64,000 bases of DNA from Prolixibacter sp. NT017. GTDB taxonomy: Bacteria; Bacteroidota; Bacteroidia; Bacteroidales; Prolixibacteraceae. Made by a program: the position numbers and the translations under genes. Positions 1-64,000 of this stretch are shown in pieces. Position 1 is the stretch's first letter; every line of letters starts with the position of its first letter. The stretch spans positions 1,488,001 to 1,552,000 of the forward strand of contig NZ_BLAV01000001.1 of assembly GCF_009617875.1 (NCBI RefSeq), read 5' to 3'. The notes below the pieces were generated by a model. It saw nothing but the letters and a program-made list of their open reading frames with translations, was not told the DNA's origin and did no database searches.

Positions 1-153
1 AAGCCAGGATGAGGCAAAGACAATGAGAATGTGCCAGATATGAATTTTGCTGATTATTTTCTTTTCCTTTTGCAAACTCCAGTGTTCGCTCTGAAGAAGG
101 AAATCGGCTACCAGGTGTGCTGTTAGCTGAAGGAATAGGAGGGTAATCATCAT
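1..153 (-). CDS. DUF3307 family membrane protein (N-terminal part only)
   Basis: The reverse strand is open from ATG at 153 to the window edge, giving the first 51 residues of a protein that begins MMITLLFLQLTAHLVADFLL. A hydrophobic start followed by HLVADFLLQS is what I recognise from the DUF3307 family of small integral membrane proteins. The ATG at 153 follows the stop of the SatD-like gene (155-157) with one base between, so the two genes are almost certainly co-translated. This pairing (SatD-like regulator followed by DUF3307) is common in Bacteroidota. The rest of the gene lies outside the window. The function of the family is unknown. Confidence 0.75.
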   Translation of the reverse strand, partial: MMITLLFLQLTAHLVADFLLQSEHWSLQKEKKIISKIHIWHILIVFASSWL

Positions 154-154
154 G

Positions 155-844
155 TCAGTGTATGTTTTCTTCGAAGTACGAAACCGCCCGGTCAATTGCA
201 TTCCAGCCGGCAGCTGTAGAATGTTGATTGATGGTCGACTGATTCTTTTGTAGAATTTTGGCGATTTCCACTTCTGATTTGTTTAGCAATTTATAAAATA
301 CTACTTCACACTGTTTGGCCGAGCAACGCGCCAGAATGACATCCAGCATCTCGAGCATGGTTTCATATAAACGTTGAACTGCCAAATCGGTTGAAAGAAA
401 ATATAGTGTCCGTTTGATGATGATCTTTTGCTTGTCGTGTGTGTCTTTCCGGTTTAGCGCTCTTCCCGACAGGTAAATGGCTTCCCCGTCCATGATACCT
501 TTCAGGGGCTGATAGTTCTCCAACGGAGCCACAGCAATGGCTACACGCACGCCATGTTCTTTAAAGTATTTTATGCGCTTGTTTTCTTCTTTAGATGTTG
601 GTAACTCGATTGCCCGTATGAACGTCTTGATGAGTAGGGCCACACGCAGGGCTGTTTCCGGAGCATCCAACGCGCATTCGATGTAATCACCTTTCAGAAT
701 TCGACCATAGAATCCCTGGTTTGCGAAGTGCTGTGTAAGGTCAGTCATTAGCTCCTTCAACTTTGTTGAAAGCAAATCGCGATTCGTTGCAGACAAAGCT
801 GTTGAAGAGATGATATCGCATGAAATGGTTGCTCTGTTTTTCAT
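155..844 (-). CDS. SatD-like regulatory protein with C-terminal helix-turn-helix
   Basis: This 229-residue protein starts MKNRATISCDIISST, a pattern typical of the SatD family, in which the N-terminal part resembles a nucleotide-cyclase-like fold. The last ~60 residues (from the CSAKQCEVVFYKLL stretch to NQSTINQHSTAAGW) look like a sigma-70-region-4 or LuxR-type helix-turn-helix. The downstream partner is a DUF3307 membrane protein starting one base after the stop. Four phased palindromes lie 37-143 bp upstream of the start codon and are the natural candidates for its own binding sites, so autoregulation is likely (inference). The ligand and physiological role are not known to me. Confidence 0.7.
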   Translation of the reverse strand: MKNRATISCDIISSTALSATNRDLLSTKLKELMTDLTQHFANQGFYGRILKGDYIECALDAPETALRVALLIKTFIRAIELPTSKEENKRIKYFKEHGVRVAIAVAPLENYQPLKGIMDGEAIYLSGRALNRKDTHDKQKIIIKRTLYFLSTDLAVQRLYETMLEMLDVILARCSAKQCEVVFYKLLNKSEVEIAKILQKNQSTINQHSTAAGWNAIDRAVSYFEENIH

Positions 845-880
845 CTCGTTAATGCATTCTTCAGTTCTAATTAATCAATT

Positions 881-987
881 TATTGGTAAATATACTGATA
901 AATATATAATATCGGTAAATTCACCAATAAAAATTTTTTATCGGTATATATGCTAATAAATGGTGTTTATCGGTGAATATGCTAATA
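881..987 (-). promoter_or_regulatory. Array of four 20-bp palindromic operators, 29-bp period
   Basis: Four copies of an imperfect palindrome of the form TATCGGTAWATWTRCYAATA lie at 881-900, 910-929, 939-958 and 968-987. Starts are separated by exactly 29 bp each time. The half-sites TATYGGTA and TRCYRATA are conserved while the AT-rich middle varies. The array occupies the gap between the Crp-family gene (stop at 1001) and the SatD-like gene (start at 844), directly upstream of the latter. It is best read as a cooperative operator array controlling the SatD-DUF3307 operon, probably bound by the SatD-like protein itself (inference). Confidence 0.75.
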
Positions 988-1000
988 ATGAGGTCGGATT

Positions 1001-1666
1001 TTACTGCAGTATTTTTTTTAGTGCTTCTACATCTTTTATTTCAATTTCACCACGCCGCCATTCCAGTATCCCTTCACGTTGAAGTTCTCCGATGGTTCGG
1101 GCCAGCGATGGTCGGGTTACACCAAACATTTCGGCCAGACTTTGCTGGTTTTGCTTCAGTGGAATATTCCGGAATCCTGGTTTATAATGTTGTAACAGGA
1201 AGAAGGCGATTTTCTCACGAATGGTTTTAAAATTAAGAAAACTGATTTTTCTCGAAAGAAACTGGGCTTTATCGCTGATAATGTTCAGGAAGTTATTCAA
1301 TACTCGATTGTCAAGGCTCAGTAGTCGCGTAAAATTGGGCTTCAGAATGATGAGCATTTTGCCATCATCCATGGCCGATAGGTTAACCGGGAAGCGGCTG
1401 TTTTTTCCAAAAAGGAAACCGGCTGCAACCATCTGTGGGGGCAGCAGTTCTTCTATTTTCAGGCTGTTTCCGCTAAAGTCAACCATTTCACCCTGAAGTT
1501 TTCCTTCCAAAAGAATCATCGCTGCTTTCACTTCTTCTCCGGCTACGGCCAGTAAATCATCTTTGTGGAAATGTCGTATCTGATGTGGAACCTCGCCCAA
1601 AAGATTTTCTACTTCTGTTGGTTGAAGCCCTTTGAATATGGGTGATTGCGCCAGGATTGTATTCAT
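1001..1666 (-). CDS. Crp/Fnr-family transcriptional regulator, HcpR/NnrR-like
   Basis: This 221-residue protein has an N-terminal cyclic-nucleotide-binding-type beta-barrel (about residues 10-120), a dimerisation helix, and a C-terminal winged helix with the recognition segment SLAEMFGVTRPSLARTIGEL (about residues 170-190). It lacks the four-cysteine iron-sulfur signature of Fnr. It is divergent from a ferredoxin and an hcp gene, the usual place of HcpR-type nitrosative-stress regulators. On the minus strand a TATATTTG -7 box (1684-1691) precedes the start codon. The palindrome TGTAACAGCTGTTACA (1698-1713) lies just upstream of that box, so binding would probably repress its own gene. The exact signal (NO, possibly through haem) cannot be told from sequence. 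Confidence 0.8.
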   Translation of the reverse strand: MNTILAQSPIFKGLQPTEVENLLGEVPHQIRHFHKDDLLAVAGEEVKAAMILLEGKLQGEMVDFSGNSLKIEELLPPQMVAAGFLFGKNSRFPVNLSAMDDGKMLIILKPNFTRLLSLDNRVLNNFLNIISDKAQFLSRKISFLNFKTIREKIAFFLLQHYKPGFRNIPLKQNQQSLAEMFGVTRPSLARTIGELQREGILEWRRGEIEIKDVEALKKILQ

Positions 1667-1683
1667 CTCAAAAAGTTTTTATA

Positions 1684-1742
1684 CAAATATACCGATTTGT
1701 AACAGCTGTTACACTTTCCCGGTAAGGGCCCATCTACATTTG
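1684..1742. promoter_or_regulatory. Divergent promoter region with perfect Crp/Fnr-type operator
   Basis: A perfect 16-bp palindrome, TGTAACAGCTGTTACA, lies at 1698-1713. For the rightward ferredoxin-hcp operon, a TACATTTG element at 1735-1742 matches the Bacteroidota TAnnTTTG -7 consensus. With a start site about 5 bp beyond it, the palindrome centre falls near -41, the class II activation position of Crp-family proteins. For the leftward regulator gene, TATATTTG (1684-1691, minus strand) is the -7 box, and the palindrome sits in its spacer, which suggests autorepression. The positions are seen directly; the roles are inferred. Confidence 0.7.
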
Positions 1743-1782
1743 TAGTGTAAAATTTAAACAACAGCAATAAAGAAAACGAAAT

Positions 1783-2664
1783 ATGAAACGCGACATCATC
1801 CATATAGACGAAGAGAAATGTACTGGTTGTGGTCTTTGTGTTCCTAATTGCCACGAAGGTGCATTGCAGATTATTGACGGGAAGGCAGTTCTAATCAGCG
1901 ATTTGATGTGCGATGGTTTGGGAGCTTGTATCGGACACTGTCCGGAAGGAGCTATTACGATTGAAAATCGAGAAGCGCAACCGTACGATGAGGTGAAGGT
2001 GATAGAGATTATGGTGAGCAAAGGTTTTAATACGGTGGTGGCTCATCTGAAGCATTTGCGTGAACACAATGAGACAGGATTTCTGAAACAGGGAATGGGG
2101 TATTTGGTGGAAAACGAGGAGAATTTACCTTTTTCTGTTCAGGCGGTGAAGGATGCTGTTCACGCCGAGCCGAAGCCGGCAAACGGAAGCAGTTGTGGAG
2201 GAGGATGTCCAAGCTCTCAAACCGTTGTTTTTAATCCGGAAGAGTTGAAATTGGCACCTAAAGGCGAGAATGGTTCATTGGCTTCTCAACTCCGTCAATG
2301 GCCGGTGCAGATGCATCTTATCAACCCGGTAGCTCCTTACTTCCGTGGTGCCGATTTGCTGGTGGCAGCAGATTGTACAGCTTTTACACTGGGTGATTTC
2401 CATCAAAATTATTTGAAAGATAAATCGTTGGTTATTGCTTGTCCCAAACTGGATTCCGGAAAGGAGATTTATCTGGAGAAGTTAATCACTCTCATTAATG
2501 AAGCGAAAGTGAACACTATCACTGTACTGATGATGGAGGTGCCTTGCTGCGGTGGCTTACAGCAGCTGGTTCAAATGGCTACGCTTCGAGCCAGCCGAAA
2601 GGTTCCGGTAAAAGCCATTACGGTAAGTATTCGGGGCGAAGTTCTCGAAGAAGAGTGGGTATAG
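1783..2664 (+). CDS. Two-cluster 4Fe-4S ferredoxin-type protein, partner of Hcp
   Basis: This 293-residue soluble protein has two 4Fe-4S motifs in its first 60 residues: a full CTGCGLCVPNC and a second, CDGLGACIGHCPEGA. The C-terminal half carries further cysteines (CGGGCPSS near residue 145, AACPK-type and PCCGG segments near 225-265) that might bind another cofactor. It is 65 bp upstream of hcp in the same direction and shares the operator-bearing promoter. The family commonly accompanies Hcp in anaerobes and is believed to pass electrons to it; that role is inferred here. No signal peptide or membrane segment is visible. Confidence 0.8.
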   Translation: MKRDIIHIDEEKCTGCGLCVPNCHEGALQIIDGKAVLISDLMCDGLGACIGHCPEGAITIENREAQPYDEVKVIEIMVSKGFNTVVAHLKHLREHNETGFLKQGMGYLVENEENLPFSVQAVKDAVHAEPKPANGSSCGGGCPSSQTVVFNPEELKLAPKGENGSLASQLRQWPVQMHLINPVAPYFRGADLLVAADCTAFTLGDFHQNYLKDKSLVIACPKLDSGKEIYLEKLITLINEAKVNTITVLMMEVPCCGGLQQLVQMATLRASRKVPVKAITVSIRGEVLEEEWV

Positions 2665-2729
2665 AAGAACGTAAAAGTGATTTTAAATCAACAGTTAATC
2701 ATAAAACTTAATCTTTAAAACGAATTATC

Positions 2730-4373
2730 ATGAGTATGTTTTGTTTTCAATGTCAGGAAGCCGCTAAAGGCGAAGGTTGTACCATCAAAGGTGTTTGCGG
2801 AAAAACCGATGATGTAGCCAACTTGCAGGACTTACTGGTCTTTGTTACCAAAGGATTATCGATATACGCTCACGAAGCACGCCAAATGGGAATTGAATGG
2901 GAACCGGCGAATCGATTTGTATTTGATGCCCTGTTTATGACGATTACCAACGCTAATTTCGACAAGAATAAGATCGAAGAGAAAATTCGGGAAGGGTTAA
3001 AATTGCGTGCCGAATTGAAAAACCGCTTCGAAACAGAAGGTGGAAAACTTTCTTCGAATCATGAATCACTAACATGGGAAGCTGATACACTGGAAGCTTT
3101 CGAGGAAAAAGCAGCTAATGTGGGAATCCTCTCAACTGCTAATCCTGATGTTCGTTCGTTGCGTGAGTTGATTGTTTATGGTGTGAAAGGAATGGCCGCT
3201 TATGCTGAGCACGCTTTTAATCTCGGTTACGAGAAAAAAGAGCTCTATGCTTTCATGCAAAAGGCGTTGGCCGCAACTACCGATGATACTCTTTCGGCTG
3301 ACGATTTAGTTGCCCTGACGATGGAGACCGGAAAGTACGGAGTGGACGTGATGGCATTGCTCGACCAGGCAAATACAGAGAGCTATGGTAACCCTGAAAT
3401 TACAGAGGTAAATCTTGGCGTAAAAAAGAATCCCGGCATTTTGGTCAGCGGTCACGATTTGAAAGATTTTGAAGAATTGTTGAAGCAAACTGAAGGAACC
3501 GGCGTGGATATTTATACGCACAGCGAAATGTTGCCTGCTAACTATTATCCGGCTTTCAAGAAGTATGAACACTTTGTCGGTAACTACGGTAACGCATGGT
3601 GGAAGCAAAAAGAGGAATTTGAAGCGTTCAACGGACCGGTGTTGCTGACAACTAACTGTTTGGTTCCTCCTGCTGATTCGTACAAAGACCGGGTTTATAC
3701 TACCGGAGCAGCTGGTTTCGACGGAGTAAAACATATTGCACCCCGGAAAGATGGTGAACCGAAAGATTTTTCTGAAATTATCGAACATGCGAAAAAATGT
3801 GCTGCACCGACAGAGTTGGAAACCGGAACGATTGTAGGCGGATTTGCGCATAACCAGGTGATGCAGCTGGCTGATAAAGTAGTTGATGCAGTTAAGACCG
3901 GTGCTATTAAGAAATTTTTTGTAATGGCTGGTTGCGACGGTCGCATGAAAAGCCGCGATTACTACACCGAATTTGCCGATAAACTTCCGGAAGGAACCGT
4001 CATTCTGACTGCCGGTTGTGCCAAATATCGTTATAACAAGCTGCCTTTGGGTGATATCGGTGGTATTCCTCGTGTGTTGGATGCAGGACAGTGCAACGAC
4101 TCCTATTCATTGGCAGTAATCGCGTTGAAACTGAAAGAAGTTTTTGAACTGAATGACATCAATGAGTTGCCGATTGCATACAACATAGCGTGGTACGAAC
4201 AGAAGGCTGTGATTGTGTTGCTGGCGCTGCTCTATCTCGGTGTAAAGAATATTCATCTCGGCCCGACACTTCCGGCATTCCTCTCACCAAACGTGGCAAA
4301 TGTACTGGTAGAAAACTTTGGAATTGCAGGAATTAAAACAGTCGACGAAGATATTGAGGTTTTCATGGGTTAA
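2730..4373 (+). CDS. hcp: Hydroxylamine reductase / hybrid-cluster protein
   Basis: Hcp, 547 residues, carries an N-terminal iron-sulfur site (C5, C8, C17, C23; C-x2-C-x8-C-x5-C spacing, as in class I/III enzymes) and all eight expected hybrid-cluster ligands: H242, E266, C310, C402, C430, C455, E490 and K492. The enzyme reduces hydroxylamine to ammonia in vitro, and in vivo is thought to act mainly as a nitric oxide reductase. It lies behind its ferredoxin partner and a Crp/Fnr-family operator, with cupin and YgbA-like genes downstream, which together suggest a nitrosative-stress locus. The hairpin at 4398-4427 probably ends the main transcript. Confidence 0.97.
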
Positions 4374-4397
4374 GTTTAGGTTGATTGGCTAATAAAA

Positions 4398-4427
4398 GCC
4401 GGTCGGAGTATTCTTTCTCCGGCCGGC
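4398..4427 (+). terminator. Hairpin terminator after hcp
   Basis: Two 11-nt arms (GCCGGTCGGAG at 4398-4408 and CTCCGGCCGGC at 4417-4427) pair with a single G-T wobble around an 8-nt loop. The hairpin is 25 bp past the hcp stop and is followed by CTATAAAAA rather than a long T run, so termination may be partial. Confidence 0.6.
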
Positions 4428-4615
4428 CTATAAAAACCAAGCCTTTTAAAGAAATATTCAATTTTTGATTGGTTTAGCATAGCAAAGCAGGTTGGACTGC
4501 AGTTTTTGGATTGAAAAGTGAAGATGATGACTCAATCGGTTTCCCGGAATGGATAGTGAGTTGGATAGCGGAGAAATCGGGGCCGGTCGGGCTCATCAAA
4601 ATGAGTTTGTAAATT

Positions 4616-4936
4616 ATGGAAAAGGGAAAACAGTTTAACGTTGCTTCCGGCATTGAGTACGCTGAAGGAGCGGTGGTCAGTAAAACCATCATCAAAGAAC
4701 CGACCGGTACCATTACGCTATTTGCTTTCGAGAAGGGGCAGGGGCTGAGTCCTCATACTGCACCTTTCGATGCACTGGTACAGGTTGTAGAAGGGAAAGC
4801 TACAATTACTATTGGTGGTGAGAATTCAGAGTTGGAAACGGGGGAAGCCATCATTCTTCCTTCCAATATTACTCATGCCGTTGAAGCAACTGAATCATTT
4901 AAAATGCTGTTGACCATGATCAAAACCAATTTATAA
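4616..4936 (+). CDS. Small cupin-domain protein
   Basis: This 106-residue protein is a single cupin barrel. The metal-binding motifs are recognisable though weak: SPHTAPFDALVQVVEGKATI for motif 1, with only one histidine near the usual HxH position, and LPSNITHAVEA for motif 2. The reaction or ligand cannot be assigned. It lies between hcp and a YgbA-like gene, so it may belong to the NO response, but the hairpin at 4398-4427 separates it from hcp. The 190 bp upstream contain a short open stretch with no start codon that is discussed under rejected items. Confidence 0.8.
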   Translation: MEKGKQFNVASGIEYAEGAVVSKTIIKEPTGTITLFAFEKGQGLSPHTAPFDALVQVVEGKATITIGGENSELETGEAIILPSNITHAVEATESFKMLLTMIKTNL

Positions 4937-5024
4937 GTACAAGAAGTAGTTAAGAGGTTAATTCGTTTTTATTCCCGCCGGACTTGGTTCGGTGGGAATT
5001 TACTTTTCAGCAATAGCTTTGTTA

Positions 5025-5348
5025 ATGACCGGAAAACGTGTGAAAGAAAAGCAGATTGTGACCCTCATGGTTGAATTGTATTGTCGAAAAAATCATAGAG
5101 TGGGAGGAATTTGTTCTGATTGCCAAGAACTGCTCGATTATGCAGAAAAACGATTGGATAATTGTGTGTTTAGTGACGAAAAGCCTGCTTGCAAACAATG
5201 TCTGGTCCATTGCTACAAACTTGCAATGCGCGAAAAAATTCGTGAAGTAATGCGTTGGTCGGGCCCCAGGATGTTGTTTTATCGTCCAGGAGTGGCGATA
5301 CGTCACCTTTTATCGAAACCTTATAAGAGCACTGGACAAACGAAGTAG
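5025..5348 (+). CDS. YgbA-like nitrous-oxide-stimulated promoter family protein
   Basis: This protein of about 107 residues has the cysteine pattern of the YgbA_NO family: YCRKNH, then CSDCQELLDYAEKRLDNC, KPACKQCLVHCY and a conserved RW/GPRML end. An upstream GTG at 4992 would add 11 hydrophobic residues; I prefer ATG 5025 because the family starts close to that point. In E. coli, ygbA is controlled by the NO sensor NsrR and helps recovery from nitrosative stress. Its presence just beyond hcp agrees with that role. The many conserved cysteines suggest a metal or iron-sulfur site (inference). Confidence 0.8.
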   Translation: MTGKRVKEKQIVTLMVELYCRKNHRVGGICSDCQELLDYAEKRLDNCVFSDEKPACKQCLVHCYKLAMREKIREVMRWSGPRMLFYRPGVAIRHLLSKPYKSTGQTK

Positions 5349-5443
5349 TTGGCCACTAGTGGGCTGTTAATATGAAAAGGCAATAGATGGACGCATATCT
5401 TCCCGGAACTGAAAACTATTCAGTAGGTGTAAGTACAAAAAAA

Positions 5444-5459
5444 GCCGGATAATTCCGGC
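5444..5459 (-). terminator. Terminator for the minus-strand gene at 5460
   Basis: A perfect 6-bp stem (GCCGGA at 5444-5449 and TCCGGC at 5454-5459) with a TAAT loop is flanked on its left by seven adenines, which read as a T run on the minus strand. It starts immediately after the stop codon of the gene ending at 5460. It may also stop rightward transcripts. Confidence 0.7.
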
Positions 5460-5732
5460 CTATGATAAAAAGATCTCTTTGAAAATCATTTCAATTTCAG
5501 CGTCGACTGACGGCGGGATCTTATAATGATCCGTGTAGTCGAAAGTTATTCCCTCATCCAGTTCATGGACAATCAGTATTTCGGTCAACGCCTTCGGACT
5601 CTTTCCCCAGAAATCTCTGATTTCCGTCAATCTTTCATCTTTACTGATGATCTCTTTCACAATCCTGCTCTTAAATCTTCTCTTTTGTTCCTGAAAAGAT
5701 TTAACTGTTTGTAATTCTGTAGTTCTACTCAT
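5460..5732 (-). CDS. Small hypothetical protein
   Basis: This protein is about 90 residues from ATG 5732 (MSRTTELQTVKS). An upstream ATG at 5768 would add 12 polar residues. The first half is basic and likely helical (QEQKRRFKSRIVKEIISKDE) and the second half acidic (ELDEGITFDYTDHYK). No domain, signal peptide or membrane segment is recognised. The strong terminator directly after the stop and the protein-like composition support a real gene. No function is assigned. Confidence 0.55.
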   Translation of the reverse strand: MSRTTELQTVKSFQEQKRRFKSRIVKEIISKDERLTEIRDFWGKSPKALTEILIVHELDEGITFDYTDHYKIPPSVDAEIEMIFKEIFLS

Positions 5733-6095
5733 TCTAGTTGGGTTTAAATTTGTTGTTTGGTGGTTCACTTTATTTGTAATATCATCGTGTTATTCGGTAT
5801 TCAGTAATGCCAATTTACATGTTACTCTGAACAGAAAAAAGCAAACAGGTTATACAGCATACGGCTCCAGTTATCAATATATGTTGATGTAACGGGTGTA
5901 GTTTTCGATTTAATGCCTTCAAATGACAGTTTTTCAAAACGATATGTGTTTAACTGGTTATAAGTGAATCGTATAGATGTTTTTTAACATTTCTGTTTTA
6001 CGGCAGCATAAAAGTCTGATTTTAATCATGTATAAGGCTGTGTATTATTCTCTTACTGTTATTTTGACTATATCCTTCCTTTACAAACCAGTTTA

Positions 6096-6262
6096 AATCC
6101 ACAAGCTGTGTACTCAAACTGTGGAATTGATTCTACATGTTGATTTGAGCTTGTGTTATCATAATTGTTTCCTTAAAAAAATGTATTCAGTGTAATCCAC
6201 AAGTATAATGTGTTTTACAGAATTTATGGTTCCTGTCTCTCTGACTTTGGCACAACCTTTTC
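6096..6262 (+). promoter_or_regulatory. Sigma-54-like promoter with upstream CACAAG repeat array
   Basis: The 545-bp gap before the first PepSY-like gene holds no gene. At 6247-6262 the sequence TTGGCACAACCTTTTC fits the sigma-54 -24/-12 layout (GG, ten bases, then TC where GC is usual), about 50 bp before the ATG at 6315. Further up, AATCCACAAG occurs at 6096-6105 and 6194-6203, and AGCTTGTG (the inverse of CACAAGCT at 6100-6107) at 6148-6155. The three sites are therefore about 50 bp apart, as expected of an enhancer. A sigma-54 activator gene lies at 8411. The motif positions are seen; the regulatory link is inference. Confidence 0.4.
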
Positions 6263-6314
6263 TATAAGTAGTACCGAAGACAAGCAGATACTTTGAATTA
6301 ATAAATGAATTAAC

Positions 6315-6638
6315 ATGAAAAATCACTCTTCCATAGAGTTTCTTTTGCTCCCGGTTTCCTCAGCTGGTATTACCGGACAAATAGAAAATGAGCATTCGAC
6401 GAATGACTCTTCGGTGGAACAAGTGGTTTTTGAGGTTATCCGGTTGAGTGACTTGCCGATGGCTGTGAAGGAATCGGTTGCTGAAGAGTTGACCGGATAC
6501 CGTTTATCAAATCAGGTAATTACAGGAACAATAAACGGAATGCTGGTTTACCGATTGACCTTCAGGTCGACGTCAGGCATCAACAATGTAGTTTACAAAG
6601 CTGATGGCGAAAGGTATGTTGCTCAATTGCAGAATTAA
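6315..6638 (+). CDS. PepSY-like small protein, paralogue 1 of 4
   Basis: First of four tandem genes of about 107 codons. The core (RLSDLPMAVKESVAEELTGY, then MLVYRLTF and YKADGERYVA) matches the other three copies: a DLPxAVxxxV helix followed by strands ending in a DG-RY motif, as in Bacteroidota PepSY-like or BLIP-like periplasmic domains. Unlike copies 2-4, the first 25 residues make only a poor signal peptide, so the start or export signal may have decayed. It lies about 50 bp downstream of a sigma-54-like promoter and 16 bp before copy 2. Function is unknown. Confidence 0.65.
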   Translation: MKNHSSIEFLLLPVSSAGITGQIENEHSTNDSSVEQVVFEVIRLSDLPMAVKESVAEELTGYRLSNQVITGTINGMLVYRLTFRSTSGINNVVYKADGERYVAQLQN

Positions 6639-6654
6639 ATAAAAAAGGAGGAAT

Positions 6655-6981
6655 ATGCGATTGTTGTCCGCCATAGGATTGATTGCTGTTTTTTCGCTGA
6701 TGCCTGGTAAGCCGGTTTTCGCGCAGAATGATTCTGCCGGAAGGCAAATGGCAATGGAGTTCAAAATTGATTTTAGCCGTATTGAATTATCAGACGTTCC
6801 GGCGTTTGTCAGTCTGGCTGTTAAGAGTGAATATCGCCAGGTGTCGATATCACAGGCATACAAAAGTCGTCTTCCCTGCGGAATGGTTATTTACAAGCTG
6901 TTCCTGAATGTAGAAGGAAGCACTAAAGTTAATTACTACAAGGAAGATGGAAGTAAATATATTCCAGGTAGGGACGGTTGA
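6655..6981 (+). CDS. PepSY-like small secreted protein, paralogue 2 of 4
   Basis: This 108-residue protein has a clear signal peptide ending near PVFAQ (about residue 24). It keeps the family layout (LSDVPAFVSLAVKSEYRQ, then IYKLFLNVEG and YYKEDGSKYIPG). The central helix is the most diverged of the set. A GGAGGA sequence a few bases upstream (6648-6653) is an unusually good ribosome-binding site for this phylum. It is most likely co-transcribed with copy 1. Such domains are often periplasmic and sometimes inhibit proteases or sense ligands; no specific role can be given. Confidence 0.7.
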   Translation: MRLLSAIGLIAVFSLMPGKPVFAQNDSAGRQMAMEFKIDFSRIELSDVPAFVSLAVKSEYRQVSISQAYKSRLPCGMVIYKLFLNVEGSTKVNYYKEDGSKYIPGRDG

Positions 6982-7041
6982 ATTTTGATGAGGGCAATAG
7001 AAAATAATTTTTGAGGAGGAGATTGATTTTAAAAAGGGGAT

Positions 7042-7362
7042 ATGAAGAAGTTATTTTTTACCGTAGCCATACTTTTTTCCATGGCCACAATATATGCAGT
7101 AAATGCCAGCCCGGTTTTTTCGGGTAGTCTGGAAATAACAAATGTTTGGGCAAAGCCCGACTTCAGGCAAATTAGCGTCAGCGAACTGCCTCAGGCAATT
7201 AAGGAATCGGTAAGTGACCAGTTTAAAGATGCAACGATTACCGGGGCTTATGTAGCTAATTTGAGTGATGGAACAAAAATGTACAAAGTGATTTTGAACG
7301 TGGAAGGCCAGGAAGAATCGATTATGTTTAATGCAGATGGCTCACGTTATCAAATCAATTAA
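7042..7362 (+). CDS. PepSY-like small secreted protein, paralogue 3 of 4
   Basis: This 106-residue protein has an N-terminal signal peptide (MKKLFFTVAILFSMATIYAV). The body (ISVSELPQAIKESVSDQFKD, then KMYKVILNVEG and MFNADGSRYQIN) is close to copy 4 and the consensus of the quartet. A GAGGAG sequence at 7014-7019 and a purine-rich stretch before the start provide ribosome binding. The tandem arrangement with one conserved core shows local gene duplication followed by divergence. Confidence 0.75.
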   Translation: MKKLFFTVAILFSMATIYAVNASPVFSGSLEITNVWAKPDFRQISVSELPQAIKESVSDQFKDATITGAYVANLSDGTKMYKVILNVEGQEESIMFNADGSRYQIN

Positions 7363-7427
7363 ATAAAAAGACTCAAATCACCAGCAAATTTCTAAATATT
7401 AACAATTGTATTAAAAACGAGTTAGTT

Positions 7428-7754
7428 ATGAAAAAAGTATTAATTCCATTGGTTTTAGTTTTTGCGCTTGGCACTGGTTATGTTGCTAATGCTGCCAATT
7501 CAGTCTCAAAAACGACGAATTCATCTTTTGTAATGCAATCCGACCTCAAATTTATTTCGGTCGATGTAGCAGATTTGCCCGAAGCGGTGACTAAAGCTGT
7601 TGCCAGCGACTACAAAGATGCCAAAATCAGTCAGGGGTTCGTTGCAACCACTGAAGATGGATCAAAAGTATATAAAGTTGTTCTCCAGTTAAATGGAGAG
7701 AGCATGACTGCCATGTACAATGAGGATGGTAGTAAGTATGAGCCGGAATCATAA
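7428..7754 (+). CDS. PepSY-like small secreted protein, paralogue 4 of 4
   Basis: This 108-residue protein has a signal peptide ending near the VANAAN segment. The mature domain (SVDVADLPEAVTKAVASDYK, then KVYKVVLQLNGE and MYNEDGSKYEPE) is the best match to the quartet consensus. It is the last gene before a 650-bp gap leading to a sigma-54 response regulator. Whether that two-component system senses or controls these proteins is a hypothesis based on position only. Confidence 0.75.
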   Translation: MKKVLIPLVLVFALGTGYVANAANSVSKTTNSSFVMQSDLKFISVDVADLPEAVTKAVASDYKDAKISQGFVATTEDGSKVYKVVLQLNGESMTAMYNEDGSKYEPES

Positions 7755-8118
7755 CCCGGTAAGCTTTAGAACAGTAAATTCCAATAATAAATAAAAAACC
7801 AATTGTGAAGACACGACGGACATTTACTGTTCAAGAACAAACTTTAAATCGTAGATTTCTAAATACCGTTCATACTTGTATTGTTTAGTCAAAGCTGTTC
7901 CCGGGTGGTTTTCCTGGCACGGTTGGCCGCTGTGGGGCAGCTTCTATTGACGACACATTCAGAATTTAGGTTTAGGTTTATTATCGCAAGATGTGTCGGA
8001 AATAACAGGAATATAAAAACTTCCGGTGTAATGGTGGGATATTACCCGGTTGTTCATCCTGGTACTAACGGCACAAAATTGTTTATTGACTGCTCATGAA
8101 AGACCGGGAAAAGATGAA

Positions 8119-8298
8119 GGCAGCCATAAAAAAGGGGGATGGCTGCCGATTCTGCTCCCATTGTTTAAACAGAGTAACGTCAAGCGTTCTTATAAATTAG
8201 GTTTTGAGAGAATTCACTAAGGTAGGTCAGGAATCCTACCGATTTAAAGTTTTTCACATAAAAGCGGGTTGTTTGAACAATCCGCTTTTTTATTTTTT
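8119..8298 (+). ncRNA. Candidate structured RNA ending in a strong terminator
   Basis: The 650-bp gap 7755-8407 has no convincing gene. Its distal part contains three hairpins: GGCAGCCA/TGGCTGCC (8119-8126 and 8140-8147), GGTAGG/CCTACC (8221-8226 and 8235-8240) and an 11-bp stem AGCGGGTTGTT/AACAATCCGCT (8263-8286) followed by TTTTTATTTTTT. The last is a textbook rho-independent terminator with no gene directly before it: the nearest upstream gene ends 500 bp away. Either it ends a very long 3' UTR of the PepSY-like operon or it ends a small RNA. No known RNA family was recognised. Confidence 0.4.
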
Positions 8299-8410
8299 AA
8301 TTGTATATTATCATTTACCTTTTGAGCGTTGAATAGAAGGGTTTCGAGCTAAAAATTTTATCTTTATTCGAGAACCGATTTTTTTTACCGATAATCTTTG
8401 CCTGATATTG

Positions 8411-9769
8411 ATGGACATGCCCCGATTACTGATTGTTGATGACGATACCTCCTTCTGCATGTTATTGCAGGGGTTTTTAAAGCGAAAAGGCTTCGATGCC
8501 GATACAGCACATGACTATGAAAAAGCCAGTCAATCATTGGCAAAGAATTCTTATGATTTGGTTTTAACCGATTATCGCTTGCCTGATGGAACTGGCATTG
8601 ATGTGTTAAAAGAGAGCAAGAAATTAGCGCCTTCCACGGTCGTTATCCTCATTACTGCCTATTCAGATATACGTGTGGCAGTCGAAGCTGTTAAGCTGGG
8701 GGCGTTTGAATATGTGACCAAGCCTGTTAATTCCGACGAGCTTTTTCACGTTATTAAAGAGGGACTGAAAAAGCGTGAAACACAGGAAAAGAAAACAAAA
8801 GAACCTGTACAGAATGGGCGAAAATTCCTGGTAGGAAGCAGTGAAGAATCCAAAAGAACAGAAGAGCATATCCGTGTGGTTGCGCCGACCGACATTTCTG
8901 TTTTGATTATTGGCGATAGTGGCACAGGTAAAGAATATGTTGCCCGCCGGATTCACGAGTTGAGTAAACGGAAAAAAGCACCGTTTGTAGCGGTCGATTG
9001 TGGAGCATTGCATCCCGATATTGCTGCCAGCGAATTGTTTGGTCACGTGAAAGGCTCGTTTACAGGGGCTGTGAACGATAAGACCGGTCACTTCGAAGCA
9101 GTGGGAGAGGGAACTATTTTTCTCGATGAGATTGGAAATCTTTCCTACGATGTACAAATGAAACTTTTGCGGGCTATTCAGGAACGAATGGGGCGGAAAG
9201 TAGGTGGAAATAACGAATTCCCGATAAAGGCACGGATAATTGCAGCAACGAACGAGAATCTGAAACAAGCTGTCGACGACGGTCGCTTTCGCGAAGATTT
9301 ATACCATCGTTTGAATGAGTTTACGTTGACTTTAGCGCCTTTGCATGAAAGAGACGGTGACCTGATGATGTTTGCAGCATTCTTCCTGGAAGATGCAGTA
9401 GCAGAATTCGGGAAGTCGATAATTGGATTTGACGATGAGGTTCGACGTATTTTTAATCAATACGATTGGCCGGGCAACCTGCGCGAAATGAGGAATGTTA
9501 TTCGACGAGCTGTTCTTCTTTGTAAGCACGAGAGAATCAACCGCGAAGTACTTCCTGAAGAGATCTACCGCAACAACTCTGTGAAAAGCTATCCGGAAAA
9601 TGCTCAACCGGTTAACGACCTGAAAGAGATTAAGAATATTTCCGAGAAAGAGGCGATTTTACAGGCGTTAGAGAAAACACGTTACAACAAAACCAAGACA
9701 GCCAAATTGCTGGGTATTGACAGAAAAACGCTGTACAATAAACTTCATTTGTACGATATCGAGCTCTAA
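8411..9769 (+). CDS. Sigma-54-dependent response regulator (NtrC family)
   Basis: This protein of about 452 residues has three domains: a receiver (residues 1-120, phospho-acceptor D54 in LTDYRLPDG), an AAA+ sigma-54 activator domain (about 135-365; Walker A GDSGTGKE, loop GSFTGA in place of GAFTGA, Walker B IFLDEIG) and a C-terminal Fis-type helix-turn-helix (KTAKLLGIDRKTLYNKLHLY). I chose ATG 8411; a TTG lies one codon earlier. The gene converges on a hybrid histidine kinase and its stop overlaps that gene's stop by 4 bp, so the two are probably partners. Targets are unknown; the sigma-54-like site at 6247 is the nearest candidate. Confidence 0.92.
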   Translation: MDMPRLLIVDDDTSFCMLLQGFLKRKGFDADTAHDYEKASQSLAKNSYDLVLTDYRLPDGTGIDVLKESKKLAPSTVVILITAYSDIRVAVEAVKLGAFEYVTKPVNSDELFHVIKEGLKKRETQEKKTKEPVQNGRKFLVGSSEESKRTEEHIRVVAPTDISVLIIGDSGTGKEYVARRIHELSKRKKAPFVAVDCGALHPDIAASELFGHVKGSFTGAVNDKTGHFEAVGEGTIFLDEIGNLSYDVQMKLLRAIQERMGRKVGGNNEFPIKARIIAATNENLKQAVDDGRFREDLYHRLNEFTLTLAPLHERDGDLMMFAAFFLEDAVAEFGKSIIGFDDEVRRIFNQYDWPGNLREMRNVIRRAVLLCKHERINREVLPEEIYRNNSVKSYPENAQPVNDLKEIKNISEKEAILQALEKTRYNKTKTAKLLGIDRKTLYNKLHLYDIEL

Positions 9770-12237
9770 GACAATACTTCTTCGTTGATCTTTGTCCTGA
9801 CATCATTCCATAACTGGCTCAGTGCAATAATGGATGCGCGTATGGTATCCCGCTTGGATGGATCATCTTCCGCTGTTTCCAAGTGCTTCAAAATAACGAC
9901 TCCATCTGAAATGGCAAATTGCCGGAAGCCGGTCAACATCTTATGAGCTGTTTTCCTGATTCCCGGAACATCATTTTCTTTCTCCATTTTTTTCAGCGAT
10001 GCAATGCTCTCGTCTGCGTTGAGGATGAACGTTTCGGTTACGGTACGCAATAATCCATCGTCATCGCCTGAAAAGGTTTTGATCTCATCGAGGCTGAAAC
10101 TTGCTTGCGCCCTCTCTTTTTGCTCAAGGTCTTCTATATCTTTTCCGTTGAGGATGGAATGGAATTTTTGGGCCAGAGAAATACGGGTAAATGGTTTCGG
10201 CATGGCCCACACATTTTCTATCTGAGAAATCTCTTCCATGCGGCTTTCGCTCAGGTTGGCAGTAAGAATCAAAACCGGCGTGTACGAACTGAATTCTTTG
10301 CGGATAGTTCTGGCTAACGAAATCCCATCGGTATCCGGCATTTGTACGTCGGAAACAATCAGGTCGAAAGTCTCTTTTTTCAGGTAATTCAGGGCTTCAA
10401 CAGGTGTGTAGGCCGAAGTTTTTTCACCGTTCATATCACGAATGAGTGCTTCCAGCAGTTGGTGCACTAATGGGTCATCATCAATACAAAGCACTTTCTT
10501 CCCGGTAAGGAAATCGGGCGTTATGACTTCATCCTTCAGTTCATTGCCGGTACCTTCTTTCAGCGGAATGGTAAAATGGAACGTACTTCCTTTGCCTTCT
10601 TCGCCTTCCAGCCAAATAGCGCCTCCCATTAATTTAATTAGTCTGCGGCTAATCGAGAGTCCCAAGCCTGTGCCTCCGGTTTGTTTTGTTTTCGAGTTAT
10701 CGACTTGCGAGAATTCTTCGAAAATTTCCTCTTTTTGATCTTCCGGAATACCAATACCTGTGTCGGTAACGGCAAAGGCAAGTTTATGATCTTCCCGTCT
10801 GACAACGAATTTGACGTATCCTTCCTGTGTAAACTTAATGGCGTTTCCAACCAGGTTGATGAGCACTTGTTTTAATCGCATCCGGTCGGTACTGAAATCG
10901 GGCAATCCTTCTTCGACTTCGAAACTGAAACCAATTTTCTTGTTTTGGGCAGCCAGCTTCATCTCTTCGAAGACTTCTTTCATCAACTCGTTCGCTTCAA
11001 TCTCATCTTCACTCAGGTTGACCATGTTGGCTTCAATTCTCGAAAAGTCGAGAATCTCATTTACCATCCGGTGAAGGTGACGAGCTGAGCTAAGTAGTGT
11101 TTTGGCCATTTCAGCCTGAGGTTTGTCGGCTAATCCTTCAGAAAGTAATTCCGCGAAGCCAATGACAGAGGTAAGCGGTGTGCGGATTTCGTGGCTCATG
11201 TTAGCCAGGAATTGCTCTTTTACTTTCAGCAATTCGTCTACCTTGTCCTTCGACGAGCGTAACTGATCGTTTAAGCGGCGGCTGCGCAAAATATCGCGGT
11301 TGACCCAAAGAATGAATAAGGCAAAAATGATTAACGCTGAAATTCCCAGGTAAATCAGTTGGTTGAAGGTTTTTCCCCGCATTTGCTCCATCTCCTGGCT
11401 CTTTATAGCGGACATGTGGAAAGCTTCATCTTCGAGCGATTGTACAACCTCCCGAATTTTGTTCATAATCTGGTTGTCGAGCTTAACCAGTTGTTGCTCC
11501 TGGGTACTCAGCGCTCTGTTAAATCTGGCTTGCTGTGCCTGGAATTGTGATAGTTCCCGCTTGATTTGAATTAACGTGGAATCTTTCCGGACGTGACTCA
11601 CTTTTGATGAATCGACCCGTTGCTCTATGACCGGAACTTTATACTTTGTCGGTTCCGGTTTTTTTCCCGTAAGGAAATCGGAAAGCTTTTGAAGCGTGTT
11701 GCGTTTTATCGGAGCCCCTTTTTTCTCCATAGAGTCGACAAATGTGGAGGTGTATTTGGTCGTAGTGATTTCGTATTCAAGTGTGTCAGGAATAACGCTG
11801 ATCAACTCTCCGTATTGTTTCCGGTATTGATTGATGATGTTGATTTGAATCAGACTTTCCATCAACTGTTCTTTCTCGGTGAACAATCCCTGGATGGTGT
11901 CAATCTGACTTAACGCCAGCGAATCGTTAAAATACTGGTGCAAATCGTTTACCAATATCTCGATAGAGTCGCGCTTATTATGGTAGAGTTCCTTGAATTT
12001 CGGATCTTCTGTGATACCGTATATCCGGCCATATCCTTCCGCTTCAATCATTTGCGAAAGCACCCTGTTGAGAAGTACCATTTTCTGGGGGAAGCTGTCG
12101 TTATATGACTGGTTTTTGATTACCCGAACAACGCTTACATAGCTGATACCGAAAAACAAAAGAGCAATCACAAATACAATCAGGAATCCTGCCGTCAGTT
12201 TGGCCTTTATCCACTTTTCCGGGGCATTCTTCTTCAT
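9766..12237 (-). CDS. Hybrid sensor histidine kinase with receiver and Hpt domains
   Basis: This membrane kinase is about 823 residues from ATG 12237 (MKKNAPEKW); ATG 12264 would add nine residues. A transmembrane helix near residues 15-35 and another near 290-310 bracket a ~250-residue, largely helical extracytoplasmic sensor region. Then follow HisKA (NMSHEIRTPLTSV, phospho-accepting His), HATPase (DTGIGIPEDQ, GTGLGLSI), a receiver (LIVSDVQMPDTDG) and a C-terminal Hpt domain (RKTAHKMLTGF). The built-in phosphorelay suggests transfer from its own receiver through Hpt to a separate regulator, probably the convergent sigma-54 protein. The input signal is unknown. Confidence 0.92.
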   Translation of the reverse strand: MKKNAPEKWIKAKLTAGFLIVFVIALLFFGISYVSVVRVIKNQSYNDSFPQKMVLLNRVLSQMIEAEGYGRIYGITEDPKFKELYHNKRDSIEILVNDLHQYFNDSLALSQIDTIQGLFTEKEQLMESLIQINIINQYRKQYGELISVIPDTLEYEITTTKYTSTFVDSMEKKGAPIKRNTLQKLSDFLTGKKPEPTKYKVPVIEQRVDSSKVSHVRKDSTLIQIKRELSQFQAQQARFNRALSTQEQQLVKLDNQIMNKIREVVQSLEDEAFHMSAIKSQEMEQMRGKTFNQLIYLGISALIIFALFILWVNRDILRSRRLNDQLRSSKDKVDELLKVKEQFLANMSHEIRTPLTSVIGFAELLSEGLADKPQAEMAKTLLSSARHLHRMVNEILDFSRIEANMVNLSEDEIEANELMKEVFEEMKLAAQNKKIGFSFEVEEGLPDFSTDRMRLKQVLINLVGNAIKFTQEGYVKFVVRREDHKLAFAVTDTGIGIPEDQKEEIFEEFSQVDNSKTKQTGGTGLGLSISRRLIKLMGGAIWLEGEEGKGSTFHFTIPLKEGTGNELKDEVITPDFLTGKKVLCIDDDPLVHQLLEALIRDMNGEKTSAYTPVEALNYLKKETFDLIVSDVQMPDTDGISLARTIRKEFSSYTPVLILTANLSESRMEEISQIENVWAMPKPFTRISLAQKFHSILNGKDIEDLEQKERAQASFSLDEIKTFSGDDDGLLRTVTETFILNADESIASLKKMEKENDVPGIRKTAHKMLTGFRQFAISDGVVILKHLETAEDDPSKRDTIRASIIALSQLWNDVRTKINEEVLS

Positions 12238-12456
12238 CACAAATCGTTGTATTACAATATGCAATATGCCAAATATCTTCAGTAACTGAAAGAAAGTAGA
12301 TTAAAAAATAAACATCCTAACGCTTTTAGGCATCACAACCATCGACTTTTGACGGAATGGATGTTATTAACTTATTGCATTGTTAACGAAAAGAGAGCGT
12401 TTGGACAGGCGCAAATTCGTACTTTGCAGCCTCTAAAACTGTAAAAGCCGAAAGCA

Positions 12457-13050
12457 ATGAAAAAGTTGGTCACCTATTTTCTACAGGGCCTTTTGATGGT
12501 CGCACCGCTGGCCTTGACCATTTACTTTGTTTTTGAGATTTTTGATATCACCGACGGTCTGTTGAGCACCTATCTCGACGACTGGATTGGTTTTCGTGTG
12601 CCCGGGCTGGGAATCCTCATCATATTCGTTTTGCTGGTTATTCTCGGTTTTGTTGGTGAAAGCATTGTTGCAACACCTTTCCGTAATTTTTTCAATGGAA
12701 TTTTAGAGAGAACACCTTTCCTGAACCTGATTTACTCTTCGCTGAAAGACTTGTTTTCAGCATTTGTGGGAAAGGAAAAGAAGTTCAATTCACCGGTGAT
12801 GGTTTTGATGAGTGAGTCCGAAGATATCTGGAAAGTTGGGTTTATTACCCAGGAATCGCTGGAAGAAATTGGCCTGGAGGAAAAGGTGGCAGTGTATTTT
12901 CCGTTAGCCTACAGTTTTGCAGGTGAGTTGTTTTTTGTTCCGGTAGAACGGGTGAAAAGATTGGAAATTCCTCCGGCCGAAGCTATGAAGTTCATTGTCT
13001 CAGGCGGTGTTACACGAATTGATTCCAATGCCCGGAATAATCATGAATAA
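12457..13050 (+). CDS. DUF502 family membrane protein
   Basis: This 197-residue protein has two N-terminal transmembrane helices (about residues 5-28 and 45-70, the second rich in ILV) and a C-terminal cytoplasmic part with the family signatures RTPFLNLIYSSLKDL, KVGFITQ, and YSFAGELFFVPVERV. DUF502 members are widespread but uncharacterised. A TTTG (12400-12403) and TACTTTG (12420-12426) pair upstream may be the promoter. It converges on mnmA with only 12 bp between the stops. Confidence 0.85.
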   Translation: MKKLVTYFLQGLLMVAPLALTIYFVFEIFDITDGLLSTYLDDWIGFRVPGLGILIIFVLLVILGFVGESIVATPFRNFFNGILERTPFLNLIYSSLKDLFSAFVGKEKKFNSPVMVLMSESEDIWKVGFITQESLEEIGLEEKVAVYFPLAYSFAGELFFVPVERVKRLEIPPAEAMKFIVSGGVTRIDSNARNNHE

Positions 13051-13062
13051 AGGAGTTTCGCT

Positions 13063-14130
13063 TTAATCTTCTTGTATTTCGTCAACAATCCAGCCACCTC
13101 CTAAAACTTTATCGTTCAGGTAAAACGTAGCTGTTTGTCCGGCAGCTTCCCTGACAATGGATTCGGAAAGTCTTACTTCAAGGTAGTTCTGGTTCAGAAT
13201 ATGAAGAGTTGCGGGAGTGGCTTGTTTCCGGTATCGAATCCTGGTTATTAATTCATTATTGAGCGCTACTTCTAAATCAACCAGATGGTAGTCCTTCAAC
13301 AAAATCCGGTCGGTCATTAAATCTTCCCGGCTTCCGATGACGACTTCATTTGCTTCGGGCCTGATGGCGGTTACATACAGTGCCTTGTTCAGATAAATGC
13401 CCAAACCCCGTCGTTGCCCGATGGTGTAATAGACGTATCCTTTGTGACGACCGATTATTTCTTCGGTAGTTGAAACAAAATTTCCGGGCCCGGGAAGAAG
13501 TTGTTTGTTCGTTAATCTTTGTGTTAGAAAAGGCCGGTAGTTGCCCGGAACAAAACAGATACCCATGCTGTCCTTTTTTCCAGCCACCTTTTTAAAACCT
13601 CTGTCGGCCGCCATATCACGCACTTCGGTTTTATTCAATTTTCCTAACGGGAAGACGATTCGTTCGAGGTATTTCTGTGGTAAATCCCAAAGGAAGAAGG
13701 ATTGTTCCTTATCAGGATCTTTCCCGCGCGAAATGAAGAATTTATCTTTTGTTTGAATGACCCGGGCGTAATGGCCGGTTGCTAAATGGTTGATGCCAAG
13801 TTCGTCCGCCTTTTGCGCGAGGTATTCCCACTTAATGTGATTGTTGCAATATACACACGGGTGCGGTGTTCTTCCCGCCAGGTATTCACCTTCGAAATAA
13901 CGAATAACGGTTTGCTCAAACGCTTCCCGGATGTCCATCACGTAGTGGGGAATCTGAAGGTTCTCGGCTAATGCTTTTGCTTCCGCAATGAATTTGGGTT
14001 CCTGATCATTATTGTCAAACATTCGGAAGGTTACGCCCGTCACTTCATATCCTTGCTCTTTCAATAGCATGGCTGCTACCGAACTGTCCGTCCCGCCGCT
14101 CATTCCGAGAAGTACGCTCTTGCTATTCAT
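13063..14130 (-). CDS. mnmA: tRNA-specific 2-thiouridylase MnmA
   Basis: This 355-residue cytoplasmic enzyme makes 2-thiouridine at the wobble position of Lys, Glu and Gln tRNAs. It has the PP-loop SGGTDSS (residues 11-17; threonine replaces the more usual valine), the catalytic cysteine C95 in VYCNNHIKW, and the persulfide cysteine C192 in GICFVPG. The QRRGLGI motif and C-terminal beta-barrel are present. Bacteroidota often carry more than one mnmA-like gene, so this may not be the only copy. The downstream neighbour on the same strand is none; the gene ends against DUF502. Confidence 0.92.
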   Translation of the reverse strand: MNSKSVLLGMSGGTDSSVAAMLLKEQGYEVTGVTFRMFDNNDQEPKFIAEAKALAENLQIPHYVMDIREAFEQTVIRYFEGEYLAGRTPHPCVYCNNHIKWEYLAQKADELGINHLATGHYARVIQTKDKFFISRGKDPDKEQSFFLWDLPQKYLERIVFPLGKLNKTEVRDMAADRGFKKVAGKKDSMGICFVPGNYRPFLTQRLTNKQLLPGPGNFVSTTEEIIGRHKGYVYYTIGQRRGLGIYLNKALYVTAIRPEANEVVIGSREDLMTDRILLKDYHLVDLEVALNNELITRIRYRKQATPATLHILNQNYLEVRLSESIVREAAGQTATFYLNDKVLGGGWIVDEIQED

Positions 14131-14159
14131 CTTTGCAAAAGTAGGAATTGACGGGAAAA

Positions 14160-15377
14160 TCAGGAAGAAGTGGTTGCCGGTTTTCTTTTCGGCATGTTTA
14201 CTTTCGGAGCCCGCTTGAATTCCTTTGTGCGATCGAAGAGGTAGCGGTAGGTGATGTGCGTTTTATAAATTTTACCACCGATGAATTCAGCGACTTTCAT
14301 CATCACCGGGTTAAAATCACCAATCCAGTTTAATTCCAGGGTTTTGTAGGGGAATGACGGTTTCATGGCTTCCCTTTCAAAGGCAATCACCATTGCACCT
14401 TCCACGCCTTTTCCCTGAAATTCGGGAACAACACCAAAGATGCGTCCAATGACGCGGTCAATTGATTTGGCCATTCTCAGATGGTAGAAGAATCTCAGCT
14501 TATTCCACCAATTCCATTTGCCTTTAAAGCGGCGAATAATCTGCCCAATATCCGGCATCATGACGAAGAAGCCGATGGGCTGGTTGTTATGATAGGCAAA
14601 ATAAACCAGTCGTTCGTCCATTATCGGTGCCATGGATTTCAACAACTCCATGGCTTCCTTGTCCGTCAGTCCTTTGATCCCGTTGAATTCTGCCCAGGCT
14701 TTATTATAAATTTCCTTGAAGTCGTAGGCAAATTGCTTGTTGCCTTTTTCTATCATTTTTACCTGATATTCGGGTTGACTAAGCAGGTAATCGGCGCGCC
14801 TTCGGATGGCCGGGTGCAACCCTCCCGGCTCAAATTTCCTCCAATAGGTATGTTGCTGGAAATAATCCTGAAAGCCGTATGCCTCAAATAATTCACGGTA
14901 GTAGGAGAAATTATAAGGCATGTTATACACAGGCTCATGAAATCCATCAACCAGACAACCCCAGAAGGAATCGCGCATGCCCAAACTAACCGGACCGTCC
15001 ATTGCTTCCATTCCCCGTTCTTTTAGCCACTCTTTTCCGGCGTTGAACAACATGAAAGCAGCGTCTTTATTATCGATGCACTCGAAAAAACCTACGCCTC
15101 CGGTCGGTTGCTCATTCTGGTCGGACGATTCTTTTTCATAAAAGGCAGCGATTCGACCAACTGTTTCACCGGTGTCATCCTTCAAAATCCAGCATTGACT
15201 TTCGCCGTGAGCTAACAACCTGTTCCGGTTCGGGTCCAATATTTCCCTGATGTCGTTATCAAGCGGGTGCGACCAGTTTTTGTCCTGGGCATAAAGCTTC
15301 TCCGGAAGTGTCAGAAATTCTTTACGGGTTGGTGCGTCGGTAACTTCAGTTAAATGGAAGGTTTGTGCCTTTTTCAT
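14160..15377 (-). CDS. GNAT-like acetyltransferase-fold protein
   Basis: This protein is about 405 residues from ATG 15377 (MKKAQTFHLTEV); the longer reading frame to 15470 adds a low-complexity Tyr/Phe stretch that looks untranslated. The C-terminal part has an acetyl-CoA-site-like motif (GVVPEFQGKGVEGAMVIAF), and the N-terminal part the large conserved segments GPVSLGMRDSFWGCLVDGF and MPYNFSYYRELFEAYGF. The family is common in Bacteroidota but its substrate is unknown. It lies 30 bp upstream of mnmA on the same strand. Confidence 0.7.
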   Translation of the reverse strand: MKKAQTFHLTEVTDAPTRKEFLTLPEKLYAQDKNWSHPLDNDIREILDPNRNRLLAHGESQCWILKDDTGETVGRIAAFYEKESSDQNEQPTGGVGFFECIDNKDAAFMLFNAGKEWLKERGMEAMDGPVSLGMRDSFWGCLVDGFHEPVYNMPYNFSYYRELFEAYGFQDYFQQHTYWRKFEPGGLHPAIRRRADYLLSQPEYQVKMIEKGNKQFAYDFKEIYNKAWAEFNGIKGLTDKEAMELLKSMAPIMDERLVYFAYHNNQPIGFFVMMPDIGQIIRRFKGKWNWWNKLRFFYHLRMAKSIDRVIGRIFGVVPEFQGKGVEGAMVIAFEREAMKPSFPYKTLELNWIGDFNPVMMKVAEFIGGKIYKTHITYRYLFDRTKEFKRAPKVNMPKRKPATTSS

Positions 15378-15524
15378 GTAATCTTTGGTTTGCCTGGCAA
15401 TTTGAAATTCAAAATTAAAAAAAAATCGATAGTAAGAATATTGGGATGCATTTGTTGTGTGATGACTCATTAAGCGGTCACGGATTTATCATTATCTTTG
15501 GTTTGAAACATAAAATTTTGACAT

Positions 15525-16889
15525 ATGAAGTTGAAACGGATTGTTCCTGTTGTGATTGTTCTTGCCTTGGTAGCATTGGTTGCCTGGCAGTATCCACGAT
15601 TTTATATCGCGACGGGATACGGAGCTAAATGTTTGGCCTCCGGAGTTTTTGTCGCTCACAGAAATGCAGATCAAGTGATTGCACAGGATTTGGACTATTC
15701 CATAGTGAAATACACACATAGCAAGATTGATTACAAGAAGAAGACCGTAACGACTTCCTTCCTGGGAATGGCCCATCAGACTGCCGTTTACCGCGAGGGA
15801 CTGGGCTGTACGCTGGTTGGCGATATGCCGGAAAGTAAAGTGAGAGCAGAATCGCATCAGCAATTAGCTCCGCAACCAGCCGATCCGTTTGAAGTAGCCT
15901 GGCCGAACGGAGACCAGCTGAAGGATACCATATTTCCGGAGATTAATTACACCAAACTGAAGAAAGCAATGGATGATGCTTTCGATCACGGTGATGAAGA
16001 TTTGAAACGGACCGCAGCTGTGGTTGTGGTTTATAAGAATCAATTGGTTGGGGAGGAATACTGGACCAAAGAAGGCATTACCCCGGAAACCCGGATGTGG
16101 GGCTGGTCGATGGACAAAAGTATTATTAATACGATGCTCGGAGTGTTAAGTCGCGAAGGTAAACTGGATGTGAATGAACCGGCACCCATCCCTGAGTGGC
16201 AAAATGACGAGCGAAAAAATATCACCGTCAACAACCTGATGCACATGAGCAGCGGGTTGAAATGGGACGAAGACTACGGGAATGTATCGGACGTAACCGT
16301 GATGCTTTACCGAAAAGGAGATGTATACAAAGCCGCAGTAAAAGCACCTTACGGTGTGAAACCGGGAACGCAGTGGTATTATTCTTCCGGTACGACTAAT
16401 ATCCTTTCGGGAATGATTCGTCACATTATTGGCAACGACGACAAATATTTGGATTTTCCCCGCAAGGAAATATTTAACAAAATTGGGATGCGCAGTATGC
16501 TCATGGAAACCGATGCGGCCGGGAACTTTGTTGGTTCATCGTACGGTTACGCTACGGCTCGCGACTGGGCCCGTTTTGGTCTGTTGTACCTGAATAACGG
16601 CGTTTGGCAGGGCGATACAATTGTTTCTCCGGAGTGGGTAAAATACACCCGGACACCGGCTCCTGCTTCCACAGGGAACTACGGCGCTCAGTTCTGGCTG
16701 AACCGAGATAAGTCAATCCCGGATGCCCCGGAAGACATGTTTTACTGCGATGGTCACCGGGGACAACGTATTTTCATCATGCCATCGAAAAAGCTGGTGG
16801 TGGTTCGGTTGGGATTTTCGTTGGAGCATTTCAGTGATGATACGTTCCTGAAAGAGGTATTATCCGCTTTTCAGAGCGATAAGCAATAA
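15525..16889 (+). CDS. Membrane-anchored serine hydrolase, beta-lactamase (class C) fold
   Basis: This 454-residue protein has an N-terminal transmembrane anchor (residues 5-25). The catalytic SxxK motif is S195-M-D-K198, the tyrosine motif is YSSG around residue 286, and a C-terminal HRG motif stands where KTG is found in beta-lactamases. This pattern marks esterase, D-aminopeptidase or penicillin-binding-type members rather than true antibiotic-degrading enzymes. TATCTTTG at 15493-15500 matches the -7 box. Substrate unknown. Confidence 0.85.
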   Translation: MKLKRIVPVVIVLALVALVAWQYPRFYIATGYGAKCLASGVFVAHRNADQVIAQDLDYSIVKYTHSKIDYKKKTVTTSFLGMAHQTAVYREGLGCTLVGDMPESKVRAESHQQLAPQPADPFEVAWPNGDQLKDTIFPEINYTKLKKAMDDAFDHGDEDLKRTAAVVVVYKNQLVGEEYWTKEGITPETRMWGWSMDKSIINTMLGVLSREGKLDVNEPAPIPEWQNDERKNITVNNLMHMSSGLKWDEDYGNVSDVTVMLYRKGDVYKAAVKAPYGVKPGTQWYYSSGTTNILSGMIRHIIGNDDKYLDFPRKEIFNKIGMRSMLMETDAAGNFVGSSYGYATARDWARFGLLYLNNGVWQGDTIVSPEWVKYTRTPAPASTGNYGAQFWLNRDKSIPDAPEDMFYCDGHRGQRIFIMPSKKLVVVRLGFSLEHFSDDTFLKEVLSAFQSDKQ

Positions 16890-16912
16890 CCGAAAAATTC
16901 TACATTTGTGCC

Positions 16913-17947
16913 ATGATGAAAGCAAGTGCAAATACTTTCTTGCCGGCCGAATGGTATCCGCAGAGCGGAGTGATGCTGACCTGGCCTCACGCCGGAACCG
17001 ACTGGTCGGAAATGCTGGACGAAGTAGAGGAGAGTTTCATCGCGATAGCGAATGAAATTGCCCGGCGTGAACAGTTGGTGATTGTTTGCCAGAATTCGAA
17101 AGAGTTAAAAGAAAAGCTGGCAGCCATTAATCTTGCCAACGTGCATTTCTATGAAGTGCCGTCGAATGATACGTGGGCACGAGATCATGGTCCCATTACG
17201 GTTTTTCGTGATGGTGCCCCAATATTATATGATTTCCGTTTTAACGGCTGGGGCCAGAAGTTTCCGTCGAATCATGATAATCAAATTACCCGTCGTTTGT
17301 TTAGCAAAGAAGCTTTTTCGGCAAATGCCGGATATGCTAACTTTCTGGAGTTTGTGCTGGAAGGTGGTGCCATCGAATCGGATGGAGAAGGAACCGTATT
17401 GACAACGGCTGAATGTTTGTTGTCGCCCAACCGGAACGAACACATGAACAAAAAGGAAATTGAGCACTTGCTGAAAGAGATTTTCGGTTTGAAACGGGTT
17501 TTGTGGCTGAACAATGGTTATCTGGCCGGCGACGACACCGATAGTCATGTGGACACGCTGGCCCGTTTTTGTGATGCAGAAGCCATTGCTTATGTAAAAT
17601 GTACCGATCCGGAAGATGAGCATTTTGATTCCTTGCAGCGTATGGAAGATGAATTGAAATCGTTCACAACGTTGGATGGAAAACCATATCGTTTGCTGGC
17701 ATTGCCTATGGCTGATGCGGTATACGATGATGGAGACCGGTTGCCTGCTACGTATGCCAATTTTCTGATCATGAACAATGCCGTTCTCCTTCCGTTTTAC
17801 GGAACAGATAAGGACGAGGAAGCCAAAAAAATACTGCAGGACGCTTTCCCCGCAAGAGAGATTATTGGTATCAATTGCTTGCCACTAATCAAACAGCATG
17901 GTTCGCTGCACTGCGTGACGATGCAGTTTCCGGAAGGTGTGCTGTGA
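16913..17947 (+). CDS. aguA: Agmatine deiminase
   Basis: This 344-residue member of the peptidyl-arginine-deiminase-type guanidino-modifying superfamily converts agmatine to N-carbamoylputrescine and ammonia. Visible signatures are PAEWYPQSGVMLTWP at the start, NDTWARDHGP, GDDTDSHVDT (catalytic His) and the catalytic cysteine C334 in GSLHC. The next gene encodes the amidase for the following step. A TACATTTG -7 box at 16901-16908 ends only 4 bp before the first ATG, so the transcript may be almost leaderless. Confidence 0.95.
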   Translation: MMKASANTFLPAEWYPQSGVMLTWPHAGTDWSEMLDEVEESFIAIANEIARREQLVIVCQNSKELKEKLAAINLANVHFYEVPSNDTWARDHGPITVFRDGAPILYDFRFNGWGQKFPSNHDNQITRRLFSKEAFSANAGYANFLEFVLEGGAIESDGEGTVLTTAECLLSPNRNEHMNKKEIEHLLKEIFGLKRVLWLNNGYLAGDDTDSHVDTLARFCDAEAIAYVKCTDPEDEHFDSLQRMEDELKSFTTLDGKPYRLLALPMADAVYDDGDRLPATYANFLIMNNAVLLPFYGTDKDEEAKKILQDAFPAREIIGINCLPLIKQHGSLHCVTMQFPEGVL

Positions 17948-17969
17948 GAATTCGAAAATCCAGAGAGTT

Positions 17970-18857
17970 ATGAGTAAGACAATAAAAGCCGGACTGATTC
18001 AGCAGAAGAATTCTGAAAGCATTCAGAGTAACATCGATAAATCGACGGAAAATATTGCCATTTGCGCGAAAGAAGGCGCTGAATTGGTGGTATTGCAGGA
18101 GTTACACAACAGCCTCTATTTCTGCCAAACAGAAGAGACTTGTCAGTTTGATTTGGCTGAGCCGATTCCGGGGCCGTCGACGGAACATTACAGTAAACTG
18201 GCGAAAGAGCATGGCATCGTGCTCGTCACTTCGCTGTTCGAAAAGCGGGCGCCCGGTTTGTATCATAACACGGCGGTGGTTTTCGAGAAAGATGGCTCCA
18301 TTGCCGGGAAATACCGGAAAATGCACATTCCCGACGACCCGGCTTATTACGAAAAATTTTATTTCACCCCGGGCGATATGGGCTTTGAGCCAATTAATAC
18401 ATCGGTTGGACGATTAGGTGTGCTGGTTTGCTGGGATCAATGGTACCCCGAAGCAGCCCGTTTAATGGCTTTGGCTGGCGCCGAAGTGCTGATTTATCCG
18501 ACGGCCATTGGATGGGAATCTTCGGACCCGAAAGACGAACAGCAACGTCAGCTCGATGCGTGGATGATTTCGCAGCGCGGACATGCCGTAGCAAACGGAC
18601 TTCCGGTGATTTCGGTGAACCGGGCAGGGCATGAGCCTGATCATTCCGGACAAACCAAGGGAATTCAATTCTGGGGGAATAGCTTTGTGGCTGGTCCTCA
18701 GGGGGAACTGTTGACAATCGCACCAAATGACTCGGAAGCCAATTTGTTGGTTGATGTTGATCTGGAACGTTCGGAAAATGTGCGCCGTTGGTGGCCGTTT
18801 CTGCGCGATCGTCGCATTGATGCTTATGATGATTTGCTGAAACGTTTTCGTGATTGA
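17970..18857 (+). CDS. aguB: N-carbamoylputrescine amidase
   Basis: This 295-residue nitrilase-superfamily enzyme hydrolyses N-carbamoylputrescine to putrescine, CO2 and ammonia. The catalytic triad is E44 (LQELHNS), K117 (YRKMHIPDD) and C154 (LVCWDQWYPEAAR). I chose ATG 17970 (MSKTIKAGLIQQ), 22 bp after the aguA stop; the frame also runs back to overlap aguA, but family members start here. Together with aguA it gives a route from agmatine to putrescine. The arginine decarboxylase that would supply agmatine is not in the window. Confidence 0.95.
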   Translation: MSKTIKAGLIQQKNSESIQSNIDKSTENIAICAKEGAELVVLQELHNSLYFCQTEETCQFDLAEPIPGPSTEHYSKLAKEHGIVLVTSLFEKRAPGLYHNTAVVFEKDGSIAGKYRKMHIPDDPAYYEKFYFTPGDMGFEPINTSVGRLGVLVCWDQWYPEAARLMALAGAEVLIYPTAIGWESSDPKDEQQRQLDAWMISQRGHAVANGLPVISVNRAGHEPDHSGQTKGIQFWGNSFVAGPQGELLTIAPNDSEANLLVDVDLERSENVRRWWPFLRDRRIDAYDDLLKRFRD

Positions 18858-18907
18858 AAAAAATAGCTTCTGCTTTCGCAGGAAATAGCTGTTTAACTAC
18901 TCAAAAA

Positions 18908-18946
18908 AAGGATTACGGAGTCCATTGATTTTCCTCCGCGATCCTT
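18908..18946 (+). terminator. Rho-independent terminator after aguAB
   Basis: Arms AAGGATTACGGAG (18908-18920) and CTCCGCGATCCTT (18934-18946) pair with two internal mismatches and are bordered by seven A before and a TTTTTT run after. The A and T runs on both sides make it usable in both directions. Confidence 0.8.
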
Positions 18947-18955
18947 TTTTATTTT

Positions 18956-19009
18956 GATCGGGATGCAGAAATATTTTCATCCCGATCAAAATATTTCTGC
19001 ATCCCGGTC
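18956..19009. repeat. Long inverted repeat with two alternative folds
   Basis: A perfect 19-bp inverted repeat (18959-18977 against 18988-19006; it starts CGGGATGCAGAAATATTTT) surrounds the 10-nt loop CATCCCGATC. That loop is itself the exact complement of GATCGGGATG at 18956-18965, so the left arm can pair with either the loop or the right arm, but not both. The element lies between the aguB terminator and the mscS stop. It could be the mscS terminator, though the switch-like geometry is unusual. Confidence 0.75.
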
Positions 19010-19011
19010 GA

Positions 19012-19956
19012 TTAATTGTTCACCGGCTGGCTCATTTGTTTCTCTGCTTTGTTAAGCTGCAGCTGAAGCGGGGCGATTTCCTCTCCCCAATAGATAGTGG
19101 TATGGGGGAACGGGATTTCGATGTTGACCTTATCGAAAGCTATTTTCAGCCTGCGACGGTATTCGCGGCCAACGGCCCACTGCTGAATCGGTTGTGTTTT
19201 CAGCCGGGCTTTAATTACCAGCGCGCTGTCGCCAAATTGGTCGAGCCCGACAACCTCAATCGGTTCCAGAATTTTGTCCTTGAATTCATTGTCCTGTTGC
19301 ATATCGGCACCTACTTCCTTCATAATATCCATCACCTGGTCGACATCTTCTTTATAAGCAACGCCGATGTCGAAAACCATGGCCGACCACTCTTTGGTCA
19401 TGTTCGAAAGCGAGTTGATTTTTCCGTTTTGGAAGATGTGCACCACACCCGAAAAGTCGCGCAGGGTAATGGTACGCAGCTCTATCTTTTCGACGACACC
19501 GCCGGTTCCGTTGATAATGGCTACGTCGCCGATGCGAATTTGATCTTCGAGCAAGATGAAAAAACCGGAAATGAAGTCGCGAACCAATTCCTGGGCACCA
19601 AAACCCACAGCCAGTCCGACGATTCCGGCACTAGCCAGAATGGGACCGATATCGACTCCGAATTTGCCCAGTAAGATCATCAGGAAGATGATCCAGATAA
19701 TAATCTTCCCGGCGCCGCGAACAATCCCCATCAGCGTGTTGGTCCTTTTTTCGGCTTCTAAATTACTTTGGTTATCACCTTTCATGGCTCTTCTTAGGAT
19801 AAGCCCGTGTAGCTTGTTAACCAAAAAATGCAGCAATCGCATGCTTATCAAAAAGAGTAGGATAATGATGATAATGGACGGAACATTATTAATTGCCCAG
19901 TCGACAAGAGTGGTGGCGGCTTTGGTCCAAAAGTCACTGCTGAATATTTCCTGCAT
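19012..19956 (-). CDS. Small-conductance mechanosensitive channel (MscS family)
   Basis: This 314-residue inner-membrane protein has three predicted transmembrane helices (about residues 22-45, 80-100 and 105-130). The third has the Ala/Gly-rich pore pattern ASAGIVGLAVGFGAQ followed by LVRDFISGFFILLEDQ, then the beta domain start IRIGDVAIING and a C-terminal alpha/beta cap. The size is close to E. coli MscS (286 residues). It opens under membrane tension to release solutes during osmotic downshock. It is transcribed alone. Confidence 0.93.
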   Translation of the reverse strand: MQEIFSSDFWTKAATTLVDWAINNVPSIIIIILLFLISMRLLHFLVNKLHGLILRRAMKGDNQSNLEAEKRTNTLMGIVRGAGKIIIWIIFLMILLGKFGVDIGPILASAGIVGLAVGFGAQELVRDFISGFFILLEDQIRIGDVAIINGTGGVVEKIELRTITLRDFSGVVHIFQNGKINSLSNMTKEWSAMVFDIGVAYKEDVDQVMDIMKEVGADMQQDNEFKDKILEPIEVVGLDQFGDSALVIKARLKTQPIQQWAVGREYRRRLKIAFDKVNIEIPFPHTTIYWGEEIAPLQLQLNKAEKQMSQPVNN

Positions 19957-20180
19957 AAGCTAATGTTTTTAATGTTTAGGAATGAAAATGGTTGGTCTGG
20001 AAGTATTTCATTCTATTAAAGAACAGGATGAAGAGATTTAGTGTTCAATTTGAAGCATAAAAATCCATTGAGTTGGGAGTTATCGGCTAAGAGTAGCAAG
20101 ATGATGTTCATGTGTTTCACCCGAGCTAACTTTGGGGATTCATCGCTGATTTTTTAATTTTATGCAAAACAAAATTAGCT

Positions 20181-21170
20181 ATGAAGAAAACCTGGAAATG
20201 GGGAATTCTTGCTCCCGGACGGATTGCCCGAAAATTTGCTACGGAATTACAAACCCTCGATAATGCTGAAATAGTTGCGGTCGGTTCACGTAATCAGGCC
20301 AGATCGGACGAATTTGCAGCCGATTTTCATGTGAAGAAAGCTTACGGAAGCTACGAAGACCTGGCTGCCGAGCCGGATGTGGAGGTGGTGTATGTGGCTT
20401 CGCCGCACTCGCACCACGCAGAGCATGCCATTATGTGCATGAATCAGGGAAAGCATGTGTTATGCGAGAAGGCGCTTTCGCTGAATTTGAAAGAGGTGAT
20501 TGAAATGTTTGAGGTGGCCCGGAAGAATGATGTATTGCTGATGGAAGCCTTTGTTACCCCGTTTCAACCTTCGTATCGCAAAGCGAAAGAGATTATTGAA
20601 TCGGGCGAGATGGGGAAAATTCAGTACCTGCATGGCTGGTTCGGATTTAATACAGCTCCTTACGATCCGCAGGGACGACTTTTCAATCCGGAGTTGGGTG
20701 GCGGTTCATTATTGGATATCGGCCTGTATGCCGTGTTCGATGCACTTTGGTTTTTAGGTTCTCCGAAAGATATATCTGCATCGGCTGCCCTAACTGACCG
20801 CGGCATCGATACCAGCCTGACCATGCGGTTCGACTATCCGGAAGGTGTATTTGCATCGCTATATTCCTCATTCTATACCGCTTCGGGACCGGGGTGCGAT
20901 ATCTTTTGTGAAAAAGGCATACTACGTATTACCCGGAGAGGAATTTTACATCAACAACTGGAGACCCGTTCGCGGGGAACTGATCCGGTTCGTTATACCT
21001 GGGAAGATGACGAGTGCGGTATGAAGCTGGAAGCAGTGGAAGTGATGAAGTGTCTGGATGAAGGCAAAAAAGAGAGTGAAGTGATGCCCTACAGCCGAAG
21101 TTTTGAGCTAATGAAAACACTTGATAGTATTCGGGAACACGCCGGAATTCATTATCAGGGTAGAGGCTAG
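20181..21170 (+). CDS. Gfo/Idh/MocA family NAD(P)-dependent oxidoreductase
   Basis: This 329-residue cytoplasmic dehydrogenase has a Rossmann start (WGILAPGRIARKFA), the EKALSLN motif (about residue 96, the family's EKP-type lysine) and the GGGSLLDIGLY segment before the catalytic region. The closest relatives by pattern are trans-1,2-dihydrobenzene-1,2-diol or xylose dehydrogenase-like enzymes, but the substrate cannot be assigned. TAACTTTG at 20127-20134 matches the -7 consensus about 47 bp upstream. Transcription ends at the strong hairpin just downstream. Confidence 0.87.
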   Translation: MKKTWKWGILAPGRIARKFATELQTLDNAEIVAVGSRNQARSDEFAADFHVKKAYGSYEDLAAEPDVEVVYVASPHSHHAEHAIMCMNQGKHVLCEKALSLNLKEVIEMFEVARKNDVLLMEAFVTPFQPSYRKAKEIIESGEMGKIQYLHGWFGFNTAPYDPQGRLFNPELGGGSLLDIGLYAVFDALWFLGSPKDISASAALTDRGIDTSLTMRFDYPEGVFASLYSSFYTASGPGCDIFCEKGILRITRRGILHQQLETRSRGTDPVRYTWEDDECGMKLEAVEVMKCLDEGKKESEVMPYSRSFELMKTLDSIREHAGIHYQGRG

Positions 21171-21189
21171 TAAAGAATAAAAGTAAAAT

Positions 21190-21227
21190 AAAACAGGGCA
21201 CCTTCTTCAGCGGAGATGCCCTGTTTT
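21190..21227. terminator. Bidirectional terminator between convergent genes
   Basis: A perfect 11-bp stem (AAAACAGGGCA at 21190-21200 and TGCCCTGTTTT at 21217-21227) with flanking A and T runs lies between the Gfo/Idh/MocA gene and the convergent peptidase gene, and can serve both. Confidence 0.88.
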
Positions 21228-21243
21228 AGTATGGAAAAGCAGG

Positions 21244-23283
21244 CTATTTAATGACTTTCAGGGCTTCGTCCACTGCATTCAAAACAGGTTGAGCTGAAAT
21301 TTTTTGTCCAACAGCTTCCTCCATCCACTGCTGTGGTGTAAGGCGGCCCTGTTCATATATGCGATCGATCTCGTCTGAGAAATTCTTTCCTTTCAAATAT
21401 TCTTCCAGCTGGAACTCGATGAGCTGACCGTATGAATAAGCCGGCAGATACAACGGATACGAAATCATGTGCGAGTAAATCGCCAGAATCGGCTCGTCTT
21501 TCGTCCCAAGAACCGGCGAGAAGTATGTATTCCAAACGTCTTTCGAGATATTAATAACGGCCGTTTTCAATTCGGCTGAATCAGCATTTGGATGCGCGTA
21601 CAGCCATTTCCACACTTTCATATCAACCATTCCCACACCCATAATTTCCATGAGCGACCAGCCATTATCGAGCGCATTCAGGTATTTGGCCTGAGGATTA
21701 TCGTCGGTAATACCTAACAGTTTTAAATCACGGCTTTGGAAAATAAACGCCAGTGCTTCGGTAAATGCGGTGTTCGGAACGCCGTGCATCATGTAGTAGT
21801 CCATGTTGTAAAGCGAAATCGTTTGCTCCACATTATGGCCGAACTCGTGAACGGCAATGTTGTATCCTTTGTAATTCATTCCGGTAGAAGGAATGCGTGT
21901 ACGCAGATGCGATTTTTCGCCAATCATCTGTGCGCCCCAGGCATGTCCGGAACCGCGGGCCGGATCGACAGCGATCTTCGAAGCGATAAAGTTTGCTCGT
22001 TCATCTGACCAGCCCAGCTGTTTCAGGAGGTTCGGCATATCTTCTTTGAAAGCTTTCGGGTCGGGATAATATGCTTCTGTCTTTTCGTTGAGTGTCTGCT
22101 CAGGTATCGAACTACGTGCTTTGAAACCATCGTACCAAATGTCGTACGGACGAAGCGGACGTCCCAGTCGTTCAGCAATTAGCTCACCGATTTGTTTCAG
22201 TTCCGGAGAACGAAGATAAGTATCGAACAGCGCTTCCACTTCCGGCTGCGGAATTTCCATCTCCCCCGAAAACTTCCTTTTGATGTACGTGTCCATGTCC
22301 GGATAATAAGCATCAATAGCACGTAAAGCGTGAAAATTGTTCAGGATTTGCTGGTAACGGGTGTTTGGCTCTGGTTTGAAAGCAATCTCCTTACCGTTGC
22401 TGTAAAGCTTGTTGGCAAACGGTTTCCATTCGTAAGCCGGATTGTTGATTACCTTCACGGGAATATCCTGGTCGATGATTCGTTTCATAACCTCATATAT
22501 CATATCCTGCTTTTTCGGACCTTTTGCTTTATCAGCATAATCAGCCTTAATCTCATCGCGAAGGTTCCAGTGCGACAGCAGTACCATATCGTCCGGGAAC
22601 AGTTGCTGGCCGTCGTCGGTGCGCAAATGTCCCATCTCGATGTTGTATTCCGAAATGTAAAGGTCGGCATTGCTGTTCGCTTCGGCGTAAGCTTGCTCCA
22701 GTTCAGCCGGAACACGCGCAGAGAAAACATCACCCAATCGGGCGTAAGCCCATTCTTCACGGCTCCACATTGGCGCAAATTTCTCCTTATCAGCTAACGG
22801 ATAGTAAGGAAAGTTGAGCGCAACGGCAAATGCAATTTTGTTCCGGTAGAAGTCCGACAGCATATGCGAGCCGACCGAGTAGCCGGCGAACATTTTGTCT
22901 ATGGGAAGCATTGGGCCGGTAGCCAACTGCACATTTTTCTGCAAGGCAAGTGTTATCTCATCAAAATGGCCGTTCAGCGCTTCCATGTACTGGCTGACTC
23001 TCTTGAAGAAAGCCTCACGCTGGCTGGCATCGTTGATGTAATTATCCATGCAAAATGAGGTAAACTCTTTCGCCGAACCGTCATCTTTTCGCCATAACGA
23101 AGCGGCATGCTTTACACCGCGTTCCATTCGTTCGGCGGTGCTGTCACCATATTTTTCGGTTAGTTTCTGAAGGACGTCATTTACGGTTGTTGCCGGAATT
23201 GGACTACCGGCCTGTGCCTGACTCATAGCAGGAGCAAACAGTAGAATGATCATAGTCAAGAGGAAAAACGATTGTTTTTTCAC
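21244..23283 (-). CDS. Secreted HEXXH zinc metallopeptidase, uncharacterised
   Basis: This 679-residue protein has a clean signal peptide (MKKQSFFLLTMIILLFAPAM, cleavage after SQAQA). The zinc motif is H479-E-F-G-H483, with a downstream glutamate in TEALAF as likely third ligand (gluzincin layout, as in M3-type oligopeptidases). The rest is alpha-helical without a known domain boundary. It is likely periplasmic and acts on peptides; exact family assignment is uncertain. It is transcribed alone. Confidence 0.75.
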   Translation of the reverse strand: MKKQSFFLLTMIILLFAPAMSQAQAGSPIPATTVNDVLQKLTEKYGDSTAERMERGVKHAASLWRKDDGSAKEFTSFCMDNYINDASQREAFFKRVSQYMEALNGHFDEITLALQKNVQLATGPMLPIDKMFAGYSVGSHMLSDFYRNKIAFAVALNFPYYPLADKEKFAPMWSREEWAYARLGDVFSARVPAELEQAYAEANSNADLYISEYNIEMGHLRTDDGQQLFPDDMVLLSHWNLRDEIKADYADKAKGPKKQDMIYEVMKRIIDQDIPVKVINNPAYEWKPFANKLYSNGKEIAFKPEPNTRYQQILNNFHALRAIDAYYPDMDTYIKRKFSGEMEIPQPEVEALFDTYLRSPELKQIGELIAERLGRPLRPYDIWYDGFKARSSIPEQTLNEKTEAYYPDPKAFKEDMPNLLKQLGWSDERANFIASKIAVDPARGSGHAWGAQMIGEKSHLRTRIPSTGMNYKGYNIAVHEFGHNVEQTISLYNMDYYMMHGVPNTAFTEALAFIFQSRDLKLLGITDDNPQAKYLNALDNGWSLMEIMGVGMVDMKVWKWLYAHPNADSAELKTAVINISKDVWNTYFSPVLGTKDEPILAIYSHMISYPLYLPAYSYGQLIEFQLEEYLKGKNFSDEIDRIYEQGRLTPQQWMEEAVGQKISAQPVLNAVDEALKVIK

Positions 23284-23477
23284 GGGTTCACTTTTTTGTC
23301 GGTTAATGAATCGTGTTCACGCCGGAAAGCCTGTCGGGCGACCAGCGATGTTAAAAATAGTGAAATGAACCGGAATGCATTCAACATAAAAGATGCCTGA
23401 AAACAGGTGTTGTGATAACCTCTTTCAAATCATTTGTTTGTGATGTAAAATCATATGCGTTGCCATTTGAGTAATAA

Positions 23478-23507
23478 AAAACGCACCGAAGAAAATCGAT
23501 GCGTTTT
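23478..23507 (-). terminator. Terminator after the GH18 gene
   Basis: An 8-bp stem, AAAACGCA (23478-23485) with TGCGTTTT (23500-23507), lies 22 bp beyond the GH18 stop and has an A run on its left, which gives a T run on the minus strand. Confidence 0.7.
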
Positions 23508-23529
23508 GGAGCTCAACTAATAATGAGTT

Positions 23530-24657
23530 TTATTTTTCTGCTGTTTCTTTGGCTTTATAGATTGCATCCAGCAGACCATCCTTCATTTTATCGTTGGCAA
23601 GCTGCCAGAACATGATACCTCCTAGATGTTGATCAATGGCGTATTTTGTTTTTAAGGCTACCGATTTCGGATCGTCGTAAGTAGCGAACAAGCTGTCTTT
23701 TTCATTATACATGTACGGAGCCTGTGCTACGCTATCCCAATGCGCCTTAAAGCCTTGTTGTGGCGATAAAATAGAATCAAACTTGTCATATCCAACACCT
23801 TGTTTGAAAACGCCGGCCTGGTACAAGCCGTTATCGACATTCTTCACGCCTTTCCAAACGCGGGCATAGAAAGCTGCACCGATCACAATCTTATTGGAAG
23901 GAACTCCGGCTTTCTCCAGGTATTTCACCGCGTTATCGGTCGATTCAGTTTGCGATGTATTGGAATAGAGCGGCGTATGATGGCCCGTCACTTTACTGTA
24001 GCCGTTTACTAAGTCGTACGACATGAGGTTTACGTAGTTGACTTCCGGCATTACTGCTTTCCAATCGATGGAGTTTTCGAGGAACTGCTGGAAACCGCCC
24101 GCTGCAAAGCTAATGATTGCCTTTTTCCCAAGCGTTTCTCGCAGGGTCGTAACAAGAGCGGTAAAGTTGTCTTTATCTTCCGGAAGGAATTGATGGCCCG
24201 GGAATCCTTCGATGGAGGGATATTCCCAATCCAGGTCGAGTCCATCGGCGCCGGAATTGTCAAGGATTCTCTTCACCGAAAGGGCAAAAGTCTTGCGTCC
24301 TTTTGGAGTTGAGAAAACTTCGGAGCAGGTTTTGCAGCCGCCCCAGCCACCGAGTGAAATCATGACTTTTAAGTCCGGATATTTTTCCTTTAAGGCAACC
24401 AAATGCGCTACACCAAGACTATCCTCCGGAGAGTCGTAGGCCAGCTCATTTCCTTTCAGATGAAGGAAACTGTAGATGACGTGCGTAACCTCGCCAAGGT
24501 TATACTGGTCGATTTTATTGGCATCGCCGGCATAATAAGCCATCACGGCAATTTGGCCGGAGTTGTTTTCTTTGGCCGTTGGTTTGTTTTTACAGGAAAA
24601 GAGGCCAAGTAGCAAAAAGGCAATCAGATACAAAGTAGAAAGGTGCTTCAGTTTCAT
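23530..24657 (-). CDS. Glycoside hydrolase family 18 lipoprotein (chitinase-like)
   Basis: This protein is about 375 residues from ATG 24657 (MKLKHLSTLYLIAF). The signal ends in a lipobox, LLGLFSC, so the protein is anchored in the outer or inner membrane. The GH18 catalytic motif ADGLDLDWEYP is intact (final E is the proton donor), and SLGGWGG matches the second conserved strand. Substrate may be chitin, N-glycan cores (endo-beta-N-acetylglucosaminidase) or peptidoglycan fragments. A longer frame extends to 24822 but lacks a signal peptide at its start. Confidence 0.92.
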   Translation of the reverse strand: MKLKHLSTLYLIAFLLLGLFSCKNKPTAKENNSGQIAVMAYYAGDANKIDQYNLGEVTHVIYSFLHLKGNELAYDSPEDSLGVAHLVALKEKYPDLKVMISLGGWGGCKTCSEVFSTPKGRKTFALSVKRILDNSGADGLDLDWEYPSIEGFPGHQFLPEDKDNFTALVTTLRETLGKKAIISFAAGGFQQFLENSIDWKAVMPEVNYVNLMSYDLVNGYSKVTGHHTPLYSNTSQTESTDNAVKYLEKAGVPSNKIVIGAAFYARVWKGVKNVDNGLYQAGVFKQGVGYDKFDSILSPQQGFKAHWDSVAQAPYMYNEKDSLFATYDDPKSVALKTKYAIDQHLGGIMFWQLANDKMKDGLLDAIYKAKETAEK

Positions 24658-24733
24658 ATGCAATAGGTTAAAATTCGTACTTCCAGGTCTAAATCTAAGC
24701 AATTTCCGATCTTTGGAGACAACTTTTAAAAAG

Positions 24734-25111
24734 TTATGTAAGATCGGTTCGTTCATTCTCCTGATGAAGGTAAAAATCCAGAACATCCATGGCAAATCGC
24801 GCCGAAACGGTACCGGGGCCACCGCTCATCTCGATTCCTACTTCAATGGCTTCGATAATTTCCTCCTGCGACGCACCGGAATCGATGGCTTGTTTGATGT
24901 GCCACTCCATGCACGATTCACAATTGATAACAACAGAAATTCCGGTAGCTATAAGTTCTTTGTGTTTTTTAGCGAGCGCCCCGTCCTGATAAGTGCGTTG
25001 TTCCATTTCGACAAAAGTCTGGTAGACTTTCGAATTCTTCTGGTAGAATTGGTGTGCTTTTTTTCTTTGAGCGATTATGTTACGAATGGATTCGTTATCT
25101 GTTGCTTTCAT
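24734..25111 (-). CDS. Carboxymuconolactone decarboxylase / AhpD-like protein
   Basis: This 125-residue helical protein has the AhpD-type CxxC motif in CESCMEWHIKQAIDSG, followed by the conserved EEIIEAIEVGIEMSGGPG. Family members act as peroxidase-linked disulfide reductases or remain uncharacterised. It lies 76 bp upstream of the GH18 gene on the same strand and may or may not be co-transcribed with it. Confidence 0.85.
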   Translation of the reverse strand: MKATDNESIRNIIAQRKKAHQFYQKNSKVYQTFVEMEQRTYQDGALAKKHKELIATGISVVINCESCMEWHIKQAIDSGASQEEIIEAIEVGIEMSGGPGTVSARFAMDVLDFYLHQENERTDLT

Positions 25112-25184
25112 AAGTTTGTTTTTCGGGTTACCGAAATAAAATTACGAAAGTGATTTGAAAACAAACGATGAAATTGAAATAGGA

Positions 25185-25856
25185 TTAATCCCAGTTTCGC
25201 GTGACCATAATGCTGTCGACCATGCCTTCGCGGTAAACACCGACGCGCAGTAGAGAATCGAGAATCATGGTACGGTGTGCTTCGTGAATGGCTTTTTCCC
25301 TTCGGATGTCATCGGGTGTTTTCTTTTTGTGGAAAATGGTTGCGACCTCTGCCAGGCTAAAACTGACACCGACGCCTCCGCCCAATGCCGGATTAGTGGA
25401 CATATTGACCGAAGGTGCACCTCCTTGTGGTCCCAGCGAATGAATCATTTTCTTGATTTGCTTGTTCATCAGGTCGATGTTTTTAGCAAAATATTTCATG
25501 TTATTCGGATTCTGCTGAATAATAAGCGGACTCATTTCGTGTGCAGCAAAATGCAGGTAATATGCCTGTGGTGGAGCAATGATATTATAGCTTTTGATTT
25601 TAATGATTTTTCTTTCGTAGGAGATATGAGAAACCATCAGTGAATCGCCGGGTTGGCAGGTTAGCGAAAAATGGCCGTCCTGGTTTGTTACCATACCCAT
25701 CATGGTTCGGTAGTTGATGACATATGCACCTTCCACGGGGATGGAGTCCTTGTCGAAAATAAAACCGGAGAACTTGAAGGTCGAATCGGGCCTGTTTTGG
25801 GCAAACAATTCTGTACTGGTAATAAGTAAAATAGCAACGAGTAGCAATGCTCTCAT
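25185..25856 (-). CDS. Secreted carboxypeptidase-regulatory-like domain protein
   Basis: This 223-residue protein has a signal peptide (MRALLLVAILLITSTELFAQ). Residues about 28-100 form a CarboxypepD_reg-like beta-sandwich (FSGFIFDKDSIPVEGAYVIN, TNQDGHFSL). The rest has no recognised domain. Such proteins occur near the outer membrane in Bacteroidota, but this one is not next to a SusC gene. It is divergent from the lysine cluster across a 422-bp gap. Function unknown. Confidence 0.7.
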   Translation of the reverse strand: MRALLLVAILLITSTELFAQNRPDSTFKFSGFIFDKDSIPVEGAYVINYRTMMGMVTNQDGHFSLTCQPGDSLMVSHISYERKIIKIKSYNIIAPPQAYYLHFAAHEMSPLIIQQNPNNMKYFAKNIDLMNKQIKKMIHSLGPQGGAPSVNMSTNPALGGGVGVSFSLAEVATIFHKKKTPDDIRREKAIHEAHRTMILDSLLRVGVYREGMVDSIMVTRNWD

Positions 25857-26278
25857 AAATAATAAAAGTTCGGTTTTTACTGAAAGAATTCTACTGCGAA
25901 GATGTTGTAATGCATTGGATTCGTTGCTTTAATATTCATGAAGAAAACCTAAAAAATGTTATGGTTTAGAATAAGTTCAGATAGAGAGGAATTCTTCTTG
26001 ATTTTACATCAGGAACATATAGATATAAGTGACTTTCGGAATGTTATTTTATCGGGATGCAATTATAAATAAAATGCGTGCGTGATAATCTTATTCGGGA
26101 TATATTATATGTTTTTCGACAATCTTGTGTATGCTGTTTAACATGGGGTTACCCCTGATAACTATCAGGATTTTCAGGAATTTAATTGGCTAACTTTTCA
26201 GTCGATTTTAGCACCCAAATTGACGGAAAGCAGCAGTAGGAGGGTACTGAATAATTAATTAGTCAATCATTAACCCAA
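25857..26278 (+). promoter_or_regulatory. Upstream region of the citDE-to-saccharopine cluster
   Basis: This 422-bp gene-free gap precedes the ten-gene cluster. It contains two adjacent inverted repeats, GGGGTTACCCC (26146-26156) and CCTGATAACTATCAGG (26154-26169), which share three bases. They are candidate operators about 110 bp before the first ATG. TAACTTTT at 26191-26198 is the closest match to the TAnnTTTG -7 box. No regulator gene lies next to it. Confidence 0.4.
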
Positions 26279-27487
26279 ATGCCCATGACTGCAACAGCCG
26301 GAAACCGTGGAGACAGCGTACGCTCGGACTGCTTTGTTCAGATGACCAAAACTGAACAACAGGCAACTGAAATCCGGTTACAAAGCAAAGTTGAAAGCCT
26401 GTATGGTGATTCCATCCGGGAGCTTTGTCACGAAGTATTGATTCACTACAATTTACGGAATGTGTTTGTCGAAATTGAAGACAAAGGAGCCTTGCCGTTT
26501 GTCACCGCAGCACGTCTTGAGTCAGCCATTCGCGAACTCACCGGAACGGAAGAATCTTTTTTATTACCAGTCGAAACAAGAAATCTTCACCGGACCCGCC
26601 GCGATCGAACCCGGAGAACCCGTTTGTACCTACCGGGAAATAATCCGAAACTCATGCTCAATGCCGGTATTTACGGAAGTGACGGTATCATTCTCGATTT
26701 GGAAGATTCGGTAGCTCCGGACAAAAAGGTCGAGGCCAGATTGTTGGTTCGTAATGCTTTACGAGCTGTTGATTTTGGTGATGCCGAAAGGATGGTTCGT
26801 ATCAATCAACTGCCTGCCGGGCTCGAAGATCTGGACTACATCATTCCCGAACAGGTAAACCTGATTTTGATCCCCAAGTGCGAAAATGCCCAACAGATTG
26901 TACAAGTCGAAGAGCGCATCGAAAAAATATTGGGACAGGAAAACACCGATATCTACCTGATGCCGATTATCGAAAGCACCTTGGGCGTAGTGAACGCCTA
27001 TGAGATTGCATCAGCTTCGCCGAATGTCGCTGTGTTGGCTATTGGTCTGGAAGATTATACAGCGGATCTGGGAGCTCAACGAACAGCTGAAGGAAGAGAG
27101 TCCTTTTATGCCCGCAGCGCAGTGGTGAATGCTGCCCGTGCTGCTGGTGTTCAGCCGATCGATTCGGTTTTCTCCGAAATTGATGATATGGAGGCGTTGC
27201 GCAATAACGTGCTCGAATCGAAAGCGCTAGGTTTTGCCGGGATGGGATGTATTCACCCACGTCAGGTTCCGGTTATCAACGAAGGTTTCAGCCCCGATGG
27301 ACAGGAAATTGAGAAGGCTAAACGCATTATGGAGGCTTTCGAACAAGCCAGGGAAAAAGGCCTGGGCGTTGTTGCCCTTGGTTCGAAAATGATTGATGCC
27401 CCTGTGGTGAAACGTGCTGTTCACACCATCGAACTGGCCATTCAATCGGGTAAACTGTCAACCAATTGGAGAGAAAATCATGAATGA
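26279..27487 (+). CDS. CitD-CitE fusion: citrate-lyase-type acyl carrier plus beta subunit
   Basis: This 402-residue protein joins two normally separate citrate lyase parts. Residues 1-100 resemble the acyl carrier protein CitD, including the S16-D17 pair (GDSVRSDCF) where the phosphoribosyl-dephospho-CoA group attaches. Residues about 108-402 are a CitE-type lyase with RLYLPGNNP, IILDLEDSVAPDKK, MVRIN, LIPKCENA and LAIGLEDYTADLG. The following citF start overlaps its stop by 8 bp. Citrate lyase splits citrate to acetate and oxaloacetate. In this neighbourhood homocitrate (giving acetate and 2-oxoglutarate) is a plausible substrate (inference). The maturation genes citC, citG and citX are not in the window. 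Confidence 0.85.
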   Translation: MPMTATAGNRGDSVRSDCFVQMTKTEQQATEIRLQSKVESLYGDSIRELCHEVLIHYNLRNVFVEIEDKGALPFVTAARLESAIRELTGTEESFLLPVETRNLHRTRRDRTRRTRLYLPGNNPKLMLNAGIYGSDGIILDLEDSVAPDKKVEARLLVRNALRAVDFGDAERMVRINQLPAGLEDLDYIIPEQVNLILIPKCENAQQIVQVEERIEKILGQENTDIYLMPIIESTLGVVNAYEIASASPNVAVLAIGLEDYTADLGAQRTAEGRESFYARSAVVNAARAAGVQPIDSVFSEIDDMEALRNNVLESKALGFAGMGCIHPRQVPVINEGFSPDGQEIEKAKRIMEAFEQAREKGLGVVALGSKMIDAPVVKRAVHTIELAIQSGKLSTNWRENHE

Positions 27488-29051
27488 AGATCTGATATAT
27501 AACGCAGTCGGACGGCTGGTTCCGTCTGAAATAAACGGAGAGCCGGTGGTTCCTTTTATGGGCGTGGGGAAATATCGTCCGGAAGGAAAAAAACATGCAT
27601 CTGTAATTCCGACGAATGCCGATTACCCAGCTGATGGAAATAAACAGGTTGCTTCGTTGAAAGAAGCGCTGCTGAAAGCCGGGCTCAAAGATGGTATGAC
27701 CATTTCGACGCATCACCACTTTCGTGACGGTGATTTGGTTGCCAACATGGTTTTTGATGTGGTGAAGGAGCTGGGCGTAAAAGATATTCGTTGGTATCCG
27801 TCAGCATCTTTTCCGTGCCATGCTCATTTGATTCCTTATCTGGAAGATGGTACTATCAGCCACATCGAAGGAAGCATGAACGGACCGTTGGGACGGTTCT
27901 GCTCGGAAGGTAAAATGAAAAAAACGGCTGTTCTGCGCTCGCATGGCGGACGCTACCAGGCGGTGCAGGACGGTGAAGTGAAAATCGATATTGCCGTGAT
28001 TGGTGCAGCTTGTGCTGATCCGTTTGGTAATGCCAATGGCTTGAATGGACCATCAGCGAGTGGTTTGCTGGGGTTTGCTTTAGCCGATTCGCAGTATGCT
28101 GATAAAGTTATCGTGGTAACTGATAACATGGTGCCATTTCCCTGTGTGCCGTGGCAAATTCAGGGAAACTATGCGGATTATACTGTTGAAGTGGAGAAAA
28201 TCGGTATTCCGGAGAAGATTGTTTCCGGAACAACGCAGATTACCAAAAGCCCAGACAGACTGCTGATTGCGGAGGTGACGGCTAAATTCTGTGAAGCAAC
28301 CGGCATCATTCGCGATGGATTTTCGTTTCAGGCAGGAGCCGGAGGAACCGCCCTTTCCATCGGGATTTACTTTGGTGAAATCATGCGCCGGAAAGGTATT
28401 AAAGCGCGGTTTGCCCGTGGTGGGAGCAACAAATACCTGGTGGAGATGCTGGAAGAAGGGTTGGTGGAGTACATACTCGACGGACAGACGTTTGATTTGG
28501 AAGGTGTTCGTTCCATGCGCGATAATCCTAATCATACCTGGACCAGTCCATTTACCAGTTACAACTACCACAGCAAAGGAAACTTTGCCGGTCTGGTGGA
28601 TGTGGTGATTTTAGGTGCTACCGAAGTGGATGTGAATTTCAATGCTAATGTGGTAACACACTCCGACGGGAGGTTATTACACGGACTTGGGGGATGGCAA
28701 AATTGCCTCTTCTCCAAAACGGTCATTTTACCGGTGCCGCTTTTCCGTGACCGCATTCCGGTGATTGTGGATGAAGTAACCACGCTTTGTGGACCGGGTG
28801 AACTTATCGATGTTATTGTGACTGAAAGGGGCATAGCTATTAATCCTTTGCGGAAGGATTTAATCGAAAAAGCGAAAGATTCCGGTCTTCCTATTCGAAC
28901 CATTGAAGAGTTGAAGGAGGAAGCGGAACGGATTTGCGGAAAACCGAAAAAACCTGTGTTCACAGATAAGATTATCGCCGCCATCAAGTGGGTGGACGGA
29001 ACTGTGATTGACGTGGTGCGGCAGGTCGAAGAAAAGAAAACAGAAAATTGA
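27480..29051 (+). CDS. citF: Citrate lyase alpha subunit-like CoA transferase
   Basis: This 523-residue protein starts at ATG 27480 (MNEDLIYNAVGRLVP), overlapping the citDE stop. It matches CitF, the acyl-carrier/CoA transferase subunit, throughout: GAACADPFGNANGL, FQAGAGGTALSIGIYF, VTHSDGRLLHGLGGWQN and DEVTTLCGPGELIDVIVTERG. It exchanges acetyl for the (homo)citryl group on the CitD thiol. The family is clear; whether the substrate is citrate or homocitrate cannot be decided from sequence. Confidence 0.92.
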   Translation: MNEDLIYNAVGRLVPSEINGEPVVPFMGVGKYRPEGKKHASVIPTNADYPADGNKQVASLKEALLKAGLKDGMTISTHHHFRDGDLVANMVFDVVKELGVKDIRWYPSASFPCHAHLIPYLEDGTISHIEGSMNGPLGRFCSEGKMKKTAVLRSHGGRYQAVQDGEVKIDIAVIGAACADPFGNANGLNGPSASGLLGFALADSQYADKVIVVTDNMVPFPCVPWQIQGNYADYTVEVEKIGIPEKIVSGTTQITKSPDRLLIAEVTAKFCEATGIIRDGFSFQAGAGGTALSIGIYFGEIMRRKGIKARFARGGSNKYLVEMLEEGLVEYILDGQTFDLEGVRSMRDNPNHTWTSPFTSYNYHSKGNFAGLVDVVILGATEVDVNFNANVVTHSDGRLLHGLGGWQNCLFSKTVILPVPLFRDRIPVIVDEVTTLCGPGELIDVIVTERGIAINPLRKDLIEKAKDSGLPIRTIEELKEEAERICGKPKKPVFTDKIIAAIKWVDGTVIDVVRQVEEKKTEN

Positions 29052-29143
29052 ACCAATATTAGCGACCAAGCCGATTTAAAAACAAACGAGCGCAACGCCT
29101 CTGAGTGCCAAAAATCAGTGGCGTGCTAAAAAATCAATTGACT

Positions 29144-30334
29144 ATGGCAAAAAGAACCATCGTAGCGATGCCGGGCGACGGCATTGGAAAGACAGTCCTT
29201 CCCGAAGCCATCAGGGTACTGGAAGCAGCCGGATTTGAAGCCGATTACGTAGAAGGTGACATTGGCTGGGAGTTTTGGTGTAAAGAGGGAAATCCGCTGC
29301 CAGAGCGTACTATCAAACTTCTGGAAGAGCACAAAGTGGGATTGTTTGGAGCGATTACTTCGAAACCGAAGGAAGAAGCACTTAACGAACTTTCGCCCGA
29401 GTTGAGGGAAAAAGGCCTGGTGTATTCAAGCCCGATTGTTGGTCTGCGTCAGCATTTCAATCTCGATATCTGCATGCGTCCGTGCCATACTTATAAGGGA
29501 AATCCGCTCAACTTCATTCGTCGCGGAAAGGAAAACAGCGTCGAAGAACCTGAAGTGGATGTGGTTATTTTCCGTCAAAATACAGAAGGCCTCTACGGAG
29601 GTGTGGAGTGGAGTGATCCGGACGACAAAGTTTATGATGCATTGATGACGCATCCCAAGTTTGTGAAGAACTTCGGTTCGGTTCCCCGGAATGAGCTATC
29701 GGTTTCGACCCGAATCTTTACGAAAAAAGCGACTGAACGCATTCTTCGCGCCGCCTTTGTTCATGCTGCGAAATATGGTTACAAGTCGGTAACGCTTTGT
29801 GAGAAGCCTAATGTGATTCGTGAAACTTCGGGAATGATGTACAAAATGGCGAAAGAGATTCAGCAGGAATATTCCGATATCGCTCTTTGGAATACCAATA
29901 TCGATGCTCAGATGATGTGGTTGACCAAGAATCCGGAAGATTACGGAGTGATTGTAGCCGGAAACATGTTCGGTGATATTGTCTCCGACGGTTTTGCCGG
30001 ATTGATTGGTGGTTTGGGATTTGCCTGCAGCGCCAACATGGGCGACGAAGTGGCTGTATTCGAGCCGACGCATGGTTCCGCACCGAAGTATGCCGATTAC
30101 GATGTGTCGATTGTCAATCCGATTGCCATGATTGAATCAGCCTGCATGATGTTGGATCATCTCGGTGAAAATGACAAGGCCATCAAAATCCGGAAAGCTA
30201 TCGCGGAAGTGGTAGCCGAGGGCAAAGTCCGCACATACGATATGATGAAGATGTCGGGACGGCCCGATGTAGTTGAAAAAGGTGCCGCTTCGACGCAACA
30301 GATGGCCGATGCTATCATTGAAAAATTGAAGTGA
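29144..30334 (+). CDS. Isocitrate/homoisocitrate-type decarboxylating dehydrogenase
   Basis: This 396-residue member of the beta-decarboxylating dehydrogenase family (isocitrate, isopropylmalate, homoisocitrate) has GDGIGKTVLPEA, LRQHFNLDICMRP, FRQNTEGLYGGVEW, and GNMFGDIVSDGFAG. Aligned by eye with E. coli Icd (RSLNVALRQELDLYICLRP), the isocitrate-binding serine is kept (S96) but the asparagine two places on is isoleucine (I98). That would weaken binding of isocitrate's gamma-carboxylate and hints at another substrate. In this cluster homoisocitrate is the natural guess, running toward carboxylation of 2-oxoadipate (inference). Its stop overlaps the next start (ATGA). Confidence 0.85.
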   Translation: MAKRTIVAMPGDGIGKTVLPEAIRVLEAAGFEADYVEGDIGWEFWCKEGNPLPERTIKLLEEHKVGLFGAITSKPKEEALNELSPELREKGLVYSSPIVGLRQHFNLDICMRPCHTYKGNPLNFIRRGKENSVEEPEVDVVIFRQNTEGLYGGVEWSDPDDKVYDALMTHPKFVKNFGSVPRNELSVSTRIFTKKATERILRAAFVHAAKYGYKSVTLCEKPNVIRETSGMMYKMAKEIQQEYSDIALWNTNIDAQMMWLTKNPEDYGVIVAGNMFGDIVSDGFAGLIGGLGFACSANMGDEVAVFEPTHGSAPKYADYDVSIVNPIAMIESACMMLDHLGENDKAIKIRKAIAEVVAEGKVRTYDMMKMSGRPDVVEKGAASTQQMADAIIEKLK

Positions 30335-30894
30335 TGAGCAATCTGGAACAAGTATACGATCTTTGGCCGGAGCTGCTCTGGATTAAAGATGAGGAACTCC
30401 GCGACGAGACCGCAGAAACATGGCGTTGGGCATTGGAAAGAAGCATGCTAACACCCGAAGATTTGCACCGGATTCCGTTCACGCTTCTTTGTGGACCGGA
30501 TCTGAAAGTCAGTTTCATGGACCACAAACGGGCGGTAGTTCACATTGCCCGCGAAAGTGGCATGAAGATGAACGAGTTCTTCAAGAGTGAGCTACCGGTC
30601 AACATGGATGTCCTGATCTCTGGCGCTATCCTGGCTGATGTGGGCAAGCTTCTGGAATACGAGCTGGATGAAAACGGGAATTCCTTTCAGGGAAAATATG
30701 GCAAACTGTTGAGACATCCGTTTTCGGGTGTTTCGCTGGCTGAATCCTGTGGTGTTCCACCGGAAGTCTGCCATATCATTGCGGCACATGCGGGTGAAGG
30801 TGATATGGTGAAACGCACTACAGAGGCGTACATTGTACATCATGCTGATTTTATGACCTTTCTTCCTTTTAAGGCAATGAGCAATGAAAAATGA
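30334..30894 (+). CDS. HD-domain protein with altered metal site
   Basis: This 186-residue protein starts at ATG 30334 inside the stop of the preceding dehydrogenase. The HD-phosphohydrolase fold is suggested by DHKRAVVHIAR, LISGAILADVGKLLEYE, RHPFSGVSLA, CHIIAAHAGEG and HHADFM. The HD dipeptide itself is AD in ADVGK, so one metal ligand is lost and activity may be reduced or regulatory. The last residues (MSNEK) come from the low-complexity flank of the downstream S23 cassette, so the original C terminus may have been different. Its role in the cluster is unknown. Confidence 0.7.
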   Translation: MSNLEQVYDLWPELLWIKDEELRDETAETWRWALERSMLTPEDLHRIPFTLLCGPDLKVSFMDHKRAVVHIARESGMKMNEFFKSELPVNMDVLISGAILADVGKLLEYELDENGNSFQGKYGKLLRHPFSGVSLAESCGVPPEVCHIIAAHAGEGDMVKRTTEAYIVHHADFMTFLPFKAMSNEK

Positions 30895-31304
30895 ACAGTG
30901 AAAAATCAAAATGAATAATGGACAATGAAGGAAAATCAGGTCGTCGATAAATCGTTTGCCTTCGCACTTAAAATTGTGGAGTTGTCCCGGTATCTGATGA
31001 AGGAAAAGAACGAGTACATTCTTTCCAAACAGGTTTTAAGATCGGGAACATCCATTGGTGCCAATATTGAGGAGGCTCAAGGCGGATTTTCGAAGAAAGA
31101 TTTTTCTGCTAAGATGGGAATTGCTTACAAAGAAGCTCGTGAAACAAAATATTGGTTGCGACTTCTGCATCAATCGGGATACATTGATGAAGCAAAGCTG
31201 AATTCTTTGTTGCCCGGTTGCGAGGAACTTCTAAAGATGCTGTATTACATCGTAAAAAATTCCAAAGCAAAATGAAAGCTCTATCCAATTGTTCATTTCT
31301 CATT
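30883..31304. repeat. Imperfect inverted repeats flanking the S23 gene
   Basis: Left arm AATGAAAAATGAACAGTG (30883-30900) and right arm 31286-31304 (reverse complement AATGAGAAATGAACAATTG) border the S23 gene. Both lie in wider ATGAACAATGA-like low-complexity sequence. The arms differ at three or four places. Such flanks around S23-type genes suggest that the gene arrived as a cassette. Confidence 0.5.
30925..31275 (+). CDS. Four-helix-bundle protein of the S23/IVP family
   Basis: This 116-residue all-helical protein has the family core SKQVLRSGTSIGANIEEAQGG, followed by KEARETKYWLRLLHQSGYI. Relatives are encoded in 23S rRNA intervening sequences or as stand-alone chromosomal genes; their function is unknown, and their shape suggests oligomeric RNA- or protein-binding bundles. 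Here it interrupts an otherwise metabolic operon in the same direction and is bordered by inverted low-complexity repeats. Confidence 0.85.
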   Translation: MKENQVVDKSFAFALKIVELSRYLMKEKNEYILSKQVLRSGTSIGANIEEAQGGFSKKDFSAKMGIAYKEARETKYWLRLLHQSGYIDEAKLNSLLPGCEELLKMLYYIVKNSKAK

Positions 31305-31321
31305 TTTAATTTCTAATTGAA

Positions 31322-33133
31322 ATGATGACCATCATTGAGAAAATAATTGCTAATCATTCCGGAAAAGAGTCGGTGAAACCCGGTGAAATTGTCGATATCA
31401 GTATCGATGTTCGTCTGGCCCGCGATTTTGGAGGAGCAAACGTGGTGAAGAATCTGGTGGATAACCAGCTGGTCATAGAGAACAGCGATAAAACTTTCTT
31501 CACCTTCGACTGTAATCCAACTGGCTCGGATCAGAAATATGCTGCCAATCAGCAAAAGTGCCGGCTTTTTGCCCGCGATTTCAATATCCGGGTGTACGAC
31601 ATTAATTCCGGTATTGGAACCCATCTGGCTATTGACAAAGGTTTGGCTGTTCCTGGCTCAACGGTGGTTTCTACCGATTCGCATGCCAATATTCTGGGGG
31701 CTATTGGTGCTTTCGGACAGGGAATGGGCGATCGCGATATCGCCGCTGCCTGGGCACGCGGTGCCGTTTGGTTCAAGGTTCCGGAGTCGGTAAAAATTAC
31801 CCTTATTGGAAAACGTCCGGCAGGTATTTATGCCAAAGATATTGTCCTGAATTTACTGAAGCATTTCGGTGCCAGTAGTTTGTTGGGCAAATCGGTAGAG
31901 CTTTACGGCGAAGAAGTTGAAAAACTTACCCTGGATGAACGCATCACCATCTCTTCCATGGGGACGGAAATGGGAGCTATTGCGGTCTTCTTCCCGCCAT
32001 CGGATGAGGTAATTCAATATGCAAAAGAGCGCTCCGGTGAAGATTTCGAGCCGGTATTTGCTGATGGAGATGCAAATTACGCGGAAACTTTCGAACTGGA
32101 TATGGCAACCTTCATTCCGGCTATTTCCCTTCCGGGAAAACCACACGATGTGGTTCCGGTGGAGCAGGTAAAAGGCACCAAAATCGATTCATCGTTCATT
32201 GGTAGTTGTACGAACGGGCGCATGGAAGACATGCGTGCGGCAGCCCGGATTCTGAAAGGCCGGAAAGTAGCTCCCGGAGTGGTCCTGAAAATCGTTCCTT
32301 CTACAGATGAGGTGTGGAATGCCTGCATGGAAGAAGGTTTGATTCGTATTTTCAAAGATGCCGGCGCTATGCTAAGCAATGCCGGATGTGCCGGATGTGC
32401 TGCGGGTCAGGTGGGACAAAACGGACCTGGCGAGAAAACCGTTAGTACCGGAAACAGGAACTTTGCCGGTAAGCAGGGCAAAGGCGACGTCTATCTGGCT
32501 TCGCCGGCTACGGCTGCAGCTTCTGCGGTAGCAGGTCATATTACCACTGAAGATGATTTGCCGGAACGACCTTCACTATTCGAGGAAGGACATGGCAAGC
32601 AGGAAGCTGTGCTGGTAACACATCATGATAATGAAAAAGAAAAGCCGTCAGTAATTGAAGGAAGGGTTTGGTTGATCATCGAAGACAACATCGATACCGA
32701 CATGATTTTCCATAACCAGCATTTGGCGATTACTGAATTGTCGGAAATGGGGAAATACACCTTTGGCAACCTGAAAGGCTGGGAAGATTTTGCCACCAAA
32801 GCGAAACCGGGTGATATCGTCATCACCGGGAAAAACTTTGGTGCAGGAAGTTCTCGTCAACAAGCAGTCGATTGTTTCAAGTCGTTGGGCGTGCAGGCTG
32901 TTTTGGCTGAATCGTTCGGAGCTATTTACGAGCGAAATGCCATCAATGCCGGTTTCCCGATTATGACTTATGAGTCGGTTGAAGAGCTGGATCTGCAGAA
33001 TGGTAATGTGATTACTGTTGAATTTGAAACCGGTAAGATAACCAACAGGGAAAACGGTAAAAACGTTATGGTTCAGCCATTCTCTGATGTTCAAATGGAA
33101 ATCTACCGAAAGGGAGATTTGCTTCATGTATAA
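31322..33133 (+). CDS. Fused aconitase-family hydro-lyase, paralogue A
   Basis: This 603-residue protein joins the large (LeuC-like, residues 1-430) and small (LeuD-like, about 445-603) parts of the aconitase/isopropylmalate/homoaconitase family. Iron-sulfur cysteines are in IGSCTNGR and AGCAGCAAG; STDSHANILGAIGAFGQGMG is the nucleotide-free active-site region. The small-domain loop is NIDTDMIFHNQHL and the active-site serine segment is GAGSSRQQA, both different from paralogue B. It is shorter than TCA-cycle aconitases of Bacteroidota (about 750 residues). It may take homoisocitrate/homoaconitate, or (iso)citrate; sequence alone cannot decide. Confidence 0.85.
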   Translation: MMTIIEKIIANHSGKESVKPGEIVDISIDVRLARDFGGANVVKNLVDNQLVIENSDKTFFTFDCNPTGSDQKYAANQQKCRLFARDFNIRVYDINSGIGTHLAIDKGLAVPGSTVVSTDSHANILGAIGAFGQGMGDRDIAAAWARGAVWFKVPESVKITLIGKRPAGIYAKDIVLNLLKHFGASSLLGKSVELYGEEVEKLTLDERITISSMGTEMGAIAVFFPPSDEVIQYAKERSGEDFEPVFADGDANYAETFELDMATFIPAISLPGKPHDVVPVEQVKGTKIDSSFIGSCTNGRMEDMRAAARILKGRKVAPGVVLKIVPSTDEVWNACMEEGLIRIFKDAGAMLSNAGCAGCAAGQVGQNGPGEKTVSTGNRNFAGKQGKGDVYLASPATAAASAVAGHITTEDDLPERPSLFEEGHGKQEAVLVTHHDNEKEKPSVIEGRVWLIIEDNIDTDMIFHNQHLAITELSEMGKYTFGNLKGWEDFATKAKPGDIVITGKNFGAGSSRQQAVDCFKSLGVQAVLAESFGAIYERNAINAGFPIMTYESVEELDLQNGNVITVEFETGKITNRENGKNVMVQPFSDVQMEIYRKGDLLHV

Positions 33134-33150
33134 CGTTAAAAATTTGGCGT

Positions 33151-34938
33151 ATGTCAGGAAAAACGTTTGCTGAAAAGATTTTGGGTGCTCCGGTTGGAAG
33201 CATTGTGTTTGCCAAACCGGATATCATCCTGTCGCACGATAATTCATCGAGTATCGAAAAGATATTCCGCAAGATGGGCGGCGACCGGGTTGCCGATCCC
33301 AATAAATTACTGCTGGTGCTCGATCACAACGCACCACCTACTAACGCCAAGCTGGCGAACGACTATCAGCAAATTCGCGATTTCGCAAAAGATCAACACG
33401 TATCAAGTTTTCACGATGCGGGGCAGGGGATATGCCACCAGTTGATGGCTGGTCATGCACGGCCGGGAATGTTGGTCGTTGGTAGCGATAGTCATACCTG
33501 CACAGCAGGAGCTTTCAACGCTTTTGCAGCTGGTATCGACCGGACCGAAACAGCCGGGTTATGGAAACAGGGTGAAACCTGGTTTCGCGTTCCTGAAACC
33601 ATCAAAATTACCCTGACGGGGAAATTGCCGGAGCATGTGTATGCGAAGGATTTGGCTTTGTATATCATCGGCATGATTGGTTCTTCAGGGGCTGATTACA
33701 TGTCCATAGAGTACCATGGCGAAGGTGTGAAAACACTCACGGTTGCCGACCGGATGACCATTGCGAACCTGGCCTCGGAAATGGGGGCCAAGAACGCTGT
33801 TTTCCCGGCAGATGAAAGGCTGGAAGAATATTTCGGAGCCAAATTCAAAGCCATTTGGGCCGATGATGATGCTGTGTATGCGAAAGAGTACACCATCAAT
33901 CTGTCGGAATTGTATCCGGTAACGGCTTGTCCGCACCATGTTGACAACGTAAAGAGCGTGGATGAAGTAGCCGGAACGCCGGTTGCTCAGGCTTTAATCG
34001 GAACGTGTACCAACGGTCGTATCGAAGACTTGCGGGCAGCGGCAGCGGTTCTAAAAGGGCATAAAATACCGGAAGGATTCCAGTTGCTGATAACTCCGGC
34101 TTCGCGTGAAATATACCTACAGGCCATGAAGGAAGGTTTGGTAGAAATCTTCCTGGAAGCAGGTGGAAATGTTCTTTCACCTTCGTGTGGTCCATGTTTG
34201 GGAACAGGGCAGGGAATTCCGGCTGATGGCATCAATGTAATTTCAACGGCTAACCGCAACTTTCTGGGAAGGATGGGTAACAAGAATGCTTCTATCTACC
34301 TGGCATCGCCGGCAACGGTGGCCGCTTCCGCTTTGCGTGGTGAAATTACTTCGCCCGAAAGGGCAACCTCTGCGCACAAGTTTCCGTATCACAAGCAGCA
34401 GACGGCAACCGTGGTAATAGATCCCGGAGATAATCGTCGGCAGAGTGGTGTGTGGAACTACGCGGATGTGGATAACCTGAATACCGACCAGATGTTTGCC
34501 GGCAGTTTGACGTACGAGGTTAACAGTTCGGAACCGGAGAAGATTGTCCCACATTTATTTAAAGGCTTTGATGATCGCTTTGCTGAAAATGTGAAGCTGG
34601 GCGATATCATTGTGTGTGGTGAAAACGTTGGTTGCGGAAGCTCGCGCGAACATCCTTCGGTTGGTTTGGTTAAAGCCGGTGTACGTGCCGTTATCGTGAA
34701 ATCGGTTTCCCGGATTTTCTTCCGCTCGGCCATCAACCAGGGGCTTCCCATTATTGTGTTACCCGAAGCTGTCAATGCTTTCCATAAAGGAGAAAGTGTG
34801 GAAGTTGATATGGCTTCCGGCGTGATTTATATCGGAACGAAAATATTCCATTTCAATCCGCTGCCCGAAAAGCTGATGCAGATTCTGGGAAAGGGCGGTC
34901 TGGTGAACTGGATCCGCGAAAGCGAAACAACCATTTAA
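33151..34938 (+). CDS. Fused aconitase-family hydro-lyase, paralogue B
   Basis: This 595-residue protein has the same fused layout as the preceding gene, 17 bp after its stop. It has GSDSHTCTAGAFNAFAAGID, cysteines in IGTCTNGR and SPSCGPCLG, the small-domain loop NLNTDQMFAGSLTYEV and the serine segment GCGSSREHPSVG, which is closer to classical LeuD/homoaconitase. Two different dehydratases side by side would fit the two half-reactions (homocitrate to homoaconitate and homoaconitate to homoisocitrate), which in fungi are done by separate enzymes. This is an inference. Confidence 0.87.
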   Translation: MSGKTFAEKILGAPVGSIVFAKPDIILSHDNSSSIEKIFRKMGGDRVADPNKLLLVLDHNAPPTNAKLANDYQQIRDFAKDQHVSSFHDAGQGICHQLMAGHARPGMLVVGSDSHTCTAGAFNAFAAGIDRTETAGLWKQGETWFRVPETIKITLTGKLPEHVYAKDLALYIIGMIGSSGADYMSIEYHGEGVKTLTVADRMTIANLASEMGAKNAVFPADERLEEYFGAKFKAIWADDDAVYAKEYTINLSELYPVTACPHHVDNVKSVDEVAGTPVAQALIGTCTNGRIEDLRAAAAVLKGHKIPEGFQLLITPASREIYLQAMKEGLVEIFLEAGGNVLSPSCGPCLGTGQGIPADGINVISTANRNFLGRMGNKNASIYLASPATVAASALRGEITSPERATSAHKFPYHKQQTATVVIDPGDNRRQSGVWNYADVDNLNTDQMFAGSLTYEVNSSEPEKIVPHLFKGFDDRFAENVKLGDIIVCGENVGCGSSREHPSVGLVKAGVRAVIVKSVSRIFFRSAINQGLPIIVLPEAVNAFHKGESVEVDMASGVIYIGTKIFHFNPLPEKLMQILGKGGLVNWIRESETTI

Positions 34939-34977
34939 ATGAACTGAGAATATATAACAACATAAAACGTAGATAGT

Positions 34978-36516
34978 ATGCAAGAAATGAAGGATGTACT
35001 GAAAATATTAGGCATCAAAGATGTGAATCCGGGGTTGTGTACCGGTACGAAATGGATTGATACTACCGGTGATAAACTTACGTCGTATTCGCCGGCAGAT
35101 GGAAAAGCTATTGCCGAAATTAAACAAGCAACACTGGAAGATTATCGGAAAGTGATCGATACGGCAAAGGACGCGTTCAAGGTATGGAAGAAGGTACCCG
35201 CCCCGAAACGTGGAGAGATAGTTCGTCAGATTGGTTTGGAACTGCGCAAATACAAAGAACCACTGGGTCGTTTGGTTTCCTATGAGATGGGGAAAATTTA
35301 CCAGGAAGGTCTGGGCGAAGTTCAGGAGATGATTGATATCTGTGATTTCGCGGTTGGCCAGTCACGTCAGTTGTATGGCTTCACCATGCACTCGGAGCGT
35401 GCTGAGCACCGTATGTACGACCAGTATCATTCGTTGGGCATTGTTGGCGTGGTTTCAGCATTTAACTTCCCGGTAGCAGTTTGGGCATGGAATGCTATGA
35501 TTGCTCTGGCAGCCGGTGATGTGATCGTTTGGAAACCATCGTCGAAAGTTTTGCTTTGTGCGGTTGCCGTTCACAACATTGTGGCCGATGTACTGAATCG
35601 TAACGATATCCCGGAAGGTGTACTGAACCTAGTGGCTACCAGCTCGAAATACCTGGGTGATGACATGTTCAGCGATAAGAACATCCCGCTGATCTCCTTT
35701 ACCGGTTCTACCCGCGTAGGTAAGAAAGTGGGCCGTTTGGTCGGTGAGCGTTTGGGCAAATCCATTCTCGAATTGGGCGGTAATAACGCCGTGATTGTAA
35801 CACCGACTTCCAGCCAGGAAATGGCGCTTCGGGCCATCGTGTTCGGTGCTGTCGGAACAACAGGACAGCGCTGTACATCTACCCGTCGCGTTATTCTTCA
35901 TCAAAGTATTTACGAAGAGTTTAAGCAAAAACTCATTAATGTATATAAGGGCTTGAAGATTGGTAATCCGCTGGACGAAAAGAGCCATGTGGGACCGCTG
36001 ATTGACAAAGGAGCTTCGGATACTTATTTCAAAGCTATTGAGAAGGTGAAAGCCGAAGGTGGCAAAATCCTCTTTGGTGGTGAAGTTTATAAGGACGCCA
36101 GTTGCGAATCGGGATGCTACGTGGTGCCTTGCGTTGCCGAAGTGGAAAACCATTATGAAATCGTTCAGGAAGAAACGTTCGCTCCGCTGCTTTACGTGAT
36201 TAAATATAGTACGCTGGATGAGGCCATCGAACTGCACAACGCCGTTCCGCAAGGTCTGTCATCTGCGATGTTTTCAACCAACCTGCTGGAAACTGAAAGG
36301 TTCTTGTCGCACGAAGGTTCCGATTGCGGAATTGCCAATATTAACATTGGTACTTCCGGCGCTGAAATTGGTGGTGCTTTTGGTGGGGAAAAGGATACCG
36401 GTGGCGGCCGGGAATCAGGATCTGACGCTTGGAAAGCTTATATGCGCAGACAAACCAATACCATCAACTATGGTTCGGAATTACCGTTGGCTCAGGGAAT
36501 CGAGTTCAACGTGTAG
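34978..36516 (+). CDS. Alpha-aminoadipate semialdehyde dehydrogenase (ALDH7, antiquitin type)
   Basis: This 512-residue aldehyde dehydrogenase has catalytic C299 in GQRCTSTRR and general base E265 in LELGGNNAV. The C-terminal stretch TSGAEIGGAFGGEKDTGGG, then ESGSDAWKAYMRR and LPLAQGIEF, is characteristic of ALDH7A1 (antiquitin). Antiquitin oxidises alpha-aminoadipate semialdehyde (or its cyclic form piperideine-6-carboxylate) to alpha-aminoadipate in lysine breakdown. Lysine-ketoglutarate reductase and saccharopine dehydrogenase genes follow, which makes this assignment strong. Confidence 0.93.
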   Translation: MQEMKDVLKILGIKDVNPGLCTGTKWIDTTGDKLTSYSPADGKAIAEIKQATLEDYRKVIDTAKDAFKVWKKVPAPKRGEIVRQIGLELRKYKEPLGRLVSYEMGKIYQEGLGEVQEMIDICDFAVGQSRQLYGFTMHSERAEHRMYDQYHSLGIVGVVSAFNFPVAVWAWNAMIALAAGDVIVWKPSSKVLLCAVAVHNIVADVLNRNDIPEGVLNLVATSSKYLGDDMFSDKNIPLISFTGSTRVGKKVGRLVGERLGKSILELGGNNAVIVTPTSSQEMALRAIVFGAVGTTGQRCTSTRRVILHQSIYEEFKQKLINVYKGLKIGNPLDEKSHVGPLIDKGASDTYFKAIEKVKAEGGKILFGGEVYKDASCESGCYVVPCVAEVENHYEIVQEETFAPLLYVIKYSTLDEAIELHNAVPQGLSSAMFSTNLLETERFLSHEGSDCGIANINIGTSGAEIGGAFGGEKDTGGGRESGSDAWKAYMRRQTNTINYGSELPLAQGIEFNV

Positions 36517-36559
36517 CATTTTGACAGGTTCATACATTTGACAAGCTCGTTGGTGTCGC

Positions 36560-36622
36560 AACCGGACGGCAGGCAGAAAGTACGATGAATGGTTCAGTTA
36601 ACTTTCTGTACTGCCTCCGGTT
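36560..36622 (+). terminator. Long hairpin between the ALDH7 and lysine reductase genes
   Basis: Arms 36560-36581 and 36601-36622 (outer AACCGG with CCGGTT, inner CAGAAAGT with ACTTTCTG) pair with a few internal mismatches and are followed by TT and TTGC. It lies 43 bp past the ALDH7 stop in a 266-bp gap. It may end the first transcript, leaving the two saccharopine genes with their own promoter, or act as an attenuator. Confidence 0.55.
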
Positions 36623-36782
36623 TTGCAAACGTGTGTAGTTGTATCGAAAGTTGCTTTTTATATGATAAGCAACGCATATTTTCTTATCTTGATGGGGATT
36701 TCCCAAAAATCTATTGTTAGAGCCTGTTTATATCACCCAATTCCGGTTCAAACTTTTTATTAACTGAATAAAATTTCTGCGA

Positions 36783-37988
36783 ATGAAGCTAGGTATCCTG
36801 AAAGAAGGTAAAGTACCGCCCGATCGGCGTGTGCCTTTTTCGCCCGAACAGTGTCTCGAAATCGCCCAACGTTTTCCGCAAGTGGAACTGACAGTTCAAT
36901 CCAGTCCCATCCGTTGTTTTCCGGATAAAGACTATTTGGACGCTGGCATTTCCATGAACAACGATTTGAGTGATTGCGATATCCTGATGGGAGTGAAAGA
37001 GGTACCGATCCCCGATTTGATGGAGGATAAAACGTATCTGTTCTTTTCTCACACCATCAAAAAGCAACCGTACAACAAAAAACTTCTTCAGGAAATCCTG
37101 CGAAAGCGAATTCGTTTGATAGATTATGAAGTATTAACCGAGCCGAATGGAATGCGTGTGATTGGTTTTGGCCGGTTTGCCGGGCTGGTTGGTAGTTACA
37201 AAGGTTTGCGTGCGCTAACCATCCGTCATGAGTTGCCTGAACCGAAGCCTGCTTATGAGTGCCACGATTTGGCTGAGATGAAATCCGAAGCCCGAAGATT
37301 GGAACTTCCTCCGTTGAAAATAGCAGTGACCGGTGGTGGACGAGTTACCCATGGCGTTATGGAGATGCTGGACGAGATGAAGATTCGGAAAGTGAGTATT
37401 GAAGAATATCTCGCTACAGACCACGTCGATGAGCCGGTGTATGTGCAGCTCGAGCCGGATGCTTACAACAAACGCAAAGATGGCAGCGCTTTTGATTTTG
37501 GACATTTTGTGAAAAATCCACAGGAATACGAAGGTAATTTTCTTCGGTTTGCCAAAACTACCGATTTGCTCATTTCAGCGGCTTACTGGGACCCGAATGC
37601 TCCGGTTTTATTTACCCCGGAAGATATGCGCAGTCCGGATTTCCGCATCAGGGTGATATCCGATATTACCTGCGATATCAAAGGTTCTATTCCTTCTACG
37701 TTGCGAGCTACTACCATCGATGAGCCGTTTTACGGATACAATCCGGTAACGGAACAGGAAGAAGTTGCTTTTACCAATCCGAAAAACATTACCGTCATGT
37801 CGGTGGATAATTTGCCTACCGAACTGCCTCGCGATGCTTCTGTCGATTTTGGCGAAAACCTCATCAACCGTGTGTTGCCGTCTTTACTGGGCGATGATTC
37901 CGAAGGTATTGTCCAACGGGCTACCATTACCGAAAACGGTAAGCTAACGGAGCGGTATAAATACCTGGAAGATTGGGTAAACTCATGA
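36783..37988 (+). CDS. Lysine-ketoglutarate reductase (saccharopine dehydrogenase, lysine side)
   Basis: This 401-residue enzyme of the alanine dehydrogenase/LYS1 fold has ILKEGKVPPDRRVPFSP at the N terminus, the NAD(P)-binding stretch KIAVTGGGRVTHGVMEML, and the signatures ISDITCDIKGSIP and VDNLPTELPRDASVDFG, which match the LKR half of animal AASS. It joins lysine and 2-oxoglutarate to saccharopine (reversible). The next gene is the glutamate-forming saccharopine dehydrogenase, so the two together equal AASS. Confidence 0.9.
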   Translation: MKLGILKEGKVPPDRRVPFSPEQCLEIAQRFPQVELTVQSSPIRCFPDKDYLDAGISMNNDLSDCDILMGVKEVPIPDLMEDKTYLFFSHTIKKQPYNKKLLQEILRKRIRLIDYEVLTEPNGMRVIGFGRFAGLVGSYKGLRALTIRHELPEPKPAYECHDLAEMKSEARRLELPPLKIAVTGGGRVTHGVMEMLDEMKIRKVSIEEYLATDHVDEPVYVQLEPDAYNKRKDGSAFDFGHFVKNPQEYEGNFLRFAKTTDLLISAAYWDPNAPVLFTPEDMRSPDFRIRVISDITCDIKGSIPSTLRATTIDEPFYGYNPVTEQEEVAFTNPKNITVMSVDNLPTELPRDASVDFGENLINRVLPSLLGDDSEGIVQRATITENGKLTERYKYLEDWVNS

Positions 37989-38168
37989 ATTGAAAAAGTG
38001 TGTGATAGTGTGAAGACGAGTGTGTGAGATGGGGGAGATTAGGAGAAGATGAGAAAGGGTGAAAGGGAGAGTGGGAGAATTCCATTCCACGTAAAGGCTG
38101 TGGTCTGAAATCTTTATTCTAATGTCTGGAGTCTAAAATCTTGATTCTAATATCTATTGTCTTTTAGT
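37989..38168 (+). repeat. Purine-rich low-complexity spacer
   Basis: The 180 bp between the two saccharopine genes begin with a purine-rich, GTGTGTGAGA/GAGAAAGGGTGAAAGG-type stretch (about 37998-38080), followed by repeats of the TCTAATGTCTGGAGTCTAAA kind (about 38105-38160). Both are simple-sequence spacers often seen in Bacteroidota. No promoter or gene is evident. Confidence 0.55.
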
Positions 38169-39497
38169 ATGAAAAAAATATTCATCATCGGCGCCGGGCG
38201 TTCCTCTGCTACGCTAATCCGGTATCTGGAAGAACAGGCATCTACCTTTGGCTGGGAAATCACGGTAGGTGATCAGGATATTAACCTGGTGAAGGAAAAA
38301 ATAACGCCGCCCACCCGAGCTCTTGTCTTCGACGTGTTCGATGAGCAGCAGCGAAACCTGGAAATTGAGCAGGCCGATATTGTGGTATCGATGTTGCCGG
38401 CCCGGTTGCACCAGGTGGTGGCGCTGGCTTGTCTCAAATTTGGTAAGTCGTTGCTAACGGCTTCTTATGTATCCGACGAATTAAACGGCCTGGATGCAGA
38501 AGTAAAGGCGAAAGGCTTACTCTTTCTGAACGAAATGGGTGTTGACCCGGGTATCGATCATATGTCGGCCATGAGGCTGATAGATCGTGTAAAGCAAGAA
38601 GGTCACGCTATTACCGATTTCGAGTCATTTACCGGAGGACTGGTAGCACCTGAATCGGACAACAATCCGTGGAATTACAAATTCACCTGGAATCCCCGCA
38701 ATGTAGTGGTTGCCGGGCAGGGCGGACCCGCCAAATTTCTTCAGGAAGGAAAATACAAGTACATCCCGTACAATCGTCTTTTCCGGCGCACCGAAGTAAT
38801 CGATATCGAGGGATTTGGAAAGTTCGAGGGGTATGCTAACCGCGATTCGTTGAAGTACATCGACAAGTACAACCTGCAGGGAGTTCCTACCGTTTACCGG
38901 GGAACGTTACGGCGACCGGGATACTGCCGGGCGTGGGACATTTTCGTACAGCTGGGCGCCACGGACGACACGTACTTCATGGAGAATACCGGGAACATGA
39001 CCTACAAGGAGTTCATCAACTCGTTTCTCTATTATGCCGAAGCATCGGTGCGGTTGAAACTGTATCACTACATGCACATCGATCAGGATTCGGACATTAT
39101 CGATAAGCTGGAATTTCTGGAGCTATTCAGTGATAAAAAGATTGGCCTGAAAAGAGCTACTCCTGCGCAGATTCTGGAACATATCCTTTCGGAGAAATGG
39201 AAGATGGAGCCCGAGGATAAAGACATGGTGGTGATGTGGCACAAGCTACTTTACAATCGAAAAGGTGATGCACACCCGGTGAAGATGACTTCTTCGATGG
39301 TTGTTTTGGGCGAGGATTGTGTGCATACAGCGATGTCAAAGACGGTGGGATTGCCGTTAGCCATTGCCACTAAGATGGTCATGACCGGACAAATAGCTTT
39401 GACTGGTGTGCATATTCCCAATCGGAAGGAGATTTACGAGCCAGTGCTGAATGAACTGGAGAATTACGGTATCACTTTCGTGGAAAAGGAAGAATAA
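38169..39497 (+). CDS. Saccharopine dehydrogenase, glutamate-forming (LYS9 type)
   Basis: This 442-residue enzyme starts at ATG 38169 (a TTG lies 12 bp upstream). The Rossmann start is KKIFIIGAGRSSATLI; family signatures are LLTASYVSDE, NEMGVDPGIDHMSAM and FTGGLVAPESDNNPWNYKFTWNP, as in LYS9 and the SDH half of AASS. It splits saccharopine to glutamate and alpha-aminoadipate semialdehyde, the substrate of the ALDH7 enzyme. It is the last gene of the cluster; a hairpin follows at 39516. Confidence 0.93.
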   Translation: MKKIFIIGAGRSSATLIRYLEEQASTFGWEITVGDQDINLVKEKITPPTRALVFDVFDEQQRNLEIEQADIVVSMLPARLHQVVALACLKFGKSLLTASYVSDELNGLDAEVKAKGLLFLNEMGVDPGIDHMSAMRLIDRVKQEGHAITDFESFTGGLVAPESDNNPWNYKFTWNPRNVVVAGQGGPAKFLQEGKYKYIPYNRLFRRTEVIDIEGFGKFEGYANRDSLKYIDKYNLQGVPTVYRGTLRRPGYCRAWDIFVQLGATDDTYFMENTGNMTYKEFINSFLYYAEASVRLKLYHYMHIDQDSDIIDKLEFLELFSDKKIGLKRATPAQILEHILSEKWKMEPEDKDMVVMWHKLLYNRKGDAHPVKMTSSMVVLGEDCVHTAMSKTVGLPLAIATKMVMTGQIALTGVHIPNRKEIYEPVLNELENYGITFVEKEE

Positions 39498-39515
39498 CAG
39501 AGTTTTGGCATAAAG

Positions 39516-39573
39516 AAAGCTCAGATTCTGATTGCTTACGTTGAATGAAACGAGCAGTCAAAGTCTGAGCTTT
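39516..39573. terminator. Terminator at the end of the lysine cluster
   Basis: Arms AAAGCTCAGA (39516-39525) and TCTGAGCTTT (39564-39573) form a perfect 10-bp stem with a 38-nt loop that may itself fold. TATTTTTT follows. It can also serve the convergent gene ending at 39586. Confidence 0.7.
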
Positions 39574-39585
39574 TATTTTTTCGGA

Positions 39586-40167
39586 TTATTCGTCAACCGA
39601 CCAACTCCAAACAATGCGTGCATCACCGGTGGAGAAGTTGTTCATACGGTCGAGTTCCGTTTGTGTTTCAAACTCCTCATCGAACTCTTCGTCCATCGAC
39701 ACAAAACCGAAGTCGCGGTCTTTAATGCTTCGCAGAATGCCACCGATTAATGGCAATGCTTCTTTTGAAATCACCAGCCAGGGAAGTGCTCCGGCACCCA
39801 ACATATCGCCGACAATATCGAAGGCGTGCTTGCCTAGCTGGCCCTTTACCTGTTGGAGCATCTCACCGGCACTACGTGTATGCTTCCGGCAATGGCGAAG
39901 ATAAACCCGTACTTTAATGCGACGATCTTCGGGCATATCCCTTTCAAGAATAAATAAACCATCAGCGCCGTCATCGGTTGCTTCCGGAACAAAGTTCAAC
40001 ACGTTTTTTTGACGAGGAGTAAGCCGGATGTATGGTTCAGGCGTGGTCGTGAGCACCATCTTGTCGTTGTCTTCTGGATGTTCAGCTACGATAACGAAAT
40101 AGAGTTGCCATCTTTCTTTGGGGCGAAGAATAGTGAGTTTTTCGAATTCCAATTTGATTTTAGCCAT
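39586..40167 (-). CDS. Hypothetical protein
   Basis: This 193-residue protein starts at ATG 40167 (MAKIKLEFEKLTI); the frame extends 8 residues further. The first ~110 residues look like a beta-rich C2-like or immunoglobulin-like domain (WQLYFVIVAEHPEDNDKMVL, LRLTPRQK-like segments), followed by a Gly/Ala-rich hydrophobic stretch (DIVGDMLGAGALPWLVISKE) and a very acidic segment. There is no signal peptide. I do not recognise the family. Confidence 0.6.
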   Translation of the reverse strand: MAKIKLEFEKLTILRPKERWQLYFVIVAEHPEDNDKMVLTTTPEPYIRLTPRQKNVLNFVPEATDDGADGLFILERDMPEDRRIKVRVYLRHCRKHTRSAGEMLQQVKGQLGKHAFDIVGDMLGAGALPWLVISKEALPLIGGILRSIKDRDFGFVSMDEEFDEEFETQTELDRMNNFSTGDARIVWSWSVDE

Positions 40168-40297
40168 GGTCAGATAATATTTATTGGTCAAATTCTTTCG
40201 GTTAAAATTCTTGTTGGGAACAGGAATTATAACCTCCTGAATTTAATAAAATATTATCATAATCAATAACATTCTTCGATAATCTCTTACTGTGGAA

Positions 40298-40780
40298 TTA
40301 TAACTCCTTCAGCATCCAGATGGTGCAGGCGTAATGCCCGGTATCGCCGACAGGTTGTTCCAATCGGCGAAAGCCTGCTTTTTTGTACATGCCTACCGCC
40401 TTTTCCAGTTCGGGGAGCGATTCGAGGTAGAGTTGCCTGTAGCCTTGTTCGCGTGCCGAATCGATGCACTGTGCCATTAATTGTTTGCCGATTCCGGTTC
40501 CGCGTACCGAAGCTGCTACGTAGAACTTCACCAACTCGGCACATCCTTCCGGCAGACCGTTGGATGGATATATGCCACATCCGCCCACGATTTCGCCACT
40601 GGCTTCAGCAATCCAGTATTCCGCTTTCGGTACCTGGAAAAGCTCGTACAGGTGGTCGGTGGTGGGATCGGTGTAAACGGTTCCCGGACGGTCGATTTTG
40701 AATTCCCGGAACACTTTCCGAATCATCTCCGCCAGGGGAGCATTATCATCAGGTGCAATTTGTCGGTAGGTAACCTTCAT
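40298..40780 (-). CDS. GNAT family N-acetyltransferase
   Basis: This 160-residue protein has the acetyl-CoA binding motif VAASVRGTGIGKQLMAQCID (about residues 90-110), preceded by GGCGIYPSNG and followed by YLESLPELEKAVGMYKKAGF. The substrate is unknown. It is a single-gene unit with 145 bp to its upstream neighbour. Confidence 0.9.
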   Translation of the reverse strand: MKVTYRQIAPDDNAPLAEMIRKVFREFKIDRPGTVYTDPTTDHLYELFQVPKAEYWIAEASGEIVGGCGIYPSNGLPEGCAELVKFYVAASVRGTGIGKQLMAQCIDSAREQGYRQLYLESLPELEKAVGMYKKAGFRRLEQPVGDTGHYACTIWMLKEL

Positions 40781-40861
40781 GCTTATTCTTTTCTGTTTCC
40801 GAAATCCGGTGTTGAATTCCGGCGGACGGTAAAATTAGAAAATGTGACGAGGAATAAAAAA

Positions 40862-40891
40862 GCCGGCCCGTTGTGGAGTTGCCGGGCCGGC
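40862..40891 (-). terminator. Terminator for the gene ending at 40927
   Basis: A perfect 9-bp GC stem (GCCGGCCCG at 40862-40870 and CGGGCCGGC at 40883-40891) is preceded on the plus strand by AAAAAA, which gives a T run for minus-strand transcription. Confidence 0.8.
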
Positions 40892-40926
40892 CTGATGAAG
40901 GTGTGCTGAGAGGTGAAATGAGAAAG

Positions 40927-41583
40927 CTAACTACGTACAAGCACACCCAATGCTTCCAGTAACTGAGGCTTATCTTCCAGTGCTATGATGGCTACGTCGT
41001 AAAAATCGGTCATCCAGTCGTCGATAACGGCGAAGGCGGCGTCTTTAGCCTGGGTTGCCTCCTGTGATTCTCCCATTTCCCGGTAGTATAATTTGCGGGC
41101 GCTCTCCATGGCTTCGATGTCGGCGAGGGTAGCGGTGGCTGCATCGGCCGTGAGTTTCAACCGGGCCAGTTTGCCTGCGATGGAGGCGTTATCTACAACG
41201 ATGTTGTAGAAGAATTTCATGGTATCGACCCAACTGACGTAGCTATGAGGGATGGATTTAATCACTCCGAGTTGCGACAGGGTCACCACATCGTTGCGGA
41301 AGACTATACGGGCCTTTTTGCGATCGCGTTTGAATGTTTGGTAGAGCGCCTTTTTACGCGCTTTGTAGTCGACGCGCGCATCGACGGTTTCGTCATCCTC
41401 CTTCTTGTTGAAATTGTAGGCATTTCGTGTTGAGACGAGGATTTGACGGCCTTCGGCAAGCATTTCGGGGCTGTACCCGAATTCGGCCATGGCAGCCGCA
41501 ATTTCCGGCTGGTTTTCGGCATTGGTTAATGCGGTGTTGTACAGGTCAAGAATTTCGGCGTCTGTTTTGTACGATGTTGTCAT
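40927..41583 (-). CDS. Hypothetical helical protein
   Basis: This 218-residue, mostly helical, charged protein starts MTTSYKTDAEILDLYNTALTN. A central basic stretch (DYKARKKALYQTFKRDRKKARI) precedes a helical C-terminal half. There is no signal peptide or membrane segment. I have no functional assignment. Its upstream region is the 21-bp tandem repeat at 41660-41911, which is noteworthy. Confidence 0.65.
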   Translation of the reverse strand: MTTSYKTDAEILDLYNTALTNAENQPEIAAAMAEFGYSPEMLAEGRQILVSTRNAYNFNKKEDDETVDARVDYKARKKALYQTFKRDRKKARIVFRNDVVTLSQLGVIKSIPHSYVSWVDTMKFFYNIVVDNASIAGKLARLKLTADAATATLADIEAMESARKLYYREMGESQEATQAKDAAFAVIDDWMTDFYDVAIIALEDKPQLLEALGVLVRS

Positions 41584-41659
41584 GGTAAAATGGATTTAGG
41601 TTGAATGTATAACTCGTTAATTGATCATTTTCGTTGGTGAAGCCGTTCTGTTAGTTACT

Positions 41660-41911
41660 TACCTACCTTTTCTGTCTTACTCCCGACCCTTTTTTCCCAG
41701 GTCTGGAGCTCATTTTTTCCGGTCCCGACCCTTTCTGTCTCACTCCCGAGCCCGTTTTCCCTGGTCCCGGCCTTTTCTGTTTTACTCCCGACCTGTTCTT
41801 CCCAGGTCCGGGGCATCTCTATCCGGCTACGGCGTTTGTCTATCCCGGTCCCGGCTGTTTTTATCCCGCTACGCACGTCTTTTATCCAGCTCCGGACGTT
41901 CTTTTTCTTAG
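41660..41911. repeat. Twelve-unit 21-bp degenerate tandem repeat
   Basis: From 41660 to 41911 the sequence falls into 12 consecutive units of exactly 21 bp; most begin TCCCG or TACG (for example TCCCGACC at 41681, 41723 and 41786) and end in CCAGG, CCGGC or TTTAC-type ends. Because 21 is a multiple of 3, several frames stay open and give heptad-like peptides: VGSKTEK, AGTRENG and LGSETER on the minus strand (41655-41876) and RPFLSHS-type on the plus. It lies 76 bp upstream of the gene starting at 41583. The rest of the gap to 42232 holds nothing recognisable. Confidence 0.8.
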
Positions 41912-42232
41912 AACATAGCCTCTCTTCTTGCTGCTTCTGTCATTCTACCGGTGGATGTGGTACCTCTTCCGGTTGAACCGGTCTGTCTGCTTCGTGTTTT
42001 TGGATTTTCTCTCTCTGTCTGATACCAACGATAGCTAAGATAGGGAATTTGAATTAAAAAATAAAGGAATCTGTAGATGAATTGTTTTGTCGTATTCTTT
42101 TATCTGTATGATGTGGGAATTTAGTTTTAACGGTTGGTACATGTTGTCGTAGAGTAATTTCTTACCACGCCACTCGACTAAATGTATTGATTTTCATTGT
42201 TTCAAATTTTTAGGGCGGAATTTATTATTAAA

Positions 42233-42784
42233 TTATTCCAAAATGTAGGTACTATCATTTGTTATAATAGTATCACCCATACTAGGTGTTTTGTTTATTT
42301 GCTTGGTTACGTCTGTTGCATGGTTTGGCTTTAATTTGCTTATAGATACATTTGAATCTGCATCTAATCTATGGCAATTCCTAATTGATAACCCTAATGT
42401 CACTAAAGCAATAATAGGATATAACCATGCTGAGACATTTTTAATTTTTCTTATGGGATTATTGGTTGTCCAATCTAGCTGGTCTTGTTTGAACTCCTTG
42501 AAATATAAATAGGCAAGTCCATCAGTATTTATTTTATACTTGTCATTTTTAACATCTACATATTTTTTCTTCAATAATTCATTTATGGCAAATTCTACAA
42601 TATGTTCATCTATTTCCGATAGTTGTGAAATCGAATGTATTGAGCTGTATTCGTCTTTTTTTATTTTTTCCCCAAACAGTGACGGAAAATCAAACTGGTT
42701 TAGAAATTCACACAATTTTAGTGTTCGCAAAACGTTCACTTCGTTTGCTAATTTTCTATTTAATTTCTCAATTTCTATTTTCAT
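42233..42784 (-). CDS. Hypothetical membrane protein with winged-helix-like N terminus
   Basis: This 183-residue protein has an N-terminal segment (about 20-90) resembling a small winged helix (HSISQLSEIDEHIVEFAINE, then KYVDVKNDKYKI). A single transmembrane helix follows near residues 118-135 (AWLYPIIALVTLGLSI), with a polar extracytoplasmic tail. Composition is AT-rich, as is the next gene, unlike the surroundings. This suggests acquired DNA. No function is assigned. Confidence 0.6.
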   Translation of the reverse strand: MKIEIEKLNRKLANEVNVLRTLKLCEFLNQFDFPSLFGEKIKKDEYSSIHSISQLSEIDEHIVEFAINELLKKKYVDVKNDKYKINTDGLAYLYFKEFKQDQLDWTTNNPIRKIKNVSAWLYPIIALVTLGLSIRNCHRLDADSNVSISKLKPNHATDVTKQINKTPSMGDTIITNDSTYILE

Positions 42785-42894
42785 ATCGTTCTATTCCAAA
42801 CGTCTTTTTAAAAGCCGAAGCGCGTGGGCAAAAATTTAAAACTTATCATTTACCATTCATTGAAAGACCGAATAGCCATGCAATACGCAGTATG

Positions 42895-43974
42895 TTACAG
42901 GCTGGCTTTGTTTGATAATTTCTTTTTTTTTATTGATTTTTTAATGTCTCTTATAGCTTGATTAATATTGTAATCAGGGTATACATAAATTATTTCACAA
43001 CCATTTTGATTTGCCTTAACCTTTTTTTCTTCGTCTCTTTTCAGGTTGTCTTGAAATTGTGCAAAAGCTACCTTCTTACCTTTGCCACCGAAATCAACGG
43101 GTTGCTGATGTTGTTCTCCTTGGTACTCAATTGCAATATTTAATTCAGGGAAATAAATATCAAATCTTTGAAGACCCAACCATTCAGGTGAACCTTGAGA
43201 AATAACCGTGTATTTTTTTTCAAATGTTTTTTTTATTTCTCGAAACAGTAAGTTCTCATTATAAAATACACCAACAATTTTTTCATCAAATTCTAATCTA
43301 CACTCGTTTTCAAAAATTCGGATTGATTTTATAAATTCATTTTGAAATAGCCATCCATAATCAAAAACAACACTACCTCTAGATGTTTCATTCATTTCGT
43401 TTATCATCGCCTCTCTTGGTTCAAAATGACTTAAAAGATAATTTGCAAACTCAGTTTTATCCCTAAATCTGTTTTTAAAATATTTATGAAGATTTTCCTT
43501 GGGAATCAATTTGCAGGTACTCTTTGTAAAATGTTTATCTGTTATACAATTACTAAGTTCTTGAAAAGATAATTTATCCCACCAATGGTAGTAAATAATA
43601 TTTCTTTTGATTGTTTGCAACAATTCTCTCTTTTTGAAAGAAGTAATATCTATATAACAGTTTTCAATAAAAACCGACCTGAGGAAATAAAATTGGCCAA
43701 AGAAATATGTTGAATGCTGTTCTGTCATTTTCTTTGCGTCAGCATATATTTTTTTATCATATGATTCAATCAAATTTTGGCTAACTGAAAAATCTCCTAT
43801 TTCGTATTTTTTTAAATTTTCCTCTGTATAGTTCTTGTAATGTATATTGTCGCAATATTTTTGACCTATCAGCAAAGGATGTTGTCCTGTTACCATTGAT
43901 TGAATTAGTAACTTGTCAAGCTGATTGTAAGTTAGCCATCTCCATTCATCATATGTTTCCTTAAGACTTTTCAT
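42895..43974 (-). CDS. Putative PD-(D/E)XK-type endonuclease-like protein
   Basis: This 359-residue, AT-rich gene encodes a protein whose last ~120 residues look like a restriction-endonuclease-like fold: QRFDIYFPELNIAIEYQGEQH gives the D...E-x-Q motif seen in Vsr-like or DUF559-like nucleases, followed by KRDEEKKVKANQNGCEIIYV. The N-terminal 240 residues are helical and unrecognised. It neighbours a small membrane protein in the same AT-rich islet. A role in defence or repair is possible but unproven. Confidence 0.6.
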   Translation of the reverse strand: MKSLKETYDEWRWLTYNQLDKLLIQSMVTGQHPLLIGQKYCDNIHYKNYTEENLKKYEIGDFSVSQNLIESYDKKIYADAKKMTEQHSTYFFGQFYFLRSVFIENCYIDITSFKKRELLQTIKRNIIYYHWWDKLSFQELSNCITDKHFTKSTCKLIPKENLHKYFKNRFRDKTEFANYLLSHFEPREAMINEMNETSRGSVVFDYGWLFQNEFIKSIRIFENECRLEFDEKIVGVFYNENLLFREIKKTFEKKYTVISQGSPEWLGLQRFDIYFPELNIAIEYQGEQHQQPVDFGGKGKKVAFAQFQDNLKRDEEKKVKANQNGCEIIYVYPDYNINQAIRDIKKSIKKKKLSNKASL

Positions 43975-44783
43975 TTACTGATTGCTGTTTATTTAGCTTG
44001 CCTGTAACTAGTGTATATCAATATTGTTGTTGTTTCTCCTTTAACGTTTGAAAAGTTGTTGTTACACACCCCAGACGAGATGTATTGTGTACTTAATTAT
44101 GTTACTCTTGTCAGCATATTGAAGAAACTACCAGGATTTGTCTTCATATTGGTTTATGTCTTCGATTACCCAAGGTAGGTAAAAAATGAATAATTAGAAA
44201 TGGGTAGGGAGTAGTTGCGGGAATTATTGTTGAAATGTCTTGGTTTTTTGCGGGCTGTAGTGGTAATAGCCCCACCCGGCCTCCCCAAACGGGGAGGAGA
44301 CGGTCGCGGGTTGCAGCGCTTTTAATGGACTTGTTTGACAGATCTTGCTTTTCAGGGTGTTTCACGGCCACGATGTATCGTGGCCCTACGGGGCCGGAGT
44401 TGGAATGAATGACTGGATTTTCAAAGTACGTTTATTTGCTGGAATGGTTGATTTTAGCCAAAGCTTAGTCGTGCAGTCGGATTATTTAGGGCTGGCGTGG
44501 TAATAGCTCCACCCGGCCTCCCCAAACGGGGAGGAGACGGTCGCGAATAGCAGCGCTTTTAATGGACTTGTTTGACAGATTTTGCTTTCCAGGGGTGTTT
44601 CACGGCCATGATGTTTCGTGGCCCTACGGGGTGTGTAATAGAAATGGATGGTTGGTGTTTCAGCGGTTAATTGCAAAATCCTCCTCCAACGGAGGATATT
44701 TGCGAGCTGCGGTGCTTTTAATTGGTCGGGCGTTGATTGGGGAAATCCTGACAGGTTTCCGAAACCTGTCAGGATAGGGAGTG

Positions 44784-45065
44784 CTACTTATTGGTCGATT
44801 GATTTCGAATCATGTTGGTAATGCGGGTTGTCCCGGTGGAGTCTTTTACCATGCTGGTGGTTTGTCCGCTGCAGTTGGTGAAATATACATAGTGGCCTTC
44901 ATCGCGAAAGCGATAGACCTTGCAGCCGTCGTGCTCGAAAAGATACTGTACCCGGTAGGTACTGTTGTTATCGGAACGGGTATTTGAAAGAGGGATACCG
45001 GTGGCGCAGGAAAGTAGATTAATAGCGATAAAAGCTAATGCGGATGCTTTGATTATTTTTTTCAT
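44784..45065 (-). CDS. DUF4884-like small lipoprotein, copy 1
   Basis: This 93-residue protein has a lipoprotein signal (MKKIIKASALAFIAINLLSC, cysteine at residue 20). The mature part has EHDGCKVYRFRDEGHYVYFT and NC-G, as in DUF4884-type Bacteroidota lipoproteins, with two conserved cysteines. It lies inside a duplicated 938-bp unit and is near-identical to copy 2. Function unknown. Confidence 0.75.
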   Translation of the reverse strand: MKKIIKASALAFIAINLLSCATGIPLSNTRSDNNSTYRVQYLFEHDGCKVYRFRDEGHYVYFTNCSGQTTSMVKDSTGTTRITNMIRNQSTNK

Positions 45066-45721
45066 GTGTAAGTGTTTATGGTTATAATTTTGTTTGGTGA
45101 TCGAATTTAAGAGTTTTATGTTGTTTCGGGAAAGGTTTGAGAATGATTTTTATCTAAAATCCTCCTCCGGCGAAGGACACTTGTGTCTGGCGTGGTAATA
45201 GCCCCACCCGGCCTCCCCAAACGGGGAGGAGACGGTCGCGGATAGCAGCTCTTTTAATGGACTTGTTTGACAGATCTTGCTTTTCAGGGTGTTTCACGGC
45301 CACGATGTATCGTGGCCCTACGGGGCCGGAGTTGGAATGAATGACTGGATTTTCAAAGTGCGTTTATTTGCTGGAATGGTTGATTTTAGCCAAAGCTTAG
45401 TCGTGCAGTCGGATTATTTAGGGCTGGCGTGGTAATAGCCCCACCCGGCCTCCCCAAACGGGGAGGAGACGGTCGCGAATAGCAGCGCTTTTAATGGACT
45501 TGTTTGGCAGATTTGGCTTTTTAGGGGTGTTTCGTGGGCATGATGTTTCGTGGCCCTACGGGGTGTGTAATAGAAATGGATGGTTGGTGTTTCAGCGGTT
45601 AATTGCAAAATCCTCCTCCAACGGAGGATATTTGCGAGCTGCGGTGCTTTTAATTGGTCGGGCGTTGATTGGGGAAATCCTGACAGGTTTTCAAAACCTT
45701 TCAGGATAGGGAGTAAGAGTG

Positions 45722-46003
45722 CTACTTATTGGTCGATTGATTTCGAATCATGTTGGTGATGCGGGTTGTCCCGGTGGAGTCTTTTACCATGCTGGTGGTT
45801 TCCCCGCTGCAGTTGGTGAAATAGACGTAGTGGCCTTCATCGCGAAAGCGATAGACCTTGCAGCCGTCGTGCTCGAAAAGATACTGTACCCGGTAGGTAC
45901 TGTTGTTATCGGAACGGGTATTTGAAATAGGGATACCGGTGGCGCAGGAAAGTAGATTAATAGCGATAAAAGCTAATGCTGATGCTTTGATTATTTTTTT
46001 CAT
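45722..46003 (-). CDS. DUF4884-like small lipoprotein, copy 2
   Basis: This 93-residue protein differs from copy 1 at two residues visible by eye (Leu to Ile in the GIPLS segment and Gln to Glu in CSGQTT). It shares the same flanking repeats, so the duplication is recent. The third repeat block (46131 onwards) has no such gene. Confidence 0.75.
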   Translation of the reverse strand: MKKIIKASALAFIAINLLSCATGIPISNTRSDNNSTYRVQYLFEHDGCKVYRFRDEGHYVYFTNCSGETTSMVKDSTGTTRITNMIRNQSTNK

Positions 46004-47069
46004 GTGTAAGTGTTTATGGTTATAATTTTGTTTGGTGATCGAATTTAAGAGTTTTATGTTATTTGGGGAAAGATTTGCGAATGATTTTTATCTGAAATCC
46101 TCCTCCGGCGAAGAACACTTGTGGCTGGCGTGGTTTAATAGCCCCACCCGGCCTCCCCAAACGGGGAGGAGACGGTCGCGAATAGCAGCACTTTTAATGG
46201 ACTTGTTTGGCAGATTTGGCTTTTTAGGGGTGTTTCACGGCCACGATGTATCGTGGTCCTACGGGGCCGGAGTTGGAATGAATGACTGGATTTTCAAAGT
46301 GCGTTTATTTGCTGGAATGGTTGATTTTAGCCAAAGCTTAGTCGTGCAGTCGGATTATTTAGGGCTGGCGTGGTAATAGCTCCACCCGGCCTCCCCAAAC
46401 GGGGAGGAGACGGTCGCGGGTTGCAGCGCTTTTAATGGACTTGTTTGACAGATCTTGCTTTCCAGGGGTGTTTTACGGCCACGATGTATCGTGGCCCTAC
46501 GGGGCCGGAGTTGGAATGAATGACTGGATTTTCAAAGTGCGTTTATTTGCTGGAATGGTTGATTTTAGCCAAAGCTTAGTCGTGCAGTCGGATTATTTAG
46601 GGCTGGCGTGGTAATAGCTCCACCCGGCCTCCGCAAACGGGGAGGGGACGGTCGCGGGTTGCAGCGCTTTTAATTGGCCGGGGCTTGATTGAGCAAATCC
46701 TGACAGGTTTTCGAAACCTGTCAGGATAGGGAGCGCTCTGCAGTTATTAATTTTACTGTGCACTGCACGACCACGATGTATCGTGTCCCTGCGTGGCAAT
46801 AGTGGAAATGAACAACGAAATTGGGGGCATCGAAATTTCTTGCTGACTTTCCATTTCAATATTTACTCACCGCAACCCTTTTCTAATAATAGAGAGGGGT
46901 TTGGGCCAGTGCTGAGAACAACTTTCCGGTGGTAAGGTGGGCTTTTTACCCAGGGCATTGCCCGTGGGCTGAATTAAACTGTCCCTCCGGGACGTAGTTT
47001 ATTTGCCGGGATGTTTCCCCGAACAGCCCAGAGGCGGTTGATAAATTGGAAGTCGAACAGGCAGTCGCA

Positions 47070-48029
47070 TTACCTGAAACCGGCCACTCCCTGCGGATGA
47101 ATTTTTTCTATGTATCCCTCTTTATCGAAGTTCAGACTGTCAATGCACAGTTGTCTTAAAACGTAGTCTTTGTTCTGCGGATGAATGCGGTGATACAAGA
47201 TATAGTATTGTCCGTTTGCTTTGAAAACAGTGTGGTGTCCGGGACCAATTGTTTTCCCGTCGGGTGTGGTGGACAGAATGGGACTGTTTTTGCCTTCTTT
47301 CCACGGGCCGTAGGGAGTTTTTCCAACAGAATAGCGTACCTGATAAGTAGAGTCGATGGCTTTCCCATGCGAGTACATCAGATAGTAAAGGCCGTTGCGT
47401 TTTAACATGTAAGGCGCTTCGAAGTAGTGAGGTGGCGTCACATCGCGTGGTTCACCGTCGAAGGTTACCATGTCCTTTTTCAGTTTCGCAACAAAGCAAT
47501 GCCCGTTGACCCAGTTTAACCCCGAGCCCCAGTATAAATAAACCTGTCCATCGTCGTCGACGAAACACTCGGCATCAATCATATGATACTCCGGAAACCG
47601 GTTACTTTTGATTAACGGTGAATGGTCGGCTTTGGCATTTTTCCAGGGGCCGAGCGGTGTATTACTTACCCCGGCCCAGATTTCGCTGCCTACCGAAACA
47701 TACATGTGATATTTACCGTCGGGGCCTTTTACCACGGAAGGAGCCCAAACCATCGAGTTTTTTGATGTAGGACTGGTGCAGGCTTCCTTGGTGGGCCAGT
47801 CGATGTGTTTGATTTGAAAATGTTTGAAGTCTTTCGTTTCCAGAACGCCCAGTTGTTTTCCGCCCCAGGGGTCAATGGTTGCGTAGATATAATAAGTGCC
47901 GTCTGCCTTTACAATGGTTGGGTCGGCGTAATATCCGTTGACAATGGGGTTGGTGATGAAATCTTTGGGCGTTTGTCCCTGACACAGCGAGGCGATGCTT
48001 AGCAGGATGATAAACAATGTGTATTTCAT
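47070..48029 (-). CDS. Glycoside hydrolase family 43-like secreted enzyme
   Basis: This protein is about 319 residues from ATG 48029 (MKYTLFIILLSIASL), with a signal peptide ending near GQTP. It is a five-bladed beta-propeller with the GH43 catalytic set: base Asp in NGYYADPTIV, Asp in MIDAECFVDDDGQVYLYWG, and acid Glu in YFEAPYMLK. Typical activities are beta-xylosidase or alpha-L-arabinofuranosidase; the exact specificity is open. It is not next to a SusCD pair. The gap 48039-48368 before the next gene holds no gene. Confidence 0.9.
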   Translation of the reverse strand: MKYTLFIILLSIASLCQGQTPKDFITNPIVNGYYADPTIVKADGTYYIYATIDPWGGKQLGVLETKDFKHFQIKHIDWPTKEACTSPTSKNSMVWAPSVVKGPDGKYHMYVSVGSEIWAGVSNTPLGPWKNAKADHSPLIKSNRFPEYHMIDAECFVDDDGQVYLYWGSGLNWVNGHCFVAKLKKDMVTFDGEPRDVTPPHYFEAPYMLKRNGLYYLMYSHGKAIDSTYQVRYSVGKTPYGPWKEGKNSPILSTTPDGKTIGPGHHTVFKANGQYYILYHRIHPQNKDYVLRQLCIDSLNFDKEGYIEKIHPQGVAGFR

Positions 48030-48368
48030 AATCAGCATTAGTTTGTTGTTGTAGCAGGAGCTTTTTTAGCAATTCTACAGGAAACGGAAAGATAAAAATC
48101 TTCTGTTAATTGGGCCCCACTTGCGGGGAAATATTGGATGTTTTGTGCTATAATCGGTTTGCCTATTGGACGATTATTGCCCCTTGAAGCTCCCGTCCGG
48201 GAAACTTTGGTATTCAGGCCCGTGTTGGCAAAGCAAGGTTTTTCATCCTGTCGGGATGGTGTAATTGGTCGAAAACGGAATGGAGTTGCAACAACGTCAG
48301 ATTAGTTGTTTTTCACTGCTCATTGTTCCTGATTTCAATTAGTTTTACATCACCGAAACGCTTTGCTT

Positions 48369-49307
48369 ATGGAAAACATACATACACCGGTGATTGAGGT
48401 GAAGGAAGTGCACAAGTCCTTCAAGACGGTTCATGCGGTGCAGGGACTGAACCTGACCATCGGGAAGGGGGAGTTTGTGGCGCTGCTGGGACCGAACGGT
48501 GCCGGTAAAACTACGCTGGTGGAGATGATTGAGGGTATCCGTCATCCCGACAAGGGCGAAATCCGCATCATGGGGAAGACGTGGAAGCACCATGAGGATG
48601 AACTTCGTCATTTGATTGGTTTGTCGTTGCAGGAAACCCGTTTTACGGATAAGCTGCGGGTGTACGAAACACTTCGTTTGTTTGCCAGCTTTTTCGGATT
48701 GGGAAAGGAGCGGGTAGAGGAGATTATTGAGTTGGTGGCCCTGGAAGAGAAGCGCAAAGCATTTGTGGGGAACCTATCCGGCGGTCAGCGGCAAAGGCTG
48801 GCGCTGGGTATTTCGCTGCTGAATAAGCCGAAGGTGTTGTTGCTGGACGAGCCGACCACCGGCCTCGACCCGAATGCCCGGCGGGAAATCTGGGCTATTC
48901 TGCGCAAGCTGAAAGAACAAGCCGAAACGTCGATGATTCTGACCACACATTACATGGAAGAGGCGGAGCAGTTGTGCGACTATATTATCATTGTCGACCA
49001 CGGGAAAGTGTTGCGGGAAGGAACGCTGGAGCAGTTGCTGAAGGGCGAGGAAGGAGAGAAGGTGATTGAGTTTTCGCTGAAAGATGGTCCGGAAACCTTG
49101 CCTCCAACGAATGGCAAAATCGGTGAAATGCAATGGAACGGAATGCAGCGGAGTGGAAAGGTAGCGGTGCAGGATATGAATACTCAGCTGCCGGAATTCA
49201 TGGAATATTTGCGACAGAACCGGCTTCATTTGCAGGATATGGAGTGCCGTCGTACAACGCTCGACGATTTATTTACTACGTTAACCGGAAGACATTTACA
49301 TGAATAA
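48369..49307 (+). CDS. ABC-2 type exporter ATP-binding protein
   Basis: This 312-residue ATPase has Walker A GPNGAGKTT, Q-loop SLQETRF, signature LSGGQRQR, Walker B VLLLDEPTTGLDP and the H-loop histidine in ILTTHYMEEAE. ATG 48369 is chosen; a TTG lies two codons earlier. The permease start overlaps its stop by 8 bp. It belongs to the drug/polysaccharide-type ABC-2 exporter class; the substrate is not indicated. Confidence 0.95.
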   Translation: MENIHTPVIEVKEVHKSFKTVHAVQGLNLTIGKGEFVALLGPNGAGKTTLVEMIEGIRHPDKGEIRIMGKTWKHHEDELRHLIGLSLQETRFTDKLRVYETLRLFASFFGLGKERVEEIIELVALEEKRKAFVGNLSGGQRQRLALGISLLNKPKVLLLDEPTTGLDPNARREIWAILRKLKEQAETSMILTTHYMEEAEQLCDYIIIVDHGKVLREGTLEQLLKGEEGEKVIEFSLKDGPETLPPTNGKIGEMQWNGMQRSGKVAVQDMNTQLPEFMEYLRQNRLHLQDMECRRTTLDDLFTTLTGRHLHE

Positions 49308-50424
49308 CCGACTATCGAACCACCAGCTTTGGCAACTAACGCTTTCTTACTCCCGGGAGCTACTTCGTGAACCGGGCGTACTATTCTGGGGCATTGTGTT
49401 TCCTATCCTGATGTCGTTGGGACTGGGCATTGCCTTTACGCAGAAAACGGATGTAGTGCGCAAAGTAGCGGTCATTGACGCATCGGTCGACAGTTCGTCT
49501 ATTCAACATTTCCTGCTCACCGAGGCACAGCCTAATCCGGAAGTGGCAGCGGATTCGTTTCGTTACAGCTACACGATTCCCGATAAGCAAATGGGAAATA
49601 CCACCTTCCTTTTCCGGGAAACCGATTGGAAAGAGGCGATGGTTTTGCTGAAACGCGGCCAGATAAATGTGATTTTGACCGAGCAAAAAGGAAAGCCGGA
49701 ATATCATTTCGATCCGCGTAATCCGGATGCTCAGCTGACTTATATCAAGCTGTCGGGCGTTCTGAACGGTAAAGCGGTGAATACGCCGCAGGACAACGGT
49801 GAAATCAAACCGCTAACGTTAGCGGGAACACGTTATATCGATTTCCTGGTTCCCGGTTTGATTGCCATGAATGCGATGATGTCGTGTATGTGGGGTATCA
49901 GTTACGGTATTATCGATCGTCGCTCGAAGAAGTTGCTGCGGCGTATGGTGGCTACCCCGATGAAGAAGACCAACTTCCTGATTGCCTTTATTACCGTACG
50001 TTTTGTGATGAATTTCATCGAATCGGCGCTGCTGGTACTGGTTACCTGGCTGGTTTTCGGAATTACCATTCAGGGAAGTATTCCCGGTCTGCTGGCCATT
50101 TTTATGGCAGGTAACCTGGCTTTCGCCGGAATCGCCATTTTCGTTTCATCGCATACCGCCAATACCGAAGTGGGCAACGGCCTTATTAACCTGGTGGTGA
50201 TGCCAATGATGGTCTTGTCTGGTATCTTCTTCAGTTACCACAACTTCCCGGACTGGAGTATTCCGGTGATTCAGAAACTGCCACTAACAATGCTGGCGGA
50301 TGGTATCCGGGGAATCTTTAATGAAGGGTTGGGGCTGACGGATATTGCTTTGCCGTTTGTGATTTTATCGGCTATCGGGGTTTTCTTCTTTTCGTTGGGG
50401 CTGCGGTTTTTTAAGTGGCACTGA
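49300..50424 (+). CDS. ABC-2 type exporter permease
   Basis: This 374-residue membrane protein has one N-terminal transmembrane helix (about residues 28-48), a large extracytoplasmic domain (about 50-175) and five helices in the last 190 residues, as in ABC2_membrane_3-type permeases. It overlaps the ATPase gene. The GIFFSYHNFPDWSI loop is typical of the class. Confidence 0.92.
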   Translation: MNNRLSNHQLWQLTLSYSRELLREPGVLFWGIVFPILMSLGLGIAFTQKTDVVRKVAVIDASVDSSSIQHFLLTEAQPNPEVAADSFRYSYTIPDKQMGNTTFLFRETDWKEAMVLLKRGQINVILTEQKGKPEYHFDPRNPDAQLTYIKLSGVLNGKAVNTPQDNGEIKPLTLAGTRYIDFLVPGLIAMNAMMSCMWGISYGIIDRRSKKLLRRMVATPMKKTNFLIAFITVRFVMNFIESALLVLVTWLVFGITIQGSIPGLLAIFMAGNLAFAGIAIFVSSHTANTEVGNGLINLVVMPMMVLSGIFFSYHNFPDWSIPVIQKLPLTMLADGIRGIFNEGLGLTDIALPFVILSAIGVFFFSLGLRFFKWH

Positions 50425-50974
50425 CGGGGCGGGTTTCAGGTTAGAAGAGTTCCGGTTGTTTCTGTTATTGGTCAGGCTGAAGGCCTGAAATTATAAAGCT
50501 TGGGGCACCTCCCCAAGTAAAAAGAATGAATATCCCAATAGAAGCCTGAAGGGCTTCAACTGTTAATGCCTCTTTCTTGTCATCTGATAAAAAACATATA
50601 CCCGACCCTTCAGGCCTGCCTTTTTGTATATACTAACAGAACCTAAATTCACGTACTCTTTAAATCATTACGCATTATCCATCCTGTCAAAGATACACTG
50701 GTATGTGCGGCGCAGGAACTTCCCATTTCAATTGTAGTCAGTATGTGCGCCTCCTTAAAATGCGTGGCATTCAATCTTGGGGCGGCGTCATCGCGGCGAT
50801 AGCCGCTCTTCCTTCCCCAAAGTTATGGAATTGTGGCCCTTCAGGCCTTTTTGTACATGCCGACATAACCCCAACCCGTGTATCTCTTTAATCATTACAC
50901 ATTACTCATTGCAAATTCTCTTTTGCTACTGGAAAAAGGCTGCCTGAGATAGCAGACAGCCTTTCGAATCCAAC
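50425..50974. other. Gene-free repeat-rich intergenic region
   Basis: This 550-bp stretch contains repeat-like fragments such as GGCTGAAGGCCTGAA, CTTGGGGCACCTCCCCAAG (a hairpin near 50500-50518) and AGCCTGAAGGGCTTCA. Short open frames within it have no protein character. A hairpin with AAAGGCTG (50935-50942) and CAGCCTTT (50957-50964) follows the stop of the small gene at 50975 and is probably its terminator on the minus strand. Confidence 0.5.
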
Positions 50975-51139
50975 CTATGAATGTCCTCCGGCGACGATGC
51001 GGAGGATTTTGATGTTTAGCACTACCCAGCGGTACAGTTGCCAGGGGATGAATGCTCTCCAGAAACGGGTTGCCCGTGTGGGAACCGGTGGATACGACTC
51101 CTCGGAGTATGCAATGGTTTGGTTACTTTGTTCTTCCAT
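50975..51139 (-). CDS. 54-residue small protein downstream of the flavoprotein
   Basis: This short frame encodes 54 residues: it begins MEEQSNQTIAYSEESYPPVP, contains TRFWRAFIPWQLYRWVVLNI and ends KILRIVAGGHS. Its starting ATG (51139) is 22 bp after the stop of the sulfide:quinone-reductase-like gene, in the same direction. The W/R-rich central part could be an amphipathic or membrane-associated helix. It has protein-like composition and a terminator just behind it, so it is likely real. It may be a small subunit or membrane anchor for the flavoprotein (inference). Confidence 0.7.
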   Translation of the reverse strand: MEEQSNQTIAYSEESYPPVPTRATRFWRAFIPWQLYRWVVLNIKILRIVAGGHS

Positions 51140-51160
51140 ATCTTTTGATTTTTACTATTT

Positions 51161-52618
51161 CTATTCGGGTAACAGCCACCAGAAAGGATAGCCTTTGGCT
51201 TTGTGCAGAAACATGTAATGCATGAACCATTTCAGCCAGTGTCCGGCTAATCCGGCCTCGCCGATGGTATAGGAAATATCACGACCGTATTCCGGATATT
51301 TTTTCCAGTCCTGCACAATGGGAAAGACCGTCATGGTAGCAGCGGCTCCGTTCATCATTCCGTACCCGGCAGAGACAATACAGGCAGCTCCCATTTTGGA
51401 CATGGAGGCTTTGTGTTTCATCTGCGGTTTACCGGTACTAATCCAGTCAGCAATGTTTTGGGCGACCACTTTTCCGGTTACACCCGAAGGCATTCCGGTA
51501 CGCGGTGGCGCCGGGAATATTTTCGTGCCCGACGGACTGGTCATCGGTTTGGAAATAGCATGCGGTGGTGCGAAGGCGATTCCTGCTGCGAAGATATTCT
51601 CGTAGCTGGGATTTTGATAGGTTGAAGGCCAGTCATCGGCCGACCATTGTTCGAATGGTTTTGGGGTGTAGTCGGCATCCACCTTCATGAAGCCGTTCGG
51701 TGCGAACAGCGTATCGGTCATGTCACTTCCATCTTTGGCGAAAGCTTTAATTCCCGGTCCTGTGAAGGAAGGAATCAGCATGGCAAAATCGAACGTTTCT
51801 TCGCCGGTTGTTCCGTCGAGGGACTCGTAGTGCACCTTGCCCTCTTCGATTTTCTTTACACCTGCCCGTTTAATCCAGCTGATGTTGCGTTCGCGGAAGA
51901 ACGATTCGGCCAGCGTGCGCGTCTGCGTGATATAACCTCCACGCTTGATATAAGCGCCGCCCATACCGAAATCGCCCAACTCGAATTCATTGGTAATCCA
52001 TTTGATTTCGGCCATGTGTGACAGTTTGCGCTTCTTGATTTCGAAGGCAACGTTGAGAATATACTCGAATGCTGCACCCTGACAGGTGGACATCGGGTGC
52101 CCGACACCAATGAGAATCTTTTGCTTTTCGCCGTTCTCCATCTTTTGGATGCAGCCCTGCAGCTTTTCCCATGCCTGGGCAGCATGACCGAAGGTACAAA
52201 CCGATTCGGTGAATTTATCGGGTCCCAGCCCCTCAGTTGCCTCAAAATTCAGTTTCGGGCCAGTGGCATTTATCAGGAAGTCGTAGTCGACCTTCTCTGT
52301 TTCGCCAACGCGGTCCTGACCTGTGTATTCAACGATTACAAATCCTTTGCCGATTTCACTGTCTCCTTCCGGGTGAATGGAGACAGCTTTGGCTTGTTTG
52401 AAAATGATCCCAGCCTTTTTGTAGCGTTTATCCAGCCGGAAACGAATTTGGTCGACCGTCATCCGGCCAACGCCAACCCAGATATTGGAAGGAATCCAGT
52501 GGTAGTAGGTGTTTGGAGCAATCACTACTACTTCATGTTTTTTCCCCAATTTCTTTTTCAGGATGGTTGACGCCGTATGGCCAGAGATACCGGCACCCAG
52601 CACGACAATTTTTGCCAT
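51161..52618 (-). CDS. FAD-dependent sulfide:quinone oxidoreductase-like protein
   Basis: This 485-residue flavoprotein starts at ATG 52618 (MAKIVVLGAGISGHTA, FAD Rossmann motif). Conserved cysteine segments include STCQGAAFEYIL (about residue 172) and AACIVSAGYG near the C terminus, with KVVAQNIADW typical of SQR and NDH-2 relatives. The C terminus (LKWFMHYMFLHKAKGYPFWW) may associate with the membrane. It would oxidise sulfide or reduced sulfur and pass electrons to quinone. The divergent neighbour is a class V aminotransferase. Substrate is inferred from family likeness. Confidence 0.78.
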   Translation of the reverse strand: MAKIVVLGAGISGHTASTILKKKLGKKHEVVVIAPNTYYHWIPSNIWVGVGRMTVDQIRFRLDKRYKKAGIIFKQAKAVSIHPEGDSEIGKGFVIVEYTGQDRVGETEKVDYDFLINATGPKLNFEATEGLGPDKFTESVCTFGHAAQAWEKLQGCIQKMENGEKQKILIGVGHPMSTCQGAAFEYILNVAFEIKKRKLSHMAEIKWITNEFELGDFGMGGAYIKRGGYITQTRTLAESFFRERNISWIKRAGVKKIEEGKVHYESLDGTTGEETFDFAMLIPSFTGPGIKAFAKDGSDMTDTLFAPNGFMKVDADYTPKPFEQWSADDWPSTYQNPSYENIFAAGIAFAPPHAISKPMTSPSGTKIFPAPPRTGMPSGVTGKVVAQNIADWISTGKPQMKHKASMSKMGAACIVSAGYGMMNGAAATMTVFPIVQDWKKYPEYGRDISYTIGEAGLAGHWLKWFMHYMFLHKAKGYPFWWLLPE

Positions 52619-52943
52619 AATCAATTGGTTTTATTGGTTAATTGTTTTCTCTGAAGAAGTGTATTGGCGTGCCCTCTCCTCAGCCGTGCCTGCGAAAGCC
52701 AAAACCTTATTAAATCTACAATAAAAATCTGTGATTTGCCTGCTTAACAGTTGACTAATTTGGTGAAGAACAAGCCGTTTTATTGACAAAAGAGATTTTG
52801 GTAACTATTGAAGAATTCAAATTACATGCGATAAATAATAGCCGGAATATATCTTTTTCAATGGGGAAGTCTGGAAAACATTCGAAAAATGGATTACAGA
52901 TTAAGGTTATTTTTCCATCTTTAGAAAGTTTCAACAACCGACT

Positions 52944-54440
52944 ATGACGACGACATTGACACAAACGAAGACCAAACTTGAAGAATACTTCGATTCATTT
53001 CGCAAGAATATACTGGGAATCGACCAGACTTTTGAATCTCCTTACGGCGAACAGCCTTTGGTGTATGCCGACTGGATTGCCAGTGGCCGGCTTTACCGTC
53101 CCATCGAGGAAAAACTGTTGGAGCAGTTCGGTCCGATGGTGGGTAACACGCATTCCGAAGCATCGGAAACGGGTTGCACGATGACGCAGGCCTATCATTT
53201 GGCCCATGCGATTATCAAGAAACATGTGCATGCCAATGCCGATGACGTAATTCTTACGACCGGATTCGGGATGACGTCGGGGCTCGCTAAACTGCAGCGT
53301 ATTCTGGGGTTGAAGATTCCTGAAAAGCTGATGAAGTTCTGCGATATTCCCCGGGAAGAGCGGCCTGTGGTTTTCCTGACGCATATGGAACATCATTCCA
53401 ACCAGACTCCCTGGCTGGAATCGCTGGCCGATGTGGTGGTGCTGGAACCGGATGAGAACCTGATGGTCAATCCACAGTACCTTCGTACCGAACTACAGAA
53501 ATATGCGAACCGAAAAGTGAAGATTGGTTCTTTCTCGGCTTGTTCCAATGTAAGCGGCGTGATTACCCCTTTTTACGAACTGGCGCAAATCATGCATGAG
53601 CACGATGGTTACTGCTTCGTCGATTTTGCTGCGTCGGCACCGTATGTCGATATTGACATGCATCCTAAGAATGAGATGCAGCGGTTGGATGCCATCTTCT
53701 TTTCTCCACACAAATTTTTAGGCGGTCCCGGAAGTTCGGGTGTCCTCATCTTTAATAAGAAGCTTTACAAAAACCGCATTCCCGATCATCCCGGAGGTGG
53801 CACGGTGAAATGGACGAATCCCTGGGGAGAACACACTTACGTAGATGATATTGAAATTCGTGAGGATGGCGGTACGCCCGGTTTTATGCAGGCCATTCGT
53901 GCTGCCATGTGTGTCCGGTTGAAGGAACAAATGGGGATCGATAAAATCAAGGGGAGAGAGACAGAACTGCTAAAGAGGGCTTTCAAAGGCTTCAGCAAAA
54001 TCGACGGAGTGTTCATTTTGGCGCAGGAAGCCCGGGAACGCCTGGGAGTAATCTCTTTCTATGTGGAGGGCATCCATCACAACATGGTAGTTCGTTTGCT
54101 GAACGACCGGTTCGGTATCCAGGTACGCGGAGGTTGCTCCTGTGCCGGAACCTACGGACACTATTTACTGCACGTAGATCGCGAAATGTCGCATCGGATT
54201 ACTGAGAAAATTAATAGCGGCGATTTATCGGAGAAACCCGGATGGGTGCGATTGTCATTGCATCCTACCATGACCAATACTGAACTGGACTACATTATGG
54301 ACTCGCTTGAGAAAGTGGTTGCCAATGCGCATCTTTGGAAGGAAGATTACATATACAACCGGCACACCGGCGAATTTGATCACAAAGACGGGAATGGAAA
54401 ATGTGATATAATTTCACGCTGGTTTGATTTGGAAATCTGA
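52944..54440 (+). CDS. Class V aminotransferase / cysteine-desulfurase-like PLP enzyme
   Basis: This 498-residue protein has the PLP lysine in FFSPHKFLGGPG (about residue 259) and the nearby D/H of FVDFAASAPY. The C-terminal motif VRGGCSCAG has two cysteines, close to cysteine-desulfurase loops. Other conserved segments are THMEHHSNQTPW and NVSGVITP. It is divergent from a sulfide-oxidoreductase-like gene across 325 bp that hold nothing recognisable, so a link to sulfur metabolism is plausible. The exact reaction is not known. Confidence 0.85.
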   Translation: MTTTLTQTKTKLEEYFDSFRKNILGIDQTFESPYGEQPLVYADWIASGRLYRPIEEKLLEQFGPMVGNTHSEASETGCTMTQAYHLAHAIIKKHVHANADDVILTTGFGMTSGLAKLQRILGLKIPEKLMKFCDIPREERPVVFLTHMEHHSNQTPWLESLADVVVLEPDENLMVNPQYLRTELQKYANRKVKIGSFSACSNVSGVITPFYELAQIMHEHDGYCFVDFAASAPYVDIDMHPKNEMQRLDAIFFSPHKFLGGPGSSGVLIFNKKLYKNRIPDHPGGGTVKWTNPWGEHTYVDDIEIREDGGTPGFMQAIRAAMCVRLKEQMGIDKIKGRETELLKRAFKGFSKIDGVFILAQEARERLGVISFYVEGIHHNMVVRLLNDRFGIQVRGGCSCAGTYGHYLLHVDREMSHRITEKINSGDLSEKPGWVRLSLHPTMTNTELDYIMDSLEKVVANAHLWKEDYIYNRHTGEFDHKDGNGKCDIISRWFDLEI

Positions 54441-54592
54441 CTCCATTTATCTGATTATAATGTCTCCCGGAACTCAATAGGCTTTCGTTGCCTGATATTT
54501 GATATTAAATCTTATTAGAAATTTTGCAATAATTGTTAAGTTTACTCGCCATGATTTAACGTCATCGGATAACTGGACTTATTAACCGGGAT

Positions 54593-55162
54593 ATGGCGGG
54601 GGAATTAAAAAACATTAGCAACGAAGAGTTTCGGTCAATTTTTGACCAGTACTATCCTATGCTTTTTCACCTGGGGAAAGAATATCTTCAGGATGAAGAT
54701 GAAGCCAAGGAGGTTGCCCAAAATGCCTTTGTGAAACTCTGGGAGATTCGTGAGTCCCTTTCGACTGAATCGAATATTCGTAATTTCCTCTATACCATTG
54801 CCAAGAATAACTGCCTGAACTGTTTAAAGCGGAGAGAAGTGCTGGCTGTGCATCATGACCGGATGAAATATCTGGAGATGCATTTCAATTATGAGGCTCT
54901 CAACCGGATGGATCATCAATACCTGGAATTTTCTGAATTAAAGGAAAAGATTGAAGAGGCAATTTCCGGCCTTTCGGAAAATTGTCGGCGCGTATTTTAC
55001 ATGAGCCGGTTTGAGGATAAATCCAATAAGGAAATTGCTGCAGCGCTCGATGTGACGGTGAAAACCGTGGAGGCGCACATGACAAAAGCGTTGAAACATC
55101 TTCGAAAAGAATTGAAAGATTACCTTCCTGTTTTATTGGTGATTACCAATTTCCTGAATTAA
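54593..55162 (+). CDS. ECF-type RNA polymerase sigma-70 factor
   Basis: This 189-residue sigma factor has region 2 (DEAKEVAQNAFVKLWE, residues 38-53) and region 4 (LSENCRRVFYMSRFEDKSNK, then TVKTVEAHMTKALKHLRKEL). It is upstream of a FecR-like anti-sigma factor and a SusC gene, the standard arrangement for glycan-dependent signalling through the outer membrane receptor. It would transcribe the SusC-SusD-GH92 genes. Confidence 0.95.
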   Translation: MAGELKNISNEEFRSIFDQYYPMLFHLGKEYLQDEDEAKEVAQNAFVKLWEIRESLSTESNIRNFLYTIAKNNCLNCLKRREVLAVHHDRMKYLEMHFNYEALNRMDHQYLEFSELKEKIEEAISGLSENCRRVFYMSRFEDKSNKEIAAALDVTVKTVEAHMTKALKHLRKELKDYLPVLLVITNFLN

Positions 55163-55325
55163 ATCTGAGAAAAAAATTGAAATCACGGTTAGGGTTGTCC
55201 TTGGCTTGATTGTTTAATAGTTAAAGAATGTGAAAATATTTGCTTTCGCATAAGGATTTATCAGAAGCAGTGTGAGAATAGAGGCTCAGAAAAGTTATTG
55301 TATTGAAAGAAAATAGAAATAATTG

Positions 55326-56333
55326 ATGTCAGACGAATTATTATCAAAAATTTTGTCGGGAACGGCAAGCGAGGAGGAGAAAAGAGCCTATTACGAGGAG
55401 GTGGCCACTGATGAATCCTTTCAGGAGGAATTTTATCAGACCAAAAGTTTGTGGGTGAGAGCAACTGCCGGCAGAAAAGAGCCAAAGCTAAATCTGGATG
55501 AGGAATACAGAAATCTGAAGGAGAAGGTTAGCGGAATGAAAAAAAACGGAATCCGGAGTCTGACCCGTATTTGGATTGGACGGGCAGCGATGGTTACGGT
55601 GTTGCTCTCCGTAGGATGGTTGGCTCACCAGTTCTGGTCGCCCGGAAAGCAGCAGGTGGATTTTACCCAGCAGTTTGCTTCGTCGATTGGCAGCATTTCA
55701 CAGATGACTTTGCCCGATGGAACACAAATTTGGCTGAATTCGGGCAGTAAAGTGGTTTATCACGAGACTTCGAAAGAGAGAAATGTTCAACTTGTGGGCG
55801 AGGCCTGTTTTGACGTAGCGCATGATGAAGAGCATCCGTTTTCGGTTCAGACAGAAAACATGGTAGTCCGTGACTTAGGTACGCGTTTTAATGTTCGGGC
55901 CTATCCCAATGATGAGGTTACCGAAACAACGCTTATCGAAGGAAGTGCAGAGATTCTTTCAGGTAATAATTTGAAGCGAATCTGTGAATTGAAGCCGGGA
56001 GAACTGGCTGTATATGACAAGGCAAGGAAGCGGATGTCAATACAGGAGATCGACCCGTCGACCATCGTTGCCTGGATGGATGGTAAGTTTGTCTTCCGGA
56101 ATGAAAAACTGGCAGATATCTGCGACGAGCTGGAGAAATGGTACGGTGTCCGTTTCCGTTTTGCTGACGATGTGATTAAAGATTACCGGTATACGGCGAA
56201 CATCAAACGGACGACTTCGATTTCGTATGTTCTGAAAATGCTGAATATCACAACTCATTTGCATTACAGCATTCAGGAAAATAAAATGGAACCTGACATT
56301 ATTACGATATCAACAGAAAAGAAAAGTAACTAA
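55326..56333 (+). CDS. FecR-family anti-sigma factor
   Basis: This 335-residue inner-membrane protein starts at ATG 55326; a TTG lies one codon earlier. It has a short cytoplasmic N-terminal part, one transmembrane helix (about residues 85-103), the FecR domain (TLPDGTQIWLNSGSKV to GTRFNVRAYP) and a C-terminal domain (VAWMDGKFVFRNEKLADICD). It holds the ECF sigma factor and releases it on a signal from the TonB-dependent receptor. Confidence 0.94.
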   Translation: MSDELLSKILSGTASEEEKRAYYEEVATDESFQEEFYQTKSLWVRATAGRKEPKLNLDEEYRNLKEKVSGMKKNGIRSLTRIWIGRAAMVTVLLSVGWLAHQFWSPGKQQVDFTQQFASSIGSISQMTLPDGTQIWLNSGSKVVYHETSKERNVQLVGEACFDVAHDEEHPFSVQTENMVVRDLGTRFNVRAYPNDEVTETTLIEGSAEILSGNNLKRICELKPGELAVYDKARKRMSIQEIDPSTIVAWMDGKFVFRNEKLADICDELEKWYGVRFRFADDVIKDYRYTANIKRTTSISYVLKMLNITTHLHYSIQENKMEPDIITISTEKKSN

Positions 56334-56386
56334 ACAAGAATATTAAACGATTGCCTATGCACTAACTATCAACTAAATCAACAAAA

Positions 56387-56473
56387 AACCGGGAGGGTGG
56401 CACCCTTCCCGGTTCATGTGAATTTAATATCCCGAGCAGTCTCTATATCAGAGAATCGCAAATAAGACTGCTC
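56387..56473 (+). promoter_or_regulatory. Two hairpins in the susC upstream region
   Basis: The first hairpin (56387-56414, arms AACCGGGAGGGTG and CACCCTTCCCGGTT) has one bulged base and no T run. The second (GAGCAGTCT at 56434-56442 with AGACTGCTC at 56465-56473) is perfect over 9 bp and ends 26 bp before the susC ATG. They may regulate susC translation or processing (inference). Confidence 0.5.
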
Positions 56474-56499
56474 TATTGTAAACCAAACAGTTCAAATCT

Positions 56500-59400
56500 A
56501 TGAAGAATTTTCGAAGATTCCCGGGCAATTTATGCCCCGGGCTAAAAAAATTGTACCTAACCATGAAACTAACTGGATTCCTGTTGCTTCTTTCCGCCAT
56601 GACCCTGTCGGCGAAGACCTACTCACAGGCGGTGCGCTTAAATCTCCAGGTTGAAAATGCCAACATCGTTCAGGTTTTCGATCAAATAGAGAAGATTTCT
56701 GAATTTGGCTTTTTCTTTAAGTCCGATCAGATGGACCTCACGAAGCGGTATAGTCTTTCGATAGAAAATGCCAGCATTGACCAGATTCTTTCCCAGGTAC
56801 TGGATTTATCGAAATACAAATATCAAATCGTTGACCGCAATATTGTGATTTCCAAAAGAGCTGTTGAAACAGCGCAAAGCGGACAACAGGATAAACACAA
56901 TGTAAATGGTACGGTAACGGATGAAGATGGAGTCCCGCTTCCGGGAGTAACCATCGTCGTTAAAGGAACGACCTCCGGAACGATTACCGATACGAACGGA
57001 CACTATACGATATCCAATGTTGGTGACTCTGATGTGCTGGTATTCTCTTTTATCGGAATGGTGGCACAGGACGTTGCAGTGCAATCGCGTGAAACCATCG
57101 ATGTTACCATGAAACGGGAGACATACGGAATTCAGGAAGTGGTAGCGATTGGATATGGTACCATGCGTAAGCAGGATGTAACCGGTTCCATTTCCCAGGC
57201 AAAAGGCGAGGAATTGGTACAAGACCAAAGTTTCAGTGCACTGGATAATTTGAGAGGAAAGGTTTCCGGTGTCAATATTTTCTCCAACTCGGGGCAGCCC
57301 GGAGCTTATTCAAGTCGTGTTGTTATCAGAGGTATGTCTACCATCGATGCTTCGTCGGCTCCTTTGTATGTAGTGGATGGCGTTGTGATGGAGGATTTTG
57401 GATTGATCAACCCGAATGATATCGAGAGTATTGAAGTGTTGAAAGATGCTTCTTCGGCGGCTATTTACGGAGCCCGTGGTGCCAATGGTGTTATTCTGGT
57501 GACAACCAAACGCGGAAAAGAGCATGGCAAGGGAACTACGGTAAGCTACCAGGGATCTGCCAGCGTGAGTACCATGGCCCGTTATATGGATGTGCTAAAT
57601 GCGCAGGAGTGGACCGACGCTTTCATGATTGGTCTCGAAAATGAGAACAAATACATGGATTACAACTGGTCGCTTGACCGGACGGATTGGTTTACTGACC
57701 CGAACTACTTTGATGCACAGGGTAATCCGCTGTATGATACCAACTGGCAGAAAGAAGCCACCCGGACCGCTTTTTCTCAAAATCATCAGTTGAATATTCA
57801 GCAAGCCGGTGAAAATTCTTCAGCCGGTGCTTTCCTGAATTATACTGATCAGGAGGGTATTGTTAATAATACGTACAGTAAACGTGTCAATGCTAAACTG
57901 GCATTTGACGGCGATCCGACGAAATGGTTGTCTACTTCCCTTAATTTATCGGTGAACCATACATGGGGACGTTATACTCCGGAAACAGGCGGCGGACAGG
58001 AAGCTCGTCGTACGATGATTGAGATGTTGCCCTGGTTACCTCTGCGCGATGCGAATGGTAATTACACTACTTCTGCCAGCTCATCCATGTCCGATACCTT
58101 TGGATTCGAAGGAATGTCGAACCCTGTGATGATTCTGGATCTACAGAAACGGATGAGGTACAACACACAGATTTTCGGAAATACAGCCTTAACCTTCCAT
58201 TTGCTGGATGGTCTTGATCTGAAAACTCAATTTGGTATCGACAGCCACAATATAACCAGCAAGGGGTATTCTTCTATCTCTTTGAATAACATATCCATGC
58301 CGAACGGTTGGGCTTATATCGATCATGAAAATATATTTTACTGGCAGGAAGAAACTTATTTAACCTACCAGAAAGTATTTGGCATGCACCGCCTGAATGC
58401 GATGGCAGGTCTTTCGTGGCAAGAGCGCACATATAATTCCGATGGTTCGCGTACCGAAGGATTCAGTGATGATTTCTTTGAATGGTATAACATGGGTGCC
58501 GGTACAACTCCTTCAGCTCCCTCTTCCTATTACGAAAATTGGGCAATGAATTCCTACTTCCTGCGTGTTGCTTATACCTATAATGACAAGTATTCGGCAA
58601 CGGTAACCGGTCGTTATGATGGTTCTTCCAAATTCGGAAAGAACAACAAATATGCGTTCTTCCCGTCTGCGGGATTGGCCTGGATTGTATCACAGGAAGA
58701 CTTCTTAAAAGACAATGCAACCATCAGTACTCTGAAACTTCATACCAGTTACGGATTGACGGGTAACTCTGAAATTTCGCCCTATCGTTCGTTAGCATCG
58801 GTTGACTCAGGAACTGAGTTACTGGATGGTTCGAGAGCACCATACTCCTATATTAGCTCGATGGCAAATCCGGATTTGAAATGGGAGAAAACAGCACAGT
58901 GGGACATGGGCTTTAACTTAGGTTTGTTCCGAAATAAGCTGAACTTCGATATCTCTTATTATCACAAAAAAACAACCGATTTGTTACTGAATACTCCGTT
59001 GCCAACGTCTTCGGGTTTTGGTTCGATATACAAAAATATCGGGTCGGTACAAAACCAGGGACTTGATATCATGGTGGATGCTACGCCTGTTCGCACGAAC
59101 GATTTTCAATGGAATGCTACACTGAACCTGAACTACAATAAAAACAAGATTCTTCACCTTGGCGAAAACGATGAAGATATCGAGTTGAATTATTGGGTTG
59201 GTGGTTCAGAAAGTATTTTGCGGGTCGGTGAAAACCTGAGTAGTTTCTATGGTTACCGCAGGTTAGGTGTTTACACCATTGAAGATTATGAAGCGGGTAA
59301 CTGCGAGAAGAGCCAGATTGGTAGGGCGAAGAGGACTAACGAAAAAGAGATTATCGGTAAAGGAATGCCCGATTGGGCAGGTAGTCTCATTAACAATTTC

Positions 59401-59886
59401 AGGTATAAGAATTTTGACTTAACTGTTGATCTGCAATTTGTTTGGGGTGTAGAAACGATGCAGCAATTTTACCACCCGACCTACGACCGTTTTGGTATCA
59501 CCAACGGTTTGACCAACATTTTATACGATGCGTATAATGGTACTAACCCCAATACGATGGAACAAGCCATTTATCTGACAAATTCAGGACATGCCGGACA
59601 GAACACAACGGTGGATTCTGGTTGGATTGCTGATGGTTCTTATTTAAGAGGTAATCTTATACAACTGGGGTATACCTTCTCTGACAAGCAATGCAGAGCC
59701 ATTGGTCTTTCGAAATTACGTTTATATGCGAATGTGAACAATGCATTCTTGATCTGCTCCAGTAAATACAACGGGTACGATCCGGAATCAACTTCCCAGG
59801 GGAGTGCCAAGTTCGGACAGAACATGACATTTTACGCATATCCAAGGGCCAGAACATGGACATTGGGACTAAACGTAACATTTTAA
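56500..59886 (+). CDS. SusC/RagA-type TonB-linked outer membrane receptor with STN domain
   Basis: This 1128-residue outer membrane protein has a signal peptide (about residues 22-43), an STN domain (about 50-110, QVFDQIEKISEFGFFF), a CarboxypepD_reg domain (NGTVTDEDGVPLPGVTIVVK), a plug (DNLRGKVSGVNIF, VVDGVVMEDFG, SAAIYGARGANGVILVTTKRG) and a C-terminal barrel. The STN domain is the part that signals to FecR. It forms a complex with the SusD protein 12 bp downstream and imports oligosaccharides. The GH92 gene downstream suggests mannose-containing glycans. Confidence 0.97.
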   Translation: MKNFRRFPGNLCPGLKKLYLTMKLTGFLLLLSAMTLSAKTYSQAVRLNLQVENANIVQVFDQIEKISEFGFFFKSDQMDLTKRYSLSIENASIDQILSQVLDLSKYKYQIVDRNIVISKRAVETAQSGQQDKHNVNGTVTDEDGVPLPGVTIVVKGTTSGTITDTNGHYTISNVGDSDVLVFSFIGMVAQDVAVQSRETIDVTMKRETYGIQEVVAIGYGTMRKQDVTGSISQAKGEELVQDQSFSALDNLRGKVSGVNIFSNSGQPGAYSSRVVIRGMSTIDASSAPLYVVDGVVMEDFGLINPNDIESIEVLKDASSAAIYGARGANGVILVTTKRGKEHGKGTTVSYQGSASVSTMARYMDVLNAQEWTDAFMIGLENENKYMDYNWSLDRTDWFTDPNYFDAQGNPLYDTNWQKEATRTAFSQNHQLNIQQAGENSSAGAFLNYTDQEGIVNNTYSKRVNAKLAFDGDPTKWLSTSLNLSVNHTWGRYTPETGGGQEARRTMIEMLPWLPLRDANGNYTTSASSSMSDTFGFEGMSNPVMILDLQKRMRYNTQIFGNTALTFHLLDGLDLKTQFGIDSHNITSKGYSSISLNNISMPNGWAYIDHENIFYWQEETYLTYQKVFGMHRLNAMAGLSWQERTYNSDGSRTEGFSDDFFEWYNMGAGTTPSAPSSYYENWAMNSYFLRVAYTYNDKYSATVTGRYDGSSKFGKNNKYAFFPSAGLAWIVSQEDFLKDNATISTLKLHTSYGLTGNSEISPYRSLASVDSGTELLDGSRAPYSYISSMANPDLKWEKTAQWDMGFNLGLFRNKLNFDISYYHKKTTDLLLNTPLPTSSGFGSIYKNIGSVQNQGLDIMVDATPVRTNDFQWNATLNLNYNKNKILHLGENDEDIELNYWVGGSESILRVGENLSSFYGYRRLGVYTIEDYEAGNCEKSQIGRAKRTNEKEIIGKGMPDWAGSLINNFRYKNFDLTVDLQFVWGVETMQQFYHPTYDRFGITNGLTNILYDAYNGTNPNTMEQAIYLTNSGHAGQNTTVDSGWIADGSYLRGNLIQLGYTFSDKQCRAIGLSKLRLYANVNNAFLICSSKYNGYDPESTSQGSAKFGQNMTFYAYPRARTWTLGLNVTF

Positions 59887-59898
59887 TTAAAATCCAAA

Positions 59899-61476
59899 AT
59901 GAAGACTACTATGAAAAAGATATTAATATGTTTATCAGTGAGCCTTCTGTTTATGACGTCGTGTAATGACTTTCTCGATGAAAGTCCCAAATCTGCACTG
60001 ACGGAGGTTGATTATTATAAAACAGAAGCTCAGGCAACGGCAAACGTAAACTACTTATACCGAAACGGGGCACCCAGACGCATATCTTATGCTTCCAGTG
60101 CTTACATCGGACCCAAAGCTTCTATCACCGGAATGTTGACCGGTTATTTCAGTAACAGCTACGAAGGACAGGAAGTGGTGTGTAAATATTCCCGCTTGCT
60201 GACGCGTCAGCAACATACGAACGAGATATCAGATACTTCGGATGATATTTGGGACAACTGTTATAATGCCATCAACGTGGCTAATAATGCCATCGCAAGC
60301 ATTCCCAATATTACCATGGATTCAGGAACCGCAGCTCAGCTGACCGCTGAAGCCATGTTTTTCCGGGCATTCAATTATTTCTACCTGGTAAAAACATTTG
60401 GCGACGTTCCGCTGCTTTTGGAGCCTGCCAATCTGGAAAATCTTTATCCCGAAAGAACAGCATCTGCGCAGGTTTATACTCAGATAGAATCTGATTTGAA
60501 AGCTGCTATCGATGCTCTGCCGGCAAAAACATTTGCTGCTAATGGCCACCGGATTACCAAGTATGTCGCTGCTATGGTTCTCACTGATGTCTATTTTCAC
60601 CGGGGTGATTATGCCAATGCGAAGACTTATGCGAAAATGGTTATCGATTCGCCTCATTCGCTTACCGCGAATACTGACATGACGGAAAGTAGCGCGTACA
60701 ATCAACTGCGTTCCACTGACGATTTGGACGAAGTTATTTATGCGCAGGAATATGATGAAAGTATCAGCAATAGCAGCTGGTGGCCAACTTATGCATTTTC
60801 ATCTTCGGCGACAGCCGTATTCGGAACCTATTCGATTTTTGAGCGGGTTTATGGACCGATTGATCAGTTCCTGAATGTATATCCGACCGATGATCTGCGT
60901 ATTCAACCTAACCAGTTCTTCCATTGGAATTATACCAACCCGAATAATGGTAAAACCTGGACAGCTCCCGACGGACAGGCGGGATGCTGGTATTATTACG
61001 ATGAAAATGCTGTATTGAATACCGGAAAAGGTACAAAAGACTGGAACTTCTATCGGTTGGCTGAAGCCTACCTGGATTATGCTGAATCAATCGCTCAGAC
61101 TGACGGTGTAACGGATGAAGCCGCTACCTATCTTGCCAGAATACAAGTGCGGGCTAACATGAACGGTGAAACAGAAGACCAGATCAAAGCTGGCTTAATG
61201 GCGTTGTCGAAGCAGGAGTTCATCGAAACTTGCTGGACTGAAAGAATCCGCGAATTCCCGTTGGAATTCAAAATATGGGATGACTGCGTCCGTACGATGA
61301 AATTCCCGGTTATCTCAGCAACCAATCCCGGCGAAGTAACTTATGTTGACCTGATTGGCGCACAGAACGCAGCAGGAGCCACGTTTAAAGAAACCGACCT
61401 GGTATTCCCGATTTCATTGAACGAGTTGCAGCGTAACCCGAATTTGACCCAGAATGCAGGTTATGCAAGTAAATAA
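59899..61476 (+). CDS. SusD/RagB-type glycan-binding lipoprotein
   Basis: This 525-residue outer membrane lipoprotein has the signal LICLSVSLLFMTSC with its lipid-anchor cysteine; a second ATG at 59911 is equally possible as start. SusD/RagB family segments include NDFLDESPKSALTEVDYYKT, EAMFFRAFNYFYLVKTFGDV and FYRLAEAYLDYAESI. It forms the lid of the SusC pore and binds the glycan. A terminator follows at 61495. Confidence 0.96.
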   Translation: MKTTMKKILICLSVSLLFMTSCNDFLDESPKSALTEVDYYKTEAQATANVNYLYRNGAPRRISYASSAYIGPKASITGMLTGYFSNSYEGQEVVCKYSRLLTRQQHTNEISDTSDDIWDNCYNAINVANNAIASIPNITMDSGTAAQLTAEAMFFRAFNYFYLVKTFGDVPLLLEPANLENLYPERTASAQVYTQIESDLKAAIDALPAKTFAANGHRITKYVAAMVLTDVYFHRGDYANAKTYAKMVIDSPHSLTANTDMTESSAYNQLRSTDDLDEVIYAQEYDESISNSSWWPTYAFSSSATAVFGTYSIFERVYGPIDQFLNVYPTDDLRIQPNQFFHWNYTNPNNGKTWTAPDGQAGCWYYYDENAVLNTGKGTKDWNFYRLAEAYLDYAESIAQTDGVTDEAATYLARIQVRANMNGETEDQIKAGLMALSKQEFIETCWTERIREFPLEFKIWDDCVRTMKFPVISATNPGEVTYVDLIGAQNAAGATFKETDLVFPISLNELQRNPNLTQNAGYASK

Positions 61477-61494
61477 TTGAATACAGTAAGTAGG

Positions 61495-61531
61495 AAGAGG
61501 ATCATACCCCGTTTTAGGGGATGGTCCTCTT
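61495..61531 (+). terminator. Terminator-like hairpin after susD
   Basis: AAGAGGATCATACCCC (61495-61510) and GGGGATGGTCCTCTT (61517-61531) pair with mismatches around a short loop and are followed by ATACTG rather than a T run. It may reduce read-through from susCD to the GH92 gene. Confidence 0.55.
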
Positions 61532-61743
61532 ATACTGAAGTTGTGTGTGTCATTATTTCTTTTCTACCCATTCTTTGATATCCTTGCCAGGAACAGTAAC
61601 GAATAAAAGCTGTATCTCATCTGAAGTATTTACGTATCAGGAGACAGGCGACTTGAAACATAAAGTTTCAGTGGATCGTCGGAAATAATCTGCATACCTA
61701 AAACCTCTCTATGATTAATAAACAGTTCATAAAAGACTCTCCT

Positions 61744-64000
61744 ATGTACATGAGAAAAATTCATTTATTTCTATCGATTGGAATTCTGCTTTTTATCGGG
61801 CAGGGATTGAGCTTTGCTTCCGTTCCACCAACATCAACAAAAAAATATACGCAGTATGTCAACCCATTTATTGGAACTGGCTCTGTTGATAGCTTAAGCC
61901 TATCGGGAAGTAATTTTCCGGGCGCTTGCGCTCCTTTCGGATTGGTACAGCTTAGCCCTGATACACGAGAATATCCCGACGACCCTTGCAGTGGCTACGA
62001 TTATAACGACAAAACCATTGTAGGTTTTAGCCATACGCATTTGAGTGGAACTGGTTGTCCTGACCTTTATGATTTTTTGTTCATGCCTTACCAGGGTGAT
62101 ATTCAATGGCAATGTGGGAGCGATGACGGAAAAACAAAAGGATTTCGTTCTGCATTTCGGCATGAGACAGAAAAAGCGTATCCCGGTTACTATAGCGTCG
62201 TTCTCGATGACTATCATATTAAGGCAGAGCTGACCGCAACAGAGCATTGCGGAATGCACCGCTACACTTTCTCGAATACCGATCCGGTTCACCTGATGAT
62301 TGACCTTGATCATTCGCTGGTCAGGAACAGTCCGTATCGCTATTGCAAAATCATCGAAGCCCAGGCCCGTGTGGTCGATTCGAAAACCATCGAAGGATAC
62401 CGTATTATTTCAGGCTGGGCTCCGCTCCGGAAAGTGTATTTCCGGGCCGAATTTTCCCGTCCGTTCCATTCGCACGCTTTTAAAGCCGGAAGGAATATCT
62501 TTGAGAATATTCCGGTAGCCAATAATTCCAATTTGAAGTTGGTGTTGAATTTTGATAAGGATAATTCGCAACCGTTATTGGTCAAGGTGGGACTTTCGTC
62601 GGTATCAGCCGAAGGTGCACGCGAGAATCTGAAAGCAGAGATAAAAGATTTCAATTTTGACGGCATCGTCGAGCAAACCAACGAAAGCTGGAATAAGGAG
62701 CTTTCGTGTGTTGACATAGAGGGAACGCCCAAGCAGAAGCGGATTTTCTACACCGGCTTATATCACTTGTTTATTCAACCCAACAACATTGCCGACGTTT
62801 CGGGTAATTACCTGGCAACTGATAACAGTATCCGGCATGCGCCTGATGGAAAGCACTACAGTACGTTCTCATTGTGGGACACCTATCGGGCCGCTCATCC
62901 TTTTTACACGCTGGTACAACAGAAGAGAACCGCAGCTTTTATTAATTCTATGCTGCGCCAGTACAAAACGTATGGCTATTTGCCTATCTGGCAATTGTGG
63001 GGACAAGAGAATTACTGCATGATTGGTAACCACGCTATTCCGGTTATCGTCGATGCCTTCTTCAAGGGAATTCCGGGAGTTGATTACCAGAAAGCTTATG
63101 AAGCTGTGAAGGCATCGTCGACGACTTCGCACCGGAATTCACCATTCAACATTCTGGATAAGTATGGCTATTTCCCGGAAGACTTGCAGACCCAGTCTGT
63201 TTCACTAACGCTCGAAATCGCTTACGATGACTGGTGCGTAGCGCAGATGGCAAAGAAACTCGGTCATGAAGACGACTATCAGTTTTTCCTGAATCGCTCC
63301 AATGATTATAAAAACCTGTTCGATAAATCGATCGGATTTTTCCGGGCGAAAGACAGCAACGGCAATTGGATTGAACCGTTTAATCCATTGAAATATGGTG
63401 GTAATGGCGGTTTTCCATTCACCGAAGGAAATGCCTGGCAGTATTTGTGGTATGTTCCGCAGGATGTGTATTCATTTATCGATATGATGGGGGGCGACAA
63501 GATGTTTGTCGACAAGCTCGATACCTTCTTTACGCTCAATGCCAAGCCTGGAGATGTCAACGGTAATGCGTCGGGCTTTATCGGGCAGTATGCCCACGGA
63601 AATGAGCCGAGTCACCACATTGTCTACTTATACGACTTTGCTGGCGAACCGTGGAAAGCCCAGTTTTACAGTGCCAAAATTCAGAATGAATTGTATACTG
63701 ATCAACAGTCGGGCTATTCCGGCAATGAAGATTGTGGTCAGATGTCGGCCTGGTACCTCTTCAGTTCGATGGGCTTTTATCCGGTCAATCCGGCCAACAG
63801 CGTATTCTGTTTCGGTTCGCCACAACTGGCAAAAGCCACTATCAACCTGGCTAATGGGAAGCAATTTACGGTGACGACAAAAAATGCAGGAGGTAAGAAC
63901 ATTTATATCCAGTCTGTCCGGTTGAACGGGAAACCGTATACACATTCCTATATTACGTATCAGGATATCATCTCCGGTGGTCAACTCGAATTTGTGATGG
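61744..64000 (+). CDS. GH92 family alpha-mannosidase (3' end beyond window)
   Basis: The frame is open from ATG 61744 (MYMRKIHLFLSIGILLFIGQ; in-frame ATGs also at 61711 and 61750) to the window edge, about 752 residues. The signal peptide cleavage is near SFAS. GH92 signatures are complete: YVNPFIGTG, SGYDYNDKTIVGFSHTHLSG, FSLWDTYRAAHPF, YAHGNEPSHH and GNEDCGQMSAWYLFSSMGFY. GH92 enzymes are calcium-dependent exo-alpha-mannosidases acting on yeast mannan or N-glycans. Position after SusCD supports mannose-rich glycan use. Only the last few dozen residues are missing. Confidence 0.95.
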   Translation, partial: MYMRKIHLFLSIGILLFIGQGLSFASVPPTSTKKYTQYVNPFIGTGSVDSLSLSGSNFPGACAPFGLVQLSPDTREYPDDPCSGYDYNDKTIVGFSHTHLSGTGCPDLYDFLFMPYQGDIQWQCGSDDGKTKGFRSAFRHETEKAYPGYYSVVLDDYHIKAELTATEHCGMHRYTFSNTDPVHLMIDLDHSLVRNSPYRYCKIIEAQARVVDSKTIEGYRIISGWAPLRKVYFRAEFSRPFHSHAFKAGRNIFENIPVANNSNLKLVLNFDKDNSQPLLVKVGLSSVSAEGARENLKAEIKDFNFDGIVEQTNESWNKELSCVDIEGTPKQKRIFYTGLYHLFIQPNNIADVSGNYLATDNSIRHAPDGKHYSTFSLWDTYRAAHPFYTLVQQKRTAAFINSMLRQYKTYGYLPIWQLWGQENYCMIGNHAIPVIVDAFFKGIPGVDYQKAYEAVKASSTTSHRNSPFNILDKYGYFPEDLQTQSVSLTLEIAYDDWCVAQMAKKLGHEDDYQFFLNRSNDYKNLFDKSIGFFRAKDSNGNWIEPFNPLKYGGNGGFPFTEGNAWQYLWYVPQDVYSFIDMMGGDKMFVDKLDTFFTLNAKPGDVNGNASGFIGQYAHGNEPSHHIVYLYDFAGEPWKAQFYSAKIQNELYTDQQSGYSGNEDCGQMSAWYLFSSMGFYPVNPANSVFCFGSPQLAKATINLANGKQFTVTTKNAGGKNIYIQSVRLNGKPYTHSYITYQDIISGGQLEFVM

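Follow-up and report, generated by a model that had tools for sequence, protein, structure and literature searches.

Gene content of the cluster

What function might join genes of lysine breakdown to neighbouring genes for a citrate lyase-type enzyme, two aconitase-family proteins and an Iso_dh-family dehydrogenase? The question is raised by a 64,000-nucleotide stretch of the Prolixibacter sp. NT017 genome (the window), in which profile searches identified a nine-gene system and one inserted gene, all on the + strand, at positions 26279-39497:

26279..27487, +, CitD-CitE fusion (CitDE), proposed acyl-carrier domain and beta (lyase) subunit of a homocitrate lyase (Pfam ACP and HpcH_HpaI)
27480..29051, +, CitF, proposed homocitrate lyase alpha subunit (CoA/ACP transferase; TIGR01584)
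29144..30334 (open frame from 29105), +, Iso_dh-family putative homoisocitrate dehydrogenase, proposed reductive carboxylase of 2-oxoadipate (AksF models top, SPIV motif)
30331..30894, +, HD-domain protein (PF01966/HDIG)
30925..31275, +, 23S_rRNA_IVP protein, an insertion outside the pathway (PF05635, 108 bits)
31322..33133, +, Acn1, fused large and small subunit aconitase/HacA-family enzyme, one of two proposed dehydratases (hacA_fam)
33151..34938, +, Acn2, second fused HacA-family enzyme, proposed dehydratase (hacA_fam)
34978..36516, +, ALDH7, L-piperidine-6-carboxylate/aminoadipate semialdehyde dehydrogenase (NF050084)
36783..37988, +, LKR, lysine-2-oxoglutarate reductase (best PDB match, the LKR half of human AASS)
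38157..39497, +, SDH, glutamate-forming saccharopine dehydrogenase (best PDB match, the SDH half of human AASS)

The original prediction had counted ten co-directional pathway genes. Nine of these stood, and the one at 30925-31275 was rejected on its PF05635 match; it has no counterpart between the HD gene and Acn1 in the P. denitrificans locus (L031). Rfam gave no matches within 26000-40000. The cluster is not a chance assembly, as its gene order recurs in other genomes (described below).

Predicted conversion of lysine to 2-aminoadipate

The family assignments of LKR, SDH and ALDH7, predicted to take lysine to 2-aminoadipate, are firm and agree with the original prediction. Among solved structures the two halves of human AASS were the best matches of LKR (162 bits) and of SDH (221 bits, with saccharopine reductase next at 193 bits). 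With 790 bits, ALDH7 passed the 730-bit threshold that NCBIfam sets for L-piperidine-6-carboxylate dehydrogenase, and its relatives in the PDB include antiquitin and alpha-aminoadipic semialdehyde dehydrogenase. The cluster has, by sequence, the components of a catabolic saccharopine pathway: an AASS-type LKR, a glutamate-forming SDH and a P6C/aminoadipate semialdehyde dehydrogenase. As in the human pathway (AASS and ALDH7A1), the three enzymes would convert lysine and 2-oxoglutarate to glutamate and 2-aminoadipate. The pathways would diverge later: mammals oxidise 2-oxoadipate to glutaryl-CoA (OADHc), whereas here we propose carboxylation and cleavage.

A proposed route through homocitrate

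The cluster probably serves lysine catabolism ending in the cleavage of homocitrate, and the best-supported reading of its lower part runs from 2-oxoadipate through homoisocitrate, homoaconitate and homocitrate to acetate and 2-oxoglutarate. A putative aminotransferase encoded outside the nine genes would convert 2-aminoadipate to 2-oxoadipate, which the Iso_dh protein would carboxylate and reduce to homoisocitrate, its motifs pointing to NADPH as the probable reductant. Acn1 and Acn2 would then carry homoisocitrate through homoaconitate to homocitrate, and CitDE/CitF, acting as a homocitrate lyase, would release acetate and 2-oxoglutarate. The sum would be lysine + 2-oxoglutarate + CO2 + H2O to 2 glutamate + acetate, redox-neutral provided that NADH and NADPH exchange, and with neither O2 nor glutaryl-CoA involved. 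Counting against this scheme, the aminotransferase step has no assigned gene, and the reductive carboxylation is uphill and would have to be pulled by the lyase.

If correct, the scheme would give lysine breakdown a new end, distinct from glutaryl-CoA, cadaverine and 2-hydroxyglutarate, and would turn the homocitrate-to-2-oxoadipate segment of lysine synthesis into a CO2-fixing catabolic step. It would also add a new enzyme activity, homocitrate lyase, a term that occurred in no paper of the open-access literature searched. No description of a homocitrate-cleaving lysine route was found either, including in the available portions of PMC8542988, PMC5317091 and PMC5460018.

Citrate or homocitrate as the substrate

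In its parts the lyase resembles the ATP-independent citrate lyase CitDEF, with a CitD carrier domain, a CitE lyase, a CitF transferase and a conserved carrier serine (Ser16 of CitDE, in an rSDC motif conserved in at least 95% of 100 sequences). It differs in that CitD and CitE are fused and in that homocitrate is the proposed substrate. CitF exceeded the citrate lyase cut-off (528 vs 501 bits, TIGR01584), which counts against the homocitrate reading. CitE and CitD, in contrast, were recognisable yet fell below the corresponding NCBIfam cut-offs (280 bits for CitE, cut-off 443; 51 bits for CitD, cut-off 63.5), and CitE of two relatives, L127 and L031, likewise missed 443 bits (290 and 284 bits). 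A further difference, and a weak point given that the carrier serine is conserved, is that CitG (PF01874) had no match in the Prolixibacter sp. NT017 genome, in a search for which the E. coli control was positive.

The dehydrogenase matched 16 models without reaching the cut-off of any, the AksF homoisocitrate dehydrogenase models being highest at 269 bits (cut-off for AksF2, a methanogen model, 540 bits). In the PDB its best match was a putative NAD-isocitrate dehydrogenase (194 bits), with homoisocitrate dehydrogenase second (180 bits); both this ranking and the model scores were counted against the homocitrate reading. For a relative with 49% identity (L125) the order was reversed, T. thermophilus homoisocitrate dehydrogenase leading with 252 bits over 246 for the best isocitrate dehydrogenase (ICDH). 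The protein has the SPIV motif found in the substrate loop of S. pombe homoisocitrate dehydrogenase (3ty3), and SPI[VI] was kept in 63/63 orthologues, where yeast NAD-ICDH has SLNLTLRK instead; HGSAPKY was likewise present in all 63. A short-peptide search of the PDB with the loop returned only unrelated or weak matches.

These scores bear on a citrate-type alternative, in which the module would run from 2-oxoglutarate through isocitrate and citrate to acetate and oxaloacetate, an ATP-independent segment of the reductive TCA cycle to which the lysine genes would merely supply glutamate. Besides the CitF score and the ranking in the PDB, it can draw on citrate-transporter-family genes adjoining the dehydrogenase and HD genes in L075 and L087, and on M. 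roseus, which lacks ATP-citrate lyase according to an excerpt of PMC3534657. We nevertheless consider it unlikely. The genome already has a separate mitochondrial-type aconitase (1165 bits, cut-off 825) and a separate NADP-ICDH (732 bits, cut-off 335), SPI[VI] is invariant in the dehydrogenases, CitE and CitD miss the citrate lyase cut-offs, and both the homoaconitase that replaces the aconitases in L127 and the enrichment of ALDH7 in genomes with CitF (see below) are at odds with it.

In several Bacteroidales loci, subunits of a Na+-decarboxylase lie beside CitDE-CitF. Citrate fermentation with oxaloacetate decarboxylase was considered and rejected: the carboxyltransferase of L064 is mmdA-like (817 bits, cut-off 998.8) and did not match the oxaloacetate decarboxylase alpha model.

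Two dehydratases

For the homocitrate route, a second dehydratase would be needed because fungal homoaconitase interconverts only homoaconitate and homoisocitrate (according to an excerpt of PMC3556520). Both fused enzymes of the cluster exceeded the hacA_fam cut-off of 385.7 bits (Acn1 389.5, Acn2 488) and missed that of the LYS4-type homoaconitase model TIGR00139 (243 and 334 vs 529.9 bits). In other Bacteroidota families the place of the aconitases is taken by a homoaconitase and a PrpD-family dehydratase, which would there isomerise homoisocitrate to homocitrate; the syntenic dehydratase of L127, the one scored, passed the TIGR00139 cut-off with 872.7 bits. Two dehydratases were present in 37/40 loci having the dehydrogenase and any dehydratase, as LYS4 with PrpD (25), Acn1 with Acn2 (11) or Acn2 with PrpD (1). 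Counting against the route are L115, with a single dehydratase in a complete locus stretch, and L217, L224 and L229, which have Acn1 alone.

Which enzyme would take which role is suggested differently by different features. The Acn2 loop (QMFAGSLTYE) resembles GIYPGKYTY of LYS4-type homoaconitases, that of Acn1 being MIFHNQHLAI; this motif, together with the Acn2 and PrpD locus (L103), favours the LYS4 role for Acn2 and the PrpD role for Acn1. Gene position favours the opposite mapping, since Acn1 and LYS4 both follow the HD gene. Acn1 also has Ala where the Arg of YLRT, which we take to be the motif of homoaconitase small subunits, would lie, and this was counted against the homocitrate route.

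Degradation or synthesis

Homocitrate, homoaconitate, homoisocitrate and 2-oxoadipate are also intermediates of lysine synthesis by the fungal/Thermus alpha-aminoadipate pathway, which uses the same homoaconitase and homoisocitrate dehydrogenase families and also needs two dehydratases (PMC3556520, in excerpt). Might acetate and 2-oxoglutarate then be the starting materials from which the cluster makes 2-aminoadipate or lysine, with the lyase condensing them or a homocitrate synthase encoded elsewhere? That these enzymes are known from synthesis speaks for it, as does the scope of the synthase search, which was confined to the Prolixibacter genome, one of those with SDH. Across that whole genome, however, homocitrate synthase (TIGR02146) had three matches, none over the cut-off, as had been predicted for the cluster; one of the two strong matches scores as LeuA, the other as citramalate-synthase-like. 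The genome also has a separate LeuB and LeuA, as well as DAP epimerase, the last of which argues against synthesis, and LKR, SDH and ALDH7 find their closest counterparts among the human enzymes of lysine degradation and relatives of these. Citrate lyase-type reactions, moreover, favour cleavage at cellular concentrations. A biosynthetic role is thus very unlikely, and the cluster is proposed to run the segment in reverse, with a lyase in place of the synthase.

Distribution and linkage across genomes

The phylum survey comprised 395 genomes (the Prolixibacter genome included), 38 with CitF and 357 without; its co-occurrence counts and Fisher tests ignore kinship, and SDH was scored as present at E<=1e-30. 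The original prediction had called for a comparative test of linkage between the lyase-to-aconitase and lysine blocks, and the outcome was for the most part positive: gene order was kept in eight named loci, three Cloacimonadota loci (L094, L101, L107) have the order SDH-LKR-CitDE-CitF with LKR 31-32% and SDH 36-39% identical to those of the window, and in G116 ALDH7-SDH-LKR lie about 4 kb from CitF. Linkage fell short in that CitF and SDH lay in the same fetched stretch in only two genomes (the Prolixibacter genome and G116) out of the 17 in the phylum that have both.

ALDH7 was found in 32/38 genomes with CitF and 165/357 without (Fisher p 5e-6, kinship ignored). Its absence from the other six, and from 10/35 named genomes (many MAGs), counts against the lysine route, as do the 21/38 CitF genomes without SDH (17 had it) and the 117 CitF stretches, of which 34 show CitDE and CitF only and 14 CitF only, some of them being long. 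The dehydrogenase also accompanies CitF at a distance within genomes: it was present in 22/27 CitF genomes lacking it in the CitF stretch, compared with 1/34 controls without CitF.

The rarity of CitF and SDH in one stretch, and the many CitF genomes lacking SDH, would suit two separate modules that are chance neighbours in Marinilabiliales, one taking lysine to aminoadipate and the other an unrelated tricarboxylic acid lyase pathway with another C6/C7 substrate. This is quite unlikely in view of the linkage in Cloacimonadota, where LKR and SDH have diverged, and in G116, of ALDH7 in 15/21 CitF genomes without SDH, and of chemistry in which both halves meet exactly at 2-oxoadipate. HglS, an O2-using enzyme, is another exit from 2-oxoadipate, and its lysine route (through 2-hydroxyglutarate) likewise starts from aminoadipate/2-oxoadipate; it was found in 0/38 CitF genomes and in 3/36 with SDH but not CitF (p 0.11, no statistical separation).

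The route from 2-oxoadipate to homocitrate cleavage, as originally predicted, is partly supported: it gains from the conserved order, the Cloacimonadota linkage and the exchange of the aconitases for homoaconitase and PrpD, and loses from the CitF genomes without SDH and from substrates predicted from sequence. We lean slightly towards the broader view that such lysine degradation, independent of O2, redox-neutral and fixing CO2, is widespread in Bacteroidota, Cloacimonadota and related groups. It would use a true homocitrate lyase matured without CitG, and its dehydratases would be interchangeable between two sets, a pair of fused HacA-type enzymes and LYS4 with PrpD. In Ignavibacteria, Marinilabiliales and Cloacimonadota, genes that currently carry the names homoaconitase and citrate lyase would gain testable candidate functions. 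The module is also present in genome G188. Homologues of the HD protein occur in 45 loci and lie near the dehydrogenase in most.

Gene organisation and the lysine-degrading segment

Ten co-directional genes had been assigned to a single pathway in the original prediction. For nine of them, which occupy the + strand across 26279-39497, the grouping as one system was retained:

26279-27487, +, citDE (CitD-CitE fusion)
27480-29051, +, citF
29144-30334, +, Iso_dh dehydrogenase (open frame from 29105)
30331-30894, +, HD-domain protein
30925-31275, +, 23S_rRNA_IVP protein
31322-33133, +, fused aconitase-family enzyme Acn1
33151-34938, +, fused aconitase-family enzyme Acn2
34978-36516, +, ALDH7, L-piperidine-6-carboxylate/aminoadipate semialdehyde dehydrogenase
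36783-37988, +, LKR, lysine-2-oxoglutarate reductase
38157-39497, +, SDH, saccharopine dehydrogenase

The 23S_rRNA_IVP gene is treated as an insertion outside the system, because in the Prolixibacter denitrificans locus (L031) Acn1 directly follows the HD gene and the 30925-31275 stretch has no counterpart. The source genome is a single contig of 5.14 Mb. Its CitF shares 99% identity with the P. denitrificans protein and 97% with the one from P. bellariivorans, which makes the organism very probably a Prolixibacter. The small HD protein, whose DVGK, RHPFSG and HHADF motifs are well kept in most relatives, lies close to the dehydrogenase in most loci (exceptions L107, L228 and L233); a search of solved structures gave no close match (best E 0.11).

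The predicted conversion of lysine to aminoadipate was borne out. The top PDB matches of LKR and SDH were the reductase half (162 bits) and the dehydrogenase half (221 bits; saccharopine reductase second, 193 bits) of human AASS, and ALDH7 exceeded its NCBIfam cut-off (790 vs 730), with antiquitin and aminoadipate semialdehyde dehydrogenase among its PDB relatives. Judged by family, the three steps are firmly assigned and the segment is an ordinary one. The direction is probably breakdown rather than synthesis. The three homocitrate synthase matches in the source genome all fell under the cut-off, in line with the absence claimed earlier; by score, the two strong matches are a LeuA and a citramalate-synthase-like protein. 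DAP epimerase was found, and LKR, SDH and ALDH7 look like the enzymes with which human cells degrade lysine.

A candidate route from aminoadipate to acetate

Beyond aminoadipate, the steps are inferred. Transamination would give 2-oxoadipate; no gene was assigned to this aminoadipate aminotransferase step, which counts against the route. Reductive carboxylation of 2-oxoadipate to homoisocitrate, an unfavourable reaction, would be pulled by the lyase; isomerisation to homocitrate would then be followed by cleavage by CitDE/CitF to acetate and 2-oxoglutarate. The overall reaction would be lysine + 2-oxoglutarate + CO2 + H2O -> 2 glutamate + acetate, in which carbon (C12 = C12) and nitrogen (N2 = N2) balance and two NAD(P)H are consumed and two produced. 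HglS, a known 2-oxoadipate exit, uses O2; the proposed route would suit anaerobes, for which such an exit is no option.

The open-access papers searched yielded no mention of a homocitrate lyase, no report tying citrate lyase to lysine together with homoisocitrate/2-oxoadipate or homoaconitase, and none of saccharopine-type lysine degradation in ignavibacteria. Papers on homocitrate and lysine degradation revealed no such route in their titles and the beginnings of their abstracts, and the main text of the Melioribacter roseus genome paper (PMC3534657) mentions neither lysine nor 'homoaconit'. Priority of the route is not proven, as subscription papers and preprints were mostly outside this coverage.

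Homoisocitrate or isocitrate chemistry

Four features together argue for homo- rather than plain citrate chemistry: the loop of the dehydrogenase, a homoaconitase (LYS4) type enzyme in the syntenic slot, two dehydratases per locus and separate aconitase, isocitrate dehydrogenase and Leu enzymes in the source genome. The loop reads SSPIVGLR in the window, SSPIVALR in the homoisocitrate dehydrogenase of S. pombe (3ty3) and SLNLTLRK in yeast NAD-isocitrate dehydrogenase. Both SPI[VI] and HGSAPKY are kept in 63/63 dehydrogenase sequences, the window's included; in E. coli isocitrate dehydrogenase, the K-Y pair of the latter marks the use of NADP. The window enzyme fell under every curated cut-off, with two methanogen homoisocitrate models on top. 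In the PDB it matched a putative NAD-isocitrate dehydrogenase best (194 bits) and the homoisocitrate dehydrogenase of T. thermophilus next (180 bits). For the 49% identical enzyme of L125 this order was reversed (homoisocitrate dehydrogenase 252, isocitrate dehydrogenase 246 bits).

Many Bacteroidota share the order dehydrogenase-HD-dehydratase-c5-CitDE-CitF, c5 being the slot after the dehydratase. In L127 the dehydratase reached 872.7 bits against the homoaconitase model, whose cut-off is 529.9, and c5 is an MmgE/PrpD-family dehydratase; close relatives of the former, where named, are annotated as homoaconitase or homoaconitate hydratase, many from Melioribacteraceae and Ignavibacteriales. 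Among the 40 loci that combine the dehydrogenase with at least one dehydratase, 37 had two (LYS4-type + PrpD in 25, Acn1 + Acn2 in 11, Acn2 + PrpD in 1). Two of the exceptions, L094 and L110, lie at the ends of contigs; the third, L115, is uncut. Against the proposed reading, Acn1 stands alone beside the dehydrogenase or HD gene in L217, L224 and L229. A study of fungal enzymes (PMC3556520) reports that the homoaconitases of fungi interconvert only homoaconitate and homoisocitrate, homocitrate being converted to homoaconitate by aconitases; two dehydratases per cluster would fit this division of labour.

Elsewhere, the source genome encodes a mitochondrial-type aconitase (1165 vs cut-off 825 bits), an NADP-isocitrate dehydrogenase (732 vs 335 bits), LeuA and LeuB above cut-off, a further aconitase-family frame of 930 aa and, within the leu region, another frame of this family, assigned as LeuC from its position.

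Conservation and co-occurrence

The predicted linkage recurs in other genomes but is not general. Among the matches listed from a scan of species genomes for CitF (the best 80 of more loci), the order citDE-citF-dehydrogenase-HD-Acn1-Acn2-ALDH7-LKR-SDH occurs in eight loci (L031, L032, L033, L039, L045, L050, L055 and L061), although several of these stretches stop inside SDH (remainder 22% in L050, 50% in L033). Cloacimonadota have SDH-LKR-CitDE-CitF (L094, L101, L107) or, in a cut stretch, LKR-CitDE-CitF (L105); their LKR and SDH have diverged strongly from those of the window (31-33% and 36-39% identity), so that this linkage may have more than one origin. G116, another genome of the phylum, carries ALDH7-SDH-LKR on the strand opposite to CitF, some 4 kb away, and LKR and SDH are paired in four more stretches of CitF-containing relatives, with ALDH7 alongside in three. 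Conversely, 34 of 117 CitF stretches show CitDE and CitF alone and 14 show CitF alone; some of these are short contigs, others stretches of 20 kb.

Of the 395 genomes sampled from the phylum, 38 carry CitF, and in 28 of these the dehydrogenase lies within the CitF stretch; the source genome belongs to both counts. Genome-wide searches of nine of the remaining ten (all except G294) found it elsewhere in eight, at 70-74% identity (not in G243); in G070 and G353 it lies 17-20 kb off the stretch on the same contig. Likewise, 14 of 18 named CitF-containing genomes without it in the stretch carry it elsewhere at 72-85% identity, the G403 copy with internal stops, and it was not found in G409, G411, G412 and G425. 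Among CitF-lacking controls it occurred at 68% in 1/34 (G310) and at 51-52% in two others, giving a pooled 22/27 vs 1/34 (Fisher p 7e-11, kinship ignored). ALDH7 was present in 32/38 CitF-containing vs 165/357 CitF-lacking genomes (p 5e-6) and in 25 of 35 named CitF-containing ones; SDH in 17/38 vs 74/357 (p 0.002). The lack of SDH (E<=1e-30) in 21 of the 38, G188 among them, counts against the reading; since 15 of these 21 have ALDH7, another lysine entry, e.g. a 6-aminotransferase or 6-dehydrogenase, is possible there. HglS was found in 0/38 CitF-containing genomes and in 3 of 36 examined (of 74) CitF-lacking genomes with SDH, next to ALDH7 in two of the three.

In 11 of 18 stretches examined (L179-L181, L184, L188-L193, L195), ALDH7 adjoins a second aldehyde dehydrogenase of 541-558 aa, which is 24-28% identical to it and may be a P5C dehydrogenase.

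The lyase carrier and neighbouring genes

The carrier serine of CitDE (Ser16, rSDC motif) is kept in at least 95% of 100 proteins, yet the prosthetic-group gene CitG (PF01874) had zero matches in the source genome, which counts against the proposed reading; the carrier must be loaded or modified by other means, or CoA itself be used. Subunits of a Na+-pumping decarboxylase (mmdA-like, OadG, biotin carrier, OadB) often adjoin CitDE-CitF or the dehydrogenase (L064:4164-8070, L117, L125 and others). A citrate-transporter-family protein (CitMHS + TrkA_C), which could carry a pathway acid, adjoins the dehydrogenase-HD pair in L075 (16396-18171) and L087 (16858-18684). In L060 and L104, a tandem CitF pair accompanies one CitDE.
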